A DNA stretch of 64,000 bases. Origin: an uncultured Lachnospiraceae bacterium (GTDB lineage Bacteria > Bacillota > Clostridia > Lachnospirales > Lachnospiraceae). Position 1 is the first letter of the stretch; each line of letters opens with the position of its first letter. The notes under the pieces were generated by a model that made no database searches, was not told the DNA's origin, and saw only the letters and a program-made list of their open reading frames with translations. The position numbers were made by a program, and so were the translations under genes. Positions 1 through 64,000 of this stretch are shown piece after piece. The DNA lies in NCBI GenBank assembly GCA_900319245.1, contig ONNQ01000016.1, forward strand, positions 19,334 through 83,333. The letters run 5' to 3'.

Positions 1-285
1 TTTGAGAGTCGGGAACAGCGTGTTATTGACAAACTCAAGCAGCTGATCACCGGTCAAGGCAGTACCTTTGCCGTCATCTACCGCCCAATTCCTCCATCGG
101 CAGTCCTCCGGGATGATGGAGACATAATCCTCCTCATCAAACTCCCAGTTCTCTTCCTGTGCATCATACACTTTTAAAAAGAGCATCCATGCAATCTGCT
201 CAATGCGCTGGGCATCACCGTTTATGCCTGCATCGTTGCGCATGATATCCCTGAGCCTTTTTACGAAACTTCCCAAATCACTCAT
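1..285 (-). CDS. hsdM: Type I restriction-modification DNA methyltransferase subunit HsdM (partial, 3' end outside window)
   Basis: Only the first 95 codons are in the window; the gene runs off the left edge. The translation starts MSDLGSFVKRLRDIMRND and continues with IEQIAWMLFLKVYDAQEENW, which is the N-terminal helical domain typical of HsdM N6-adenine methyltransferases. The catalytic NPPF/SAM motifs lie outside. HsdM pairs with HsdS to methylate adenine at a bipartite target and with HsdR to restrict DNA. It begins 7 bp after the hsdR stop codon, so the two are co-transcribed, and hsdS is expected further left. Confidence 0.85.
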   Translation of the reverse strand, partial: MSDLGSFVKRLRDIMRNDAGINGDAQRIEQIAWMLFLKVYDAQEENWEFDEEDYVSIIPEDCRWRNWAVDDGKGTALTGDQLLEFVNNTLFPTLK

Positions 286-292
286 AATTCTG

Positions 293-2614
293 TCATCCTA
301 TTCTGTAGATTTCTTCTTCCAGTTCTTTGACTGCCTTCAAGTAGCCTTCTTTGCCGCCGAAGAGTTTAGCTATACGTGCAGGGTTCCCCATCCGCCTAAA
401 CGGATCGAGCCTGAGCACTTCTGTCCTCTCGATCTCTGTAATACCGTCATTGGCGTACTTCTCAAGGAGCGCCTCAATGACCTGTCTTGCCACACCGCTG
501 TATTTATGCAGGAAGTCGCGCTTCTTTACGTTCTCAGCGCGTTCCCTTCTTGTCAGCGGTTTCTGGTCATAAGCCACATGGGTGATAAAGTCAAAATCAT
601 CGACATCTTCCATGTGCTGGTCTTTTTTGAGCTTGTCCAGATCAATGCCGTGTGACTTCAGCTCCTGCCTGATCGCTTCCTTCTTCTCCGTCTGCGACCA
701 CTTCCGCACAAAGGTTCCCAGATCAGCATAATTGCCCCGGATGTTCCTTCTTGTATAGTCGATGATGTTCTCCTGCCTGAGCAGTTTTCCGTTTGTATCG
801 TAAACTGAAACTGTCTCCTGTATGAGCTGGACTCTCGCTCCTTCCGCGTCCACATAGGGTATGTGCTTCGGCTCAACAGGGACTTTGGGTTTTACAGGAC
901 CGGGGCCATCCCCATTTTTCGGGTAGTCATCTACCTGCTCCACAGGACCATCCCAGTCAGGATCAGAGAAGAGACGCGCGACTCCCCTGAAATCCATAAT
1001 CGTGAAACTGAGCTTCCCCTGGTCCTCACGGACGCGGGTGCCCCTGCCGATGATCTGCTTAAACTGCGTCATGGAATTGATGTTCTTGTCAAGGACGATC
1101 AGCTTCGTCAGCTTGCAGTCCGAGCCGGTGGACAGCATCTCCGATGTTGTTGCGATGACCGGATACTTCTGGGAAGCGGAAATAAAGTACTTCAGCTTAC
1201 TCTTCCCATAGTCATCGCTCCCGGTAATGCGCACCACGTAGTCGGGGTTCTTCTGCACCATATCCTTGTTCAGATTCACAAGAGCCATCCGCATCCGCTC
1301 TGCTGCGTCCTCAGTCGCGCAGAACACGATGGTCTTCTGCATCCTGCCGTATTTCTTCAGATACTCCGTGATCCGAAATGCAACTTCCTGAATTCGGTCC
1401 GCGAGGATAATGTTGTAGTCATAGTCCCTGTTGTTGTAGATGCGGTCCTCGATCTCGTGACCGAAATAATCCTTCTGTCCCTTATAAGGCCTCCATCCAT
1501 CACTGATGTTCATCGTCATTCCCAGCACACGGAAAGGCGCGAGGAACCCGTCTTCAATACCGGTCTTGAGGCTGTACTCATAAACCGGTTTCCCAAAATA
1601 GTCTATGTTTGAGACGTACATTGTCTCTTTCGGTGTCGCGGTCATACCAATCTGCGTGGCGCCGCTGAAGTACTCAAGGATCCTTCTCCACCGGCTGTCC
1701 TCTTTTGCTGATCCTCTGTGGCACTCGTCCACTATGATCAGGTCGAAGAAGTCCGGGTCAAAAAGCTCGCTGTAGTGCTCCTGGTCGTTATCCCCGATGA
1801 GCTGCTGATACAGGGCAAAATAGACCTGGTACGCTGTGATTGTATCCTTCTTGTCCTTTGCGAAATTGACCTTGTGTATGACCTTCTCAAGCGGTGCAAA
1901 GTCCTGCTGGATCGACTGGTCGACCAGATTGTTGCGGTCTGCGAGGTACAGGACCTTCCGTTTCACTCCACTCGTGAGGAGCCGGTATACGATCTGAAAA
2001 GCAGTGTAAGTCTTTCCGGTTCCTGTCGCCATGACGAGCAGGATCCTGTCCTGTCCCCTTGCAACGGCATCCAGCGTGCGGTTGACCGCGTTTCTCTGGT
2101 AATAACGCGGAGGGTAGGTATTCTGGCTGGAGTAATAAGGCTGGTCGATCAGCAGCAGCTCCTGTTCGTTTAATCCCTTACCACCATTGTGCTCTCCCTT
2201 ATACCGGGAAACCAGTTCTTCCACCGTAGGGAACTCTTCCATCGTAAGCATCCGCTCAGTCCCTGTCAGGAAGTCATGCTCACAGAATCCGTCACCGTTG
2301 GAACTGTAAGCAAACGGCAAGTCCAGCATCTGGGCATAGGTCATCGCCTGCTGCAGGCCATGGGAAACACTGTGGTTATTGTCCTTTGCCTCCACAACAG
2401 CGATCGGGTTGTATTTATTCAGGTAAAGAAGGTAATCCGCTTTTTTTGCCTTCTCACGGTAAGCCATGTTTCCCTTGATGTTGATCTTGCCGTCCGTGAT
2501 CTTGGTCTCCATTGTGATGTTTATGCCGTTTCTCCAACCACTGGCATTAATGGCAGGCGTAATGTAATTAAGCTTGATGTCCTCTTCGGTCATCTGCTTC
2601 TTATTCAGGATCAT
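293..2614 (-). CDS. hsdR: Type I restriction enzyme endonuclease/translocase subunit HsdR
   Basis: This 773-residue protein is the motor and nuclease subunit of a type I restriction system. The N-terminal part has a PD-(D/E)xK-like nuclease core ending in VVEAKD (about residue 95). The SF2 helicase motor follows: Walker A MATGTGKTYTA, motif II DECHRGSA, motif III TATPK and motif VI QIIGRGTRVRED. The C-terminal third resembles the EcoEI-type HsdR C-terminal domain. The start at 2614 is preferred over an upstream in-frame ATG because GGAGGAGG lies about 7 bp before it. It is the first gene of the operon, followed 7 bp later by hsdM. It could be a phase-variable or mobile defence locus, but the window ends too soon to judge. 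Confidence 0.92.
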   Translation of the reverse strand: MILNKKQMTEEDIKLNYITPAINASGWRNGINITMETKITDGKINIKGNMAYREKAKKADYLLYLNKYNPIAVVEAKDNNHSVSHGLQQAMTYAQMLDLPFAYSSNGDGFCEHDFLTGTERMLTMEEFPTVEELVSRYKGEHNGGKGLNEQELLLIDQPYYSSQNTYPPRYYQRNAVNRTLDAVARGQDRILLVMATGTGKTYTAFQIVYRLLTSGVKRKVLYLADRNNLVDQSIQQDFAPLEKVIHKVNFAKDKKDTITAYQVYFALYQQLIGDNDQEHYSELFDPDFFDLIIVDECHRGSAKEDSRWRRILEYFSGATQIGMTATPKETMYVSNIDYFGKPVYEYSLKTGIEDGFLAPFRVLGMTMNISDGWRPYKGQKDYFGHEIEDRIYNNRDYDYNIILADRIQEVAFRITEYLKKYGRMQKTIVFCATEDAAERMRMALVNLNKDMVQKNPDYVVRITGSDDYGKSKLKYFISASQKYPVIATTSEMLSTGSDCKLTKLIVLDKNINSMTQFKQIIGRGTRVREDQGKLSFTIMDFRGVARLFSDPDWDGPVEQVDDYPKNGDGPGPVKPKVPVEPKHIPYVDAEGARVQLIQETVSVYDTNGKLLRQENIIDYTRRNIRGNYADLGTFVRKWSQTEKKEAIRQELKSHGIDLDKLKKDQHMEDVDDFDFITHVAYDQKPLTRRERAENVKKRDFLHKYSGVARQVIEALLEKYANDGITEIERTEVLRLDPFRRMGNPARIAKLFGGKEGYLKAVKELEEEIYRIG

Positions 2615-2880
2615 GGGATCCTCCTCCCTATGAGAGCACATAATTAATCCAGTATGAAACCATTTTATCAAAAAGCAATAGTTTAATATAGTAAGGAATT
2701 AGACTGCAAAGCTTGGTGCGTCAAAAATAGACCAGCACAGTAATAGATTACTCTTCCAACCAACAAGAACCCCTATTTCTCGAAAATAGTAAAATCATTT
2801 TCTCGTTTGCCCAAATAGTAAAATCGCAGCTACAACCCTCCAAAATCAGAGTTGTGGATATGTTCCTTCAGACATAAAAC
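2615..2880. other. AT-rich intergenic stretch upstream of hsdR
   Basis: I see no gene here. The stretch must hold the hsdR promoter on the minus strand, but no hexamer pair is convincing. It contains a 13-bp direct repeat, AAATAGTAAAATC, at 2784-2796 and 2813-2825, and the first copy is also the right arm of a small palindrome (CTATTT ctcga AAATAG). The base composition is clearly more AT-rich than the flanking rRNA methyltransferase gene, which fits an edge of an acquired restriction locus. Confidence 0.4.
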
Positions 2881-2932
2881 AAGGGACTTCCATCACCGGA
2901 GAGCACGCTGTCCCGATGATGGAAAGTCCCTT
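2881..2932 (-). terminator. Rho-independent terminator of the rRNA methyltransferase gene
   Basis: A long inverted repeat (AAGGGACT..CCATCA / TGATGG..AGTCCCTT) encloses a short loop. On the minus strand it is followed by TTGTTTTATG, giving a U-rich tail. It lies 28 bp past the stop codon of the methyltransferase. The stem is also flanked by TTATTTT on the plus strand, so it may work in both directions. Confidence 0.8.
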
Positions 2933-2960
2933 ATTTTAAGCCTTTTTCAGGCCTCTTCTT

Positions 2961-4124
2961 TCAATTATGTGTTAGTAAACAGACAGTCTCGACCCCTTCG
3001 GTGTAAGGGAACATGTCGACGGGCACCGCCTTCTTCATGGCATAGCCGCCCTCAGTCAAAAGAGCGAGGTCCCTTGCAAGCGTATCCGGCTCGCAGGAGA
3101 CATAGACGACCTTGGCGGGACGCAGTGTAAGCACGGCCTCGATAAACTCCTCGCTGGCGCCGCTTCTGGGCGGATCCATGAAGAGAATGTCGAGCTTCTC
3201 GTTTTTGGCAGCCATATCTTTCATGAAGCGGCCCGAGTCGTTTCGGAAAACTTCTACGTTCTGCGCATTGTTGAGCTTTACATTGATCCTGGCGTCCTTG
3301 ACTGCCTCTGGATTGAGCTCCACGCTCAGCACCTCTTTGCAGCGGTCGGACGCAATGATCCCGATCGTTCCGATGCCGCAGTAGGCGTCCAGGATCCTCT
3401 CCTTGCCCGAAAATCCAGCGTAGTCCAGCGCTATATTGTAGAGCTTCTCCGTCTGCAGGGAATTGACCTGGTAGAAGGAGCGGGAGGAAATCCGGAAGCG
3501 CTTTTTGCAGAGGACGTCCTCGATGTAGCCGGGGCCATGGAGAACCTTCTCTTTCTCACCAAGAACCATGGTGGTCTGCTTGTCGTTGATGTTCTGTACC
3601 ACTGTCGTGATTTCCGGGTGGCGCTTTACGAGGGCGTTCACGAATTTCTTAGCCTGTGGAAAGACAGCCTCCGCCGTGACCAGGGTCACCATGACCTGCC
3701 TTGTGCCGCGTGCCGTACGCACCTGTACATAGCGCAGAAAGCCCGTTCTGCGGTCCTCGTCGTAGACGCGGATCTTGAAGGATTCCATCAGTGCAAACAC
3801 GGTCTGAATGATCCTGTCGGCGCGCAGATCCTCCAGCATGCAGGCCTTGACCGGAACCACTTCGTGCGTGCCGGCCTTATAGATACCGCAGACCGGCTTG
3901 CCCTTCTTGTCCGGTGCAAACACTGACGTCACTTTATTGCGATAGTGGTCCGGATTCTTCATCCGCACGATCGGGTCCACGCGGCCATAGCGGCCGATCA
4001 GGTCCTCTACGCGCTGCTGCTTGCGTACTGTCTGCTCCTCATAGGGGACGTTGATCATGGTGCAGCCGCCGCATTTCTTGGACACGGGGCATCTGGATTT
4101 GCTCTTATTTACTGTATCTGCCAT
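2961..4124 (-). CDS. rlmD: 23S rRNA (uracil-5-)-methyltransferase, RlmD/RlmCD (TrmA) family
   Basis: The 387-residue protein is a SAM-dependent RNA m5U methyltransferase. Near the N-terminus CPVSKKCGGC gives three Cys of a 4Fe-4S cluster, with a fourth in VPVKAC about 75 residues later. The SAM-binding motif is DAYCGIGTIG and the catalytic cysteine lies in YVSCEPDTLARD, preceded by MDPPRSG. It lacks the N-terminal TRAM domain found in longer members, since translation starts only 11 residues before the cysteines. In Firmicutes this family modifies U747 and/or U1939 of 23S rRNA; which site is used here cannot be told. The start has no good Shine-Dalgarno at normal distance. Confidence 0.85.
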   Translation of the reverse strand: MADTVNKSKSRCPVSKKCGGCTMINVPYEEQTVRKQQRVEDLIGRYGRVDPIVRMKNPDHYRNKVTSVFAPDKKGKPVCGIYKAGTHEVVPVKACMLEDLRADRIIQTVFALMESFKIRVYDEDRRTGFLRYVQVRTARGTRQVMVTLVTAEAVFPQAKKFVNALVKRHPEITTVVQNINDKQTTMVLGEKEKVLHGPGYIEDVLCKKRFRISSRSFYQVNSLQTEKLYNIALDYAGFSGKERILDAYCGIGTIGIIASDRCKEVLSVELNPEAVKDARINVKLNNAQNVEVFRNDSGRFMKDMAAKNEKLDILFMDPPRSGASEEFIEAVLTLRPAKVVYVSCEPDTLARDLALLTEGGYAMKKAVPVDMFPYTEGVETVCLLTHN

Positions 4125-4234
4125 ATCTGTCTATTTACTGTCCTTCCTTGACCTATTGTCACATTAGCAGGTGAACGCCCGCCACTTCCACCAAGTGCAG
4201 AGAATGAGGTATTCCGCCAAAAAGCATGGTAAAA

Positions 4235-4255
4235 GGCCGGCGCAAAACGCCGGCC
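4235..4255 (-). terminator. Terminator of the desulfoferrodoxin gene
   Basis: A perfect 8-bp GC-rich stem (GGCCGGCG / CGCCGGCC) with a 5-nt loop is followed on the minus strand by TTTTACC. It sits 40 bp after the desulfoferrodoxin stop codon. Confidence 0.8.
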
Positions 4256-4294
4256 CTATTGGATTCTACCTTGTCCCCGAATGAGGACTCCCTA

Positions 4295-4666
4295 TCAGAT
4301 CTCTGCCTTCCAGAATCCGTGCAGGTTGCAGTACTCGTATGCAGCAACGGGATCAGCTGCCTTGAAAACTGCCTTGGGCGCCTGGCCGGGCTCAAGTTCC
4401 GCATACTGGAATCCGCTCTTTGTCTCGAGAACGATGAACTGGATGTAGTGTGCATCCATCATAGGGTGCTCAACAGAGCCAACCTGAACCGTTACAGTCT
4501 CGCCATCAACGGTAACAGCGGGAACGTGCTTCTCTCTCGCGCCGTCGGTAACGCCCGCGATCATCTCTTTCATGGGCTCACCGCAGCAGGAAGGGGAACA
4601 TCCCTTCGCATTGAGCTTTACGACCATACTTCCGCATTTTGCGCAGCGATAAAATTTAAGTGCCAT
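4295..4666 (-). CDS. dfx: Desulfoferrodoxin (superoxide reductase), class I
   Basis: This 123-residue cytoplasmic protein reduces superoxide to peroxide without making oxygen. The N-terminal desulforedoxin-like domain has all four Cys ligands (C8, C11, C27, C28). The C-terminal catalytic domain keeps the His4-Cys iron site: H47 in EKH, H67, H73, C113 and H116 in CNLHGFW. Presence of both centres makes it class I (2Fe-SOR). The start is set by TAGGAGGTAT just upstream; an ATG 7 codons earlier lacks this. It stands alone with its own terminator and supports a strictly anaerobic lifestyle. Confidence 0.95.
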   Translation of the reverse strand: MALKFYRCAKCGSMVVKLNAKGCSPSCCGEPMKEMIAGVTDGAREKHVPAVTVDGETVTVQVGSVEHPMMDAHYIQFIVLETKSGFQYAELEPGQAPKAVFKAADPVAAYEYCNLHGFWKAEI

Positions 4667-4776
4667 ACTAATACCTCCTACCTCCAATTTCAGTTTTTGT
4701 GCTATTTACATTTTTGAATTCCCATTTATAGAAATATTTTAATGCATTTGCAGATAAAAGAAAAGCTGAATCTCGT

Positions 4777-7614
4777 TCATTCCTCCAGGCTTTCCAGATG
4801 CTTTTGCAGCGCTGCCGCCGTCTCCTCGCTCATGCCCGCGAGAACGCCGCCGGACTTGCCGCCGTCCTTCTTCTCGTAGTGCTCCCGCATCAGGCTCTTG
4901 GTCAGGACCAGCTCCTCCAGCAGGTTCTGTGCGGACATGCGGTAGGCGCCGGCTCCGTAGATGATCACCTGTTCCACGGCGTCCGACGTCGCCACGGTCA
5001 CTTTATAGCGCTTACTGAGTTCGTGCGCCGCCTTCTCGATATAGAGGTCCGCTGTCTCCGCCTCCTTGGTGTAGATCACGTCGATCCCGCCCACATGGAT
5101 CACTTCGCCGCGTCCGCCCCGCACTTTATAGGCGTCAAAAACGAGAATGACGTGCTCTTTCCGAAAGCCCGCAAAGTCAACGATCATATCGATCAGCTTG
5201 TCTCTTGCGGCCATGATATCCTTCGCAGCCAGCTCCCGCAAATCCTCCCATGCAAAGACAATATTGTAGCCGTCGATCAGAAGATATTCCTTTTCCGTCG
5301 CTTTTCGGGCCGCGTGGGATCGCTTATCCGGCGGATCCGCGCTGATCACACGAGACGCCCGCTTCCAGGATTTGGCAGACCTTCCGTTATCCGGTTCCTC
5401 GTCGCTGAACCGGCTTTTGATGGGGCCGTATGTGCGCTCGAAGATCCGGCGCAGCTCGTCTTCCTCCGCGAACAATTTGGCCTCTCTCTCGCTAAAGGAC
5501 GCCGGTTTCTCCGCCTTGCGGACGCCCGCGCGAAGGCCGGTCCTTCCGGCGCTGCCGTAGGACATATCTTCCTCCCACAGGTCTTCTTCCGCATAGCCCA
5601 GCATCGCTTTGCCTGTCAGTGGTCCGTCCGACGGGTCGCGCCAGCCGGAGTCCACATGCATGCGTTCCCGCACCTCGTACCACGGAACCGGCGTGCCCGC
5701 GCCGTGTGCGCAGAAGACCGATCCGGGCGGATTGCGAAGATCCAGTTCCGGATCGTACCCCGACGCGGCAATGATCTCCTCTGCATTGGTGCAGGGCTCA
5801 TAGCCCTTGAGCGTACAGGTGATCTGTCCCTCGCCGCGCGTGTAGGCTGCCAGCTGCTCCGCATAATTGGCAATTTGGGAAACCGGCGCGCTGCCGGTGA
5901 TCACAGACCTGCCGTCTTCGAGGTCCGGCTGTGTGAAGGATGCGCCCATCTGCTGCAGATCCGTGAGCGCTCGGCCCAGCGATTCCTGCGGAATCTCCAT
6001 GCGGAAGCTGTAGAAAGGCTCCAAAAGGACACTTTCCGTCATCATAAGGCCTTGTCGTACCGCGCGGTAGGTAGCCTGGCGGAAGTCGCCGCCCTCCGTG
6101 TGCTTGAGATGGGCCTTGCCGGTGAGAAGAGAGATCTTCATATCCGTGATCTCCGCGCCGGTCAGAACTCCCCGGTGCCGTTTCTCCTCCAGATGGGTCA
6201 TGATCAGGCGCTGCCAGTTGACCGCCAGTACGTCCGCCCTGCAGCGGTTTTCAAATACCAGTCCGCTCCCGGGCACGCCGGGTTCGAGCAGCAAATGAAC
6301 TTCCGCATAATGGCGCAGCGGCTCGAAATGGCCGACGCCCTCTACCGCCCTGGCGATCGTCTCTTTATAAATAATGGAAGGCTCGCCAAAAGATACCCGA
6401 AGGCCCAATCTCTCCCGGATCATCCGCTGCAGGATCTCCTTCTGCACCTGGCCCATGATCTGCGCGGTGATCTCCTTTTTCTCCTCATCGTAGGTGAGGT
6501 GGAGGGTCGGATCTTCTTCCTCGAGGGTTCTCAGGCTCCTGTAGGCCTTGAACAGGTCTTCGCCGGGCGGCAGAAGGACTGCACAGCGGAGGACCGGCTG
6601 CAGGAGCTCTTCCGCGCCGCTTGCCTCTGCGCCGATGCCCTGTCCCACTCTGGTCCGGGTGAGGCCGGTCACGGCGCACACTTCGCCTGCGACAGCCTCC
6701 TGCCGGGCCTCATATTTACTGCCGGAATAGAACCGGATCTGTTCGACCTTCTCGGGGCTTCCCTTTTCATCCGTGCACTCGGCCAGCGGTGTTTTGACAG
6801 ACAGTCTGCCGCCGGTGAGCTTCATCCAGGTCAGTCTTGCGCCGCCGTCTCGTGTGATCTTGAAGATCCGGGCGCCGAATGCATCGCCGTACACGGGCGG
6901 CTGGATCAGCGTATCCAGGCACTCCAGAAGCGCCGGGACGCCCTGTTCACGCAGCGCTGCGCCGAACAGGACCGGAAAGAGCTTGCGGTCCGCGGTCAGC
7001 CTGCAGATCTGCTCGTTGGTGACCGGTTCGCCCTCCAGGTAGGCGTTCAGAAGCGCATCGTCGCAGACTGCGATCTCCTCCTGCACGTCCCCTTGCGCCA
7101 GCTGTTCCGACAGCGGACCGTTGCCGGGCATCACGTCCACGCATTTGGTACTCAGTTCCTTCTTGATGGAGGATAAGAGGACTGCTCTGTCCGCGCCGTC
7201 CTGGTCCATCTTGTTAACGAAGAGAAAGGTCGGGACTTTGTAGTGGTCCAGCAGTCTCCACAGGACCCGCACCTGCCCGTTCACGCCGTCCGCCGCGCTG
7301 ATGACCAGTACGGCGCAGTCCAGAACGCCCAAAACGCGCTCCATCTCGGTCGAAAAATCGACGTGCCCCGGCGTATCCAGAAGGGTATAGCTTCTCTCTA
7401 CATTCTCTCGGGAAGAAGTAAATCTGGCCTGTTTGGAGAAGATCGTAATGCCCCTCTCCTTTTCCATCTCATTGGTATCCAGAAATGCGTCCTTGTGGTC
7501 CACGCGGCCCGCTTTGCGCACGGCGCCGGTAATATGTAAAAGCGCCTCGGAAAGTGTCGTCTTGCCCGCGTCCACATGGGCCAGAATTCCCAGAATCAGG
7601 TTTTGTTTGGTCAT
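4777..7614 (-). CDS. TetM/EF-G-like ribosomal GTPase fused to a C-terminal YacP/Rae1-type NYN endonuclease domain
   Basis: The 945-residue protein opens with a translational GTPase domain: G1 AHVDAGKTT (12-20), G2 RGITI (54-58), G3 DTPGH (80-84) and G4 NKMD (134-137). EF-G-like domains II-V follow to about residue 640, in the pattern of TetM/TetW ribosomal protection proteins. After a charged linker (about 650-775) comes a NYN domain with LLIDGYN (D781), VFDAYK (D827), ETADLYIE (D856) and ATSDAVEQ (D878), as in YacP. B. subtilis YacP (Rae1) is known to cleave mRNA in the ribosomal A site. TetM-type GTPases enter the same site, so I infer a ribosome-delivered nuclease or a rescue/quality-control factor rather than simple tetracycline resistance. 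It is divergent from purC. Confidence 0.9.
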   Translation of the reverse strand: MTKQNLILGILAHVDAGKTTLSEALLHITGAVRKAGRVDHKDAFLDTNEMEKERGITIFSKQARFTSSRENVERSYTLLDTPGHVDFSTEMERVLGVLDCAVLVISAADGVNGQVRVLWRLLDHYKVPTFLFVNKMDQDGADRAVLLSSIKKELSTKCVDVMPGNGPLSEQLAQGDVQEEIAVCDDALLNAYLEGEPVTNEQICRLTADRKLFPVLFGAALREQGVPALLECLDTLIQPPVYGDAFGARIFKITRDGGARLTWMKLTGGRLSVKTPLAECTDEKGSPEKVEQIRFYSGSKYEARQEAVAGEVCAVTGLTRTRVGQGIGAEASGAEELLQPVLRCAVLLPPGEDLFKAYRSLRTLEEEDPTLHLTYDEEKKEITAQIMGQVQKEILQRMIRERLGLRVSFGEPSIIYKETIARAVEGVGHFEPLRHYAEVHLLLEPGVPGSGLVFENRCRADVLAVNWQRLIMTHLEEKRHRGVLTGAEITDMKISLLTGKAHLKHTEGGDFRQATYRAVRQGLMMTESVLLEPFYSFRMEIPQESLGRALTDLQQMGASFTQPDLEDGRSVITGSAPVSQIANYAEQLAAYTRGEGQITCTLKGYEPCTNAEEIIAASGYDPELDLRNPPGSVFCAHGAGTPVPWYEVRERMHVDSGWRDPSDGPLTGKAMLGYAEEDLWEEDMSYGSAGRTGLRAGVRKAEKPASFSEREAKLFAEEDELRRIFERTYGPIKSRFSDEEPDNGRSAKSWKRASRVISADPPDKRSHAARKATEKEYLLIDGYNIVFAWEDLRELAAKDIMAARDKLIDMIVDFAGFRKEHVILVFDAYKVRGGRGEVIHVGGIDVIYTKEAETADLYIEKAAHELSKRYKVTVATSDAVEQVIIYGAGAYRMSAQNLLEELVLTKSLMREHYEKKDGGKSGGVLAGMSEETAAALQKHLESLEE

Positions 7615-7673
7615 AATACTATTCCTTACATCACATTTTCTGTGCACAAATACATTTCTATACGCAAAAATAA

Positions 7674-7701
7674 TTGTTTTGCAGTCGAAAATGATTATAC
7701 T
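7674..7701 (+). promoter_or_regulatory. Probable promoter of purC
   Basis: TTGTTT (7674-7679) and TATACT (7696-7701) are separated by 16 bp in the divergent region between the GTPase-NYN gene and purC. This leaves a leader of about 110 nt. No PurR box or purine riboswitch is evident in the leader. Confidence 0.55.
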
Positions 7702-7821
7702 AAAGAAGTGTTCACCACAAAAGCGCATTGTTAGAAGTGCAGCCTGGTCGTGAACGATTCAATAGCAGAATACCACAAAGCGCTGCAGAGCGTGCAGGCA
7801 AATCGAAGGAGGAAAAGAGGC

Positions 7822-8694
7822 ATGCAGGAGTTTACCCCCGTCAAAGAAGGAAAGGTACGCGAGATTTACGACATCGGCGACAAGCTCATTATGGTAGCGA
7901 CCGACAGAATTTCCGCGTTTGACGTAATTCTTAAGAACAAGATCGTGAAGAAGGGCACCGTTCTCACACAGATGTCCCGCTTCTGGTTCGATCTCACAAA
8001 GGATATCATTCCCAACCACATGATCAGCGTGGACGTGAACGATATGCCCGAATTCTTCCGTCAGGAGCGTTTTGACGGCAACAGCATGATGTGCAGAAAG
8101 CTGACCATGCTCCCCATCGAGTGCATCGTTCGCGGCTATATCACCGGCAGCGGCTGGGCCAGCTACAAGAAGGACGGCACTGTCTGCGGCATCCAGCTCC
8201 CCGAGGGCCTCAACGAATGCGACAAGCTCCCTGAACCCATCTACACGCCCAGCACAAAGGCTGAGATCGGCGACCACGATGAGAACATCAGCTTTGAGAA
8301 GAGCATCGAAGTGCTCGAGAAGGCGTTCCCCGGCCACGGTCAGGAATACGCGCAGACCATCAAGGACTGCACCATCGCGCTCTACAAAAAATGCGCCGAT
8401 TACGCGCTGACAAGAGGCATCATCATTGCGGACACCAAGTTTGAATTTGGTCTGGACGAGAACGGAAATGTGGTTCTGGGCGACGAAATGCTCACGCCCG
8501 ACAGCAGCCGCTTCTGGCCCCTGGAAGGCTATGCGCCCGGCCACAGCCAGCCCTCTTTTGACAAGCAGTTCGTCCGCGATTGGCTCAAGGCCAATCCCGA
8601 CAGCGACTATCTGCTGCCCCAGGACGTCATCGATAAGACCATCGACAAGTACAAGGAGGCCTATCACCTTCTGACCGGCGATACGATCGCCTGA
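7822..8694 (+). CDS. purC: Phosphoribosylaminoimidazole-succinocarboxamide synthase (SAICAR synthetase)
   Basis: The 290-residue enzyme joins aspartate to CAIR with ATP in de novo purine synthesis. It has the family start EFTPVKEGKVREIYDIGD, ATDRISAFD, IECIVRGYITGSGW and the signature DTKFEFG followed by GDEMLTPDSSRFW. Its length fits the longer, eukaryote-like SAICAR synthase group rather than the 235-residue Bacillus type. The start at 7822 is set by AGGAGG 10 bp upstream; a longer in-frame start at 7750 lacks a binding site. It is a single-gene unit, not part of a pur operon here. Confidence 0.95.
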   Translation: MQEFTPVKEGKVREIYDIGDKLIMVATDRISAFDVILKNKIVKKGTVLTQMSRFWFDLTKDIIPNHMISVDVNDMPEFFRQERFDGNSMMCRKLTMLPIECIVRGYITGSGWASYKKDGTVCGIQLPEGLNECDKLPEPIYTPSTKAEIGDHDENISFEKSIEVLEKAFPGHGQEYAQTIKDCTIALYKKCADYALTRGIIIADTKFEFGLDENGNVVLGDEMLTPDSSRFWPLEGYAPGHSQPSFDKQFVRDWLKANPDSDYLLPQDVIDKTIDKYKEAYHLLTGDTIA

Positions 8695-8758
8695 GATCGA
8701 AGGCCGGTCCCTGCAGGCCGCCTGCAGATTGCGGATCTATACAGTCTACATATACGTA

Positions 8759-8782
8759 CGCCCGGAGTGCACACTCCGGGCG
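8759..8782 (+). terminator. Terminator of purC
   Basis: A perfect 11-bp stem (CGCCCGGAGTG / CACTCCGGGCG) with almost no loop is followed by TTTGCTT, 65 bp after the purC stop. Confidence 0.75.
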
Positions 8783-8877
8783 TTTGCTTCAGTGGTATAT
8801 GAAAGAAATCCATTTTAAACACGAATTATCGAGGTACATTGTTATTGCACCGGGTAAGGATGATCAGAACAAGGACT

Positions 8878-9441
8878 ATGGAATACGAACTCATCAGAAG
8901 CCGCAGAAAGAGCATATCGGTCGAGATCAAGCAGGACGGGCGGATCATCGTGCGCGCCCCCTTGCGCCTTCCCAAGCGGGAAATCGAGCGCTTTCTCCTT
9001 GAAAAACAGGATTGGATCCTGTCGCATCGCGCAAGGATCCTACAGCGTAACGCCGAGCAGGCGGCTCATCCCATACCGGCTCTCACGGACGCGCAGCTGC
9101 GCGATCTCAAAAGGAGAGCGTCGGTGGTGATTCCGGAGCGCGTGCAGTATTTTGCCCCGCTTGTGGGCGTCGACTACAGGCGCATTACCATCCGCAGTCA
9201 GAAGACCCGCTGGGGCAGCTGCAGCTCGTCCGGAAACCTCAATTACAACTGCCTTCTGCTGCTCGCGCCGCCCGAAGTCCTGGACTACGTCGTCGTGCAC
9301 GAGCTGTGCCACCGCAAAGAGATGAACCACTCGCCCCGCTTCTGGGCGGAAGTGGGACGCGTTCTGCCAGATTACAAAAAGCGCAACAAATGGCTGAAGG
9401 AAAACGGCAGCCGCCTGATGCTGCTCATTCGATCCACTTAA
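8878..9441 (+). CDS. YgjP-like (DUF45) zinc metallopeptidase
   Basis: The protein of about 187 residues belongs to the YgjP/DUF45 family. It has the typical N-terminus YELIRSRRKSISVEI, the RWGSCSS motif, and the zinc site VVHELCHRKEMNHSPRFW (HExxH with a downstream H). The family is cytosolic and its substrates are poorly known. The start is uncertain: 8878 matches the family N-terminus, while ATG 8860 and TTG 8839 (with GAGG upstream) are also in frame. Its 3' end overlaps the convergent flippase gene by 17 bp, so the two transcripts must overlap. Confidence 0.85.
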   Translation: MEYELIRSRRKSISVEIKQDGRIIVRAPLRLPKREIERFLLEKQDWILSHRARILQRNAEQAAHPIPALTDAQLRDLKRRASVVIPERVQYFAPLVGVDYRRITIRSQKTRWGSCSSSGNLNYNCLLLLAPPEVLDYVVVHELCHRKEMNHSPRFWAEVGRVLPDYKKRNKWLKENGSRLMLLIRST

Positions 9442-11104
9442 GTTTCTGCAAGAGGGCAAGAATCCTGGTTCCCTTGGGCGCCTGCAGAATGTCATTCTTC
9501 TTAAGGCCGCCGATCCTGATCAGCACGAAGAAGTACACGAAGATGGCGATCACAATGGACACCGCTGTCGCGATCAAATTGATGAAATAGGGTCTGTCCA
9601 CGACAAGGACGCCGCCCCGGTAGACCAGCTCATATACGAGTTTGGTGACGATGCCCATGACCGCCGCCGCCGCGACCGGTCTTCCGTAGACCCGGTAGAT
9701 GCGCAGGCGCATCCGCAGATACTTGCAGATGAAATGGCTGTCGATGGCAAAGATCAGCACCGAGTAAAGGACGCTGCACAGTACCAGTGCATGGACGCCC
9801 AGATCCGTAAAGAGGATCAGAACAAACAGGACGATCGTCTGGATCACCAGTGCGATCCCCGCGCTCACAAGCGGCATATGGATCCTGCCGATGGACTGCA
9901 AAACCGCATTCATGATCGTGCCGACCGAGTAGAAAATGACGGTCACAGCGAGCTCGGCCAGAAGGAGCGACGCCGTTCCCAAGGTATCCCACTGGGGGAA
10001 TAACAGCATTGTGACCGGTCTTGCCAGCGCCATCAGGCCCACCGCGCAAGGTACCGCGATGATCAGGGTCATGCGAACTGCGTTCACGCTGCGCTTGCGG
10101 GTCTCTTTGAGATTGCCCTGCGCAAAGGAAGTCGAGATGTTGGGCAGGATGGCCGCCGCCACCGCTGTCGCGATGGAAATCGGAATATTGGTGATGACAA
10201 CCGCCTTATTGGAGAAGAGGCCGTACAGGGTCGTCGTCATGACCTCTTCCCAGCCCCGCATTCCGATCATGATCTTCATGAAAATGGTCTGGTTGACAGA
10301 GGTCGTCAGATTCAGGATAAAGCTCGACAGAATGAAGGGCGTGATGACCAGAATGGTCTCCCGCATCAGCGGTCCGAAGGGCTCCTCCGCATGCGTCGTA
10401 TCCGCCTTCACGCGCGCCATGAACATGCCGCGATGCTTCCAGTAGACGAGGGTCATGAAGATCAGGGCCACCAGCACGCCGCTGCCGGTTCCCAGCGCAC
10501 TTCCCATCGCGCCGTGGATCGCTTCTGTCGTCGCGCCCTGCCCCGCTACGGTGCGCATCAGAAGAAACGCCGCGCCGATACTCACGACCGCATTGGCAAT
10601 CTGCTCCAGAATCTGGGAGACGGACGTCTGCAGCATGGACTGGTTGGCCTGGAAATAGCCGCGCAGAACGCCCAGGATGCCGAACAGAAACACGGTCGGG
10701 GCAAACACCTGCAGCACAGGCACACTATTGGGCGGCACCAGCGCGCCGGCGCCAAAATACAGCAGGAGGCTCCCAAGGATGCCCACGGCCAGTGCATAGA
10801 CCATGGAACAATGAAATACCTTCTGGGCGTTTCTATACTCTCCCACCGCCATCTTCTGCGCCATCTGCTTGGAGATCGCCGACGGAACGCCAAAACTGGA
10901 CACCATCAGGATGATCGTATAGATATTGATTGCTGTTCCGTAATAGCCATTTCCCTCGTCGCCGATGATCGCCGTCAGCGGGGACCGGTACAGGAGTCCG
11001 ATAATACGGGACAAAATACTGGCTGCGGCCAGGATTCCGGCCTGCGCCACCACATTACTGCCGCCGCCAAGTGCGGCGCTTTTTTGCTTCTTCTCTGCTG
11101 TCAT
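9425..11104 (-). CDS. MOP-superfamily polysaccharide flippase (SpoVB/MurJ-like)
   Basis: The 559-residue protein is an integral membrane protein with about 14 hydrophobic segments. The opening, with ASILSRIIGLLYRSPL after a short polar leader, and the segment SFGVPSAISKQMA are typical of SpoVB/YtgP-type lipid-linked oligosaccharide flippases. Such proteins move cell-wall or capsule precursors across the membrane. Specific substrate cannot be read from sequence; a lipid II role is possible. AGAGGAA precedes the start. It is downstream of glgA but separated by a terminator, and it overlaps the convergent metallopeptidase gene. Confidence 0.88.
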   Translation of the reverse strand: MTAEKKQKSAALGGGSNVVAQAGILAAASILSRIIGLLYRSPLTAIIGDEGNGYYGTAINIYTIILMVSSFGVPSAISKQMAQKMAVGEYRNAQKVFHCSMVYALAVGILGSLLLYFGAGALVPPNSVPVLQVFAPTVFLFGILGVLRGYFQANQSMLQTSVSQILEQIANAVVSIGAAFLLMRTVAGQGATTEAIHGAMGSALGTGSGVLVALIFMTLVYWKHRGMFMARVKADTTHAEEPFGPLMRETILVITPFILSSFILNLTTSVNQTIFMKIMIGMRGWEEVMTTTLYGLFSNKAVVITNIPISIATAVAAAILPNISTSFAQGNLKETRKRSVNAVRMTLIIAVPCAVGLMALARPVTMLLFPQWDTLGTASLLLAELAVTVIFYSVGTIMNAVLQSIGRIHMPLVSAGIALVIQTIVLFVLILFTDLGVHALVLCSVLYSVLIFAIDSHFICKYLRMRLRIYRVYGRPVAAAAVMGIVTKLVYELVYRGGVLVVDRPYFINLIATAVSIVIAIFVYFFVLIRIGGLKKNDILQAPKGTRILALLQKLKWIE

Positions 11105-11192
11105 ATATTGCGTTCCTCTAGGAGTATATCAATCACATATTTGCATCCATTCCGCTGTTCGAGCGCACCCATGGCGCCCCAACCATAAAAAC

Positions 11193-11222
11193 GGGGTGAC
11201 GAACGGTTTCGTTCGTCACCCC
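11193..11222 (-). terminator. Terminator of glgA
   Basis: A perfect 13-bp stem (GGGGTGACGAACG / CGTTCGTCACCCC) with a 4-nt loop is followed on the minus strand by GTTTTTATGG. Confidence 0.85.
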
Positions 11223-11257
11223 ATTATAAATGCCTTTTTACAAAGTTACAACCGCGA

Positions 11258-12724
11258 TCAGCCGCCGATCATCCAGTCATACATCTCCTGATATTTGAGT
11301 GCGGACTGCTTCCAGGAAAAGTCAGCTCTCATCGCGCGCTCTACCATCTTGTTCCAGTCTCTCTTCCTGTCATAGTAGATCTTCTCGGCGTAGCGCACTG
11401 CATGCATCATCTCGTGTGCATTGTAGTTGGCAAAGGTAAAGCCCGTGCCGGTATTCTCATACTCGTTGTAAGGCTCTACCGTATCCTTGAGGCCGCCGGT
11501 CTCGCGAACGATCGGAAGTGTGCCATAGCGCAGGGACATCAGCTGGCTGAGTCCGCAGGGCTCGAACAGAGAAGGCATCAGGAATGCATCGGACGCCGCA
11601 TAGATCTTGTGGGACAGCTCGTCGGAATAATAGATATTCGCAGAGATCTTGTCGTTGTACTTCCAGTCAAAGTACCGGAACATATTCTCGTATCTCTCCT
11701 CGCCGGTGCCCAGAACGACGATCTGGATGGCGTCGAGAGAAAGCATCTCTTCCAGTACATACGCGATCAGATCAAAGCCCTTCTGGTCTGTCAGACGGGA
11801 TACGATACCGATCATGAAGCACTTCTCATCCTGCTTGAGGCCGAGTTCCTTCTGCAGCGCGATCTTGTTCTTGACCTTGTTCCTGCGGAAATCATCTACG
11901 GTGTAGGACTTGAAGATCTTCTTGTCGTTGTCCGGGCTGAAGTCTGTGTAGTCGATACCATTTAAGATACCGCGAAGGTCATTCGCGCGGGCGTTCATCA
12001 GTCCGTCAAGGCCCTCGCCGTAGAACTGGGTCTTGATCTCTTCCGCATAGGTCGGGCTGACAGTGGTGATGGCATCCGCATAGACAAGGCCGCCCTTGAG
12101 GAGGTTGGCATCCTTGTAGGCCTCGAGCTTGTCGGGTGTGAAATAATATCCGGAAAGACCTGTGATGTCCTCCACATCCTTGACGTTCCATTTGCCCTGG
12201 AATTTGAGGTTATGAATGGTCATAACGGTCTTGATGCCGTGGAAGAAATCGTTGGCCTGGAATCTCTCCTTGAGATACACCGGAACGAGACCGGTCTGCC
12301 AGTCGTGGCAGTGGATCAGGTCAGGACGGAATCCGATCGTGGGAAGCGCGGACAGGCATGCCTTGGAGAAGAATGCGAATCTCGTGATCTCAAAGAGCGG
12401 ATCATCTGTATAAGGCTTATCACTCGTGAAGAATCCCTCGTTGTCGATGAAATAGAAGGTGATGCCGTTCTTCACAGTCTGCAGAACGCCCACATATTCA
12501 CTCTTCCAGTGGTAGTCCATGTAGAAGTGTGTGACATATTCCATCTGGTCCTTCACATCCTGTTTCATGCAGGAATACTTAGGAATCATAACCCTTACAT
12601 CATAATACTCCGGATCGATATCCTTGGGCAGAGAGCCGACAACGTCAGCCAGTCCGCCAGTCTTGATGAAGGGAACGCACTCAGATGCGACAAATAATAT
12701 TTTTTTTCTCTCGTTTGCTGCCAT
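11258..12724 (-). CDS. glgA: Glycogen synthase (ADP-glucose type, GT5)
   Basis: The 488-residue glycosyltransferase extends alpha-1,4-glucan from ADP-glucose. It shows the N-terminal KTGGLADV nucleotide-sugar motif, HCHDWQTGLVP, TIHNLKFQG, and the C-terminal GT-B catalytic motif SLFEPCGLSQL with RETGGLKDTV. Length and motifs fit bacterial GlgA. AAGGGGG precedes the ATG. It stands alone between terminators, with no other glycogen genes nearby. Confidence 0.96.
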   Translation of the reverse strand: MAANERKKILFVASECVPFIKTGGLADVVGSLPKDIDPEYYDVRVMIPKYSCMKQDVKDQMEYVTHFYMDYHWKSEYVGVLQTVKNGITFYFIDNEGFFTSDKPYTDDPLFEITRFAFFSKACLSALPTIGFRPDLIHCHDWQTGLVPVYLKERFQANDFFHGIKTVMTIHNLKFQGKWNVKDVEDITGLSGYYFTPDKLEAYKDANLLKGGLVYADAITTVSPTYAEEIKTQFYGEGLDGLMNARANDLRGILNGIDYTDFSPDNDKKIFKSYTVDDFRRNKVKNKIALQKELGLKQDEKCFMIGIVSRLTDQKGFDLIAYVLEEMLSLDAIQIVVLGTGEERYENMFRYFDWKYNDKISANIYYSDELSHKIYAASDAFLMPSLFEPCGLSQLMSLRYGTLPIVRETGGLKDTVEPYNEYENTGTGFTFANYNAHEMMHAVRYAEKIYYDRKRDWNKMVERAMRADFSWKQSALKYQEMYDWMIGG

Positions 12725-12781
12725 TGCTTGACCCCCTTGTTACGAATATTGATAGCAGATTTTTGGTGATTTTATAGTAGT

Positions 12782-12811
12782 ATTATACCCTATCTATGAA
12801 TTTTTTGTGCA
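12782..12811 (-). promoter_or_regulatory. Possible promoter of glgA
   Basis: A perfect minus-strand TATAAT (12782-12787) is preceded by TGCACA at 18 bp. The -35 match is weak, so only the -10 is firmly supported. Confidence 0.45.
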
Positions 12812-12835
12812 GTATTTGTAAAATTTCCTTTAAAA

Positions 12836-12869
12836 AAATGGAGACGAAAATTTCTTTTCGTCTCCATTT
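12836..12869 (-). terminator. Terminator of rny
   Basis: A perfect 15-bp stem (AAATGGAGACGAAAA and its complement) with a 4-nt loop lies 21 bp after the rny stop. The minus-strand continuation is T-rich. Confidence 0.85.
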
Positions 12870-12890
12870 GCATTTTCATTTTCTCTTGCC

Positions 12891-14438
12891 TTACTTGGCG
12901 AAATCCGTCACTCTTGATTCGCGGATCACGCTGACCTTGATCTGTCCGGGATATTCCATTTCGTTCTCGATCTTCTTGGAAATATCGCGGGCCAGAAGCA
13001 CCATGTCAGTATCGCTGATCTGCTCAGGAACTACCATAACACGAACTTCTCTACCTGCCTGAATAGCGTAAGAATTACTAACCCCTTTAAAACTGTTGGT
13101 GATCTCTTCAAGCTGTTTGAGTCTTGTAGTGTAGGTTTCCAGCGTTTCTCTGCGGGCACCGGGTCTTGCTGCCGAAATTGTATCTGCAGCCTGTACGATA
13201 CATGCGATCAAACTGGTGGGTTCTACATCTCCATGGTGAGATTCTACAGCATTGATAACTACCTGCGATTCCTTGTACTTGCGGCACAGTTCCGCGCCGA
13301 GCTGTACGTGAGAGCCCTCCATCTCGTGGTCCACTGCCTTACCGATGTCATGCAGCAGTCCTGCGCGCTTGGCCAGGCGAATGTCCAGTCCCAGCTCGCC
13401 TGCCAGAAGTCCTGACAGCTGCGCCACTTCGATTGAGTGCTTGAGGGCGTTCTGCCCGTAACTGGTGCGGAAACGCATCTTTCCGAGAAGCCTTACCAGC
13501 TCCGGATGGATTCCGTGTACGCCGACTTCCAGAGTCGCCGCCTCGCCTTCCTCCTTGATCCGGGCTTCCACTTCTCGCTGTGCCTTACCGACCATCTCTT
13601 CGATTCTTGCGGGATGGATTCGTCCGTCCACGATCAGCTTTTCAAGCGCGATCCTGGCAACCTCTCGCCGAATCGGTTCAAATCCGGAAATAACGACCGC
13701 TTCCGGCGTATCGTCAATGATCAGATCCACGCCGGTCATTGTCTCGAGCGTGCGGATATTTCTTCCCTCACGTCCGATGATCCTTCCCTTCATCTCATCA
13801 CTGGGAAGCTGCACGACCGAGATGGTTGCCTCGGAAACATGGTCTGCAGCACAACGCTGAATCGCGCTGATCACATATTCCTTGGCTCTCTTGTCGGCTT
13901 CTTCCTTCGCCTCCGCCTCGATCTCCTTGATCATAACGGCGGAATCATGTCTCACATCGTCTTCAACAATTCTCAAAAGGTATTCTTTGGCTTGTTCAGA
14001 GGTTAAACCAGAAATTCGTTCCAGTTCCAGTTGACGCTGCTCACCAAGCTTCGTGACTTCGTCCTTCTGCTTGTGCAGTGATTCTTCCTTCGCCTGCAGA
14101 CTCTGTTCCTTGCGCTCGAGAGTATCCATCTTCCGATCCAGGGACTCTTCTTTCTGCTGGACCCTGCGTTCATTGCGCTGCACTTCATTCCTGCGGTCGC
14201 GGATTTCCTTCTCCAGCTCGTTTCTGGAGCGGATGGATTCCTCCTTGACCTCAAGAAGTGCCTCGCGCTTCTTGGTCTCAGCAGTCGTCAGTGCCTCGTC
14301 AATAATCGCCCTGGCCTTCTCCTGCGCGTTTCCGATCGTCTCCTCCTGCTGCTTCTTCCGGTAGTTGGAAGTTACGAGGAAAGTGACGGGTACAGAGATT
14401 GCAAGTGTACAAATCACCGCTATAATGGCAGTAATCAT
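12891..14438 (-). CDS. rny: Ribonuclease Y
   Basis: The 515-residue endoribonuclease starts mRNA decay and is membrane-bound. The N-terminal transmembrane segment spans about residues 3-22. A long coiled coil rich in E, K and R follows (about 30-200), then a KH domain (around [15 protein letters not shown]) and an HD domain with [12 protein letters not shown]. The end [18 protein letters not shown] is the conserved C-terminus. The start is supported by AAGGAGG before the ATG. It sits next to recX-recA, an order seen in many clostridia and bacilli. Confidence 0.97.
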
Positions 14439-14554
14439 ACAGGAGCACCTCCTTATTAGTTTCGCGTTTCTCCGTTATTTTAAGATGCTATATAATTCAT
14501 ATACAAAAATGTACATAAATCGATCGCAAAATAGCAGATTCGCACTCACTAATT

Positions 14555-15049
14555 TTATACACTAAACTCATCACTGTCAAGCAATTCTACGTTCATGGCG
14601 ATGCGAACAGAGGCACTTCCATACCCCTTTCGGTACAGAAATGCCTGTATCTTACTCCGTTCCTCCCACGTCGCAGTCGAAGGGTCAAAACCTCGTTTCT
14701 CTATGAGCCTGCGGATCTGGCGGATTTCCGCTACATTGCCTCGCTCTGAAGACGCCTCCTCGAGCACCTCACTGATGATCTGTGACGGTACGCCGCGGCT
14801 CTCCAGATCGGCTCTGATCCGGCGTTTGCTTCTGTTCTCCCATTGAGCCTCGACAAAGCTCTGCGCATAGCGCCTGTCGTCCAGGTAGTGTGCCTCTATA
14901 AGGCTCTCCAGCACTTCCGCGACCAGATCCTCCTCGTAGCCGGCGCCTGTGAGCTTGTCTCTTAGGCGCGCGCAGGTATAATCTCTCTGTGCCAGAAGAT
15001 TGCCGCACTTTCTAAGGCACTCCTTCCGGCGCTCTTCCCGGTCTCTCAT
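14555..15049 (-). CDS. recX: Regulatory protein RecX
   Basis: The 164-residue basic, helical protein has the three-helix-bundle repeats of RecX ([42 protein letters not shown]). RecX binds and modulates the RecA filament. Its ATG overlaps the recA stop codon (ATGA), so the two are translationally coupled and share the SOS-controlled recA promoter. Confidence 0.93.
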
Positions 15050-16107
15050 TCTTCCTGTGCGCCTTCATCGGCGGCAGGCAGTTCCGGCGCCTGAAACGCG
15101 CCTTCGGGATCCAGTCCGTAATGCTCCCTGACCTTGCGGTCCACTTCCGCCAGGATCTCCGGATGCGCCGTCAGATAGGCCTTGGAATTCTCGCGGCCCT
15201 GTCCGATCTTGTTGCCGTTGTAATTGTACCAGGCGCCGCTCTTGTTGATGATGTCGCACTTGGCGGCCAGATCCAGCACGTCTCCCACATAGGAAATGCC
15301 CTTGCCGAACATGATATCGAATTCCGCCTCCTTGAAAGGCGGTGCGATCTTGTTCTTCACAACGCGGATCCTTGTGCGGTTTCCGATCACTTCACCGCTC
15401 TGCTTCAAGGACTCGATCCTTCTTACGTCCATGCGGACAGAAGAATAGAACTTGAGCGCACGTCCGCCGGTCGTCGTCTCCGGGTTGCCGAACATAACGC
15501 CGACCTTCTCGCGCAGCTGGTTGATAAAGACAACCGCGCAGTTGGACTTACTGATCACAGCCGTCAGTTTGCGAAGCGCCTGGGACATCAGACGGGCATG
15601 AAGACCCACATGGGAATCGCCCATATCGCCGTCGATCTCCGCCTTGGGAACCAGCGCTGCGACAGAGTCCACAACGACAATATCGATCGCGCCTGATCGC
15701 ACCATGGTCTCCGCGATCTCCAGCGCCTGCTCGCCGCTGTCGGGCTGGGAAATATACAGATTGTCGATATCCACGCCGATGTTCTTGGCATAGACGGGAT
15801 CCAGCGCGTGCTCCGCATCGATAAATCCGGCGATGCCGCCCCGCTTCTGCACTTCCGCGATCATGTGCAGGGTCACGGTCGTCTTACCGGAGGACTCCGG
15901 TCCGTAGATCTCAATGATCCTTCCCTTGGGAATGCCGCCAAGACCAAGGGCAATGTCAAGGCTCAAAGAGCCTGTGGGGATGGTCTCAATATTCATCTGG
16001 ACGGAAGGGTCGCCAAGTTTCATGACCGCGCCCTTGCCGTACTGTTTCTCGATCTGCAGAAGGGCTGCATCAAGCGCCTTCTTCTTCTGTTCATTATCTA
16101 TACTCAT
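15046..16107 (-). CDS. recA: Recombinase RecA
   Basis: The 353-residue RecA binds ssDNA with ATP, drives strand exchange and triggers LexA self-cleavage. The Walker A motif is GPESSGKTT, Walker [10 protein letters not shown], and loops L1/L2 are visible ([40 protein letters not shown]). The acidic C-terminal tail is present. The start at 16107 is set by GGAGGAG; the longer open frame upstream crosses the promoter and is not used. It is followed by recX with a 4-bp overlap. Confidence 0.98.
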
Positions 16108-16126
16108 TTGCTCTCCTCCAAAATTA

Positions 16127-16140
16127 CGAACGTTTGTTCT
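16127..16140 (-). promoter_or_regulatory. LexA (SOS) box of recA
   Basis: The sequence CGAACGTTTGTTCT contains the core GAAC-N4-GTTC of the Firmicute LexA/DinR operator. It overlaps the expected transcription start just after the -10 element, an ideal place for repression. Both arms are perfect; only the outermost base of one flank deviates. Confidence 0.8.
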
Positions 16141-16146
16141 TGTGAT

Positions 16147-16175
16147 AGTATAACACCCGCTTCCCCAAGGTGCAA
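16147..16175 (-). promoter_or_regulatory. recA promoter
   Basis: On the minus strand TTGCAC (16170-16175) and TATACT (16147-16152) are spaced by exactly 17 bp. The LexA box follows 6 bp after the -10. Confidence 0.8.
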
Positions 16176-16294
16176 GGCATTTTAAATATAAAATCGAATG
16201 TATTTTCGATTTTTTCATGCTCTTTCCGCTATTGTAAACTGTTATTTGTGAAAGCCGCCGGAGCCCGGCGCCAGACCTACGTCAGAGTATAAAA

Positions 16295-16319
16295 GACCGG
16301 GGGCAGAATGCCTCCGGTC
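16295..16319 (-). terminator. Probable terminator of the rhomboid-like/sigma-like operon
   Basis: GACCGG..GGCA / TGCC..CCGGTC forms a stem with one mismatch around a 3-nt loop, and on the minus strand TTTTATAC follows. It lies beyond the tandem repeats that follow the last gene of the operon. Confidence 0.65.
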
Positions 16320-16326
16320 CTATTAT

Positions 16327-16428
16327 CCGTTTCTATGTGCGTGCCTGTCAAGCCGTTTCTATGCGTGCGCCTGTCAAGCCGTTTCTATGCGTACGCCTGC
16401 TAAGCCGTTTCTATGCGTGCCTGTCAAG
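16327..16428. repeat. Tandem repeat, 26-bp unit, about 4 copies
   Basis: Four near-identical units occur at 16327-16352, 16353-16378, 16379-16404 and 16405-16428 (the last is 24 bp). Each starts CCGTTTCTATG and ends CTGTCAAG or CTGCTAAG. They begin directly after the stop codon of the unknown gene at 16429 and end just before its terminator. There are no spacers, so this is not a CRISPR array. High identity suggests recent slippage expansion. Confidence 0.9.
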
Positions 16429-16845
16429 TCAGACTGCGAATTCCCGCAGCTTGATCTTGGGAATCTGCAGCTCCGACAGTACAATCCCTCTGAACTGCTT
16501 GCTGTGGGCGCTGATCGCCATGAGATCCTCTATGGTCCACAGCTCCTCCGCAAACACCTTCTGTTCCTTCCCGAACAGCCCTTTGCGAACCGTGGGCACG
16601 TTCACCTTTACGCGCGCGCCCAGCTGCCGGTAGGTCTGCGCCGCCGGCTGGTCCGGCGTCAGATAATACAGGTGGCTCTCCAGCGTCGTGTCCGGATCCA
16701 CTTCCGTGACCAGGTACTGCCGGCAGACCGCTTTGAATTTGTAATAGGCGTCTTCGTTTTCCAGGATCTCTCTGTATGTGCACTGCACGCCAAAATATAC
16801 CCTGTACAGGTCCTGCATCATATACTTGAAATCGTTGCTTGTCAT
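16429..16845 (-). CDS. Conserved hypothetical protein, third gene of the rhomboid-like/sigma-like operon
   Basis: I do not recognise this 138-residue soluble protein. It has no signal peptide or membrane segment. It begins MTSNDFKYMMQDLYRVYFG and contains a mixed alpha/beta pattern with VKVNVPTVRKGLFG in the middle. Its ATG overlaps the stop of the upstream sigma-like gene (ATGA), so it is translationally coupled to it and may work with it. The stop is followed at once by the 26-bp tandem repeats. Confidence 0.75.
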   Translation of the reverse strand: MTSNDFKYMMQDLYRVYFGVQCTYREILENEDAYYKFKAVCRQYLVTEVDPDTTLESHLYYLTPDQPAAQTYRQLGARVKVNVPTVRKGLFGKEQKVFAEELWTIEDLMAISAHSKQFRGIVLSELQIPKIKLREFAV

Positions 16846-17582
16846 CCGATATCTCCGATTGCATTGCCGGACAGGCGCACCGCCTCCTGAATATCCTCGG
16901 GATCCATGTCGTACTCCCTTGCGAGTTCTGCGACGCTCACCTTTCTTCCAAGTTCCTCCGCCAGTTCCCTGGCTCTGTCCGCCACGAGGTTCACCCGCTC
17001 CTCGACCGCTTTCTCCGCGGCCTTCTCGTCCAGGTTCACCGCGACCAGGTCCTCCATGGCGTCCATGATCCTGCGTCCCAGGTATCCGTCCACTTCGTCC
17101 GGCTTCTCCAAAGGTGCAAGCTGCGTGACCGCTGTCAATAACCGCTCGTTGCCGGCGCCGATCAGATCTTCCATGTAGACGCCCTGTCCAGCGTACAGCC
17201 GCGCGATATCGACGACCTTGCGCAGGGAGTATTCCACAAGGCGCTTCTGTGCCTCCTTCTCTCCCGCCATCGCCGAGAGCTTGACGGCGTCAAGGATATT
17301 GTCCGAAGGCACCTCGATCGCCTCGATGAGCGCTTCGTATTCCGCCAGGTGATTCATCTCCTCTTCGGAGAGCACTTCCTCAATCGGGAGCGCTTCGCCG
17401 ATGCCGATCCCGCTGTTCTTCAGGTACTCCCTGACCTGTTCCATCTGGGCGCTGCTCAATGACAGGTCCGCAAAAGACGCCAGAAGATCCTCTTCCGAGA
17501 TTGTATTTCCATTCTGCGCGGCGTTTTTCACAACTTCCTGGATCCGTTCCAGAAAGAGCGCCTGTTTCTGTTTTTCTTCCAT
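16842..17582 (-). CDS. Sigma-70-like protein lacking region 4
   Basis: The 246-residue protein looks like a cut-down primary sigma factor. Residues 1-55 resemble region 1.1 (LLASFADLSLSSAQMEQVREYL). Residues 110-150 resemble region 2.1-2.2, the core-RNAP binding part (RLVEYSLRKVVDIARLYAG, MEDLIGAGNERLLTAV). The FSTYATWWIRQAI stretch that melts promoter DNA is replaced by VDGYLGRRIMDAMEDLV. A region 3-like helical part ends the protein (about 195-240), and region 4, which binds the -35 element, is absent. It may bind RNA polymerase without promoter recognition, or act as an anti-sigma or adapter. It is flanked and coupled by a rhomboid-like gene and an unknown gene. Confidence 0.75.
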   Translation of the reverse strand: MEEKQKQALFLERIQEVVKNAAQNGNTISEEDLLASFADLSLSSAQMEQVREYLKNSGIGIGEALPIEEVLSEEEMNHLAEYEALIEAIEVPSDNILDAVKLSAMAGEKEAQKRLVEYSLRKVVDIARLYAGQGVYMEDLIGAGNERLLTAVTQLAPLEKPDEVDGYLGRRIMDAMEDLVAVNLDEKAAEKAVEERVNLVADRARELAEELGRKVSVAELAREYDMDPEDIQEAVRLSGNAIGDIG

Positions 17583-17618
17583 AATAAACTGTGTCTTCCT
17601 CCAATTGTCATTCGATCA

Positions 17619-18605
17619 TCATTGTTCGCCGGGCGCCTTCATATGCGGTGCCTCGCCTTCTTTGACATGCACATGGGTGAACAGGTGGTCCTGGCAGTAC
17701 TCCATGCCGCCCTCACACTTGGAGCAATAGCGGAACTCCAGATCCGGATTGTCGAGATTGGTTCTGCCGCAGATCGCGCAGCGGTGTACAATTCGTCCGT
17801 TTGCAGAGCGGGTCCGCCTTGCCGCGCCTGCCCCCGCGTTCGCGCGCTGACCGCCGCCGGCAGCGCCTCTTCTGTTTCCGAAGGGATTCCCTCCCTTCCC
17901 CTGGAACCCTTCTAACATACGGGAAAAGCCGGTTCCGAGACTGCTTCTTCTTCGCACCGGTCCCTTAAAGCGCCAGTACAAGAGCCCGATGTTGGCAAAG
18001 GTCGCAAGAATGGCGAACCTTGTGGCGGACGACGCGCCAATAAACTCATAGAGCAGGTACGCGACGTCCAGAAGTCCCAGCCATTTGACCTTCATCGGGA
18101 TGATGAAGAACATCAAAACGACCGCGTCCGGGAAGGTCAGCGCATAGGCGAAGAAAATGCCCATGTTGATGTAGTACGTGGAAAACGCCATGGAATAATA
18201 GCCAAAATACTGCGCCGCCCCGACGGATGAGATCATCGATCCCGCCGTCAGATAGGAGAATCCCATCCAGACAAATGACGCTGCGACCGTCAGAAGAATT
18301 CCGGTAAAGATAAACACATTGTAGCGCCAGGTGCCCCACACACGCTCCAGTGACGTTCCTATGCTATAATAAAAGAACATCATGACCGCGACAAAGAACA
18401 GATTGCTTGTGCTTGGCGGGATCAAAAGCCAGGAGAAAATCCGCCAGATCTGGCCATGCACGATCGCATACGGGTTGAGCGTCATATAAAAAATGATCTG
18501 GGAGTTCAAATAGTACAGTGCGTACCCCGCCAGATATAAAATGATCAGTTTCAGCGAGAGGTCCCGCACTGCGTATTTGCCAAATTTTCTCTCAAACTCA
18601 CTCAT
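17619..18605 (-). CDS. Rhomboid-like multi-pass membrane protein with C-terminal zinc ribbon
   Basis: The 328-residue protein has about six hydrophobic segments in residues 15-215, with the W-R near EIWR-type motif (HGQIWRIFSWLLIPP) and GTSLERVWGTWRYNVF seen in rhomboid/derlin-fold proteins. The GxSG serine and the catalytic histidine of active rhomboids are not seen, so it is probably a pseudoprotease. After a Gly/Arg-rich linker, residues 270-310 hold a zinc ribbon: CAICG, then YCSKCEGG and YCQDHLFTHVH. It is first in an operon with the sigma-like gene (36-bp gap). A membrane-to-RNAP signalling link is only an inference. Confidence 0.75.
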   Translation of the reverse strand: MSEFERKFGKYAVRDLSLKLIILYLAGYALYYLNSQIIFYMTLNPYAIVHGQIWRIFSWLLIPPSTSNLFFVAVMMFFYYSIGTSLERVWGTWRYNVFIFTGILLTVAASFVWMGFSYLTAGSMISSVGAAQYFGYYSMAFSTYYINMGIFFAYALTFPDAVVLMFFIIPMKVKWLGLLDVAYLLYEFIGASSATRFAILATFANIGLLYWRFKGPVRRRSSLGTGFSRMLEGFQGKGGNPFGNRRGAAGGGQRANAGAGAARRTRSANGRIVHRCAICGRTNLDNPDLEFRYCSKCEGGMEYCQDHLFTHVHVKEGEAPHMKAPGEQ

Positions 18606-18639
18606 ATTCTATCCACCTTGCGTAAGAACTTTTGAAAGC

Positions 18640-18668
18640 ATTTTATCATCGCTCTTTTGCTCTGTAAA
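18640..18668 (-). promoter_or_regulatory. Probable promoter of the rhomboid-like operon
   Basis: On the minus strand TTTACA (18663-18668) and TAAAAT (18640-18645) are spaced by 17 bp, 35 bp upstream of the start codon. It is back to back with the activase promoter. Confidence 0.6.
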
Positions 18669-18703
18669 CTGACATCTATTTGATTTTGCGCAATTAAATA
18701 CCG

Positions 18704-18732
18704 TTGCATTTTTGAATTAGCTGACTTATACT
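18704..18732 (+). promoter_or_regulatory. Promoter of the giant dehydratase activase gene
   Basis: TTGCAT (18704-18709) and TATACT (18727-18732) are separated by 17 bp. The start codon lies about 50 nt downstream of the predicted transcription start. Confidence 0.7.
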
Positions 18733-18789
18733 GTTTTTTACATGTAAAGAGTTGAGTATTTTCTTTATTTTTATAGTAGGAGATTTTTT

Positions 18790-21700
18790 GTGATTGCTAA
18801 GGATTACACTTTAGGAATTGATATCGGATCCACGACTGTAAAGATTGCGATCCTTGATCCGGATCACCAGCTGCTGTTTGCAGACTACAGGCGCCATCAC
18901 GCCGATATCCGCGGAACATTATACGAACTGCTCTCTGAAGCCATGGAGCAGCTTGGCGACCACACCATTCATCCCGTCATCACCGGATCCGGCGGACTGA
19001 CCCTGGCCAACTACCTGAAGGTTCCCTTCGTCCAGGAAGTCGTCTCCGTCTCCACGGCGCTGGAAGAGATTGCCCCCAAGACGGACGTCGCGATCGAACT
19101 GGGCGGTGAGGATGCCAAGATCATCTATTTTGAAAACGGAAATGTCGAGCAGCGAATGAACGGCATCTGTGCCGGCGGTACAGGGTCCTTTATCGACCAG
19201 ATGGCTTCCCTTCTGCAGACCGATGCGGCAGGACTGAACGAATATGCCAGGGATTACACGTCCCTTTATACCATTGCGGCCCGGTGCGGCGTTTTTGCCA
19301 AATCCGACATCCAGCCGCTCATCAATGAAGGCGCCACCAAGGAAGACCTTGCCGCGTCTATCTTCCAGGCCGTCGTCAATCAGACCATCAGCGGCCTTGC
19401 CTGCGGCAAGCCCATCCGCGGCCACGTCGCGTTTCTGGGTGGCCCCTTACATTTCCTCACAGAGCTCAAGGAGGCCTTCATCCGCACGCTGCGGCTCGAT
19501 GAGGAGCACACGATCGAAGTGGAGAACTCCCACCTCTTTGCCGCCATGGGAAGCGCCATGAACGCCAAGGAGGACAATTTCCTTCTGCTCTCCGAAATGA
19601 AAGAGCGCCTGTCCGGCGAGATCCACATGGAATTCGAGATCGGACGCATGGATCCTCTCTTTGAGAGCCAGGAGGAATACGACGCGTTTACAGAGCGCCA
19701 CAGTAAGGCCTGTGTCGTCAAGGGCAATCTGTCTGACTATCACGGCAATTGCTATCTGGGCATCGACGCCGGCTCGACAACGACCAAGCTTGCGCTGGTC
19801 GGTGAAGACGGCTCTCTTCTGTATTCTTTCTATAGTAATAACGAGGGAAGTCCTATTAAGACGTCCATTCGCTCCATCAAAGAGATCAAGAAGCTCCTTC
19901 CCAAGGACGCGCGCATCGCGCGCAGCTGCTCCACAGGTTACGGCGAAGCCCTGCTCAAGGCGGCCTTCCTTTTAGATGAGGGCGAAGTCGAGACCATCGC
20001 CCACTACTATGCGGCAGCCTTCTTTAACCCCGACGTGGACTGCATTCTCGACATCGGCGGACAGGACATGAAGTGCATCCGCATCAAGAACCACGCTGTG
20101 GACAACGTGCTTCTCAACGAGGCCTGTTCCTCCGGCTGCGGCTCCTTCATCGAGACCTTTGCCAAATCGCTGGACTATAGCGTGCAGGATTTTGCCAAGG
20201 CGGCGCTGTTTGCCAAGCATCCCATTGATCTGGGCACCCGCTGCACGGTCTTTATGAATTCCCGCGTCAAGCAGGCCCAGAAGGAAGGTGCGGAAGTCTC
20301 CGACATCTCGGCGGGTCTTGCCTATTCCGTCGTCAAGAACGCGCTGTTCAAGGTCATCAAGGTCTCCGACGCTTCCCAGCTCGGCCGCAATATCGTCGTG
20401 CAGGGCGGCACTTTCTACAATGACGCGGTCCTTCGAAGCCTTGAGGTGATTTCCGACGGGCAGGTCATCCGCCCCGATATCGCCGGCATTATGGGTGCCT
20501 TCGGCGCGGCCCTGATCGCAAGAGAACGCTATGACGGAGAGACGCCTTCCACCATGCTCTCTTTTGACGAAATCGAGAATCTCACTTTTGAGACCTCGAT
20601 CCGCAACTGCGGAAAGTGCAACAACAACTGCCGCCTGACTGTCAACCACTTCAGCGGCGGACGTGAATATATCTCCGGCAACCGCTGCGAGCGCGGCCTT
20701 GGCCAGGAGATCAAGAAGAACAATATTCCCAACCTCTACAAGTACAAACTGCGGAGGATCTTCGCCTACAAACCTCTCTCCAAGGAGGAGGCCTTCCGTG
20801 GAACTGTTGGAATTCCGCGCGTGCTCAACATCTATGAGAACTTCCCCTTCTGGGCGACCTTCTTCAGAAAGCTGGGCTATCGCGTCGTAATTTCCCCGCT
20901 CTCCACGCACAAGGTATATGAAATGGGCATCGAGTCGATTCCCAGTGAATCGGCCTGCTACCCTGCCAAAATCGCGCACGGTCATATTATGTGGCTGATC
21001 CAGAAGGGCGTGGATTTCATCTTCTATCCCTCTCTCTTCTATGAGCGCGCGGAATTTGACAAGGCGGACAACCACTACAACTGCCCGATCGTCACCTCCT
21101 ATCCGGAGAATATCCGCAACAACGTGGAGGAGATCGGACGCGGCGAAGTGGATTTCCGCAATCCCTTCATGGCCTTTACCAACATCGGAACCGTGAGTGC
21201 GGCACTGAAAAAGGAATTCTCCAATATTCCCGAAAAGGAAGTCGAGGAAGCCGCGTATGAGGCATGGACGGAGCTCATGAACTGCCGCCGCGATATCCAG
21301 AAAAAGGGTGAAGAGGTGTTGAAGTTCATGGAGGAGAACCATGTCAAGGGCATCGTCCTGGCCGGACGTCCCTACCATGTGGACCCCGAGATCAACCACG
21401 GTATCCCGGAGATGATCAACTCCTATGGAATTGCTGTCCTCTCTGAGGACTCCATCTCCCATCTGCAGGATCCGGAGCGCCCCATCGTCGTTCTGGACCA
21501 GTGGATGTACCACTCCAGACTATATGCGGCCGCCAGCTATGTGCGGACCAGAGATGATCTGGATCTGATCCAGCTCAATTCCTTTGGCTGCGGCATTGAC
21601 GCGGTCACGACCGACCAGGTAGACGACATCTTGTCAGGCTCTGACAAGATCTATACCTGCCTCAAGATCGATGAGGTCAACAACCTGGGCAGCGCCCGCA

Positions 21701-23136
21701 TCCGCGTGCGTTCCCTGATCGCAGCCATCCGTATCCGCGACACCAAGAAAACCAAGCGCAAATACCACGATACGACCATCAAAAAGGTTCCGTTCACCGA
21801 GGAGATGCGCAAGAACTATACGATCCTGTGCCCGCAGATGTCGCCGATCCACTTTGACCTGCTTGAGCCTGCGATGCGCTCCTGCGGCTACAATCTGGTG
21901 GTTCTGCCCAACGATAACCGCAGAGCTGTCGATTTTGGCCTCAAGTACGTCAACAACGACGCCTGCTATCCGTCCCTCTTTGTAGTCGGACAGATCATGG
22001 AGGCGCTCAATTCGGGCAAATATGACCTGAACAGAACGGCTGTCATCATGTCGCAGACAGGCGGCGGCTGCCGTGCCTCCAACTACGTAGGCTTCATCCG
22101 CCGTGCACTTCGCAAAGCGGGTATGGAGCAGATCCCGGTCATCAGTGCCAACCTGTCCGGTCTCGAGGAGAACCCCGGCTTTAAGCTGGACCTCAAGATG
22201 CTAAGCCGCGCCGCATGTGCCATCGTGTTCGGCGACGTCATGATGCGCTGCGTCTACCGCATGCGCCCCTACGAGCTCCGCGAAGGCAGCGTCGAGGCCT
22301 GCCACCAGAAATGGCTGCGCAAGTGCTCCGAATTTCTGACAACAACGTCCGGCATCAACCTGCCCAAAGTGCACAAGATCGCCTTCGATATGATCAAGGA
22401 CTTCGATTCGATCCCGATCCGCGAGGAGAGAAAGCCCCGTGTCGGCATCGTCGGCGAGATCCTGGTCAAGTATGCGCCTGCCGCCAATAACCACCTCGTG
22501 GATCTTTTGGAGCAGGAAGGCGCAGAAGCCAATGTGCCGGACCTGATGGGCTTTATGCTGTACTGCTTCTACAACCAGGTCTACAAGGCAGAAAACCTTG
22601 GCACCAGCAAACGGACCGCCATGTTATGCAACATGGGTATCCGGGCCATAGAGGCCTTCCTCGGCCCCATCAACAGGGCTTACAAGAAGAGCCGCCATTT
22701 CGATCCGCCGGCAAGCATCTACCAGCTGGTCAAGTACGCGGAACCGATCGTCAGCATCGGCAACGAGACCGGCGAGGGTTGGTTCCTAACCGGTGAAATG
22801 ATCGAACTGATCCACAGCGGTGTAGAGAACATTGTATGTATTCAGCCCTTTGGCTGTCTTCCCAACCACGTTGTAGGAAAGGGTGTCATCAAACACATCC
22901 GCAGCCTTTACCCTATGGCCAACATCGCTGCGATCGACTACGATCCCGGCGCCAGTGAAGTCAACCAGCTCAACCGCATCAAGCTCATGCTGGCCACAGC
23001 CGGCAAAAACGCGGCCAAAAAGGAAGAAGGGCAGACGAACGGAGCCGGGACGCAAGCCAGCGGAAACGGCAAAGGAAAGCGTTTCTCCTTCCGAAAGAGA
23101 GCCGGAAAAGGCAGAGGCCTGGCCCTATTCAAATAA
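18790..23136 (+). CDS. Giant 2-hydroxyacyl-CoA dehydratase activase-type protein (two BadF/HgdC ATPase domains, DUF2229, dehydratase-like C-terminus)
   Basis: This 1448-residue protein starts with GTG after AGGAGA. Two ASKHA ATPase domains of the BadF/BcrA/HgdC type lie at about 5-255 (GIDIGSTTVK) and 320-585 (GIDAGSTTTK). Each keeps the Cys pair that would bridge a dimer 4Fe-4S cluster (GICAGGTGSF and AARCGVF; EACSSGCGSF and GTRCTVF). A Cys-rich patch follows (RNCGKCNNNCRLTV, GNRCERGLG). Next is DUF2229 (VLNIYENFPFWATFFRKLGY..PSESACYPAK) and a HgdB-like C-terminal half. HgdC-type activators inject one electron with ATP into dehydratases. Long single-chain homologues are common in clostridia but their substrate is, to my knowledge, unknown. 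The last 50 residues are low-complexity and basic. Confidence 0.9.
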   Translation: MIAKDYTLGIDIGSTTVKIAILDPDHQLLFADYRRHHADIRGTLYELLSEAMEQLGDHTIHPVITGSGGLTLANYLKVPFVQEVVSVSTALEEIAPKTDVAIELGGEDAKIIYFENGNVEQRMNGICAGGTGSFIDQMASLLQTDAAGLNEYARDYTSLYTIAARCGVFAKSDIQPLINEGATKEDLAASIFQAVVNQTISGLACGKPIRGHVAFLGGPLHFLTELKEAFIRTLRLDEEHTIEVENSHLFAAMGSAMNAKEDNFLLLSEMKERLSGEIHMEFEIGRMDPLFESQEEYDAFTERHSKACVVKGNLSDYHGNCYLGIDAGSTTTKLALVGEDGSLLYSFYSNNEGSPIKTSIRSIKEIKKLLPKDARIARSCSTGYGEALLKAAFLLDEGEVETIAHYYAAAFFNPDVDCILDIGGQDMKCIRIKNHAVDNVLLNEACSSGCGSFIETFAKSLDYSVQDFAKAALFAKHPIDLGTRCTVFMNSRVKQAQKEGAEVSDISAGLAYSVVKNALFKVIKVSDASQLGRNIVVQGGTFYNDAVLRSLEVISDGQVIRPDIAGIMGAFGAALIARERYDGETPSTMLSFDEIENLTFETSIRNCGKCNNNCRLTVNHFSGGREYISGNRCERGLGQEIKKNNIPNLYKYKLRRIFAYKPLSKEEAFRGTVGIPRVLNIYENFPFWATFFRKLGYRVVISPLSTHKVYEMGIESIPSESACYPAKIAHGHIMWLIQKGVDFIFYPSLFYERAEFDKADNHYNCPIVTSYPENIRNNVEEIGRGEVDFRNPFMAFTNIGTVSAALKKEFSNIPEKEVEEAAYEAWTELMNCRRDIQKKGEEVLKFMEENHVKGIVLAGRPYHVDPEINHGIPEMINSYGIAVLSEDSISHLQDPERPIVVLDQWMYHSRLYAAASYVRTRDDLDLIQLNSFGCGIDAVTTDQVDDILSGSDKIYTCLKIDEVNNLGSARIRVRSLIAAIRIRDTKKTKRKYHDTTIKKVPFTEEMRKNYTILCPQMSPIHFDLLEPAMRSCGYNLVVLPNDNRRAVDFGLKYVNNDACYPSLFVVGQIMEALNSGKYDLNRTAVIMSQTGGGCRASNYVGFIRRALRKAGMEQIPVISANLSGLEENPGFKLDLKMLSRAACAIVFGDVMMRCVYRMRPYELREGSVEACHQKWLRKCSEFLTTTSGINLPKVHKIAFDMIKDFDSIPIREERKPRVGIVGEILVKYAPAANNHLVDLLEQEGAEANVPDLMGFMLYCFYNQVYKAENLGTSKRTAMLCNMGIRAIEAFLGPINRAYKKSRHFDPPASIYQLVKYAEPIVSIGNETGEGWFLTGEMIELIHSGVENIVCIQPFGCLPNHVVGKGVIKHIRSLYPMANIAAIDYDPGASEVNQLNRIKLMLATAGKNAAKKEEGQTNGAGTQASGNGKGKRFSFRKRAGKGRGLALFK

Positions 23137-23156
23137 TGTTTACTTAACGCAATATC

Positions 23157-23183
23157 AAAGCCCCGGAGTTTCTCCGGGGCTTT
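23157..23183 (+). terminator. Terminator of the activase gene
   Basis: AAAGCCCCGGAG / CTCCGGGGCTTT forms a 12-bp stem with a 3-nt loop followed by CTTTATAT. It lies 20 bp after the stop codon. Confidence 0.85.
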
Positions 23184-23269
23184 CTTTATATATGGTGATT
23201 CATGTAAAGCTACTCATGAATACGATTCATACAAAGCAACCATTCGTCAATCAAATGGCGATCTTACGG

Positions 23270-23897
23270 CAATAAGAAAGGGTACTGATCTTCTTTACGA
23301 CCGGTACCCTTTCTTAATGTGCTTTGTCCAATGGCTTGCTCCTCCTTTGCACTTTCTTTATGATCCTTTCTTCGTTCCACCCTTTCTCTTTTTGTACTGA
23401 TTGTACTGCGATGTTCATGGCTGATTTCCTGCATCATCGAGTGTCGACCCTCATGTAGATGCTTTCTTGTTTTCTTCATCCATTCTCTTGAAAAATGATT
23501 CCTATTAGAACTTACCCTGAATCTCTCTTCTGATCTACTATTTGATTGGTGCGATGATCTGAAATATAAGATTAGATCTATATATTTCTCATCCTGTACC
23601 TTTCCGGTTTCCGATCAGGTTTAAAGTTTGGGTTTTCATCTTCCTGGAATAATTGATTCGCTTTCCATTTTCATGATTCCGGTTGACATCGGATCCATTA
23701 CTGTGGCTGCTATCAAAAGAATTTCTTAAGAATAAAGAAATATCTGCTCTGATGAAATTGCACCGCGCTCTTCGTGTACTTGAATTCGGATATTTGTGAG
23801 CTTACCGAGTTACCAAATATAGGCTCTCCAGTGGAATTTACCAGTGGAGTGGTTCGTCCTTCCTTTCTTCCTCCTCGGCGAAGGAGTTTTTCTTTGT
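23270..23897 (-). ncRNA. Candidate large structured non-coding RNA (about 620 nt) with its own promoter and terminator
   Basis: A strong minus-strand promoter (23904-23932) fires into 620 bp that hold no convincing gene and end at a hairpin (23274-23315). The stretch is AT-rich and purine-rich on the minus strand. Many perfect local stems are present: 23871-23886; 23826-23849 (8 bp around one mismatch); 23790-23820 (7 bp); 23721-23741 (7 bp); 23561-23588 (12 bp, one bulge, 3-nt loop); 23497-23523; 23431-23462. A weak open frame (23264-23479) is Lys/Arg/His/Ser-rich, has no good binding site and runs into the terminator, so I doubt it. Size and setting recall ornate large RNAs such as ROOL, but I cannot identify the family. 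A decayed gene is the alternative. Confidence 0.5.
23274..23315 (-). terminator. Hairpin ending the candidate ncRNA
   Basis: AAGAAAGGGTAC (23274-23285) pairs perfectly with GTACCCTTTCTT (23304-23315) across an 18-nt loop. On the minus strand the 3' arm is pyrimidine-rich and followed by ATTG. Confidence 0.6.
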
Positions 23898-23903
23898 GAG
23901 TTT

Positions 23904-23932
23904 ATTGTACTAATTTAAGTACAATTTGTCAA
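23904..23932 (-). promoter_or_regulatory. Strong promoter with embedded palindromic operator, driving the candidate ncRNA
   Basis: On the minus strand TTGACA (23927-23932) and TACAAT (23904-23909) are spaced by exactly 17 bp. A perfect palindrome TTGTACT-N6-AGTACAA (23905-23924) fills the spacer and overlaps the -10, the expected position for a repressor. The half-site TTGTACT recurs twice inside the transcribed stretch (around 23392-23407). Confidence 0.75.
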
Positions 23933-23998
23933 CAACTCATTTTATTCTTTTATAATTATCTGATTTTTCTGACGATTAGCACTATTTTGACACAAAAA

Positions 23999-24022
23999 GG
24001 GCCGCCGTTGTCACGGCAGCCC
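23999..24022 (-). terminator. Terminator of glyA
   Basis: GGGC..GCCGT / ACGGC..GCCC forms a strong stem with a 4-nt loop; on the minus strand TTTTTGTG follows. It insulates glyA from the ncRNA locus. Confidence 0.8.
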
Positions 24023-24042
24023 CTGCAATCATATGGTCCTCT

Positions 24043-25281
24043 TTAGTTAAGCGGATACTTGTCGGTAATTGTCTTGATGATGGCCCTGGCCTCCTCAATG
24101 CCCGCCTCTCTCTTTTTGATGACGATGGAGATGGCCTCTGCCACGCGGTCAAAATCTTCCGTATTCAGGCCGCGCGTGGTCGCCGCCGGCGTTCCCAGGC
24201 GGATGCCGCTGGTCACGAACGGTGATCGCTGCTCGTTGGGAATGGTGTTCTTGTTGGCTGTGATGCAAGCCTCGTCCAGCCACTTCTCCACTTCCTTGCC
24301 AGTCAGGTCATAACGGGTCAGATCGACCAGCATCAGGTGGTTGTCTGTGCCGCCGGACACGATATCGATGTCTCTCGCCTGCAGGCCGCTGCAGAGCGCC
24401 TTCGCGTTGTCGATGACGTTCTGCGCATAGACCTTGAAGGAGGGATCCAGTGCTTCCTTGAAGCAGACAGCCTTGGCTGCGATCACATGCTCAAGAGGAC
24501 CGCCCTGGATGCCGGGGAATACAGCCTTGTTGAAGTTGTACTTCTTAGCCGCTTCCGCATTGGCGAGGATCAGGCCGCCTCTGGGACCTCTGAGGGTCTT
24601 GTGGGTCGTCGTCGTAACAACGTCCGCATAGGGGAAGGGACTGGGATGAAGGCCTGCTGCCACAAGTCCCGCGATGTGCGCGATATCGGCCATCAGGACT
24701 GCGCCGCATGCATCCGCCGCTTCTCTGAACTTTGCAAAATCAATGGTTCTTCCATAGGCAGACGCGCCTGCGATGATCAGCTTGGGCTTATGCTCAATCG
24801 CGATCTTCTTGAGCTCATCATAATCGATAAAACCGTTCTCATCGACGCCATAGGGAACAATGTTAAAGTAAGAGCCGGAGATATTGGCCGCGCTTCCGTG
24901 GGTCAGATGGCCGCCCTGGTTGAGGTTCATGCCCATCATGGTATCGCCGGGCTTCAGAATCGCGAACTCCACAGCAAGGTTCGCCTGTGCGCCGGAGTGG
25001 GGCTGCACGTTTGCGTACTCACAGCCAAAGAGCTTCTTCGCTCTCTCGATGGCCAACGTCTCAATTTCATCGATGACAGCACATCCGCCATAATACCGTT
25101 TTCCGGAGTATCCTTCGGCATATTTATTGGTCAGGGGGCTTCCCATAGCCGCCATAACAGCTTTGCTGGTCCAGTTCTCAGAGGCGATCAGTTCAATGTG
25201 ATCGTTCTGCCTCTGCACTTCTTTTTCAATGGCAGCCGCAATTTCCGGGTCGGTCAATCTAACTTCTTCGATCGAATACAT
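24043..25281 (-). CDS. glyA: Serine hydroxymethyltransferase
   Basis: The 412-residue PLP enzyme interconverts serine and glycine and loads tetrahydrofolate with a one-carbon unit. Signatures include [34 protein letters not shown], the substrate loop [14 protein letters not shown] and the PLP-lysine motif [15 protein letters not shown]. The start at 25281 has AGGAGG 7 bp upstream. The longer open frame upstream crosses the promoter and is not coding. Confidence 0.97.
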
Positions 25282-25346
25282 GTAATTCCTCCTGTCATGC
25301 TTTTGTGGGGCGGACATTCGTCTTTTTTTAGAAGTCGCCAATCGTA

Positions 25347-25375
25347 AGTATAACAAGGTCATAAACGCTCTGCAA
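25347..25375 (-). promoter_or_regulatory. glyA promoter
   Basis: On the minus strand TTGCAG (25370-25375) and TATACT (25347-25352) are 17 bp apart, leaving a leader of about 60 nt. The leader is too short for a glycine or THF riboswitch and shows none of their motifs. Confidence 0.65.
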
Positions 25376-25561
25376 GAGAATCTTCCACTAAAACCGATGG
25401 CTAAGCCGGCGTCTTCGTTGTTCATTCTGCTTCTTTTTGCGTGCAGCACTTGCATTTGGGGCTGATTCGATGTAGAATTCGCACGATGGTTAAGGTTTTT
25501 GAACAACATCTTTCAAATCCAGATTTTAAAAAATGTATTTTATCCAAATAGAGGAGATTCT

Positions 25562-26326
25562 ATGACAAAGAATCGGTTTTCTTATGCCGAACGCCCACTT
25601 GGATCTCTCGTCACAAAGCGCCTGTCGCCTCCGCTCCAACGCAAAGCAAGGCTGGCGGTCCCCATGGCGCTCTACATGCTCTTCTATCTGACCTCTTTTA
25701 TGGTCATAGAGAGCTGGAACAGATTGCATTACACAGTGATTCACACAGTGGTGGATGATATGATTCCTTTTTGTGAGTTATTCATCATTCCCTATCTGCT
25801 GTGGTTTCTCTATGTAAGCGTTTTCACGCTCTGCATGCTGTTTACGGACGAAAAGAGTTACCACGAGATCTGTACGAATCTGGCGATCGGAATGACAGTA
25901 TTCATCATCGTCTCGGCGATTTTCCCCAACATCCTGTTCCTGCGGCCGCAGGTGATGCCCAGAGACAATGTGCTCACCCGCCTCTGCGCAGCCTTGTATG
26001 CAATCGATACGCCGACCAATGTGACCCCGAGCATCCACGTGTATAACTCCATTGCCGTGATGGTCGCAGCGGTCAAGACGAATGCGAGACCCTTCAGGTC
26101 CTGGTACATGAAGATCGCTATGGCACTTATGGGGCTCTCGATCATCCTGGCCACAATGTTCATCAAACAGCACTCCTTCTCCGATGTGGTCATCGCGACG
26201 GGACTTTCCCTTTGTTCCTACATTCTCGTGTACAAGCTTGGATTCGTGTTCATTCCACAGGAAGGCATTCGATTCCGCAATCGCAAGGTGAGAAGGCGCG
26301 TCCGCAAAGGGGCGCTCTCCGCGTGA
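25562..26326 (+). CDS. PAP2-family membrane phosphatase-like protein
   Basis: The 254-residue protein has about six membrane segments. It keeps the PAP2 motif pair in modified form: TPSIHVYNS (motif with H and S in place of PSGH) and KQHSFSDVVIA (H and D of motif 3). PAP2 proteins dephosphorylate lipid phosphates such as undecaprenyl-pyrophosphate or phosphatidate, or transfer inositol-phosphate. The SIH form occurs in the inositol phosphorylceramide synthase-like subgroup, so a transferase is possible. The start is set by GAGGAG before ATG 25562. It ends at a bidirectional terminator shared with the LCP gene. Confidence 0.8.
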   Translation: MTKNRFSYAERPLGSLVTKRLSPPLQRKARLAVPMALYMLFYLTSFMVIESWNRLHYTVIHTVVDDMIPFCELFIIPYLLWFLYVSVFTLCMLFTDEKSYHEICTNLAIGMTVFIIVSAIFPNILFLRPQVMPRDNVLTRLCAALYAIDTPTNVTPSIHVYNSIAVMVAAVKTNARPFRSWYMKIAMALMGLSIILATMFIKQHSFSDVVIATGLSLCSYILVYKLGFVFIPQEGIRFRNRKVRRRVRKGALSA

Positions 26327-26367
26327 CCACTTTGATGGTTGTCAAAGCATTGCAGATATGAATTAAA

Positions 26368-26401
26368 AAATCCCGCATGACGTTGCTGTCATGCGGGATT
26401 T
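26368..26401. terminator. Bidirectional terminator between the PAP2 and LCP genes
   Basis: AAATCCCGCATGAC pairs perfectly with GTCATGCGGGATTT around a 6-nt loop. T-runs flank it on both strands, serving the converging genes on either side. Confidence 0.9.
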
Positions 26402-26423
26402 TTATAATTCTATTCTTTTCTGC

Positions 26424-27977
26424 TCACTGGGCAGAGGCGGTCGTTACAGCGGTATTGTTGTAACCCTCGTGCAGGATCATCTCGATTCTCGCCGCGTTGA
26501 CCTTGACGCTGGCGTCATCAGGCCACATGACGTAAAGCGGCGTGGAGCCCGCGGAATAGGTGGTCTCCAGCGCGCTTTCGCCCTGCTCTGCCGTCTGCTT
26601 GAGAATCTCCCAGTGCGCATTGTCTGTCAGCTGCATGTTGACCAGCTCCGCGATCTTCTCCTGCGGCATGTTGAGCTGGAAGAAACCGTCCAGGCTGTCC
26701 AGAATGTCCGCGTAATGCGGCAGGATCGCAGGGGACATCATCTTCTCCAGAAGCGCCTTGAGCACCTGCTCCTGGTTGCGTCCTCTCTGGTTATCGCCGT
26801 CTGCGAAGCTGTATCTCTCTCTGCAGAAGGCCAGAACCTGGTCGCCGAACATATCGTGCCAGCCCTTGTCGAAGTGATATTCGTCTGTGTAGCAGTCGAA
26901 GGGATACTCGACATAGACGTCCAGTCCGTCCATCGCGTCGACAAGCTTGATCAGCGTATCGAAGTTGACGCGGACGAAATAGGTGATATCCACGCCGTAG
27001 AGCTCCTCAAGGGTTCGCATCGACGCATCGACGCCGTAAATGCCGGCATGGGTGAGCTTATCGCGCACGCCGTTCGAAACCTCCGGAATCGGCACGTAAT
27101 AATCTCTGGGAGTGGACGTCAGGAGGATCTTCTTGGTCTTGGGATTGACCGTTACGATGATATTGACGTCGCTTCGGCTGGTCTGCGAGATATCGCCGTA
27201 GACGTCGATACCGCTGATCAAAATATTGAAGGGCTCTCCTACTTTGACATCTCCCTTGTCAATACTGGTCTCAATGCCGTACTGATACAGCACTCTGACC
27301 TGGTCCTCATATTCGTCATTTTCAAGGGATTCCGCAATGACCGACGTGTACGCCTTGTTGTAGATCGCGGCGTCGACTTCGCCGTCCAGCAGCGCCTTGG
27401 CTGCCTCGATATCACTGCTGTACTCCTTGACGTTGATCTTGGAGGAGAGAACGTCCTCAATGTCCGCGATCATCGCATTGCTGCCGCCGGTCTCCGAGGA
27501 GGACCTGTGAATGGAATAATTGTAATCACGGGCGTCTCCCAGATCCTGTGCGGGGTCATCCGCGCGGACAACGACGACCATATTATCTGTCTTGAGCGCC
27601 TTACTGCCGACGGACAAAAGGCCCATGGTCTTGTTGAAATAGGTCGTGAGCACCAGGACCAATACGATCATCACGGCGCTGATGCCGGTTCCCGCAATGC
27701 GGATCTTTCTGCTGCGGCGCAGGTTCATCAGCAGCGTAACGGCTGCAAGAAACGCAAATACCAAAAAGATCAAGAACATGTACTTCATAGGAAGCATGCG
27801 GGATCTCGCGATCGTGATCACAAGGATCAGCGACAGCAGTGCCTGGATGATAAACGCCACACGGCCTGTAATTCTTATGTATCGGTTGATCTTTCTCTGT
27901 TGTGCTTTCCGCTTACTGACAGCGCGCTTTCTCTTCTGTGTTCGTTTCCTCTGCGGACTGACTTTCTCACTGTTCAT
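26424..27977 (-). CDS. LytR-CpsA-Psr (LCP) family cell-wall glycopolymer ligase with extracytoplasmic insert domain
   Basis: The 517-residue protein has a very basic N-terminus and three membrane segments (about 35-125). An outer domain at about 135-265 (EAAKALLDGEVDAAIYN) looks like a solute-binding-protein fold. The LCP catalytic domain follows (FNILISGIDVYG, SRSDVNIIVTVNPKTKKILLTSTPRDYYV, the conserved R and D residues). LCP enzymes transfer undecaprenyl-linked polymers to peptidoglycan. The start at 27977 is favoured because GAGG lies 6 bp before it; in-frame ATGs at 27983 and 27989 are alternatives. Confidence 0.9.
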   Translation of the reverse strand: MNSEKVSPQRKRTQKRKRAVSKRKAQQRKINRYIRITGRVAFIIQALLSLILVITIARSRMLPMKYMFLIFLVFAFLAAVTLLMNLRRSRKIRIAGTGISAVMIVLVLVLTTYFNKTMGLLSVGSKALKTDNMVVVVRADDPAQDLGDARDYNYSIHRSSSETGGSNAMIADIEDVLSSKINVKEYSSDIEAAKALLDGEVDAAIYNKAYTSVIAESLENDEYEDQVRVLYQYGIETSIDKGDVKVGEPFNILISGIDVYGDISQTSRSDVNIIVTVNPKTKKILLTSTPRDYYVPIPEVSNGVRDKLTHAGIYGVDASMRTLEELYGVDITYFVRVNFDTLIKLVDAMDGLDVYVEYPFDCYTDEYHFDKGWHDMFGDQVLAFCRERYSFADGDNQRGRNQEQVLKALLEKMMSPAILPHYADILDSLDGFFQLNMPQEKIAELVNMQLTDNAHWEILKQTAEQGESALETTYSAGSTPLYVMWPDDASVKVNAARIEMILHEGYNNTAVTTASAQ

Positions 27978-28066
27978 ATTCATCCTCATTTATATGCACA
28001 AAAACACACAATCTTTACAATACCTTTAGATAAAATACTCTATTTGCCCCGTAAATGCAATGTTTA

Positions 28067-28879
28067 TCAGCTTTTTGAGGCGTTCATCATGACAGATTTT
28101 TCCATACATGCGCGCGTTCCTTCGATGACCGCGGTGCGAAGGCCCTTCTCTTCCAGCACCCGGACCGCCTCGATCGTCGTACCGGCCGGGGAGCAGACCA
28201 TATCCTTGAGTTCTCCCGGATGTTTGCCTGTCTCCAGCATCATCTTCGCGCTGCCAAGTACCGCCTGTCCGACAAACTGATACGCCTGCGCTCTGGGCAT
28301 GCCGCCCAGGACCGCCGCGTCAGCCATGGCTTCCATTATCATAAAAATGTAGGCGGGAGAACTGCCGCTCACCGCCGTGACGACGTCAAACAGGCTCTCC
28401 GGCACGACCTCAAATCTTCCGAAGGTCCTGCACAGGTCCGCAACCGCCTGCATTTGCGCTTGCGAGACAGACTCGCTTGCGCAAGCGGCCGTCATACCCT
28501 CTCCCACCAGGGCCGGCGTATTGGGCATCAGACGGATCAGGCGGACGTCGTGATAAAGCGCCTTCTGATAATAGGCCAGGCTCCGTCCAGCCACAATGCT
28601 GACGACCAGTTGATCGGGCCGTATCACGTCTTTGATCTCGTCGATCACGCCGTCCAAAAACTGCGGTTTGACGCAGAGAAAGAGAGTGCCGGCTTCCTTC
28701 GCGACTTCCCGGTTGTCGCCTGTCATTGCGATCTGATAGAGCGCCTCCGCCTTTTCCCTGCTTGCGGCCGACTTGCAGGAACCGATGATCTGCGAAGCGT
28801 CCGCTTTCTTACTCTGTAAAAGGCCCCCGATCATGGCGCCCGCCATATTTCCGACGCCGATAAATCCGTATTCTCTCAT
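28067..28879 (-). CDS. proC: Pyrroline-5-carboxylate reductase
   Basis: The 270-residue enzyme carries out the last step of proline synthesis with NAD(P)H. It has the N-terminal dinucleotide motif GFIGVGNMAGAMIGG, LFLCVKPQ, RLMPNTPALVGEGM and the C-terminal signature SGSSPAYIFMIMEAMADAAV..SPAGTTIEAV. AGGGAG precedes ATG 28879. It lies in a divergent pair with the lipoprotein gene. Confidence 0.97.
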   Translation of the reverse strand: MREYGFIGVGNMAGAMIGGLLQSKKADASQIIGSCKSAASREKAEALYQIAMTGDNREVAKEAGTLFLCVKPQFLDGVIDEIKDVIRPDQLVVSIVAGRSLAYYQKALYHDVRLIRLMPNTPALVGEGMTAACASESVSQAQMQAVADLCRTFGRFEVVPESLFDVVTAVSGSSPAYIFMIMEAMADAAVLGGMPRAQAYQFVGQAVLGSAKMMLETGKHPGELKDMVCSPAGTTIEAVRVLEEKGLRTAVIEGTRACMEKSVMMNASKS

Positions 28880-29055
28880 ATAACTCCCTTTCTCCCAATG
28901 TTTTGCCTTCGCCCGCTGCCGTCTTTCATTTGTGCTCTCTATTTTATGGTATGATTGTAAAAAGAATCGGCCAAGCGGTCTGTTCTTTCGATCTATTATT
29001 GCGTTTACAACATGTACCATCTTATCACATTTATAAGATACTGAGGTATTCATCC

Positions 29056-30975
29056 ATGCTATTTTCACACAATCATCGCCCTTGGCGCAAATTTTTTCTA
29101 CTCGTGTGGGTCAGTTTTCTTGTTCTGACCGCCTGCACTGGGCAAACAGGGCAGACCGGGGACCCTGACAAGCGGGCGGTTCTCTCTTTTTTAACCCCTC
29201 TTCAAATAGAGTCCGCGAGCGGACGCCTGTACGACCTCACTTCTATGGTCGAGCGTCAGGACGGTACGCTCATCAGCTGCGGTCTCTATGATGCGACGCA
29301 CCTGATGCTCCTCTACAGCACAGACGAAAGCGGCGATGGCAATATTACAAATATTTCACATTGCGAGGTCCAAACGCTGGATTTACAGGACGGAACGCTG
29401 GCGGATCTCGCCTCGTTTGACCGGGCTGCGGACGCCGCAGATCACATGGGAGATGATTGGGATCAGTGGGGCACAGAGGAAATCCGGCTTCTGTCCGCAG
29501 ATCCCCTATGTGTGTACGACCGCCGCAAAGCCGTCCTCTACCTGCCGGACGTAACGACCGATCCGCTTCCTCTTCCCATATGGCTTTCGGACGCCGACAT
29601 CCATGCGCTGGACGGACGCCTTTGGCTCTCCTCCGGGCGGGGCATGGTGTGCGAGATCACCGAAAAAGGGATTTCTGCCCCGGTCTGGACGCTCCCCCAC
29701 GCCTATGGTCCCCTCACGCCGGTCGTCACAGGCCATAGCGGCGTGCTGTCTTTTGTCACCAGCCTGCGCACGGAGCCCTCTGCGCGCATTTTCGTGGACG
29801 TAGACCCTGTCAGCGGAGAGAGCGCGTTCTACCAATGCGACATGGATCCGGCCCGCTTTGCAGCCTATGAGGACGGGCGCCTTCTGGGCACCTCGTTTCG
29901 ATCAGATCCTGCTGTTTTCGTCTGCGATCCGGCGCAAGGCGTCAAAACAGAGCTCGTCCTTCCCGCCCCGGTCCAGGATCTTCTGCGCGGCAGCGCGGCG
30001 AAACAGACGTCCCGAAAGGGCGGCGAAGCGCTCCATTTTGGAACCGGTTCTCTTCCTTTGTGCGGCGACTGGTGCTGCTGGACCCTGCAGGACGACCGCA
30101 TGCGTCTGGTTCGGGTCTATCTCTGGGACACAGCGTCCACCGAAAGCGCCTCCTGGAAAGCGCCCGAAACCCGCTCCTTCACGCCGCCCGCGGCTGCCGA
30201 TTACGGCGATCTGAGCCGCAAAGCCTCGGCACTGGAGGACCAATACGGCGTCCGGATCGTGCTGGGTGAAAATATTCCGTCCGAGTTTGCCGATTACGCC
30301 GCGCAGCCGGTCACCGACGGCCCTGTGATCGACGGCTCCCTCTCTGTCCTGGAAAACGTATTATCCCTGTATCCGGATGGCTATTTTGACGCGCTGCGAG
30401 GAAGCTATTACCGGGACATTGTCTTCTACCTGACGGGCCCCTTGACGCCGCTCAACCAGGACGCCAATATCTCTAACGCGGGCGCCTTCGCCACGGAGTC
30501 CTGCGGCGTCATGCAGCTCGCCTTCGATCTCTATGACGATCTTTCGCCCGATACCGTGATCCATGAGCTGACACACGCCGCGGATTACCGTTTTCTGGGA
30601 GAGGGGCTCTGGGACGAGGATGCGTGGAACCGATTGAATCCGGAAGGATTTGTCTATTACGGCGCCTACATCGATGAAAACGGGGAGAGCTACGAGACCG
30701 CCGGCAGCTCTGCCAATACGGCTTTGGGCAGGGAAGCCGCCGATGCGGTCTACTTCATTGATCCTTACAGCAAGACCTACGCCATGGAGGACCGCGCGAG
30801 GCTCATGGAAAACCTGCTTTCCGGCAGCAGCCCCTACGCCTATTGCTTCCAGGGCGCGCATGTACAGGAAAAGCTGCGCTACTATTTCCGTTTTCTGAGA
30901 AAAACGCTGGGCGATGAAACGTGGCCTGCCCGCACAAGCTGGGAGGAGGCCCTGGAAAGAAATTCTGATTCTTGA
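29056..30975 (+). CDS. Lipoprotein with C-terminal HExxH zinc-metallopeptidase-like domain
   Basis: The 639-residue protein has an N-terminal lipoprotein signal (FFLLVWVSFLVLTAC, lipobox LTAC, Cys about residue 24). Residues 60-380 contain repeated beta-rich segments with DG and W/F patterns, suggesting a beta-propeller. The C-terminal third has DTVIHELTHAADYRFLG, a clear HExxH, with later acidic residues (REAADAVYFIDPYSKTYAMEDRARLMENL) that could supply a third ligand. I infer a surface-anchored protease or peptide-binding protein; the exact family is not recognised. The start at 29056 has GAGGT upstream. Confidence 0.75.
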   Translation: MLFSHNHRPWRKFFLLVWVSFLVLTACTGQTGQTGDPDKRAVLSFLTPLQIESASGRLYDLTSMVERQDGTLISCGLYDATHLMLLYSTDESGDGNITNISHCEVQTLDLQDGTLADLASFDRAADAADHMGDDWDQWGTEEIRLLSADPLCVYDRRKAVLYLPDVTTDPLPLPIWLSDADIHALDGRLWLSSGRGMVCEITEKGISAPVWTLPHAYGPLTPVVTGHSGVLSFVTSLRTEPSARIFVDVDPVSGESAFYQCDMDPARFAAYEDGRLLGTSFRSDPAVFVCDPAQGVKTELVLPAPVQDLLRGSAAKQTSRKGGEALHFGTGSLPLCGDWCCWTLQDDRMRLVRVYLWDTASTESASWKAPETRSFTPPAAADYGDLSRKASALEDQYGVRIVLGENIPSEFADYAAQPVTDGPVIDGSLSVLENVLSLYPDGYFDALRGSYYRDIVFYLTGPLTPLNQDANISNAGAFATESCGVMQLAFDLYDDLSPDTVIHELTHAADYRFLGEGLWDEDAWNRLNPEGFVYYGAYIDENGESYETAGSSANTALGREAADAVYFIDPYSKTYAMEDRARLMENLLSGSSPYAYCFQGAHVQEKLRYYFRFLRKTLGDETWPARTSWEEALERNSDS

Positions 30976-31021
30976 TCCTATGGCAGAAAAGATTGCCATG
31001 TATACTACCCTACAGCGAAAA

Positions 31022-31059
31022 GACCCCCGTCCTGCTCCCCAAAGGCGCAGGCGGGGGTC
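31022..31059. terminator. Terminator between the lipoprotein and HAD phosphatase genes
   Basis: GACCCCCG-T-CCTGC / GCAGG-CGGGGGTC forms a long GC-rich stem around a 9-nt loop. The two flanking genes converge on it. Confidence 0.75.
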
Positions 31060-31133
31060 CGCTTGTACTTTATTCGTTATTAGATTCGTTATTGGATTCG
31101 CTGTTTAATCCACGCTTTTATGCACGCTATTAA

Positions 31134-31898
31134 TCACGCTTCTTTTTCCAGCGTCTCAATCGCCTGGGATACGGAGAGCACAGTATGGTCGGCCGCGCTT
31201 ATGAGGGCCTCCGGCGAAGTCGGGAAGGTAAATCCAACGTCCGCCGCCTCGATCAGGGGCAGATCGTTAAAGGAATCTCCGATCCCGCCCATCTTTCCGA
31301 TCGAAAACAGTTCTTTTGCCTTCGCGGCGCCGGTTCCCTTGGAGCAGCCGGCCGCAACAATATCCACATTGACAAGGTTCTGGAAGGCCGCTGCCCTGTC
31401 GCCGTATTCCTCTTGTATGCACTGTACAGCTTCTGCCGCCGCCTCTTCATCCGGAAGCCGCATGGAGATGCCGTAAATGCGGTCCGCCGGGAGCTCGTCG
31501 CAGGACTCGATCTGGATCTGCAGCGGATATTCCATCTTGCAGAGCGCGTAGACGTGTCCGTCCGCATGGACGACTACCAGCGCCTTGTCCTTAAACCGAT
31601 TGTAGATGGCCTCCGTTGTCGCAAGGTCCAGACAGTGCTTGTCCAGAACGGTGCCTTTTCCATCGATGATCAGCGCGCCGCTCACGGAAATAATAAAGTC
31701 CGGGTGCATAAAGTGCCCGATCGTATCCAGTATGCTGTCCGGGGATCGTCCGGTACAGATTCCGAATAATCCGCCTCTTTTTTGAAAGAAGAGGATCTCG
31801 AAGATATCCTGCGCCTTGAATTGTTCCTCTGTATTACGGAAAAACAGCGTATTGTCGAAATCGCTGATCAGTGCTGTTTTCTTATTTTGTTCGTTCAT
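31134..31898 (-). CDS. HAD-superfamily (Cof-type, IIB) hydrolase
   Basis: The 254-residue protein has the four HAD motifs: ISDFDNTLF (nucleophile Asp), CTGRS, a Lys (KGTGAAKAKEL region) and GDSFNDLPLIEAA. The cap matches the Cof/IIB group, which removes phosphate from sugars or nucleotides. Its substrate is unknown. AGGAG before ATG 31898 sets the start. It lies 49 bp downstream of the hybrid kinase and probably ends that operon. Confidence 0.9.
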   Translation of the reverse strand: MNEQNKKTALISDFDNTLFFRNTEEQFKAQDIFEILFFQKRGGLFGICTGRSPDSILDTIGHFMHPDFIISVSGALIIDGKGTVLDKHCLDLATTEAIYNRFKDKALVVVHADGHVYALCKMEYPLQIQIESCDELPADRIYGISMRLPDEEAAAEAVQCIQEEYGDRAAAFQNLVNVDIVAAGCSKGTGAAKAKELFSIGKMGGIGDSFNDLPLIEAADVGFTFPTSPEALISAADHTVLSVSQAIETLEKEA

Positions 31899-31947
31899 AC
31901 TGCTCCTCATTTTCCCATCCGGCTCTGGTCAGCCCCTTTTTCTATGA

Positions 31948-34494
31948 TCAGACAGGAAGGATCATTCCCAGGATCGTTTTCAACGATTCGGGGTCCACAG
32001 GCTTTGCAATATAGCCGTCCATCCCCGCGCTGCGGGCCTTTTCCATGTCCTCGTCAAACGCATTGGCTGTCATCGCGATGATCGGGATCTCGGCGTGCTC
32101 CTTGTCATAGAGCCTTCGGATACTCCTTGCCGCCTCGTAGCCGTCGATTCCGGGCATCTGGATATCCATTAAGATCGCATCGTAATACTCCTTGTCCGAT
32201 CTCGCGATCATGACAACGGACGTCTCGCCGTCTTCTGCCGTCTCCACCAGATAGCCGTCATCTTCTAAAAGTTCCTTTGCGATCTCTCTGTTGAGCTCGT
32301 TGTCCTCGACCACAAGGAGCCGTCTCGGACCGCTCTTTTTGCGTGCGCCGCGCGTTCTTTTATGCGTGAATACCGCCGTCTTGGCCGGTATTGAAATCGC
32401 ATTCTCTGTATTGTCCCTAAGAAGCGCCGTGACAGACGCAGTCTCCTCTTGCTTGTCGCATTCTTTGCAGCGCATAGCCAGATGCACGGTGATCACGGTT
32501 CCTCTGCCCTGCATGCTGTCTACCGTCATGGAGCCGCCCATGGAGTCCACAATGCCTTTACAGATGGGCATTCCAAGACCGCTTCCCATGACTTTACTGA
32601 CAGTCGTATTATTCTCTCTCTCAAAGGGTTCGAAGAGCTTCTTCTGGAACTCCCTGCTGATTCCTATGCCCGTATCGCTGACCACAAACGCAAGGGTCGT
32701 ATACCCTGTCGGTGCGCCCGCGCCTTCCGAGACTTCCAGTTTGACTCTGCCCTGCCTGGGCGTATACTTCACCGCATTGCTGAGAAGATTGAGCAGCAGC
32801 TGCGTCATTCTCAGCTTGTCGCAGAGCACGTATTCGGGCACGGTGTCTGCCACCTGGAAGGTATATTCATGTCTGTGCGCCATGATCTCCGGTTTCATGA
32901 GATCCGTGACTTCCTCGATCAGCTCCCGAAGGTTGATCCAGGACTCCTCCAATACCATTCTGCCGCTCTCGATCCGGCTCATATCCAGTACGTTATTGAT
33001 CAGCTGCAGCAGATGATTGCTGGACGCCATGATTTTCTGCAGACTGTCCCTCACCTTTTCAGGATCGTCTATGTGCGCCGAGGCAATATTGGCAAATCCA
33101 ATGATGGCGTTCATAGGCGTGCGGATATCGTGGGACATATTGGAGAGGAAGGCGCTCTTGGCGTCATCCGCGTGCCTTGCCTGCTCCAGGGCTGCTTCGA
33201 GAAGCCTTCTCTTTCTGAGTTCTTCCTGCCTCTCTTCTTCAATGTTGGCAAATCCAAGCAGCATCTGTATGGGTTTGCCCGTTCCGATCCGGACAGCCTT
33301 CACCTGATAGTATTGCGGCGCACCTGTATTGCCGGTACGGAAGGAAAATGTGAATCCGCCTTTTTTGTGGAGTGTTTCCACCGCATGATGGATATCGGTC
33401 TGGAGAAGGAAATTATCCCTGTCCTGCCTGGAAACGCCCTGATAGGCAAACGCCTCTATCGTATCTGTGTAGCTGGGCGAGAAAATCCGCCTGTACTTGT
33501 TGACGATCTTGTCGTTGCGCCTGTAGATCTCGTAGGTGTCTGCATCCAGATCGACCAGATATACCGACTCATACTCCTTGGTAAGGCCCATGATCAGGTC
33601 CATCCGCCTGGTGTTCTCAATCTCGATTTTCTTGCGCTCCGTCACATCGCGCAGAATGATCAGGCCCATAATATCGCCGGTCGTCTCATCCTTGGAGAGG
33701 ACCATGATCTGTCTGAGCCAGAGCCGTTTTCCATTTTTATCCTGGATCATATATTCTGTCCAGAGCTCTTTTTGGCCCATCTCATACATAGTGATGAGAT
33801 TTTCTATGCGCACCAGTTCTTCATACTGCTCCTTATTGTCGGACAGGATCCGCTTCGCCCATTTGGCGGAATGGTAGGAAAATGCGCCCGTGATCTCAGA
33901 TTCCTTTATGTAATAAAAAATATCACGATCCAGATTCTGGATCGATGTGATCTCATCCCGGGTCACGTTGATTTCAAACGTCCCCATAGAATTATAGACG
34001 ACTGTGCTCTGGTAGGTACGCCCCTCTGGATCGGTGTGCCGGATGTCTGCCGTCACTTCCGTTGTGCCTCTGAACCGTTCCGGAGCGCTGCGATCTGTCC
34101 CTGCAGCTCCGCTGCTCTCACCATCCCGTATGCAGGCAAACACCTTGACCGGCATGCCATCCCGCTTCATGGCGACCCGGTTCTCCACTCGTTTCCATTT
34201 GCCGTCCTGCATCTGATACGACAGTGTAAAGCAGTTCGTCTCGGCCAGGTTCTTGCGGAGGTTTTCGATGCTTCCCTGGATCATCCGCCACTGCGAGTAC
34301 TCCGGATCCAGCCGTGTATTGCTGTAAATGTGGTTGAATTCTGAATACGTCCTCGTGAAGACGGGATCCATATAAGACACGTCACCCGCCTCCATGACCT
34401 TTTCGATCGTGTCATTTTCCAGATCGATCAGATAGACGCGGCTGTATTCGTTCAGAAAGGATTGCAGAAGTATTTCTTTATAATCGCTAGTCAT
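31948..34494 (-). CDS. Hybrid sensor histidine kinase/response regulator
   Basis: The 848-residue protein has no membrane segments, so it senses a cytoplasmic signal. Two related N-terminal modules (SRVYLIDLENDT at about 15 and ESVYLVDLDADT at about 310) flank a PAS domain (about 200-300). HisKA follows with NMSHDIRTPMNAIIGF (His about 453), then HATPase with LLNLLSNAVKYT, DTGIGIS and GSGLGMPI. A receiver ends the protein, with the phospho-acceptor Asp in DAILMDIQMPG (about 775). No HPt domain or partner regulator is encoded nearby. The start is set by AAGGAG before ATG 34494. Confidence 0.92.
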   Translation of the reverse strand: MTSDYKEILLQSFLNEYSRVYLIDLENDTIEKVMEAGDVSYMDPVFTRTYSEFNHIYSNTRLDPEYSQWRMIQGSIENLRKNLAETNCFTLSYQMQDGKWKRVENRVAMKRDGMPVKVFACIRDGESSGAAGTDRSAPERFRGTTEVTADIRHTDPEGRTYQSTVVYNSMGTFEINVTRDEITSIQNLDRDIFYYIKESEITGAFSYHSAKWAKRILSDNKEQYEELVRIENLITMYEMGQKELWTEYMIQDKNGKRLWLRQIMVLSKDETTGDIMGLIILRDVTERKKIEIENTRRMDLIMGLTKEYESVYLVDLDADTYEIYRRNDKIVNKYRRIFSPSYTDTIEAFAYQGVSRQDRDNFLLQTDIHHAVETLHKKGGFTFSFRTGNTGAPQYYQVKAVRIGTGKPIQMLLGFANIEEERQEELRKRRLLEAALEQARHADDAKSAFLSNMSHDIRTPMNAIIGFANIASAHIDDPEKVRDSLQKIMASSNHLLQLINNVLDMSRIESGRMVLEESWINLRELIEEVTDLMKPEIMAHRHEYTFQVADTVPEYVLCDKLRMTQLLLNLLSNAVKYTPRQGRVKLEVSEGAGAPTGYTTLAFVVSDTGIGISREFQKKLFEPFERENNTTVSKVMGSGLGMPICKGIVDSMGGSMTVDSMQGRGTVITVHLAMRCKECDKQEETASVTALLRDNTENAISIPAKTAVFTHKRTRGARKKSGPRRLLVVEDNELNREIAKELLEDDGYLVETAEDGETSVVMIARSDKEYYDAILMDIQMPGIDGYEAARSIRRLYDKEHAEIPIIAMTANAFDEDMEKARSAGMDGYIAKPVDPESLKTILGMILPV

Positions 34495-34549
34495 TGTATC
34501 TCCTTTTCCTCGCAAACACACAAGTTCGTAAACTGTCAAGAGCGAACGA

Positions 34550-35299
34550 TCAATAGTCCACTTTCATAAGGCATAGCCCCTGTGCGGGCGCCGTATAGCC
34601 TGCCAGCTTCCGGTTCCTGCCCTCCAGGATCCCGGCCATATCCTCCGGCTCTCGTTTGCCATATCCGACTTCCAGCAGGGTCCCGGTCATGATCCGGACC
34701 ATATTCTGCAGAAATCCGTTTCCGTGGTAATAAAAGCGTATGTAATTTCCGCTCTCTTCGATCCGGATCACGTCCACGACGCGGATCGTCGATTTCTTCA
34801 TCCTCGTATTGCCGCAGAAGCTCTTGTAGTCGTGCATGCCCGTCAGGTATTCCGCCGCCTCCCGCATGCGTTCCACATCCGGCTCCCGTTCCAAAACGGT
34901 CACATACCGCCTGTCAAATACAGGCTTGGTTGTCCCGTACCAGCAGGTATAGCGGTAGGTCTTGCCGATTGCCTTAAAGCGGCTGTGAAACCGGTCCGCC
35001 GCCAGTTTCACGCTGTTCACGCTGATGTCATCCGGGAGATAGCGGTTCATGTAAGCCTGGATCTCCTCCTCGGACTTGTCCGTGTCGAGGAGCACGTTGC
35101 AGGTCATCGCGCGCGCGTGAACGCCTGCGTCTGTCCGCCCCGCACCGATCACCGTCACCGACTCTCCCTCGGGCAGGTCCAGCATCTGGCTCAGCACATT
35201 CTCCAGTTTCCCCTGTATTGTCAGATCCGTATCCGGCTGATGCTCCCAGCCAAAATATCGTGTACCGTCATAACTGACGACAAGCTTATAATTTTTCAT
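34550..35299 (-). CDS. truA: tRNA pseudouridine(38-40) synthase TruA, copy 1
   Basis: The 249-residue enzyme converts uridines 38-40 of the tRNA anticodon arm to pseudouridine. It has the catalytic Asp motif IGAGRTDAGVHA, the start KLVVSYDGTRYFGWEHQP and the late motif FLQNMVRIMTGTLLEVG. AGGTGA precedes the ATG. A second, quite different truA lies at 53357-54163, so the two copies probably arose by old duplication or transfer. This copy sits in a run with a sensor kinase and MoxR-VWA genes. Confidence 0.93.
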   Translation of the reverse strand: MKNYKLVVSYDGTRYFGWEHQPDTDLTIQGKLENVLSQMLDLPEGESVTVIGAGRTDAGVHARAMTCNVLLDTDKSEEEIQAYMNRYLPDDISVNSVKLAADRFHSRFKAIGKTYRYTCWYGTTKPVFDRRYVTVLEREPDVERMREAAEYLTGMHDYKSFCGNTRMKKSTIRVVDVIRIEESGNYIRFYYHGNGFLQNMVRIMTGTLLEVGYGKREPEDMAGILEGRNRKLAGYTAPAQGLCLMKVDY

Positions 35300-35320
35300 T
35301 CTTCACCTGCCATTTTCCGC

Positions 35321-35656
35321 TTACTGCTTTCTTTTCAGGAGCGCGAACAATTCCTCCGCGGCTCTCTTGTTTTCCACGGTGAGCACCTCTGCGCCGCTTC
35401 CATAGATCACGCGGACGGTGGGCAATTCGATGTGATACCCGCCCATGGCGCTGTCCTCGTCCCGGCTCTCCCTGCCCGGGATCACCCCGCGGATCTTGTC
35501 CAGCGGAATATAGCGCCAGGAAAACCCCTTGTCCGGTATGTAGAGCGCTCTCTCGCCCAGATGATATTGTTCTATGACGCGAGATCCTCTGAAATCCTTA
35601 CCGGGATCCTCGATCGCAAATTCCGGCAGAACCGGCCTGTATCCCCAAAAAGCCAT
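35321..35656 (-). CDS. Small hypothetical protein between the MoxR ATPase and truA
   Basis: I do not recognise this 111-residue soluble protein. It starts MAFWGYRPVLPEFAIEDPG and has a beta-rich pattern (HLGERALYIPDKGFSWRYIPLDKIRGVIP; VRVIYGSGAEVLTVENKRAAEELFALL) like a small PH-like domain of the type that tests membrane or protein binding. It lies 58 bp after the MoxR gene and 21 bp before truA, so it is part of the operon. Confidence 0.7.
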   Translation of the reverse strand: MAFWGYRPVLPEFAIEDPGKDFRGSRVIEQYHLGERALYIPDKGFSWRYIPLDKIRGVIPGRESRDEDSAMGGYHIELPTVRVIYGSGAEVLTVENKRAAEELFALLKRKQ

Positions 35657-35714
35657 TTCCTTGTCTCTCCCACTGCCTGGCCGTCTGTAAACTTGCTTTA
35701 TTATACCATATCTC

Positions 35715-37253
35715 TTACAGCGCAAGAAGTTCCATGGCCTCATGCTGCAAGCTCTCCCTGCGATCCTTTAAAAGGAGCAGACGGTTGTAGCGGTAGTAAG
35801 CGTCGTTTCCACACTCGCTCACAAACTGCAGACTGTAATAGCCGGCTGTCAGTTCCGACAGAAACAGGACGATCTCCTGTCCCTCGCCGAAGGTAGCGGA
35901 AAGGAAGCGGAAGCTGTTGGTCAGGTGTCTGTCCGCAGCTTCGATCTGGGCCTTTCTGTCCGCCTCAGATGCGTCAAAGGCCGCTTTGAGCAGCATAAAG
36001 TCGCGCCGTGCGTCCATGGTTCCCTCGAGACGGAGCAGTTTCTCCATATCAAGAAGCCGCAGGGAGACCTTTCTGGCAATCTTCTCTTCCTCTCTCGAGA
36101 GCATTCTCGCTTTCTTTCGTCTTGCGATCTCCCCTTCACAGACAAGCCGCCTTGCGGATACCAATTCGCGGGCGCTCTGCGCGTCGCCGCCTGCACTTTG
36201 TGCCTTGAGATCCCCACGGATCCCCACCAGTTCCTTCAGCACGCGCTCCTGGATCTGTTTGTTCTCGGCGTAGGCCGCAAATTCCTGATTCAGGCTGTCG
36301 ATGAGAAGGCCCAAGATGCTCAGCTTTTCATCAAACGGCGCCTCTTTGAGCGCGCTGCTCTCCTCGGGCACTGCGCCTTCGAGGATCTCCGGAATTCTGT
36401 AAAGCGTGCGATATTTGCTGTAGAGCTCGTAGTAGGCGGCAAATCCGGCCGCAATCTCCGGATCCTGCAGGTACTGGACGCAGAGCCGCTCGTCCACCTC
36501 GATTCCCATCTTTTCGTAGACCTTGATGATCCTCGACAGGTCCTCCCAGCCTCTCGCGGTGACGAACTGCCTGCCGTCGATCTGTGTTTTGACACTGTAG
36601 AAGTCCTTCTTGCGGATTTCCAGATAAGAGAGGATGGCGCCGTGCACGCCCGCCTGGTAGGCGTATTCCTTCCAGACCGTGAAATCCTCCTCGATATCGA
36701 TCCTTTTCACGCGGTCCAGCGTCACGATGTCAAAATCGCGCACGGACTTATTGTACTGGGGCGGGTTGCCGGCTGTGACGATGATAAAGCCCTCGGGCAC
36801 CTTGTGGTTTCCGAACATCTTGTACTGCAGAAACTGCAGCATGGTCGGCGCCAGCGTCTCCGAGACGCAGTTGATCTCATCCAGAAAGAGGATGCCCTCC
36901 GTGATGCCGGACGCCTCGATCCGGTCATAGACCGACGCGACGATCTCGCTCATGGTGTATTCCGTGACGGCGTGCTCCTCCCCGCCGTATTCCTTGCGGG
37001 AGATGAAGGGAAGGCCGATAGCGCTCTGTCTGGTGTGATGGGTGATCGTGTAGGAAATCAGGCTGATCCCCAGTTCCTCGGCGACCTGCTCCATGATGGC
37101 CGTCTTGCCGATGCCGGGCGGGCCCATGAGGAGAATGGGCCTTTGCCTCTCCGGCGGAATTTCATAGGCGCCGGTCTCGTCCTTGTGCAGGTAGGCCCTG
37201 ACGGTATTGATGACTTCCTGTTTGGCTTCTTTAATGTTCAGTTTGATGCTCAA
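35715..37253 (-). CDS. MoxR-type AAA+ ATPase
   Basis: The 512-residue protein has Walker A GPPGIGKTAIMEQ (about 44-56), Walker B GILFLDEIN (about 120-128) and sensor-1 VTAGNPPQYN. A long helical C-terminal region (about 290-512) is specific to this subgroup. MoxR ATPases act as chaperones together with VWA-domain partners. The partner is the gene just upstream, which it overlaps by 4 bp (ATGA), a firm sign that they work as a pair. Confidence 0.9.
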   Translation of the reverse strand: MSIKLNIKEAKQEVINTVRAYLHKDETGAYEIPPERQRPILLMGPPGIGKTAIMEQVAEELGISLISYTITHHTRQSAIGLPFISRKEYGGEEHAVTEYTMSEIVASVYDRIEASGITEGILFLDEINCVSETLAPTMLQFLQYKMFGNHKVPEGFIIVTAGNPPQYNKSVRDFDIVTLDRVKRIDIEEDFTVWKEYAYQAGVHGAILSYLEIRKKDFYSVKTQIDGRQFVTARGWEDLSRIIKVYEKMGIEVDERLCVQYLQDPEIAAGFAAYYELYSKYRTLYRIPEILEGAVPEESSALKEAPFDEKLSILGLLIDSLNQEFAAYAENKQIQERVLKELVGIRGDLKAQSAGGDAQSARELVSARRLVCEGEIARRKKARMLSREEEKIARKVSLRLLDMEKLLRLEGTMDARRDFMLLKAAFDASEADRKAQIEAADRHLTNSFRFLSATFGEGQEIVLFLSELTAGYYSLQFVSECGNDAYYRYNRLLLLKDRRESLQHEAMELLAL

Positions 37254-38674
37254 TTTGTTCCCTCGCGTTTCTCCACTGTCTCCATCCCCTCAGGGGTCAG
37301 GAATAATTTCATTGCCCAGTCCGGCACGCCGGTGTCGTCGAGCTCTTCGTCCCGCCAAAACACAAATGCCGTCTCATAATCGGTCGGCTTATGCGGGTAT
37401 ACGCCAAAGCCGTCGGTAAAATACATAAGTCCCTTGAGATTTTCCAGTTCGCCCGCTGCCCGCAGGTCCTCTATGTAGTTAAAAACAGGTCGGAAATCGG
37501 TTCCGAAGCCCCCCTTGACCTCAAACTCGTTTGCGTACTGCTGCAGGTCTCTAAGATCCGTGATCACTCGGTCGTTCTGCACCTGGTCGTCACATTCGAT
37601 CAGGTGGATCTCGGTCTTCTTAAAAAAGCTCCCGATCCCGGACAGAAGGTCCGCCGTCTCATTCAGGAACTGCTGCACCAGAACTTTCTGGCAGGAGGCC
37701 GACGTATCGATGGCGATCACCAGGGAGTCCACTTTTCGGACCTCCCGAAACTCATTTTCCTCAATGAGGGGCATATTGCCGTAGAGCTCCATGCCGTAGT
37801 AATAAAAACCGTAGTCAAAGGAGTCGAGGTCCACGCCTGCTTCCTCCCGCAGGATGGAGAATCGCTGCAGAAATTCTCTGTAATCGGTGCGCTTTCTGCT
37901 CTCAAAGCGAAGAATCCTGGAGAGAGAGCCGTGCTCCTCGCTCTTCTCCTTCCCCATGATCTCCAGATCCGCCTCGATCTGCTCCGCGTTTTTCTTCCAC
38001 TCGTCCTCTTTGGGCTGCACCGGTTTGAGATTGCGGGACTCCTGCGTCTCCTGCTGCCCATCTCCGCCGTCTCTGTCCGGCGGTGCGCCGGGCGGCGCCT
38101 GGGGCGGCCGTTTCTGCGGCTCCTCGTCGTCTTCCATACGCTGCCAGAAGCTGTGGTCATCGACGGTGAAGGCACGCCGGAGCGCTTCCTCCACGCTGTA
38201 GTCGCGGTCCCTGGACAAGAACCAAGCGTAGATCTTCTCCGCGGTCAGGATCTTGAGTTCTCCCTCCAGCTTCTCGTACCACTCCTCCCGAAAGGTCGAG
38301 TGGGGCCTTGCGATCACGTCGTAGGACATGGAATCCACGACCGATTCCGCCGCGATATCGCAGCAGAGATCCCATAGCTCCGGGTCCTCTCTGTCTCTAG
38401 ATGAGAACATATGCCGGAACAGGCAGTGCAGCAGCATGTGCACATAGGTCCTGTTCATGCGGCGGGGCCTTTCCACATATTCCTGCAGCAAAAATCCGGG
38501 GTTGAATCGTATATAGGCCGCGTCCGTTCCGACGGACGAAGTTCTTAGATCCATCTTAAATCCAAGGCTGTTCAAAGCCGGCGCCATAAAACGCATGGAC
38601 AATAAAAGCTCCGTGCGCACCGCGTCCAGGATCCGAAATCCCATCTCTTCCAGCTTTTCTCTGGTCTCCGACAT
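37250..38674 (-). CDS. VWA-like domain protein, partner of the MoxR ATPase
   Basis: The 474-residue protein has an N-terminal metallopeptidase-like domain (RTYVHMLLHCLFRHMF, a degenerate HExxH) and a C-terminal VWA domain with MIDAS motif VIAIDTSASCQ and the later GGFGTDFRPVF and YFTDGFGVYP. A Pro/Gln/Asp-rich linker (about 185-225) separates them. This is the pattern of DUF2201-type proteins. MoxR-VWA pairs help assemble or insert cofactors in other complexes. The start at 38674 has GGAGGT just before it. Confidence 0.88.
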   Translation of the reverse strand: MSETREKLEEMGFRILDAVRTELLLSMRFMAPALNSLGFKMDLRTSSVGTDAAYIRFNPGFLLQEYVERPRRMNRTYVHMLLHCLFRHMFSSRDREDPELWDLCCDIAAESVVDSMSYDVIARPHSTFREEWYEKLEGELKILTAEKIYAWFLSRDRDYSVEEALRRAFTVDDHSFWQRMEDDEEPQKRPPQAPPGAPPDRDGGDGQQETQESRNLKPVQPKEDEWKKNAEQIEADLEIMGKEKSEEHGSLSRILRFESRKRTDYREFLQRFSILREEAGVDLDSFDYGFYYYGMELYGNMPLIEENEFREVRKVDSLVIAIDTSASCQKVLVQQFLNETADLLSGIGSFFKKTEIHLIECDDQVQNDRVITDLRDLQQYANEFEVKGGFGTDFRPVFNYIEDLRAAGELENLKGLMYFTDGFGVYPHKPTDYETAFVFWRDEELDDTGVPDWAMKLFLTPEGMETVEKREGTN

Positions 38675-38766
38675 CGATACCTCCATCATGAAGCAGTTTC
38701 TTCTCTATTTTGCCAAACTCTCTGCTTCGCTGCCACTTGACTGCCGCTGCGCCTTCCTAAGGTCCC

Positions 38767-39663
38767 TTACCAGTCTTCCAATTCCAGCGACAGGCCAAGG
38801 CCTGTCTCCTGCTTCTTGTTCTGCCGCCCGCTCTCCATCAAAAGCGCGCAGATCGCCGTTTCTTTCAGGTCCGAGGCGGTCCGCAGGGCCGCGGCAATGG
38901 CGTTTTCATCCGCCAGCCCCTTCTCCGTGATCATGCGCACCCGGTCAATCTGTCCGCGCCGTATGAACAGGTCCAGCGCCTCTTTCGCATGTCCGCGCAG
39001 AAACGCCGTGTACCGCGTCTGTGCGGCCTCATCCAGGTCATGCGGATACAGCAGGCGGTCCGTGGCGATGATCGACGCGAACGATGGATCGTCGTGTTCC
39101 ATAAACGGAAAGAGACGGTCGTATTCCCGGTAGCGGATCTCCTTTTTGTGCACGCAGTTTCTGTATGCGTATCCGCCCCCCTCATAGGCGAACTGGATGG
39201 TCCTTGCCATTGTGTTCTCCGAGGCGATCAGCGCGTAGGAGGGAAAGGACAAGCAGATCTCTTCTTCGGGAAGATGCAGATGAAAGCTCATGGCGTGATC
39301 GTTGTCCTCCAGCATTTCCCGCATCAGCGCATAGGGCCTTTTGCTGCCATACAGTTCGATCCATTCCAGTTCCCCGCACTGCCGGATCACGCCGTCGTAA
39401 TAGTCCTCCACACTGTCATGCAGCGTAATTTTCCGGAGGTTCGCGCAGTTGTGGAAGGCGAACAGGCTGAGTCTCCTCAGAGAAGCCGGGAGGCTGACCT
39501 CTTGAAGGTCCGCGCGCCGCTCGAAGGCGTGTCTTCCGATGCTGCGCACCGCCAGCCCGCCGATCTGTTCCGGGATCGTCAGATTCTTTACGCTTCCCTC
39601 AAAGCCGGTTATTTCCAGGCATTCCTCCCGCTGATACTCTATTGTGTCATAAACTAAAGGCAT
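38767..39663 (-). CDS. BspA-type leucine-rich repeat protein, head of the MoxR-VWA operon
   Basis: The 298-residue protein lacks a signal peptide, so unlike surface BspA proteins it is cytoplasmic. Residues 10-110 hold LRR_5-type repeats (LTIPEQIGGLAVRSIGRHAF, LQEVSLPASLRRLSLFAFHNC). The C-terminal half is helical with an ankyrin-like end (ALDLFIRRGQIDRVRMITEKGLADENAIAAAL). It lies 92 bp upstream of the VWA gene on the same strand. I infer a substrate-recognition or scaffold part for the MoxR-VWA chaperone. Confidence 0.75.
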   Translation of the reverse strand: MPLVYDTIEYQREECLEITGFEGSVKNLTIPEQIGGLAVRSIGRHAFERRADLQEVSLPASLRRLSLFAFHNCANLRKITLHDSVEDYYDGVIRQCGELEWIELYGSKRPYALMREMLEDNDHAMSFHLHLPEEEICLSFPSYALIASENTMARTIQFAYEGGGYAYRNCVHKKEIRYREYDRLFPFMEHDDPSFASIIATDRLLYPHDLDEAAQTRYTAFLRGHAKEALDLFIRRGQIDRVRMITEKGLADENAIAAALRTASDLKETAICALLMESGRQNKKQETGLGLSLELEDW

Positions 39664-39794
39664 TGATCCGATGCTCCTTCCTACTGCTGAAAATTATAAC
39701 AAATCGGAAGCCATCACACCATTGCCTGTTGACAATGTCCGTCTGCCTCTTACGTACTTCGCGCTGCCTGTGCCTAATCGTTGATCCCCCGTAA

Positions 39795-39820
39795 AAAGAG
39801 CTGCCTTGCGGCAGCTCTTT
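39795..39820 (-). terminator. Terminator after the secreted protein gene
   Basis: AAAGAGCTGCC pairs with GGCAGCTCTTT around a 4-nt loop; on the minus strand the run continues TTTTTAC. Confidence 0.85.
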
Positions 39821-39910
39821 CATTCCTGACATCGGGGAATCGTGTTATTTCTATTCTTTATTCTTTCCCGTTCATGTCTTTTCGTTATGATCTTTTTCGT
39901 TATGATCTTT

Positions 39911-40807
39911 TCAGCCCAGAATTCCATCCAGAATATTCAGGTGATCGACGTCGATCGCATTTTCCGTGACATGCGCAGGGACTTCCATGCTATCCAGTGT
40001 GTCAAACTCGTCAAAGTGGAACGTCAGTATGAACGCCTTGGCCTCTCCGTCCCAATCCTGATTGCCGGTCATGTGCTTTATGAGGACATTGCCCAGTGCT
40101 GTGCAGTCAAACCGAAACTCGGCGGGGCGGCCGGACTTCGCATCCACATAGACGGTGATATCGGCGGAGCTTTCCGACAGATCCAGATCCGCCGGCAGGT
40201 CAAACTTGCCGGACTCCGCAACGCTCTTCACCAGTTCCTGCAGGGCCGGCCCACTGATGGCGATATCCATTCTCCGCACCTCCTGGTCGCCCAGCATCTC
40301 TGTCTCCTTGGACGCTTCCGCCTTGATCTCGCCCTGCATGATCTTCTGGATCATGCCAAATACGAATTTGGTGCTGTCAAAAGAGGCCGTCGTTTCGCTC
40401 TCTGTCCCTGTCTGTTGATGACGAAGCCACTTTCCCTTCTGAAGATTGGTATAGGAAGTGAAGCCATCGCCCTCCTGCAGCGCATAATTCTCCAGCGCCA
40501 CCGGATAGGAAAAGCCGAGTGCGGAGACTGTGACCGTCCCTGTTTCATGGGACTTCAAATTCTCGCCGGTCAGCATCTGCACCTCGAGATCCGCATTGAT
40601 TCCAATCTCGCCGCCGATCCCCATATAGGAGATCGTGCCGTCATAGTCCACGGTCAGTTCTCCGGTCACCGATTGCAGCGCCTGCATTTTGCTGACTGTC
40701 TTGCCGGCGATGACGGGCGGCGTCGAACTCACATGATTCAGGGCGGTAAACATCCCAATGCAAGCTGCAACTGCTGCAATGACGATAACTAGAATTCTCT
40801 TTTTCAT
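39911..40807 (-). CDS. Secreted/membrane-anchored protein of unknown function
   Basis: The 298-residue protein starts with a signal peptide or anchor (KKRILVIVIAAVAACIGMFTAL). The rest is beta-rich with repeated charged strands (GELTVDYDGTISYMGIGGEIGINADLEVQML; FILTFHFDEFD), like LolA/LppX-fold lipid- or hydrophobe-carrying proteins. I cannot name the family with certainty. AAGGAG precedes the ATG. It lies 26 bp after a YczE-like membrane protein gene and is probably co-transcribed. Confidence 0.7.
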   Translation of the reverse strand: MKKRILVIVIAAVAACIGMFTALNHVSSTPPVIAGKTVSKMQALQSVTGELTVDYDGTISYMGIGGEIGINADLEVQMLTGENLKSHETGTVTVSALGFSYPVALENYALQEGDGFTSYTNLQKGKWLRHQQTGTESETTASFDSTKFVFGMIQKIMQGEIKAEASKETEMLGDQEVRRMDIAISGPALQELVKSVAESGKFDLPADLDLSESSADITVYVDAKSGRPAEFRFDCTALGNVLIKHMTGNQDWDGEAKAFILTFHFDEFDTLDSMEVPAHVTENAIDVDHLNILDGILG

Positions 40808-40833
40808 ACGACCAGCTCCTTATTACGAATCAT

Positions 40834-41460
40834 TTAATGACTGGCAGGCGTATCCTTTCCATAGCGAAGGGGCATTGAGATTTTCTCGTTAAAAAGCTGA
40901 ATGATCGGTCCTGTGCCAAATGCGGTCAGTACCGTCCCGATTCCCACTGTGGCGCCGAGAATCCCTCCGATCGCGACACAGAGAAAATCCGTGGACACAC
41001 GCACTACTCTGAAGGCCCATCCTTTCCTCTCCGAGATTGTCAGCGCGATCCAGTCATAGGCCGACACGCCCATATCCGCGACAAAATACAGAGAGGCGGC
41101 AAAGGAAGCCAGGATCAACGCCAGCAGCATCAGCAGAACCCGCAAAAATACGGAGGGTGCCGGAAAGATCCTTGACAGGATCACGTCCGTGTACTCCACC
41201 ACGTATCCCAGCAGAAAAAGGTTGATGATGGTGCCAAGGCCGATCATATGCTTGTTAAAAAAGAACATAAATACAAGCAGGATCCCGTTCAGGATCACAT
41301 AAAAGGTGCCAAAGGAGAGGGGCGTCAGTCCCCATGTCCCATGGGCAAATACCTGAAAGGGATCCATGCCAAATGCGGTGAACCCAAATGTTCCCGCGGC
41401 AACGCCTGACAGAAAAACTCCTGTGATACACATTAAGAGACGTTTATTTTTTTCATTCAT
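40834..41460 (-). CDS. YczE/YitT-like integral membrane protein
   Basis: The 208-residue protein has five or six membrane helices and the GMDPFQVFAHG and VADMGVSAYDWIAL signatures (glycine-Asp-Pro before an amphipathic stretch) of the YczE/YyaS group. Members are thought to be transporters or membrane regulators; function is unknown. The start at 41460 has a weak AAGGATGA site 11 bp upstream. It precedes the secreted protein gene. Confidence 0.8.
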   Translation of the reverse strand: MNEKNKRLLMCITGVFLSGVAAGTFGFTAFGMDPFQVFAHGTWGLTPLSFGTFYVILNGILLVFMFFFNKHMIGLGTIINLFLLGYVVEYTDVILSRIFPAPSVFLRVLLMLLALILASFAASLYFVADMGVSAYDWIALTISERKGWAFRVVRVSTDFLCVAIGGILGATVGIGTVLTAFGTGPIIQLFNEKISMPLRYGKDTPASH

Positions 41461-41533
41461 TACATTATCATCCTTTTGTGTCTTTTCTATGTGCTGTCGA
41501 TGCGTATTGGACCTCACAGGGCTATACGGCTAA

Positions 41534-41571
41534 ACCGGCCCTCTGCCGTTACATAACGGCAGAGAGCCGGT
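41534..41571 (-). terminator. Probable terminator of galE
   Basis: ACCGGC..CTCTGCCGTT / AACGGCAGAG..GCCGGT forms a 16-bp stem with one mismatch and a 4-nt loop, 29 bp after the galE stop. The tail is only weakly T-rich. Confidence 0.65.
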
Positions 41572-41599
41572 CTGTTCGACTCTATGATCCTGATTCGAT

Positions 41600-42616
41600 T
41601 TATTCTACATATCCGTCAGGGTTCTTGCTCTGCCAGTTCCAACCGTCCCTGCACATGTCTTCCAGGTTCTTCTCCGCTGTCCAGCCGAGCACTTCCTTCG
41701 CCTTTGCGGGGTCACTGTAGCAGACCGCGATATCGCCGGGTCTTCTGGGATCGATCACATAGGGAAGGTCCTTGCCGCAGGCCTTGGAAAAGGCCTTGAT
41801 AATGTCAAGAACACTGTATCCGTGTCCGGTTCCGAGGTTGAAGATATTGACGCCATCCAGCTTCTCCATGCCCTCAATCGCCTTCACGTGGCCCTTGGCC
41901 AGGTCAACAACGTGGATATAATCGCGGATTCCGGTTCCGTCCGGTGTGTCGTAGTCATTGCCGAATACGTGGACCTTCTCCAGCTTTCCGGACGCCACCT
42001 GCGCGACATAAGGGAGCAGGTTGTTGGGGATTCCCTTGGGATCTTCTCCGATCATGCCGCTCTCGTGGGCTCCGATGGGATTGAAATAGCGGAGCAGCAT
42101 AACTTTCCAGCGGTTGTCCGCTTTCCAGATATCTGTCAGGATCCTCTCCTGCATGGATTTGGTCTCGCCGTAAGGATTGGTCGTGATCCCCTTGGGGCAC
42201 TCTTCCGTGATCGGCACAAACGCGGGATCGCCGTAAACGGTCGCCGATGAGGAGAATACGATCTTGAAGCAGTCGTGCTCTCTCATGGATTTGCACAGTG
42301 TCAGTGTGGATCCCAGGTTGTTCTCATAGTATTCGATGGGCTTTCTGGTCGACTCGCCGACCGCCTTATAGCCCGCGAAATGAATGACCGCGTCGATCTT
42401 TTCCTTATCAAAAAGCGAATCGAGCGCTGCCTTGTCGCAGACATCCAATTCGTAAAAGGCAGGTCTCTTTCCGGTGATCGCCTCAATGCGGTCAACGACC
42501 ATTGCCTTGGAATTATAGAGATTATCCGCAATCACAACTTCATAACCTGACTGCAGCAGTTCCACTACAGTATGACTTCCGATAAAGCCTGTTCCGCCAG
42601 TAACTAGTATTGCCAT
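41600..42616 (-). CDS. galE: UDP-glucose 4-epimerase
   Basis: The 338-residue SDR-family enzyme interconverts UDP-glucose and UDP-galactose. It has the NAD motif VTGGTGFIGSH, the catalytic FSSSATVYG and NPYGETK (Tyr and Lys), and the substrate segment RYFNPIGAHESGMIGED. AAGGAGG precedes ATG 42616. It is a single-gene unit between unrelated genes. Confidence 0.96.
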   Translation of the reverse strand: MAILVTGGTGFIGSHTVVELLQSGYEVVIADNLYNSKAMVVDRIEAITGKRPAFYELDVCDKAALDSLFDKEKIDAVIHFAGYKAVGESTRKPIEYYENNLGSTLTLCKSMREHDCFKIVFSSSATVYGDPAFVPITEECPKGITTNPYGETKSMQERILTDIWKADNRWKVMLLRYFNPIGAHESGMIGEDPKGIPNNLLPYVAQVASGKLEKVHVFGNDYDTPDGTGIRDYIHVVDLAKGHVKAIEGMEKLDGVNIFNLGTGHGYSVLDIIKAFSKACGKDLPYVIDPRRPGDIAVCYSDPAKAKEVLGWTAEKNLEDMCRDGWNWQSKNPDGYVE

Positions 42617-42744
42617 GGTGCTACCTCCTTCACCTGATTGTTTATCTAACATCTATAATAATGCAAAAAACAACTTTCATAAACAATGTATTTTTGCACA
42701 CTTTTTGATTCCTTATGTGATATACGCGCATGGGTTGACAGCGG

Positions 42745-43887
42745 TCATTTCAGCACGCACTCCATGAGGACCGGATTATGATCCGTCTGAACAAATCCGA
42801 TATCCCGGGTCTCACAGGACTTCACTTCGATGTTGGAGGAGACGATAAAACCGTCGATCACATAATATTGGAATGTGTCATGATCAGCTCCCGCATACGG
42901 CTGGTCCAGCGAGCGGCATGTCGGAACATCGCTGTCCATCAGACACTGCCAGTCATCTCCGAACTCCTCTGTGTCGATCGTGCCGGGCTGCCACTTGCCT
43001 TCCTGCTGCGGATAGGCGCTGATGTCTGTATTGTTGAAAGTCTGGTTGAAATCGCCGCCTGCTATGACATAGTTTCCTTTCACGGCTTCCTCGTTGAGGA
43101 TGTCCCGCAGCGCTTTCGTCTGCGCGATCTTGCCCTCCCCGTCATCGAAAGCTTCCAGATGCAGGTTGATCAGGACCAGTTCCTTTTCTGATTCACGCAC
43201 CGGAGTTCTTGTAATCAGCAGACAGCGCTTGAGATTGCCCAGCCTGACCGGCCACTTGAAAGGGCAGGGAAGCTGGATCCGCTCAGCCGACCCTATGCTG
43301 ATATCAGTAAGCGTCATAATTCCGCTGCGGACTTTTCCGATCGGTGGGATCGGGAAGGGGACAAACTCCACGTCAAAGTTATAGGCGAAAGCCGGGATAT
43401 AGTCCAGCTCATAGTCTTCCATCAACGTGTTGTTGATCTCGATCAGCTCATCGATATGGTGTGAACGGGTGCTGTTACGGTCCACTTCCTGCAAAAAGCA
43501 CACATCCGGCTGCAGCTGCGCAGCTGTCTGTTCAATGCCGGCAAGATTGTTCCGGACTCTCTCCCGGTCTGCCGTCATGACGCTCTTCCCGCCGTCCATG
43601 AAGAAATCCGCGTTATCGCCAAGCGCCCCGTATCCGCAGTTCCAGGTCATCACCTTCAGGGAAATGCCCGGATAGATGGGATCGCCGGGCCAGGGGCTGA
43701 CTGCCACATGTTCTCTTTCCTGCGGCCTGTACTCCGTCAGCGTCAGATATTCGAGAAGGCCCGCGAACAGGATTGCCGCGAGCAGGAACATCGACAACAG
43801 AAACCGCAGTATTTTGCCGGCGGGACCTTTTTTCCGGAGCCCGGTATTTGTGTTGTCCGATCGATACTGTTTGTTTTCCTTATCCAT
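42745..43887 (-). CDS. Membrane-anchored endonuclease/exonuclease/phosphatase (EEP) family protein
   Basis: The 380-residue protein has one N-terminal membrane helix (LRFLLSMFLLAAILFAGLLEYL, about 25-46) after a basic start. The outer part is an EEP (DNase I/sphingomyelinase-like) domain: MTWNCGYGAL, FLQEVDRNS, INLHLEAFDD, GDFNQTF and the closing TDHNPVLME. These are the Mg-binding and catalytic positions. It may cut phosphodiesters in lipids or nucleic acids outside the cell. The start at 43887 follows GAGGAAGG, 8 bp after the stop of the DUF218 gene, so the two form an operon. Confidence 0.85.
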   Translation of the reverse strand: MDKENKQYRSDNTNTGLRKKGPAGKILRFLLSMFLLAAILFAGLLEYLTLTEYRPQEREHVAVSPWPGDPIYPGISLKVMTWNCGYGALGDNADFFMDGGKSVMTADRERVRNNLAGIEQTAAQLQPDVCFLQEVDRNSTRSHHIDELIEINNTLMEDYELDYIPAFAYNFDVEFVPFPIPPIGKVRSGIMTLTDISIGSAERIQLPCPFKWPVRLGNLKRCLLITRTPVRESEKELVLINLHLEAFDDGEGKIAQTKALRDILNEEAVKGNYVIAGGDFNQTFNNTDISAYPQQEGKWQPGTIDTEEFGDDWQCLMDSDVPTCRSLDQPYAGADHDTFQYYVIDGFIVSSNIEVKSCETRDIGFVQTDHNPVLMECVLK

Positions 43888-43895
43888 TTCCTTCC

Positions 43896-44948
43896 TCACT
43901 GGCTGAACATGTTCATCAGCCTGTACATCATTGGCATCACGCACGCCAGCCATCCGGCGATAAAAATGACCAGATGCTTCTTCTTTAAAATGATCGCGGC
44001 AAATTCCCGGATCATGGCGCTGGGCCAGTAATACGGCGCGACATGGGCGCCGATCCCCGTACACTCCAGGTCCATTTCCCTGCACAGGCTCAGTGCCCGG
44101 TAAACATGATAATTGCTGGTGACAAGCGCCGTATAGCGCGGTCCCTGCCGCCCCTCAATAATTGCCTTGGAAAAAAGCAGGTTCTCGCGGGTCGTCGCAG
44201 ACCTGTCCTCCCGTATGATATGATCCTGCGGGATCCCGTGCTCCAGAAGATACTCCTCCATGGCTTCCGCCTCCGAGCGCGCTTCGTCCCCGCCTTTTCC
44301 GCCGGAAGGAATCATGACAGGCGGCGTGGGGTCCTTGTGATAGACCTCGATCGCCTTATCGATGCGGTCAGCCAGGAGCTTGGATACTTTGGATCCGCCG
44401 ATCAGTCCGCACCCGTGAATGATGACATAGTCAAAATCCCTCTTGCGGGGAATGATCTGCAAAAGGACCGTGTAGCTCATGAAAGCGACGAAGACAAGCG
44501 ACCCGTATGTCACCGACAAACTGATAAATAAAAGGATCCGCATGCCGGTCGTGACAAACTGCGCCGTATCTTCCGCCCAGAAATAGGGGAAGATATAAAA
44601 CAAAAAGGTACAGGCCTCTCCTGCTCCGACGACCAGTCCCAGCAGGAGTGAAAGCATATTGGCAAGGCTGTGTCCCTCCCGCCGGTACATGATCACGCCG
44701 TTCGCGACCAGAAGACCGGGCACCGATAAAAGGACAATGAAGACAACCACCGAGATCGCCCTGGCTGTGAGGCCAAAATACGGTCCCGACAGCGCGCAGA
44801 CCAGCGGCACCGTAGAGGCGGCGGCAAAAAGCAGAAAAATACTGTTTCTGAACCGGCTCCGGTCCGCGGCGATCGCAGCAGCAAGGATTCCCCAGAAGAT
44901 CACGCAGGGAACTGCATATTCAAATACTCTGCTCCAATAGGCACCCAT
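43896..44948 (-). CDS. DUF218/YdcF-SanA family membrane protein
   Basis: The 350-residue protein has four or five N-terminal membrane helices (about 12-165), then a DUF218 domain with YVIIHGCGLIGG, PSGGKGGDEARSEAEAMEEYL, REDRSATTRENLLFS and VTSNYHVYRAL. A final membrane helix ends it. Members of the family are linked to cell envelope integrity and SAM binding in vitro. It is the first gene of a pair with the EEP gene. Confidence 0.88.
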   Translation of the reverse strand: MGAYWSRVFEYAVPCVIFWGILAAAIAADRSRFRNSIFLLFAAASTVPLVCALSGPYFGLTARAISVVVFIVLLSVPGLLVANGVIMYRREGHSLANMLSLLLGLVVGAGEACTFLFYIFPYFWAEDTAQFVTTGMRILLFISLSVTYGSLVFVAFMSYTVLLQIIPRKRDFDYVIIHGCGLIGGSKVSKLLADRIDKAIEVYHKDPTPPVMIPSGGKGGDEARSEAEAMEEYLLEHGIPQDHIIREDRSATTRENLLFSKAIIEGRQGPRYTALVTSNYHVYRALSLCREMDLECTGIGAHVAPYYWPSAMIREFAAIILKKKHLVIFIAGWLACVMPMMYRLMNMFSQ

Positions 44949-45074
44949 TCTGTATATCTACTCCTTAATACCCTGTTTTCGCAGGAGCGCAGCCCTGTAA
45001 CGGCATGTTTTGGCGGACCGGACTCCTCTCTTCAAATGATTATCCCCGATTATACCATTTTCAGGTCATTATGA

Positions 45075-45114
45075 AAACGGGGCGCCTCCTTCCCCGGAAA
45101 GAGACGCCCCGTTT
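45075..45114 (-). terminator. Terminator of thiT
   Basis: AAACGGGGCG pairs perfectly with CGCCCCGTTT around a 20-nt loop; TTTTCATAA follows on the minus strand. Confidence 0.75.
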
Positions 45115-45186
45115 GGCTCTGAATCATTTGCGCAGCTTCTATGATTTCATAGATTCATATGCGCAATTTCTATTGTTATGTTGTCG

Positions 45187-45720
45187 TCACTGATTAGCCA
45201 TCATCTTGACGCGGTTCAGCGCATCCGCGACAGCCGGAATACTGATCAGGATCAGTACGACGACCGCTTCACCTGCAATATAAATAATATTGTAGACGGC
45301 GGAGTAAGCAGCCGCGTTCCATCCCTCCCAGGCGTATTCGCCAAAGAAGATCCAGCCGGATAAGAAGGCGAAGAACCAGCGGCCGACACAGGCTGCGATA
45401 TATCCTAAGTGGAGACCGTACTTCTTCGAAGCGAAGAATCCGGACAGTCCAAACGCGGCAAAGGCCAGGCCGTAGTCAATAAAGACCTGCACAGGCGTCA
45501 GGATATAGGGGCCTAGGAAAAACTGTAAGATGCCGTGCGCGAAGCCCGCCACAATTCCTACCACGGGGCCAAAGAAAAATCCGGGCAGTACCGCGAACAG
45601 AGTCGACGCCAGTGTGATCGATCCGCCTGTCGGAAATTCGAAGACCTTGATCATACTTGTGATGCTGGCCAGTGCGATGCACATGGCGCTGAAGACGAGA
45701 ATCCTGGTTGTTTTGTTCAT
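45187..45720 (-). CDS. thiT: Thiamine ECF transporter S component ThiT
   Basis: The 177-residue membrane protein has six helices and the ThiT signature segments: GPYILTPVQVFIDYGLA and the thiamine-binding loop FFGEYAWEGWNAAAYSAVYN. It binds thiamine outside and delivers it through the shared ECF module, whose ecfA1-ecfA2-ecfT genes are at 54199-56834. The start at 45720 has AAGGAGG 7 bp upstream. A TPP riboswitch in the leader supports the substrate call. Confidence 0.92.
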   Translation of the reverse strand: MNKTTRILVFSAMCIALASITSMIKVFEFPTGGSITLASTLFAVLPGFFFGPVVGIVAGFAHGILQFFLGPYILTPVQVFIDYGLAFAAFGLSGFFASKKYGLHLGYIAACVGRWFFAFLSGWIFFGEYAWEGWNAAAYSAVYNIIYIAGEAVVVLILISIPAVADALNRVKMMANQ

Positions 45721-45748
45721 AAAAAAACCTCCTTGTGTGTACAGGAGG
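45721..45748 (-). promoter_or_regulatory. Expression platform of the TPP riboswitch (hairpin over the thiT ribosome binding site)
   Basis: CCTCC pairs with GGAGG (arms 45744-45748 and 45728-45732) and the GGAGG is the thiT Shine-Dalgarno itself. Seven U residues follow directly (45721-45727), so the same hairpin could act as an intrinsic terminator or hide the ribosome binding site when TPP is bound. Confidence 0.6.
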
Positions 45749-45820
45749 AGAGTTGGGTCACAGTACAGCCGCAACAGCACAGCGCGCTTTCACAGCGGCC
45801 GCAGGTCTGACTGTACTATG

Positions 45821-45924
45821 TGCTTCCTTACGCCGGTATTACCCGGGTCAAGTAATAAGGGTCAGCCGCTCCGGTCCGCTTATTGCGAACGGGCTGCTGT
45901 CTCAGCATCCGCTCCCCCAGCCAA
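45821..45924 (-). promoter_or_regulatory. TPP riboswitch (thi box)
   Basis: The minus strand holds the thi-box signatures in order: GGGGGAGC, then GCTGAGACAGC, CTGACCC, ACTTGACCCGGGTAATACC and GGCGTAAGGAA. These match the conserved TPP aptamer core. It sits between a good promoter and thiT. Confidence 0.93.
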
Positions 45925-45940
45925 TATTGTTTACTAAAGT

Positions 45941-45969
45941 AAAGTACTACCGGCAGAGTGTTTTGTCAA
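45941..45969 (-). promoter_or_regulatory. Probable thiT promoter
   Basis: A perfect minus-strand TTGACA (45964-45969) is followed after 17 bp by TACTTT (45941-45946). The aptamer starts about 17 nt further on. Confidence 0.55.
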
Positions 45970-46025
45970 CTATAAAGTGCGGCCTAAAGCCGTCGTGCGA
46001 AACAGGCGTCCGTGGAAAGCAAAAA

Positions 46026-46054
46026 AGCGGGACTGCCCTAAAGGCAGCCCCGCT
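46026..46054 (-). terminator. Terminator of the HPr-dehydrogenase gene
   Basis: AGCGGG-A-CTGCC / GGCAG-C-CCCGCT forms a stem around 5 nt and TTTTTT follows on the minus strand, 30 bp past the stop. Confidence 0.85.
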
Positions 46055-46083
46055 CGCAATGCTATATACGTATTCTGAATGGA

Positions 46084-47382
46084 TCACTTGACCTCGGACA
46101 TGCCGAAAGGAAGGCCCTCGTTGAAGTTTCTCGCATTCTCCATCGTAACCGCTGCGATCGCCTGCAGAGCCTCTCTTGTGAAGAAAGCCTGGTGGGATGT
46201 CAGGATCAGGTTGGGGAACATGGTCAGTCTTGCAACGATATCCGTATCGATCATCTCGTCGGATCTGTCGTTGTAGACGTTGGGATCTTCGCCTTCATAG
46301 ACGTCCAGCGCTACGCAGTGGAACTTGTTGGCTTTGAGGCCTCTGATCAGCGCCTCGGGATCGACAAGCGGTCCGCGGGACGTGTTGACCAGCATGACGT
46401 TTTCCTTCATCATCGCGATCGCGTCGTCATCGATCAGGTGATAGGTTCCGTTGGCGCCCATGACCAGCGGTGCGTGCAGGGAGATCAGATCTGCCTTCTG
46501 CAGAAGCTCTTCCTTGGATACATAGCGGAGAAGTCCTTTCTCCTCAAGGCTCTTGTTGGGGAATGCGTCCCAGCCAAGAACCGTCATGCCATAGCCCTTG
46601 CAGATGTTGGCCATGATCTGGCCGATTCTGCCGGTGCCCATAATGCCTGCCACCTTATTGTGCAGGTCAAGGCCCAGAAGTCCGCTCAGCGCGAAGTTGT
46701 TGTCCTTCACCTTGATATAGGACTTGTGGATGCGGCGGTTTGCTGCCTGCAGGATTGTCATGGCGTGCTCGGCAACTGCATAGGGGGAATATGCAGGAAC
46801 ACGGAGAACGGTAATACCGCACTCTGCAGCTGCCTTAATGTCAACATTGTTGAAGCCTGCGCAGCGAAGGAGGATCAGCTTGACGCCGCACTCGTTGAGG
46901 ATCTGTACCACTTCGCGGGGCGCTTCGTCATTGACGAAGATGCAGACTGCATCATAGCCCTTGGCAAGGTTGGCAGACTCGATTGTGAGACGGCTGTTGA
47001 AATACTTGATATCAACATTGTAAGTGCCTTCGCCCTTGTCTCTGGAGAGTTCGCTGAAGAACATGCGGTCATAGTCCTTGGTTCCAAAGAAAGCGACCTT
47101 GAGGACGTCTCTCTTCTTGGCCTTGGGTGCGATCTCGGACAGCACCGCCTCAATCTTGGCAATTGCGTCATCCTCGTCCGGACCATCCGCCGTGATGTTC
47201 AGGACCGAACCCTTGGCGGCGTGAAGTGCCAAAATCTGGAGCACGTTGTTGCCGGACGCAATGTTTCCATTGCTCTCGATCATGACCGCACTCTTAAAAT
47301 TGGTGCACGCCTGCGCCAGAAGCGCAGCGGGACGCGCGTGAATTCCCAGCGGATTCTTCACCTTGTACTGTAGTGTTTTCAT
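46084..47382 (-). CDS. Fusion of a PTS HPr domain with a D-2-hydroxyacid (D-lactate-type) dehydrogenase
   Basis: The 432-residue protein begins with a full HPr domain (about 1-88). It keeps the phospho-acceptor H15 in GIHARPAA, but position 46, the regulatory Ser of HPr, is Asn. Residues 93-432 form an LdhA-type D-2-hydroxyacid dehydrogenase: NAD motif GTGRIG (249-254), catalytic R336 (NTSRGPLVD), E363/E365 and H397 (TSHQAFF). It would reduce pyruvate or a branched 2-oxoacid. I infer that phosphorylation of H15 by PTS enzyme I tunes the dehydrogenase or that the HPr is a decoy. AGGGAAA precedes ATG 47382. A LeuA-AraC fusion gene lies just upstream. Confidence 0.9.
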   Translation of the reverse strand: MKTLQYKVKNPLGIHARPAALLAQACTNFKSAVMIESNGNIASGNNVLQILALHAAKGSVLNITADGPDEDDAIAKIEAVLSEIAPKAKKRDVLKVAFFGTKDYDRMFFSELSRDKGEGTYNVDIKYFNSRLTIESANLAKGYDAVCIFVNDEAPREVVQILNECGVKLILLRCAGFNNVDIKAAAECGITVLRVPAYSPYAVAEHAMTILQAANRRIHKSYIKVKDNNFALSGLLGLDLHNKVAGIMGTGRIGQIMANICKGYGMTVLGWDAFPNKSLEEKGLLRYVSKEELLQKADLISLHAPLVMGANGTYHLIDDDAIAMMKENVMLVNTSRGPLVDPEALIRGLKANKFHCVALDVYEGEDPNVYNDRSDEMIDTDIVARLTMFPNLILTSHQAFFTREALQAIAAVTMENARNFNEGLPFGMSEVK

Positions 47383-47441
47383 AGATTTCCCTTCTCTCGA
47401 TACTAGAATGTGGACAGTACCATACATAATATGCTACCGCC

Positions 47442-47470
47442 ATTATATACATATTTCACGAATAATTCAA
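47442..47470 (-). promoter_or_regulatory. Promoter of the HPr-dehydrogenase gene
   Basis: On the minus strand TTGAAT (47465-47470) and a perfect TATAAT (47442-47447) are 17 bp apart. A 10-bp half-site, TTTCACGAAT, lies inside the spacer (47454-47463). Confidence 0.7.
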
Positions 47471-47525
47471 TTTCTTGTGGCTCCATATTGTCAAAATATA
47501 CAACATTCATTTCACATTCGTGAAA
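47454..47525. promoter_or_regulatory. Candidate operator pair at the HPr-dehydrogenase promoter
   Basis: TTTCACGAAT (47454-47463, in the promoter spacer) and its exact inverse ATTCGTGAAA (47516-47525) form a 10-bp inverted repeat 62 bp centre to centre, about six helical turns. The upstream copy is also part of a compact palindrome TTTCAC-ATTC-GTGAAA (47510-47525). The binder is unknown; the AraC domain encoded next door is a natural candidate. Confidence 0.45.
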
Positions 47526-47552
47526 CGTTCGAAGGAAAACCGTCACGTCTTC

Positions 47553-49547
47553 TCACTTGGTCGTGATCTTTCTGTACTGGGCCGGCGATACGTCGAAGGT
47601 TTTCTTAAAGACTCTGGAAAAGTGCTCCGCATTGGGGTAGCCGATGGAATACGAAATATTCTCGATCGTCATATTGCCGTTTCTGAGCAGTGTTTTGGCT
47701 CTCTTCATGCGGACCTGCGTGACCTGCTCGCCGAAGGTCTTGCCGGACTTCTCCCGGATGAACTTGGAGATGTAAGGCGTGGAGAGATGGAACTCCCTGG
47801 CAAGGTCCTCCAGCGTGACTGTCTGGTAATTGGCCTGAATGAAGTTGAGCATCGCGATCAGGCGATTGTCCTTCTCTGCGGCGGTGTCCTGCAGCTGCGG
47901 GAGCTTGTTGACCGCGACGACCAGTGCGTTGATCGAGGCGTGGATGATATCCTCGTGAATGCCGACGCCCCAATAGGTCTTGCCGTTGCAGAGAATGCCC
48001 ACATAGGCCATCGCCTTGGAGGAGGAGCCTCTCGAGAGTGCGTGCTCTTCATAGGTGGACAGCTCGTAGCTCACGCCAAAATACTGCTTGATCGTATTGC
48101 TCACCGCGTCCAGACGGCCGTTTCCGTTGGCGTCGACCACCGTCTTGCGCTCGCCTTCCATGATCGTTGCCTCCGCCATGATGCCGTCCACCTGGCGGAA
48201 ATGGCACTCGGGAATGGTGAAGCGGGGCGTGTTCTCGACATAGCGGTCCGTGAAGATCTCGTAGACGGCCTGGGGGGACAGCTCGCTGTGGGTCTCGTCC
48301 GAGACCTGCTTGACAGCGTAGCCCACTTCCTCTCGCATCTTCTCCGGCAGTACGATCGCATAATTCTGCTTGAGGACATATGCGACGCCGCCCTTGCCGG
48401 ACTGGCTGTTGATGCGGATGACGTCGGAATCGTAGGTTCTCGATACGTCCTGCGGGTCGATGGGCAGATAGGGCACCGTCCACTTGTTGGGATCATGGGT
48501 CTCTTTGTAGGTCATGCCCTTGGAGATTGCATCCTGGTGGGAACCGGAGAAGGCGCTGAATACCAGATCGCCCGCGTAAGGCTGTCTCGCGTGGACGTCC
48601 ATTCGGGTCAGGCGCTCATAGGTCTCGCGGATCCTGGGCATATCGGTGAAGTCGAGCTCCGGGTCGATGCCGTACGCAAAGAGGTTCATAGCCACTGCGA
48701 CGATATCCACATTGCCGGTTCTCTCGCCATTTCCGAACAGCGTGCCTTCCACGCGGTCCGCGCCGGCAAGGACGCCCAGCTCTGTGTCCGCGATACCGCA
48801 TCCGCGGTCATTGTGGGGGTGGAGACTGAGCACAACGCCGTCTCTATATTTCATATGCTTATTCAAATACTCAATCTGGGAGGCAAACACGTGCGGCATG
48901 GCCGTCTCGACCGTCGCCGGAATGTTGATGATGGCCTTCCAGGTGGGCGTCGGCTGCCATACGTCCAGCACGGCGTTGCAGACTTCGAGCGCATACTCTA
49001 CCTCTGTCCCGTGGAAGCTCTCCGGGCTGTATTCAAACATGAAGTTGCCGTCGGTCTCCTCCGCCAGCTCCTTGAGGAGCTTTGCGCCGTCGACCGCGAG
49101 CTTCTTGATCTCCTCTTTGTTCTTACGAAAGACCTGCTCGCGCTGGGCCACAGACGTAGAGTTATAGAGGTGCACGACTGCCTTGGGCGCGCCCTTGACG
49201 GCTTCGAAGGTCTTGCGGATGATGTGCTCTCTGGCCTGGGTCAGCACCTGGATCGTGACGTCGTCCGGGATCATATTTCTCTCGATCAGTGCGCGCAGAA
49301 AGTCATACTCTGTCTCAGACGCCGCCGGGAAACCGACCTCGATCTCCTTAAACCCGATCTCTACCAGCATCTGGAAGAACTCGATCTTCTCCTCCAGGCT
49401 CATGGGCTCGATCAGGGCCTGGTTGCCGTCGCGCAGGTCCACGCTGCACCAGATCGGGGCCTTGTCGATATAATCCTTCTTGGCCCAATCGAGGCATTCC
49501 GTCGGGGGAAGGAAATATTGCCGCATGTATTTGCTGTAGTTCATCAT
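47553..49547 (-). CDS. 2-Isopropylmalate synthase fused to a C-terminal AraC-type DNA-binding domain
   Basis: The 664-residue protein has a LeuA catalytic TIM barrel (about 30-320) with SVDLRDGNQAL and the metal site LSLHPHNDRGCG, and it resembles the longer LeuA type that starts YFLPP. A LeuA dimer/regulatory domain, where leucine binds in the family, follows (about 430-555). Residues 561-664 form a complete AraC HTH: TLEDLAREFHLSTPYISKFIREKSGKTF, then TIENISYSIGYPNAEHFSRVFKKTFDVSPAQYRK. No frameshift or stop separates the parts. I infer a leucine-synthesis enzyme that also regulates transcription. The start at 49547 has AGGAG 9 bp upstream. Confidence 0.9.
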   Translation of the reverse strand: MMNYSKYMRQYFLPPTECLDWAKKDYIDKAPIWCSVDLRDGNQALIEPMSLEEKIEFFQMLVEIGFKEIEVGFPAASETEYDFLRALIERNMIPDDVTIQVLTQAREHIIRKTFEAVKGAPKAVVHLYNSTSVAQREQVFRKNKEEIKKLAVDGAKLLKELAEETDGNFMFEYSPESFHGTEVEYALEVCNAVLDVWQPTPTWKAIINIPATVETAMPHVFASQIEYLNKHMKYRDGVVLSLHPHNDRGCGIADTELGVLAGADRVEGTLFGNGERTGNVDIVAVAMNLFAYGIDPELDFTDMPRIRETYERLTRMDVHARQPYAGDLVFSAFSGSHQDAISKGMTYKETHDPNKWTVPYLPIDPQDVSRTYDSDVIRINSQSGKGGVAYVLKQNYAIVLPEKMREEVGYAVKQVSDETHSELSPQAVYEIFTDRYVENTPRFTIPECHFRQVDGIMAEATIMEGERKTVVDANGNGRLDAVSNTIKQYFGVSYELSTYEEHALSRGSSSKAMAYVGILCNGKTYWGVGIHEDIIHASINALVVAVNKLPQLQDTAAEKDNRLIAMLNFIQANYQTVTLEDLAREFHLSTPYISKFIREKSGKTFGEQVTQVRMKRAKTLLRNGNMTIENISYSIGYPNAEHFSRVFKKTFDVSPAQYRKITTK

Positions 49548-49810
49548 GGTCGTTTCTCCTCTCGTTTTCCCGCCTATTTGTCGGAGCGGCGGGCCAAAAT
49601 ATACTCCATATGGTTTAAAAATTATCAAAAACCGTGACTTTAGTTTATTCCCAACGAGAGGGATTGAGAATGATTATATTTATTCAATCCGATTGATTAT
49701 TTTTAATTAAGTTAATCGTATTGAACGCTCGCGCCGCCTAGTTGAAGCAAGTTCATGATGCAGCGGCGATGTCTTTGCACCTTCGCACTGTAATCTTTTG
49801 GCCACTTGAA
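49548..49810 (-). promoter_or_regulatory. Leader/upstream region of leuA-araC with nested inverted repeats
   Basis: No gene is present. GGATTGA (49661-49667) and TCAATCC (49684-49690) form an inverted repeat that frames a minus-strand TATAAT (49673-49678). An overlapping near-palindrome ATTCAATC-C-GATTGATT spans 49682-49698. The TATAAT lacks a good -35, as for an activator-dependent promoter. A GC-rich hairpin (CCCGCC / GGCGGG, about 49570-49594) lies near the start codon. I see no T-box or leucine-rich leader peptide. Confidence 0.45.
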
Positions 49811-49814
49811 AAAA

Positions 49815-49838
49815 CGGGACCGCCGATTGGCAGTCCCG
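49815..49838 (-). terminator. Terminator of apt
   Basis: CGGGAC..CGCC / GGCA..GTCCCG forms a stem with a 4-nt loop; TTTTTT follows on the minus strand. Confidence 0.85.
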
Positions 49839-49892
49839 CGTTTTCGCTTTGTATTGGATACGCAATGATCGTATGATTTTTATTACTATTTC

Positions 49893-50417
49893 TTACTTGC
49901 CGTCAAAGATCAGAGCGGAATCGACGCGGTAGTCCTCGAGGAACTTTCTTCCCTGCAGTCCCGCCAGCTCGATCATGAACAGCATATCAACGACCTCGCC
50001 GCCCAGTTTCTCAACGAGCTGCGCCATGGCCTTTGCTGTGCCGCCGGTTGCCAGAAGATCATCCACGATCAGGCACTTCTGTCCGGGCTGGATCGCGTCA
50101 ATATGCATCTCCAGTGTGGCTTTTCCATACTCCAGATCATAGTCGACAGAAATGGTCTTCCAGGGAAGCTTGCCCTTCTTGCGGACCAGTACGAGCGGTT
50201 TGTGAAGGTTGTACGCCAGCGCTGCACCATAGATAAAGCCGCGAGACTCAGCGCCAACGATCACGTCAAAATCCAGATCCTTGATCAGATCCTGCATAGA
50301 ATCGATTGCAAGCTTCAGACCATCAGCATCCTGAAAAACTGTGGTGATGTCACGGAACATAATGCCAGGTTCCGGGAAGTCGGGAATAGTGCGGATATAA
50401 TCTTCTAACTTTTTCAT
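49893..50417 (-). CDS. apt: Adenine phosphoribosyltransferase
   Basis: The 174-residue enzyme makes AMP from adenine and PRPP in purine salvage. It starts KLEDYIRTIPDFPEPGIMFRDIT, has VGAESRGFIYGAALA, VRKKGKLPW and the PRPP loop VDDLLATGGTAKA. Length and motifs are standard. It has its own terminator. Confidence 0.97.
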   Translation of the reverse strand: MKKLEDYIRTIPDFPEPGIMFRDITTVFQDADGLKLAIDSMQDLIKDLDFDVIVGAESRGFIYGAALAYNLHKPLVLVRKKGKLPWKTISVDYDLEYGKATLEMHIDAIQPGQKCLIVDDLLATGGTAKAMAQLVEKLGGEVVDMLFMIELAGLQGRKFLEDYRVDSALIFDGK

Positions 50418-50534
50418 GATTACCCCTTTTTTGTACGTAGCAGTGTTGGCGTTTCGGCACCCGAGTTCTGCATGCCCCTTTGGGGACCATTTCCCGTGTG
50501 CTGCTTAATAATATACATTATAGCATACCTTTTG

Positions 50535-51974
50535 TCACTCAGAAGCGCCGTAATGGACCGCGACAGGCATATTTTGCTCTACAAGTTCAAAGATCGTCGG
50601 CATGGCCCATGTCGGGCAGTTGATGCAGCCGTGGGATCCGTTCCAGTTCCATATATTGCCGCCAAAATAGTAGCGCCAGGACGCGTCGTGCAGGCCAATT
50701 CCAGTGTCCGTCAGGCGGATCCAGTAATCGACGTCCGTCTCATACCCCCACTCGCCGTCGTCCTGCTTGTCGCCGCGAAGGGTGGTGTCCCGCTTCTTGT
50801 CATAGGCAAAGAAGGCGCCGGCGGGCGTCCTGTGCTCGCTGTCGTTATTGCCCGATACGATGTCGGTCTCGAAGATCACGTTGTGGTCCTTATAGATCCA
50901 AAGGTGCTGCTGCGACAGGTCCACTTCCACATAGTCGCCGCCAAAGCCGTGGTTGTCGTCGGGGTCCGAGGCCTCAGTCCGCCAATAGACAGGCTCTCTC
51001 TCTGTCTGTTCGTTGTCGTCCAGCTCCCACCGCAGCTCCTCTGCCTCGTTTGTCTTGTCGATCCGGTAGCCGTAATAGCCCTTGCCGGGGAGCATGATCT
51101 CATCGCCGCTGTGGGTCGTAAAGGGGTGCTCCTTGTAGACGGTATCTACCTGGTCGGCAAGGTCCTGCACAAACGCTGTCAGGCATTCCTCCCAGATGTC
51201 GTCGTCTCTGTAATAGTCGCCCTCGTCGTCCACTTCCAGCCAGTCCTTAAGTTCCGTGCCGTCCAGCACTCTGGTATCGCCGCCCGGCAGATCATATACG
51301 ATGCGCGCGCCGGCCAGATCGTTGAGCTGCTCGACGTCCTTTATGAGCCGCTCGTTCTCCTTGCGGACCTTGGGCGCCAGATAGGCCCCCTTTGTATCTT
51401 CCAGATGCAGCGTCTCCTTCTCTATGAGAACTGCCTCTCTCACAGCCGCGTCCGCAGCCTTTTGGTCCAGCGTTGTTCCGTCCACCTCCGGCGCCACGAG
51501 GAACTTGCCGTCCTGGTAGTCCAAAAACGCGTCTCTGGGCGCGATCATGTTGCCGCTCTGCATCTGCGGCACCGCATGGAAGATCGCCAGCAGCTTCTCC
51601 GCAGAGAATTCCTTCTTTTCCGGTATCTCATAGCGGGTGTTCTTGTATAAGCCGAGCACCCACGCATAGGGACTCTGCTCGTGCAAAAGCTGCTCCACAT
51701 GGCCGTCTGAGACATAGTGATAATCGATGTCCTCTCCGGCAATTGTGAGCGGCTCGCCGTCCCGGAAGGATACCTTCAGTTGATAGTCTCCCAGGACCTC
51801 CTCCACTTCGCTGACGGTCATGGCTGTGACCTCATGCCCGTTGATGATCGTGCCGGGAATGAATGTATCTCTGTAGTCAAGCGCCTTGCCACAGATGATC
51901 CCTCCTGCCAGCGCAACAATGGAAATGCAGGCCGCAATAGCGCCCTGCCTACACTCATTTTTTCTCTCTATCAT
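50535..51974 (-). CDS. L,D-transpeptidase (YkuD) with N-terminal membrane anchor and PG-binding domain
   Basis: The 479-residue protein has an N-terminal membrane helix (QGAIAACISIVALAGGIICG). The middle (about 40-340) matches the PG_binding_4-type repeats seen in Firmicute YkuD proteins. The C-terminal catalytic domain (about 350-479) starts YVEVDLSQQHLWIYKD and has the active site GSHGCINCP with the nucleophile Cys. Such enzymes form 3-3 crosslinks or attach proteins to peptidoglycan. The start at 51974 follows AAGGAAGT. Confidence 0.93.
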   Translation of the reverse strand: MIERKNECRQGAIAACISIVALAGGIICGKALDYRDTFIPGTIINGHEVTAMTVSEVEEVLGDYQLKVSFRDGEPLTIAGEDIDYHYVSDGHVEQLLHEQSPYAWVLGLYKNTRYEIPEKKEFSAEKLLAIFHAVPQMQSGNMIAPRDAFLDYQDGKFLVAPEVDGTTLDQKAADAAVREAVLIEKETLHLEDTKGAYLAPKVRKENERLIKDVEQLNDLAGARIVYDLPGGDTRVLDGTELKDWLEVDDEGDYYRDDDIWEECLTAFVQDLADQVDTVYKEHPFTTHSGDEIMLPGKGYYGYRIDKTNEAEELRWELDDNEQTEREPVYWRTEASDPDDNHGFGGDYVEVDLSQQHLWIYKDHNVIFETDIVSGNNDSEHRTPAGAFFAYDKKRDTTLRGDKQDDGEWGYETDVDYWIRLTDTGIGLHDASWRYYFGGNIWNWNGSHGCINCPTWAMPTIFELVEQNMPVAVHYGASE

Positions 51975-52157
51975 ATATGTACTTCCTTGTTCCCATCCCC
52001 GTATCAAATCCCTGATACCCCGACATTATATCCCAAATCGGCAGGGCATACAATGCCGATGTGTGTCATTGCGCAGACTCTGTTCCTATTTGGGCATACC
52101 CCCTTCTGTTCGCAACATCGATAAATTATGTTCGATACAAGGAGTAAAACACAAAAT

Positions 52158-52186
52158 AGAGCCAGCCTGCACAGCAGGTTGGCTCT
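52158..52186 (-). terminator. Terminator of the rplM-rpsI operon
   Basis: AGAGCCAGCCTG pairs with CAGGTTGGCTCT (one G-T pair) around 5 nt; ATTTTGTGTTTT follows on the minus strand. Confidence 0.85.
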
Positions 52187-52215
52187 TGGTAAAAACTGTA
52201 TTCTCTCGGGAAAGA

Positions 52216-52611
52216 TTATCTCTTGGAGAACTGAGGTGCACGACGAGCGCCCTTTAGACCATACTTCTTTCTTTCCTTCATGCGAGGATCTCTGGTAAGG
52301 AAGCCTGCTTTCTTCAGAGCGGGTCTGAGCTCAGCATCAGCCTCGCAAAGTGCACGAGCGATACCGTGACGGATTGCGCCAGCCTGACCGGTTGTGCCGC
52401 CGCCCTTGACAGTGATCTTGAAATCATACTGGTCGACAGTCTGTGTCTCGACCAGGGGCTGTCTAACGATAACCTTCAGAGTCTCAAGTCCGAAGTAATC
52501 ATCGATGGTTCTGCCGTTGATGGTCATCTCGCCCTTACCGGGGGTCATAAAAACTCTGGCAACAGAGGATTTTCTTCTGCCTGTTCCATAGTAAGTGGTT
52601 GCTTTAGCCAT
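52216..52611 (-). CDS. rpsI: 30S ribosomal protein S9
   Basis: The 131-residue protein starts with [15 protein letters not shown] and ends with the conserved [25 protein letters not shown], whose tail reaches the P-site tRNA. It lies 23 bp after rplM and shares its promoter and terminator. Confidence 0.98.
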
Positions 52612-52634
52612 TTTTATCTCCTTTCAGTCTCCGA

Positions 52635-53063
52635 TTAGAACGTAAGCACTTCGGGCTTCTGAGCTGCGTGATTGTGCTCGCCGCCTTCGTATACGTAAAG
52701 CTTCTTGTACATCTGCTCACCAAGTCTTCCCTTCGGAAGCATTCCGCGGACAGCCTTTTCCACGACTCTGACAGGCTTGGTTCTGAGCATCTCACGAAGT
52801 GTTGTATACTTCGCGCTTCCGACGTACTCGGAATGTCTGAAGTAGATCTTCTGATCAAGCTTCTTGCCTGTAACCTTGATCTTGCCGGCGTTAAGAATGA
52901 TCACATAATCGCCTGTGTCAAGGAAAGGGGTGAAGATCGGCTTGTTCTTGCCGCGAAGGACCTTCGCAACTTCGGAAGCAAGACGACCAAGTGTCATATC
53001 AGTAGCGTCAACTACATACCATTTTCTCTCGATCTTTGCTGCGCTAGGCATATAGGTTTTCAT
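52635..53063 (-). CDS. rplM: 50S ribosomal protein L13
   Basis: The 142-residue protein has [35 protein letters not shown] and the late [12 protein letters not shown] signature. Two ATGs are adjacent; the second (53063) is at a better distance from GGAGG and gives the usual MKTYM start. It leads the rplM-rpsI operon. Confidence 0.97.
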
Positions 53064-53190
53064 CATATATCCTCCATTATCAGTGAACCGTCATAGATAG
53101 TCATTTGTGCGATTCGCAGTCGGTGCATGATCCAAAACCGGGGAGTTTGGGCATCAAAAAAGACGCAGTTCATCACCGTCGCACCCGAAT

Positions 53191-53219
53191 ATTATAAGAT
53201 ACGGATTTGCGCGTGTCAA
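53191..53219 (-). promoter_or_regulatory. Consensus promoter of rplM-rpsI
   Basis: On the minus strand TTGACA (53214-53219) and TATAAT (53191-53196) are both perfect and 17 bp apart. The leader is about 120 nt and contains GACG..CGTC followed by TTTTTT, a possible weak attenuator or L13 leader element. Confidence 0.85.
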
Positions 53220-53315
53220 TTTTAAACAGAAAATTTTTACAGATTTTTTTCAGCGATTCGCCGTGTTTTGGCCGCCTGGGCCGCCTGTCCGCGGCGTGTG
53301 CTTCACTTCTCATCG

Positions 53316-53363
53316 AATCTCAGCCAATCTCATCCAATCTCAGCCAATTAAGCCAATTAGGCC
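53316..53363. repeat. Decamer direct repeats at the 3' end of the second truA
   Basis: Units AATCTCAGCC, AATCTCATCC, AATCTCAGCC, AATTAAGCC and AATTAGGCC follow each other at 53316-53363. The last unit overlaps the final codons and stop of truA copy 2. They look like slippage-derived low-complexity DNA. Confidence 0.7.
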
Positions 53364-54163
53364 AAAATCGCATAGTGCACCAGCGTCAGTCCCTCCGGCG
53401 GCGCCGTGGGGCCGGCCTTCTCTCTGTCGCAGGCCTTCAGGATCTCCCGGATCTCTTCCGGTTCGATCGCGCCACGCCCCACTTCCATCAGGGTGCCGGC
53501 GATGATCCGGACCATGTTGTACAAAAAGCCGGTGCCGCTCACGCGGATCACGATCTCTCTGGGGGAAACGCCCCTTTGCGGCGCGGGCTGTGTCACAAGC
53601 TCTGCCGCTCGTTCCTCTTCGCAGGGCCTCTCCCATACTTCGATGGCTGTGATCTCACGCGTCGTCGTGAGCGCCTGCGTATGCACGCTGCAAAAGCTCT
53701 TGAAGTCGTGTTCTCCGACCAGATACTGCGCGGCTTCCTGCATGCGCGCTACGTCAAAGGGCGTGTAGGAATAGTAGGTAAAGCGCCTTCTGCGCGGCGA
53801 AGGAAAGCGGGCGTTATAAATGACATAGTCGTATGTTTTGACTGTGTGCGCAAAGCGCGGATGAAAATCCGGGGGCACTTCCCGGGCGCTCTGCACGCAA
53901 ATGGCCTCCGGGAGGCGAACGTTGAGCGCATTGGCAAACTTCTCCGGCGGGATCCGGCTCTCTGTGTCAAACACTGCCAGGTTGCAGAGTGCATGGACGC
54001 CCGCGTCGGTGCGGCTCGCGCCGCTGACCTCTGTCGGGACGCCGGTCAGCTCTGTGATCGCCCTATTCAGTTCTCTTTCAATGGTCGGAACGCCGCTCTT
54101 TTGCGCCTGAAATCCCGAATAGCCGGTGCCGTCATAGGCCACCGTGAGAAGGATTCGTTTCAT
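53357..54163 (-). CDS. truA: tRNA pseudouridine(38-40) synthase TruA, copy 2
   Basis: The 268-residue protein is in the usual Firmicute place for truA, after ecfA1-ecfA2-ecfT. It has VAYDGTGYSGFQAQ, the catalytic SGASRTDAGVHAL and FLYNMVRIIAGTLMEVG. An insert of about 20 residues near residue 180 is not in copy 1. The start at 54163 follows AAGG at 7 bp; an upstream in-frame ATG lies inside the ecfT end. Position suggests this is the ancestral copy. Confidence 0.93.
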   Translation of the reverse strand: MKRILLTVAYDGTGYSGFQAQKSGVPTIERELNRAITELTGVPTEVSGASRTDAGVHALCNLAVFDTESRIPPEKFANALNVRLPEAICVQSAREVPPDFHPRFAHTVKTYDYVIYNARFPSPRRRRFTYYSYTPFDVARMQEAAQYLVGEHDFKSFCSVHTQALTTTREITAIEVWERPCEEERAAELVTQPAPQRGVSPREIVIRVSGTGFLYNMVRIIAGTLMEVGRGAIEPEEIREILKACDREKAGPTAPPEGLTLVHYAILA

Positions 54164-54198
54164 AGGTTTGCCTTTTTTGGATGATAAAGTCGGACTGC

Positions 54199-54999
54199 TC
54201 AGAAGATCACTCTCGTCGCGATGCACGCCGCAAAGTAGAGAAGCAGCACGCCGTACGCCGCGCGGTCCCTGCCCTTGTAGACAAGGGGTTTCATCTTGGT
54301 GCGGCCTTCACCGCCCCTGTAACATCTGGCTTCCATCGCCATCGCGAGGTCGTTGGCTCTGCGGAAGGCGGAGATAAAGAGGGGGACCAGAAGCGGGACC
54401 AGACTCTTGATCTTTTTGATCAGGTTTTTGCTCTCGAAGTCAGCGCCTCTGGCGATCTGCGCCTTCATGATCTTGTCCGTCTCCTCCATCAGGATCGGGA
54501 TAAAGCGAAGGGCGATCGACATCATCATAGAGATTTCATGCACCGGCACATGGACCTTCTTGAGGGGCCTCATGAGGCTCTCCAGCGCGTCTGTCAGCTG
54601 TGTCGGCGTGGTCGTCAGGGTCATGATCGAGGAGCCCAGGATCAGAAGACTCAGTCGCAGTGCCATCTTGATGGCAAACGAGAGGCCCTCTTTGGACATC
54701 TTGAGGAAGCCAAACTGCCAGATCACTTCGCCGGGCGTCAGAAACAGGTTGAAGCACACGGTGATCACAAGGAGAAAGAGGATCGTCTTCATGCCCCGCA
54801 CGATATAGCGGAAGGGGACGTTGGAGAGCTTGATCATAGCCGCCAGAAACAGCGCGGCAAGCAAATAGCCGACCCAGGAATCCACCACAAAGAGTGCGAT
54901 CAGGTAGGCAAATGTGCCAACGAGTTTCACTCTGGGATCCAGCCTGTGCAGGGCTGAATCTGTCTGATAATACTGTCCTAATGTAATTGAATCAAACAT
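54199..54999 (-). CDS. ecfT: Energy-coupling factor transporter transmembrane protein EcfT
   Basis: The 266-residue protein has five or six membrane helices and the two coupling motifs near the C-terminal half (ARGADFESK and AMEARCYRGG, both of the A-R-G type). EcfT joins the S components, such as ThiT here, to the ATPases EcfA1 and EcfA2. It overlaps ecfA2 by 8 bp. Confidence 0.95.
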   Translation of the reverse strand: MFDSITLGQYYQTDSALHRLDPRVKLVGTFAYLIALFVVDSWVGYLLAALFLAAMIKLSNVPFRYIVRGMKTILFLLVITVCFNLFLTPGEVIWQFGFLKMSKEGLSFAIKMALRLSLLILGSSIMTLTTTPTQLTDALESLMRPLKKVHVPVHEISMMMSIALRFIPILMEETDKIMKAQIARGADFESKNLIKKIKSLVPLLVPLFISAFRRANDLAMAMEARCYRGGEGRTKMKPLVYKGRDRAAYGVLLLYFAACIATRVIF

Positions 55000-55849
55000 G
55001 CAGCTCCCTCCTGTGCGCCAGGATCTCTGCCGCCGCTTCTTTGACTGTGAGGCAGTCTGTGTTTACATCCAGCCCCCTCTCTTTGAGCAGTTTCATGATA
55101 TAGGTGATCTGCGGCGCGGCAAGCCCCAGACTCTCGAGCTCCTTCACGTGCCGGAATACTTTGACCGGGTCATCATCATAGAGGAGTTTGCCGCCGCCCA
55201 TGACCATGATGCGGTCCACATAGCGGGCCACGTCGTCCATGCTGTGCGAAACCAGGATGATGGTCATATTCAGCGTCCGTTTCATCTCGGCGATCAGTCC
55301 CAGGATCTCGTCCCGCCCCTTGGGGTCCAGGCCCGCCGTGGGCTCGTCCAGAATCAGGATGCGCGGGCGCATTGCAAGTACGCCTGCGATCGCGGCGCGT
55401 CTCTTCTGTCCGCCGGACAGATCGAAAGGCGACGATGTATAAAGCGATTTGGGCATCTTCACGCTCTCCAGCGCCTCTACGGCCCTCTGCTTGGCCTCCT
55501 GATCGCCCATCCCCAGGTTTCTGGGACCGAACATCACATCCGTGATGACGTCCACTTCAAAGAGCTGATGCTCCGGATACTGAAAGACAAGACCGACGTC
55601 CGAGCGAAGTTTTTTCTTGTCGAATTTGTCCCCGTCAATGTCTTCGCCATTGTAATAAATATGGCCGGACGTGACCTTCAAAAGGCCGTTCAGCGTCTGT
55701 ACGAAGGTGGATTTTCCGGAGCCCGTGTGCCCGATGAGACCGATAAACTGGTTGTCCGGGATCTCACAAGAGATGTGATCCAGGGCGTTGACCTGCATGG
55801 CAGTGCCCCTCTCATAGAGGAAGCAAATATCATCAACCTTGATTCCCAT
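54992..55849 (-). CDS. ecfA2: Energy-coupling factor transporter ATPase EcfA2
   Basis: The 285-residue ABC ATPase has Walker A GHTGSGKST, Q-loop VFQYPEHQLFE, signature LSGGQKRR and Walker B ILILDEPTAGLD. The Q-loop form YPEHQLF marks it as EcfA2. Start 55849 has GAGGAGG upstream; the longer open frame is the repeat region of ecfA1 read in another frame. It overlaps ecfA1 by 17 bp. Confidence 0.95.
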   Translation of the reverse strand: MGIKVDDICFLYERGTAMQVNALDHISCEIPDNQFIGLIGHTGSGKSTFVQTLNGLLKVTSGHIYYNGEDIDGDKFDKKKLRSDVGLVFQYPEHQLFEVDVITDVMFGPRNLGMGDQEAKQRAVEALESVKMPKSLYTSSPFDLSGGQKRRAAIAGVLAMRPRILILDEPTAGLDPKGRDEILGLIAEMKRTLNMTIILVSHSMDDVARYVDRIMVMGGGKLLYDDDPVKVFRHVKELESLGLAAPQITYIMKLLKERGLDVNTDCLTVKEAAAEILAHRRELHV

Positions 55850-56834
55850 GGCCAGCCTCCTCTCCTGCCTGCACCTGCCTGTTGGCTGCGGTGCTCTTCT
55901 GTTCTCCTGTCGCTGCCGAGTTCTTCTGCTCTTCTGTCGCTGCTGTGCTCTTCTGTTTTTCTGCCACTTCTGTGCTTTGACCTGTTTCACAGCCGAGCAG
56001 CGCGTCCACCAGTTCCTCTTTGGTCAAAATACTGGCCGGCAGGTCCAGTCCCGCCTTCCGCAGTTCGTGCGCCAGAAGCGTCACCTGCGGCACATCCAGC
56101 TGCAGCTCCTTCATCCGCTCCACCTGGCTGAAAATCTCGCGGGGTGTGCCCTGCATGGCGACTTCGCCCTGATCCATGACAAAGATCCGATCGGCGTCGA
56201 TCGCCTCCTCCATGTAGTGGGTGATCAGAATGACCGTGATCCCCTTCTCGCGGTTGAGCTTCATCGCCGCCTTGATGACCTCTTTTCTTCCGTTGGGATC
56301 CAGCATGGCGGTGGGTTCGTCGAGAATGATGCACTTGGGCTCCATTGCGATCACGCCGGCGATCGAGACTCTCTGCTTCTGTCCGCCTGAGAGCCTGTTG
56401 GGTGATTTCTTGCGATGTTCCAGCATGCCGACGGCCGCAAGGCTCTCCTCGACGCGTTTCCAGATTTCCTCTGTCGGCACGCCGATATTCTCGGGTCCAA
56501 ACCCGACGTCCTCTTCTACGACCTGGGCGATGATCTGGTTGTCCGGGTTCTGGAACACCATGCCGGCCTCTCTGCGGATCTCCCACAGGTGCGCGCTGTC
56601 CTTGGTATCCATGCCGTCTACCCAGACTGTGCCCTCTGTAGGGAATAGGAGCGCATTCAAGTGCTTAGCCAGCGTTGACTTGCCCGATCCGTTGTGGCCA
56701 AGAACAGCAATGAACTGGCCGGGTTGTACGTCCAGATCGACGCCGCTGATGGCGCGCACCGTACCCGCCACATTTCCTTCATCGTCCCTCTTTATATAGT
56801 CGTGAATCAGTTTCTGTATTTTGATCATGGACAT
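55833..56834 (-). CDS. ecfA1: Energy-coupling factor transporter ATPase EcfA1, with repetitive C-terminal tail
   Basis: The 333-residue ABC ATPase has Walker A GHNGSGKST, Q-loop VFQNPDNQIIA (EcfA1 type), signature LSGGQKQR and Walker B CIILDEPTAMLD. The family usually ends near residue 285. Here a tail of about 45 residues follows, including three 9-residue repeats of the type (E/G)xQK(S/N)(T/S)AA(T/N). The tail is not expected to affect catalysis. It leads the ecfA1-ecfA2-ecfT-truA run. Confidence 0.94.
   Translation of the reverse strand: MSMIKIQKLIHDYIKRDDEGNVAGTVRAISGVDLDVQPGQFIAVLGHNGSGKSTLAKHLNALLFPTEGTVWVDGMDTKDSAHLWEIRREAGMVFQNPDNQIIAQVVEEDVGFGPENIGVPTEEIWKRVEESLAAVGMLEHRKKSPNRLSGGQKQRVSIAGVIAMEPKCIILDEPTAMLDPNGRKEVIKAAMKLNREKGITVILITHYMEEAIDADRIFVMDQGEVAMQGTPREIFSQVERMKELQLDVPQVTLLAHELRKAGLDLPASILTKEELVDALLGCETGQSTEVAEKQKSTAATEEQKNSAATGEQKSTAANRQVQAGEEAGHGNQG
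55885..55965. repeat. 27-bp tandem repeat inside ecfA1 (3 copies)
   Basis: Units at 55885-55911, 55912-55938 and 55939-55965 each start GCTGC and share TCTTCTG. They encode the nine-residue repeats of the EcfA1 tail and keep the frame, so length can change without breaking the gene. Confidence 0.8.
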
Positions 56835-56890
56835 CGTATTTGTCTCCCGAGTCTTTCCTGCTTGTAGACAAGGTGTCTATCCTTTGCAAA

Positions 56891-56922
56891 AAAGCCTCCG
56901 AGAATCATATCCCGGAGGCTTT
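56891..56922 (-). terminator. Terminator after rplQ
   Basis: AAAGCCTCCG pairs with CGGAGGCTTT around a 12-nt loop; TTTTTTGCAAA follows on the minus strand. It separates the ribosomal operon from the ECF module. Confidence 0.85.
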
Positions 56923-56954
56923 CAAAACCTTACTATCTGTCAGATCCCAGTGAA

Positions 56955-57491
56955 TTAGACAAACTCAAGTACGACTTCCATCGCACCGTCGCCGCGTCTC
57001 TGACCGATCTTGATGATTCTTGTATAGCCGCCGTTACGGTTCGCATACTTGGGGCCGTACTCGCTGAACAGCTTCTCAACAAGATCAACATCCTTGGAGT
57101 TCTTTCTGCGGGCTCTGCCGTCAGCCGGAACTTCCACTACAGGATACAGGAAACGCATAAGCTGTCTTCTTGCGTGCAGACGAGCAGGAGAATCTTTCTT
57201 GACAGTCTTGTCAACTGTATCAAAAACAGTTACTCTCTTGCCATCAACAACTTCTTTGACGCGCTTGCCGTCCTTGTCCTTGCGGGCAACCTTAGCCTTG
57301 ACGGTAACTTCCTCGTAATCATCCTTGTACTTAGCAGCCAGTGTGATCATGGGCTCCACGATCTTCTGTACTTCCTTCGCTCTAGCCTCAGTGGTAACGA
57401 TCTTGCCCTTGTAGATCAGAGCGGTTACCTGGTTGCGGAGCAGAGCCTTTCTAAGTTTGGTCTTCTTACCGAGTTTTCTGTACATTGCCAT
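56955..57491 (-). CDS. rplQ: 50S ribosomal protein L17 with internal insertion
   Basis: The 178-residue protein matches L17 at both ends (YRKLGKKTKLRKALLRNQVTALI; LFSEYGPKYANRNGGYTRIIKIGQRRGDGA). Between EPMITLA and the HARRQLMRFL helix lies an extra segment of about 50 residues (60-108) rich in Lys, Asp and Val. Typical L17 is about 115-130 residues. The insert is in frame, so the protein is intact. AGGAGG precedes the ATG. Confidence 0.96.
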   Translation of the reverse strand: MAMYRKLGKKTKLRKALLRNQVTALIYKGKIVTTEARAKEVQKIVEPMITLAAKYKDDYEEVTVKAKVARKDKDGKRVKEVVDGKRVTVFDTVDKTVKKDSPARLHARRQLMRFLYPVVEVPADGRARRKNSKDVDLVEKLFSEYGPKYANRNGGYTRIIKIGQRRGDGAMEVVLEFV

Positions 57492-57516
57492 TGTATTTTC
57501 CTCCTTTATGACAGCG

Positions 57517-57611
57517 CCGTAGGGAGCACTCTTCGGGCTTTACCTCCCTGCGGTTCGCGGATGATCCGCTGCCGTCGACCGCCTCGCACTCTTCGGATTT
57601 ACCTTAGGCGG
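57517..57611 (-). promoter_or_regulatory. Twin stem-loops with a shared loop sequence between rpoA and rplQ
   Basis: Hairpin A (57517-57553) pairs CCG-AGGGAG with CTCCCT-CGG; hairpin B (57579-57611) pairs CCGCCT with AGGCGG. Their stems differ, but on the minus strand both loops carry nearly the same sequence, GGTAAAGCCCGAAGAGTG in A and GGTAAATCCGAAGAGTG in B. A third small palindrome (GCGGAT/ATCCGC) lies between them. Equal loops on different stems suggest a selected RNA element in the rplQ leader. Confidence 0.55.
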
Positions 57612-57677
57612 AACTATCGTTTTCTTAGGTTCTATATAGAATACGCGATGTCAAAACAGCGCTCTATCCTATGCTTC

Positions 57678-58643
57678 TTACTGGGCAGCTTCCTCGCTGT
57701 TATTGAGGGAAAGTCCCAGCTCCTTGAGTTTCTCAAGGACTTCCTCGAGAGACTTGCGGCCCAGGTTACGGACCTTCATCATCTCGTCAGGGGTCTTGTT
57801 GCAGAGCTCTTCAACAGTGTTGATGCCTGCTCTCTTGAGGCAGTTGTAGGAACGAACGGAAAGCTCCAGCTCGTCGATACTCATCTCGAGAACCTTCTCT
57901 TTCTGGTCGTATTCCTTCTCCACCATGATCTCTGCGGTCTTTGCATTCTCGGAAAGGTCGATGAACACGCTCAGGTGCTCGCTGAGAACCTTTGCTGCAA
58001 GACTGACAGCCTCATCAGGGCCGATTGTTCCATTGGTTGTCACGTCCAGTGTGAGCTTATCGTAGTCTGTCTGCTGACCGACACGTGTATTCTCCACTGT
58101 TACGTTTACTCTCTCAACGGGGGTGTAGATGGAATCTACAGGGATGACACCGATCTTTGTATCAGGTGTCTTGTTTTTGTCAGAGCTGATGTAGCCTCTG
58201 CCCTTTGTGATCGTCAGCTCGATGAAAAGCTTTGTATCTTTTCCGCTGAGTGTCGCGATCACAAGATCCGGATTCATGATCTGGATATCCTGATCAACCT
58301 GAATATCAGAAGCGCGGACAACGCCTTCCCCTTCATACTCGATATAAGCATTCTTGGGTTCGTTTGTCTCGCTGCTGTTCTTAATGGACAGGCCCTTGAT
58401 ATTCATGATGATTTCAGTGACATCTTCCTTGACTCCGGGGATAGCACCGAATTCATGCTGTACGCCATCGATCTTCACCTGGCTTACAGCTGCACCGGGA
58501 AGCGAAGAAAGCATGATTCGTCTGAGGGAATTTCCAAGAGTGATGCCATAGCCTCTCTCAAGGGGTTCCACAACAAATCTGCCATACTTCTTGTCATCAG
58601 AGATCTCCACGACCTCGATGCTCGGTCTTTCAAAATCAAACAC
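57678..58643 (-). CDS. rpoA: DNA-directed RNA polymerase subunit alpha
   Basis: The 321-residue protein has the alpha N-terminal domain for assembly ([34 protein letters not shown]) and the alpha C-terminal domain ([35 protein letters not shown]). The start is GTG at 58643, giving the usual (M)FDFERPSIE, with AAGGAGGG upstream; the ATG 11 codons earlier lies before that site. Confidence 0.98.
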
Positions 58644-58733
58644 GCGAATACCCTCCTTTGCGCGGCTCATCGTCAACTACATAGTAGAATACGCCTGCCT
58701 GCGCGTGTTCGCACAGGCAAGGCGGTCATTGCA

Positions 58734-59327
58734 TTACTTGGAATACAACTCGACGATAAGCATCTCGTCTACAGGGACATCGATCTGCTCCCTGCGAGGA
58801 AGTGCGCTGACTGTGCCCTTCAGGGCTTCCTTATCGACATCGATCCACTCGGGAGTCAGTCTTCCTGCTGTCACTTCCATGATATCTTTGAAGCGCTGGA
58901 TGGACTTGGAGCTCTCTTTTACCTCCACGACATCGCCTGCTTTTACGCGATAAGAAGGAAGGTTGATGCACTTGCCGTTTACAAGGATGTGCTTGTGGCC
59001 GACAACCTGTCTTGCCTCACGTCTGGTTCTTGCAAAGCCCATACGGAAAACAACGTTGTCAAGACGGCTCTCGAGCAATGTCATAAGGTTTTCACCGGTC
59101 ATGCCCTTCATTCTATCAGCCTTCTCATAGTAATTTCTGAAAGGCTTCTCAAGCACGCCATAGATGAATTTTGCTTTCTGCTTCTCGCGAAGCTGAAGGC
59201 CGTACTCACTCATCTTGCGGCTTCTGCGGATCAGGGTTCTCTTGGACTTCTTGTCATATCCAAGGAATGTGGGGTCCAGATCGAGAGATCTGCATCTTTT
59301 CAGTACTGGTGTCTTGTCTACTGCCAT
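58734..59327 (-). CDS. rpsD: 30S ribosomal protein S4
   Basis: The 197-residue protein has the S4 RNA-binding domain ([35 protein letters not shown]). It starts with a long form, [19 protein letters not shown], and lacks the zinc-binding Cys of the C+ type. S4 nucleates 30S assembly and in some bacteria represses its own operon. AAGGAG precedes the ATG. Confidence 0.98.
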
Positions 59328-59571
59328 GATGGCTCCTTTCTTCTGTCACGGATCACCGTGATTGTTGTTTACAACACGCTTCCGCGTGCCTTCATCCAAT
59401 ATGTTTCTATTTCAGCACCACGAAAACGGATTTTGAGCAGGATGAAGAGCTTGTTCTTCAGACTGATCATAAATACGTTTTCGAGGCGGACAAGGCGCGC
59501 AGCGCCTCTGACCGCCACAGTCTCGGAATGCGGAGCATTCTGAGACTGAGGTGATGAATTACTACTGTTTG
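59328..59571 (-). other. Structured intergenic region between rpsK and rpsD
   Basis: No gene fits in these 244 bp. A strong hairpin CAGTCTC-G-GAATGC / GCATTC-T-GAGACTG lies at 59518-59548, 23 bp after rpsK. A second GC-rich stem candidate (GAGGCG..CGCCTC, about 59483-59508) follows. The pair may be an attenuator or an S4-binding leader controlling rpsD; no T-run follows the first hairpin, so it is not a plain terminator. Confidence 0.5.
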
Positions 59572-59973
59572 TCAGACTCTACGTCTCTTAGGCGGACGGC
59601 AACCATTGTGAGGAACGGGTGTTACGTCTGTGATGGAGATGATCTCCAGACCGTTTGCATTGAGTGCGCGGATCGCGGCTTCTCTTCCTGAACCAGGTCC
59701 CTTTACAAATACATCGACTGCCTTCAGTCCATGAATCTGTGCAGCCTTGGTAGCTGTCTCTGCTGCCATCTGTGCTGCATAGGGAGTAGATTTCCTTGAA
59801 CCTTTGAATCCAAGACCGCCTGCACTTGCCCAGCTAAGAGCGTTGCCCTGAGCGTCTGTCAGAGTAACGATCGTGTTGTTAAAAGAAGACTGGATGTGCG
59901 CCTGTCCGCGTTCAACGTTTTTCTTGACACGTCTTGCAGCTTTTCTTCTAGCTGCAGCATTCTGTTTTGCCAT
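59572..59973 (-). CDS. rpsK: 30S ribosomal protein S11
   Basis: The 133-residue protein has [30 protein letters not shown] and the end [17 protein letters not shown], both standard. It lies 48 bp after rpsM in the alpha operon. Confidence 0.98.
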
Positions 59974-60021
59974 AAAACTAACCTACTTTCTTTCCCTTTA
60001 ATAAAATGTTATTGAAATGAA

Positions 60022-60390
60022 TTATTTCTTCTTGTTAGCGATGGTCTTCTTGGGACCCTTTCTGGTTCTAGCATTGTTCTTCGTGTGCTGACCACGAACA
60101 GGAAGTCCTCTTCTGTGACGGATGCCTCTGTAGCAGCCGATCTCAGTGAGGCGCTTGATGTTCATAGCGATCTCACGGCGAAGGTCACCTTCTACCATAT
60201 ACTCCTCAGCGATGACTTCGCTGAGTTTCTTAACTTCATCATCAGTCAGATCTCTGCAGCGGGTATCAGGGTTTACGCCTGCCTGCTCCACGATCTTAGT
60301 TGCACTTGTACGGCCGATTCCATAAATGCTTGTCAGGCCGATTTCGACGCGCTTATCTCTAGGTAAATCTACACCTGCGATACGAGCCAT
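60022..60390 (-). CDS. rpsM: 30S ribosomal protein S13
   Basis: The 122-residue protein starts [25 protein letters not shown] and ends with [28 protein letters not shown]. It is the usual start of the alpha operon, here after rpmJ with a gap of 267 bp in which I see no gene. Confidence 0.98.
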
Positions 60391-60657
60391 TTTACTTTTC
60401 CTCCATAAATGTTACTTCATTCGTTTACTGATTGACTGGGGCTCACAAAAAGCCCAACCGGATGACTCCGGTCTTTCCGCTGCGATTCCGTCACAGCCCG
60501 CAATATACTGCGGTATTCCAGATTCAGCAGGGTATCAAAGAGTAATTCGCGGCTATCTCTAATATGATCAGAATAAAATCATGACCAGTGTGTCTATATC
60601 AGAATGTGATCTAAACGATCAGAATATAGATGCATTACATAGCCGGCAAATGGCTCC

Positions 60658-60771
60658 TCAACCCTGTCTCTGTTTGTGCTTCGGATTCTCGCAGATGATC
60701 CTGATAATACCTTTGCGCTTGATGACTTTGCACTTATCGCAAATAGGCTTTACAGAAGCTCTTACTTTCAT
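60658..60771 (-). CDS. rpmJ: 50S ribosomal protein L36
   Basis: The 37-residue protein reads [20 protein letters not shown] and continues to [13 protein letters not shown]. It has the zinc ligands C11, C14, C27 and H32 of the Zn-binding L36 type. AAGGAG precedes the ATG. It is too short for most gene calls but is certain from sequence and position. Confidence 0.98.
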
Positions 60772-60839
60772 AGTCTTCTCCTTTCATCATTCTCTGCAAT
60801 TTCCTTGGCGCACAAGCGGGTCTTCATGCACGCACAAAT

Positions 60840-60862
60840 AAGAATTCGTATTACGAATTCTT
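60840..60862. promoter_or_regulatory. Perfect palindrome in the rpmJ leader
   Basis: The 23-bp element is a perfect inverted repeat with 11-bp arms (AAGAATTCGTA and its complement) around one base. It begins about 6 bp after the predicted start of transcription from the rpmJ promoter, so it may be a 5' stem-loop or an operator. Confidence 0.65.
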
Positions 60863-60874
60863 TACAGCCTTTGC

Positions 60875-60903
60875 ATTATATCACACGACTATGCCGATAG
60901 CAA
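60875..60903 (-). promoter_or_regulatory. Internal promoter upstream of rpmJ
   Basis: On the minus strand TTGCTA (60898-60903) and a perfect TATAAT (60875-60880) are 17 bp apart. It would let rpmJ and the alpha operon be made apart from the spc operon. Confidence 0.65.
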
Positions 60904-60932
60904 ATGTTTTCTGCAATCTCTCCGGATGTTTT

Positions 60933-61151
60933 TTATTTGTCTCTCCAGATGATTCTGCCCTTTGTCAGGTCATAGGTGGACATCTCAAGGGTAACTTTAT
61001 CGCCAGGAAGGATCCTGATGAAATTCTGTCTCAGCTTTCCGCTGATATGAGCAAGAATAACTGCTCCGTTTTCCAGTTTTACGCGGAAAAGTGTGTTGGG
61101 GAGTTTTTCAATTACAACACCTTCGAGTTCAATAACATCTGCTTTTGACAC
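60933..61151 (-). CDS. infA: Translation initiation factor IF-1
   Basis: The 72-residue OB-fold protein reads [18 protein letters not shown] and ends [12 protein letters not shown]. It starts 2 bp after adk ends. The map gene often found between adk and infA is missing here. Confidence 0.98.
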
Positions 61152-61153
61152 TT

Positions 61154-61798
61154 TTAATCCTCCAAAATCTTAACAATTGCTGCGAAGACATCTTTCATGT
61201 CCTGTGTCCCGTCGACTTCTCTTAGGGAACCCTGCGCCTTGTAGAAATCGATCAGCGGCTGCGTAGCTTCGTGATAAACATTCAATCTGTTCTTAACTGT
61301 CTCGGGCTTGTCATCATTTCTGAGCACAAGTTCGCTTCCGCAGACATCACAGATGCCCTCTTTCTTGGGCGGAATGTACTGAATGTGATAGGTTGCGCCG
61401 CAGTTCAGGCAGGCTCTTCTGCCGCCCATACGGCCAATGATGTTCTCATCCGGAACTTCGACGTCGATTGCAAAATCAATCTTCTCATTGTTCTTGGCCA
61501 GCTGTGCTGTAAATACCTCAGCCTGAGGAATGGTTCTCGGGAAACCGTCAAGGATGTATCCCTTTTCACAGTCGGGCTGTGCGACACGGTCGATGACCAG
61601 ATCTACAGTCAGCTCATCCGGCACAAGATTTCCGGCATCCATGTAGGATTTTGCCTTCTTACCAAGCTCTGTGCCGTTCTTGATATTGGCACGGAAGATG
61701 TCACCAGTCGAGATATGGGGAATTCCATACTTCTCAGCGATCATCTCGGCCTGCGTGCCCTTACCTGCTCCGGGTGCTCCCAGCATAACGATTTTCAT
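61154..61798 (-). CDS. adk: Adenylate kinase
   Basis: The 214-residue enzyme balances ATP, ADP and AMP. It has the P-loop [22 protein letters not shown] and a LID with four Cys (CLNC and CDVC), the zinc-binding type of Gram-positive bacteria. Confidence 0.98.
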
Positions 61799-61923
61799 TG
61801 TACCCTCCGTTTCTGAGCTTTCACGCTCTGTAGCATAACATTATTACAATTTGCTATTGATGAGCATCAAACCGGAGCCAGCGAAACTTGCGTTCCACTG
61901 CCTCCGGATCTTTTACTTCAGAA

Positions 61924-63246
61924 TCAATCGTTCAGGAATCCCTTGTAATTGCGAACCATCATCATGGATTCGATCTGCTTGATCGTCTCGAGCACAACGC
62001 TCACGACGATGATCAGGCTGGTTCCTCCAAAGCTTACAGAAGCGTTGAATACGCCTCTGAAGATGAAAGGAAGAATACCGACGATCGTAAGACCGATCGC
62101 GCCGATAAAGATGATGTAGTTCAGAATCCTGTTGAGGTAATCACTCGTAGGCTTGCCGGGACGGATACCCGGGATAAAGCCTCCGCGCTTCTTCAGATTG
62201 TCGGCAATCTCCAGCGGATTGAACGTAATGGATGTATAGAAGTATGCGAAGAAGATCAGCATAGCAATATATACAAGCAGTCCAAGCGAATATTTGATCT
62301 GGCTGGGATTGCACCAGTAGGAGGAGGAGAGGTAGCGGAGAACTTCCGACCAGACTCCTGTTCCCTTGTAGCCGGCCAGTGTGGAGATGATCACAGGGAA
62401 CTCCATAATGGAGGATGCGAAGATGATCGGCATAACGCCTGCTGTGTTTACCTTCAGCGGAATCACAGAGTTGGCACCGCCAACCAGTCTTCTGCCCTGA
62501 ATCTTCTGTGCGTACTGCACCGGGATTCTTCTCTCAGCATCGTTGAGAAGGATAACCATCACTACCATCGCTACGATGATCGCAATGATGATCACTGCCG
62601 CGACAAAGCCGATGGCGATTGTCTTTCCGAATACGAACTGCGTGAACAGTGACGCAATGTCCTGCGGCATTCTGGAAATAATGTTGATCGCAAGTACGAT
62701 CGAAATGCCGTTTCCGACGCCCTTTTCTGTGATCTGCTCACCTACCCACATAAGGAATGCACTGCCTGCTGTCAAAGTACAGATCACCATGATGATATTG
62801 ATGGCATTGTACTCTTCGAGCAGTCCCTGTCTGCCAAAACCGATTGCCATTGCGGCGCCTTCCATAAGAGCAAGCGCTACGGTGACATAACGGGTAATAG
62901 AGACAAGAAGCTTTCTTCCCTCTTCACCTTCTCTCTGCATCTCTTCCAGCTTGGGAATCGCGATGGTAAGCAGCTGAATGATGATCGAGGAAGTGATGTA
63001 GGGTGTAATGTTGAGTGCCAGAATGGACATATTTAAGAAGGATCCGCCGGTAAATGCATCCACAAAGCTGAACGCATCACCCGTCTGTGCGGCAAACCAG
63101 TTGCTGAAGTACGTTCTGTCAACACCGGGTGCCGGAAGCTGCGATCCAATTCTGATGACGATCATCATCAGCAGGGTGTAAAGAAGCTTCTGACGGATCT
63201 CCTTAAGTTTAAATACATTCTTTACATTGTTTAGAGATTCTAACAT
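61924..63246 (-). CDS. secY: Preprotein translocase subunit SecY
   Basis: The 440-residue protein has ten membrane helices and forms the Sec channel. Signatures are QLLTIAIPKLEEMQREGEEGRK, GVGNGISIVLAINI and, near the end, GGFIPGIRPGKPTSDYLNRIL. It follows rplO in the spc operon. Confidence 0.98.
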   Translation of the reverse strand: MLESLNNVKNVFKLKEIRQKLLYTLLMMIVIRIGSQLPAPGVDRTYFSNWFAAQTGDAFSFVDAFTGGSFLNMSILALNITPYITSSIIIQLLTIAIPKLEEMQREGEEGRKLLVSITRYVTVALALMEGAAMAIGFGRQGLLEEYNAINIIMVICTLTAGSAFLMWVGEQITEKGVGNGISIVLAINIISRMPQDIASLFTQFVFGKTIAIGFVAAVIIIAIIVAMVVMVILLNDAERRIPVQYAQKIQGRRLVGGANSVIPLKVNTAGVMPIIFASSIMEFPVIISTLAGYKGTGVWSEVLRYLSSSYWCNPSQIKYSLGLLVYIAMLIFFAYFYTSITFNPLEIADNLKKRGGFIPGIRPGKPTSDYLNRILNYIIFIGAIGLTIVGILPFIFRGVFNASVSFGGTSLIIVVSVVLETIKQIESMMMVRNYKGFLND

Positions 63247-63326
63247 ATAACAGACCTCTTAGGCTTAACGGGCTTATGCCGCCTCTTCCTCAAGAGATTG
63301 GAAGGAAAAGGCGGCTGTTTCCCGAA

Positions 63327-63767
63327 TTATTCTGCGACTTCAGCAGTACCGCCGGCAGCTTCGATCTTAGCCTTGGCAGCAGCGCTGTAAGCATTAACCT
63401 TGACGTTGAGCTTCTTTGCAAGATCGCTGCAGCCGATGATCTTTACGCCATCTCTGGACTCTTTGATGATGCCGGCATCCTTAAGAGCCTGTACATCAAC
63501 AGTAGCGCCGTCTTCAAATTTCTCAAGTCTTGTAATGTCAATAGCAACGATATCTTTGCTATTGTAGCATGTGAAGCCTCTCTTAGGAAGTCTTCTGAAC
63601 AGAGGCATCTGGCCGCCTTCGAAACCAGGTCTCGGAGCTCCGGAACGAGCCTTCTGTCCTTTGTGTCCGTAACCAGCTGTCTTTCCGTTTCCGGAAGCGT
63701 GGCCGCGGCCTTTTCTGTATTTGCTGTGCTTGGAACCGTCAGCAGGTCTTAAATTTGATAATTCCAT
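63327..63767 (-). CDS. rplO: 50S ribosomal protein L15
   Basis: The 146-residue protein starts with MELSNLRPADGSKHSKYRKGRG in family style and has GHKGQKARSG and FEGGQMPLFRRLPKRGF. The start at 63767 follows GGAGGGAT; an ATG 10 codons earlier overlaps rpmD. Confidence 0.98.
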   Translation of the reverse strand: MELSNLRPADGSKHSKYRKGRGHASGNGKTAGYGHKGQKARSGAPRPGFEGGQMPLFRRLPKRGFTCYNSKDIVAIDITRLEKFEDGATVDVQALKDAGIIKESRDGVKIIGCSDLAKKLNVKVNAYSAAAKAKIEAAGGTAEVAE

Positions 63768-63780
63768 CTTTATCCCTCCC

Positions 63781-63996
63781 TTAGTCCAGTTCTTCAACCT
63801 TAACCATGTGGCTGATCAGGCGGATCTGGCCTCTGGTTGCAGCGTTGTCAGGAAGAATCACAGAGCTGTTCAGTTTCTTAAAGCCCATGGATTCAACAAT
63901 CTTTCTATTCTTCGGAACTGCACCGATGGTAGACTTGATCAGAGTGATCTTAAGCTTTTTCGGCTCAGCCTTTGTCTCTTTTACATCTGTAGGCAT
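63781..63996 (-). CDS. rpmD: 50S ribosomal protein L30
   Basis: The 71-residue protein has LKITLIKSTIGAVPKNRKIVESMGFKKLNSSV, the L30 signature. An N-terminal extension of about 12 charged residues precedes the usual start (typical length is 58-60). It begins 4 bp from the right window edge; the spc operon continues beyond. Confidence 0.95.
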   Translation of the reverse strand: MPTDVKETKAEPKKLKITLIKSTIGAVPKNRKIVESMGFKKLNSSVILPDNAATRGQIRLISHMVKVEELD

Positions 63997-64000
63997 ACCA

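Follow-up and report, generated by a model that had tools for sequence, protein, structure and literature searches.

Comparison with related genomes indicates that the region between glyA and the activase gene encodes, on its minus strand, a stand-alone, strongly promoted structured RNA belonging to an undescribed family of the Lachnospiraceae. In overall kind this would be a stand-alone structured regulatory RNA carrying a short ORF, which is a known sort; it is the family itself that appears undescribed, and an RNA family is thereby added to a major family of rumen and gut bacteria. No such RNA is described in the titles and abstract openings of the literature searched (most subscription journals fell outside its scope). 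The elements of the RNA gene are collected in Table 1, with positions counted from the first letter of the window, i.e. the whole 64,000-nt stretch of DNA that was analysed.

Table 1. Elements of the RNA gene and their positions in the window
Feature	Position	Strand	Remarks
RNA gene	~23897 to 23273	−	between glyA and activase genes, gut or rumen bacterium
Promoter	23904–23932	−	−35 TTGACA 23927–23932, 17-bp spacer, −10 TACAAT 23904–23909
Palindrome TTGTACT-N6-AGTACAA across spacer and −10	23905–23924		clade-limited; role unsupported
5′ module: purine-rich GGAAGGAC..AACCA, three codons, in-frame TAA	23838–23864	−	diverged form of GGAGGTACGGACCACC module
Conserved motif TTCAAGTACACG	23773–23784	−	just before helix PA
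Helix PA, 5′ strand GCGGTG	23761–23766	−	pairs with 23408–23413
Internal domain of long forms: CGGAAACCG, hairpin 23561–23588, CAGATCATCGCACCAATCAAATAGTAGATC	23532–23613	−	alignment A4, pair counts
Helix PA, 3′ strand CATCGC	23408–23413	−	same six letters occur in another copy
Hairpin PB, GTAC-AATCA-GTAC	23394–23406	−	
Shine-Dalgarno AAAGGAGG of micro-ORF	23341–23348	−	
Micro-ORF TTG GAC AAA GCA CAT TAA	23314–23331	−	M-D-K-A-H-stop
Intrinsic-terminator hairpin, 13-pair stem	23273–23316	−	overlaps micro-ORF stop codon

No Rfam 15 family was matched at gathering score by the RNA, in the window or at 20 relative loci. A permissive search (E ≤ 10) gave 15 matches around the element, with scores far below the family thresholds and with ROOL, GOLLD, OLE and HEARO absent, and for four further sources there was no Rfam match at all at E ≤ 0.5. 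A known Rfam RNA was therefore rejected, none being found at gathering score and nothing convincing at permissive scores. At gathering score the window has one Rfam match only, a TPP riboswitch at 45808–45928 on the minus strand (54.7 bits). The preliminary description of this DNA had suggested a new class of RNA or an ornate large RNA like ROOL, GOLLD or OLE. The first part stands, as a possible new class, on the lack of an Rfam 15 match and on a conserved, covarying RNA; the fixed, ornate ROOL/GOLLD/OLE type does not, there being no covariance-model match and a length that varies from roughly 145 to 790 nt.

Transcription unit and coding potential

DNA searches of the bacterium's own genome and 60 relatives produced matches of nearly full length (70–79% identity) in five congeneric genomes; shorter stretches matched in many others. 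A profile built from six aligned sequences was used on 106 loci and found the element in 36, which, after seven groups of duplicates were reduced, left 29 sequences including that of the window. Wherever both flanks lay on the contig, the RNA followed glyA on the same strand and faced, in convergent orientation, a gene for a 1448-aa activase-like protein. This placement held throughout the genus; related RNAs lie elsewhere in other Lachnospiraceae genera.

The −35 and −10 hexamers that had been noted on the minus strand, with 17 bp between them, are indeed present and match 11 of the 12 consensus positions in the window, with the RNA probably starting near 23897; the scanned stretch contained six promoter-like sites versus 2.1 ± 1.5 in shuffles. 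All 29 profile-selected loci had a TTGAC-type promoter by a search pattern that itself prescribes TTGAC, and in 16 of 16 other loci, assessed by scoring, a TTGACA promoter matched 11–12 of the 12 consensus positions. So near-consensus a promoter suggests that the RNA may be abundant. The promoter had also been called palindrome-controlled. The palindrome exists, its arms reaching 8 bp when the flanks are counted; arms of 7–8 bp were kept in 4/29 loci (the window, L038, L118 and L121), with 6 bp in L122 and L041. In L092, whose flanking genes are closest to those of the window (activase 96% and GlyA 98% identical), the arms have just 4 bp. Being clade-limited, the palindrome was rejected as an operator.

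That the region holds no credible gene was borne out: a 71-aa ORF on the minus strand (23264–23479) is crossed by 1–2 nt indels in homologues. In the six-sequence alignment the promoter and terminator were conserved, and the indels were not multiples of three. An ordinary protein gene was rejected since the reading frame was not kept among homologues. The complete, stand-alone minus-strand transcription unit proposed earlier, with a strong promoter, a terminator and no ordinary protein encoded, thus appears to be well founded and conserved in relatives. A decayed gene, also considered in the preliminary description, or neutral AT-rich filler had only AT-richness in its favour, the search having begun from one sequence; the promoter, helices, micro-ORF and terminator are kept across the genus and in other genera, and covariation and synteny contradict this explanation, which we regard as scarcely credible.

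Conserved helices and covariation

The many local stems of the region had been taken as far more structure than AT-rich filler should show, a claim that did not survive. The folding energy of the 628-nt RNA gave z = −3.64 (20 shuffles), but z was only −1.55 without the terminator, and −2.59 for the antisense strand (60 shuffles). An excess of hairpins by folding energy, not significant once the terminator was removed, was therefore rejected, and for the same reason many hairpins are not evidence on their own. The real structural evidence lies in covariation, not in the number of stems. Covarying base pairs among homologues, which had been named as one of the checks, were found in PA, PB, the terminator and the internal hairpin at 23561–23588, and the last of these exists as first described. 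The helices thus carry the compensatory changes that mark a structured non-coding RNA.

Helix PA spans about 38 to 443 nt among assigned members, in 13 distinct strand combinations (a few with one mismatch); across the 29 loci it was perfect in 19, had one mismatch in five and was without an acceptable form in five. When PA and PB were taken together (11 distinct rows), 98.2% of cells were paired and six of the ten pairs had changed on both sides (five of six in PA and one of four in PB); none of 500 shuffles reached the observed value for either paired cells or the covariation score. The 5′ strand of PA was taken as the best match within a short window, and a six-pair match was obtained with its own partner in 20/23 cases versus 134/414 with swapped partners (six further rows, L263, L293, L133, L042, L141 and L158, were dropped before this count). 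The terminator and PB, over 23 sequences, were 93.8% paired, 12 of their 19 pairs showing double changes. For hairpin 23561–23588 with CGGAAACCG in 12 long-form members, 92.6% were paired and two pairs showed double changes; none of 500 shuffles gave as high a covariation score, although the double-change count alone was equalled in 195/500. The internal domain as a whole is strongly conserved in sequence among the long forms.

The covariation of PA, PB and the internal hairpin, together with this strong conservation, would suit an RNA whose folded domain binds a protein, a ligand or a target mRNA, acting as a structural scaffold or as a trans-acting base-pairing sRNA; the terminal micro-ORF would then have the secondary role of protecting or recycling the 3′ end. 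However, PA with PB was not found by pattern in 57 of the 87 rows of the wider search described below, so the PA/PB domain looks optional in the wider family. In addition, the smallest members (~145–155 nt) are mostly Shine-Dalgarno modules, and the micro-ORF end is common to all sites examined, though the sites were selected by it. A scaffold or base-pairing role is possible because a structured domain is present, though optional, and we consider it rather unlikely.

The terminal micro-ORF and the upstream modules

Absent from the preliminary description were a terminal Shine-Dalgarno/UUG micro-ORF abutting the terminator and Shine-Dalgarno modules upstream of it; the hairpin that it did place about 620 nt from the promoter was confirmed as the 13-pair terminator stem. 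In all 29 profile-selected loci the RNA ends with GGAGG, 8–12 nt, TTG, GAN, 3–8 codons and an in-frame stop, the exceptions being one GTG start and one AAC second codon. A terminator stem follows in 28 of them; L125 is cut by the contig end. The pattern used here prescribes TTG or GTG followed by GA or AA, and the letters were also read without it. A wider search of the fetched loci, with a pattern prescribing NTG, a preceding CC and a following GA or AA, gave 87 distinct sites. Two lie within genes and 85 are genuine; the starts of the latter were TTG (77), ATG (7) and GTG (1). Among the loci with the pattern is L050, from Lachnospiraceae bacterium NK3A20, a cultured member of the family. The micro-ORF was mostly five codons long (60/87 sites), and a stop at or before the stem foot occurred in frame 0 at 80/87 sites versus 26 and 44 in the other frames. 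When the start codon was not prescribed, NTG was nevertheless present at 70 of 71 sites (TTG 63, ATG 6, GTG 1, other 1), the lone exception, AAA, being a second site in L124, a locus that also bears a regular end. Stop codons interchanged between neighbouring sequences in 12 cases. In genomes drawn from the whole family (see below), the second codon was GAN at 9/9 sites in eight genomes, GAN being unprescribed, and the start was AUG at six and UUG at three. The loci are related, so these counts are not independent events.

With codon 2 counted, third positions accounted for 43 of 82 differences, an excess. Peptide-level selection beyond codon 2 was not significant: in codons 3–5 third positions accounted for 38 of 98 differences (p = 0.15), with 15 synonymous and 34 non-synonymous. 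The peptides MDSIV and MDEIV recur across genera with synonymous changes. The start, GAN and stop are therefore conserved and the rest of the peptide is mostly free, with these recurrences as a reservation; together with the third-position excess when codon 2 is included, they hint that some members of the family are under peptide constraint. On comparative evidence the ORF has the conserved start, in-frame stop and Shine-Dalgarno sequence of a translated one. The anatomy of the RNA thus parts translation from peptide-making, start and stop being conserved and the codons between them seemingly nearly free. Were the RNA instead a very small mRNA, with a peptide of 4–14 residues (MDKAH here) as its product, e.g. 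a signal or arrest peptide, the conserved start, second codon and stop, the recurrence of MDSIV and MDEIV and the third-position excess would be accounted for. Yet that excess loses significance without codon 2, the peptides are widely different between lineages, and modules lacking a start would be left unexplained by peptide production; this reading seems to us improbable.

One to three upstream modules are present in many members. Each has the form AAGGAGGUACGG(U/A)CC(A/G), after which the codons are mostly non-start (AAG, CCG, CCA, AUU, CCU) and a stop lies 2–4 codons on. In 79 RNAs, 71 modules were counted versus 14.3 expected from dinucleotide shuffles; 47 RNAs had at least one (12.8 expected), and 32 had none by the pattern used. 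The pattern took no account of stops; a stop no more than four codons from the module was found in frame 0 in 50/71 cases versus 16 and 13 in the other frames. A looser pattern, with NTG starts excluded, gave the stop in frame for 47 of 97 candidates versus 17 and 17, and Shine-Dalgarno hexamers upstream of the last module numbered 44 versus 22.5 expected. All of these module counts are inflated by the relatedness of the RNAs. In L174 and L278 an ATG replaces the non-start codon of an upstream module. For a comparison of the modules with the 3′ end of 16S rRNA, the genome search found no 16S sequence.

A Shine-Dalgarno sequence with a weak UUG or no start and an immediate stop is what would be expected at sites that attract ribosomal subunits without making protein, and on this ground we favour, tentatively and at less than even confidence, the idea that weak or dead-end start sites on the RNA serve to dock ribosomal subunits. 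It would be made in quantity and would bind 30S subunits at its Shine-Dalgarno sites, where strong Shine-Dalgarno pairing combined with a weak or absent start codon may hold the 30S without productive initiation; ribosomes that do start would leave again after a few codons. Exposure or masking of the Shine-Dalgarno sites would fall to the structured domain, and the RNA would in this way adjust how many free 30S subunits there are or how they are recruited; the micro-peptide itself would be incidental. The prevalence of AUG in the family draw lowered our confidence in docking somewhat, as the weak UUG start is not universal and this counts against it. So do the diverged upstream module of the window's own RNA and the 32/79 RNAs without one by pattern, the 57/87 rows in which PA with PB was not found by pattern, and the hint of peptide constraint from MDSIV, MDEIV and the third-position excess with codon 2; moreover, a single RNA gene could tie up few 30S subunits if its product were not extremely abundant. 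The broader proposal, a natural array of dead-end initiation sites that captures and releases small ribosomal subunits and serves as a bacterial ribosome decoy across the Lachnospiraceae, is doubtful. If docking is true, it would be a natural control of ribosome availability, directly testable.

Distribution, genomic context and known systems

A covariance model of the 3′ domain (R1, alignment A3) was built from 23 of the 29 loci, leaving out near-duplicates, L125, L140 and L141. It matched 38/41 genomes of the genus, 22/38 drawn from the family, 67/392 of the order and only 13/391 of the class; searches on this scale scored a limited number of candidates from each genome, eight in the case of the order. 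Not all of these matches are genuine. In the family draw, 21 genomes besides the bacterium's own had a model match; the end structure was present in eight of them (nine sites), and the loci read in the remaining 13 were without the pattern. Outside the family it was found in one of 16 loci read (L174, in G187): it was absent in ten of the 11 order-level matches read (16 genomes), L174 being the exception, and present in none of the five class-level matches read (six genomes). All of the 30 best order-level loci (L150–L179, including the window copy) had it, L179 with 20 codons. At least 12 of 30 weaker loci (L284–L313) and at least 15 of 30 further genus copies and weak matches (L254–L283) had a micro-ORF site, identical sites being counted once.

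The bacterium's own genome contains, on another contig, a second, minimal copy of ~150 nt (L180, about 5430–5610; G000:C38:20446–20598), with two modules and the micro-ORF MDKNH, upstream of a response-regulator gene; small copies resembling it also occur in other genomes of the genus. A weak third match (L201, about 1450–1640; G000:C62:80671–80792) has a TATAAT-like site, GGAGG, an ATG followed by seven codons (MKLQVFSE), then a stop that immediately precedes a terminator-like hairpin, and is possibly a distant relative of the RNA family. The window RNA matched nothing in the phage or plasmid collections searched, and a phage or plasmid element was rejected on this ground.

Outside the profile-selected set, a same-strand gene lay downstream in 16 of the 22 loci whose context was read (the L196 site being doubtful). 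These genes vary between lineages; the one in L182, L183, L185, L186, L187 and L188, read from its sequence, we take to be membrane-anchored and GH3-like. The end of the gene upstream of the RNA in L155 and L156 resembles, we presume, aspartokinase. The frequent same-strand neighbour, often of this presumed GH3-like kind, and a stop codon that, at almost every site, runs into the stem foot or abuts it are features of an attenuator, in which the RNA would act as a sensor and regulate its own terminator through the micro-ORF: a ribosome at the stop codon would mask the foot of the hairpin, and the polymerase would read on into the next gene (in the window, antisense to the activase gene). Such a mechanism is possible because stop codon and terminator are adjacent, and, if true, would make the RNA a leader of a new kind. 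We nevertheless judge it unlikely: the downstream gene is convergent at the glyA/activase position and differs by lineage elsewhere, 13 of the 16 same-strand genes come with their own promoter-like site, albeit weak (mostly 9–10 of 12 positions), and the terminators are long, near-perfect stems. Leader-peptide attenuators likewise have a short ORF beside an intrinsic terminator; the present RNA shares this arrangement but differs from them in having no constant downstream gene, that at the glyA/activase position being convergent.

RNAIII and SgrS are dual-function sRNAs with ORFs of tens of codons that encode conserved peptides. The present RNA is like them in being a putative regulatory RNA with a short ORF in it, and unlike them in that its micro-ORFs are mostly of five codons, with little peptide constraint. 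CsrB and CsrC are protein sponges with many GGA stretches, which the present, presumably abundant RNA recalls by its many GGA-containing stretches. A search for csrA (PF02599) found none in the bacterium's own genome, which alone is weak since the assembly is 87% complete, and found it in one of 23 genus genomes (G000–G022); a CsrA sponge was rejected on its not being found in the other 22. The gene was found in 8/14 genomes of other families of the order.

With ROOL, GOLLD and OLE the RNA shares the character of a stand-alone, large structured bacterial RNA, but it differs in being chromosomal, syntenic in the genus and variable in length, with a terminal micro-ORF and no covariance-model match. 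ROOL and GOLLD are carried by phages or prophages or lie near tRNA islands; for the window RNA, what was looked at is the phage and plasmid collections, without a match, and the position in the genus, which is chromosomal and syntenic. GOLLD is said to bind ribosomes in pull-downs (PMC12286853). In Clostridium phytofermentans, a related organism, a novel intergenic, probably non-coding transcription unit is described downstream of cphy2658; on cellulose and corn stover, no other initiation site of that genome is reported to be as strong (PMC5171806). This intergenic unit is set beside the present RNA by description and serves as a lead only.

In another genus (g26), the RNAs at L160, L166, L170, L172 and L178 have the same 3′ end and a quite different 5′ part, which contains AAGCUUCAUC and GAUGCUUCAC elements and looks strongly conserved by eye. 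At L249 two copies (G431:C27:3675–3802 and 4565–4692) lie <1 kb apart, with the micro-ORFs MDNEY and MDSEY.
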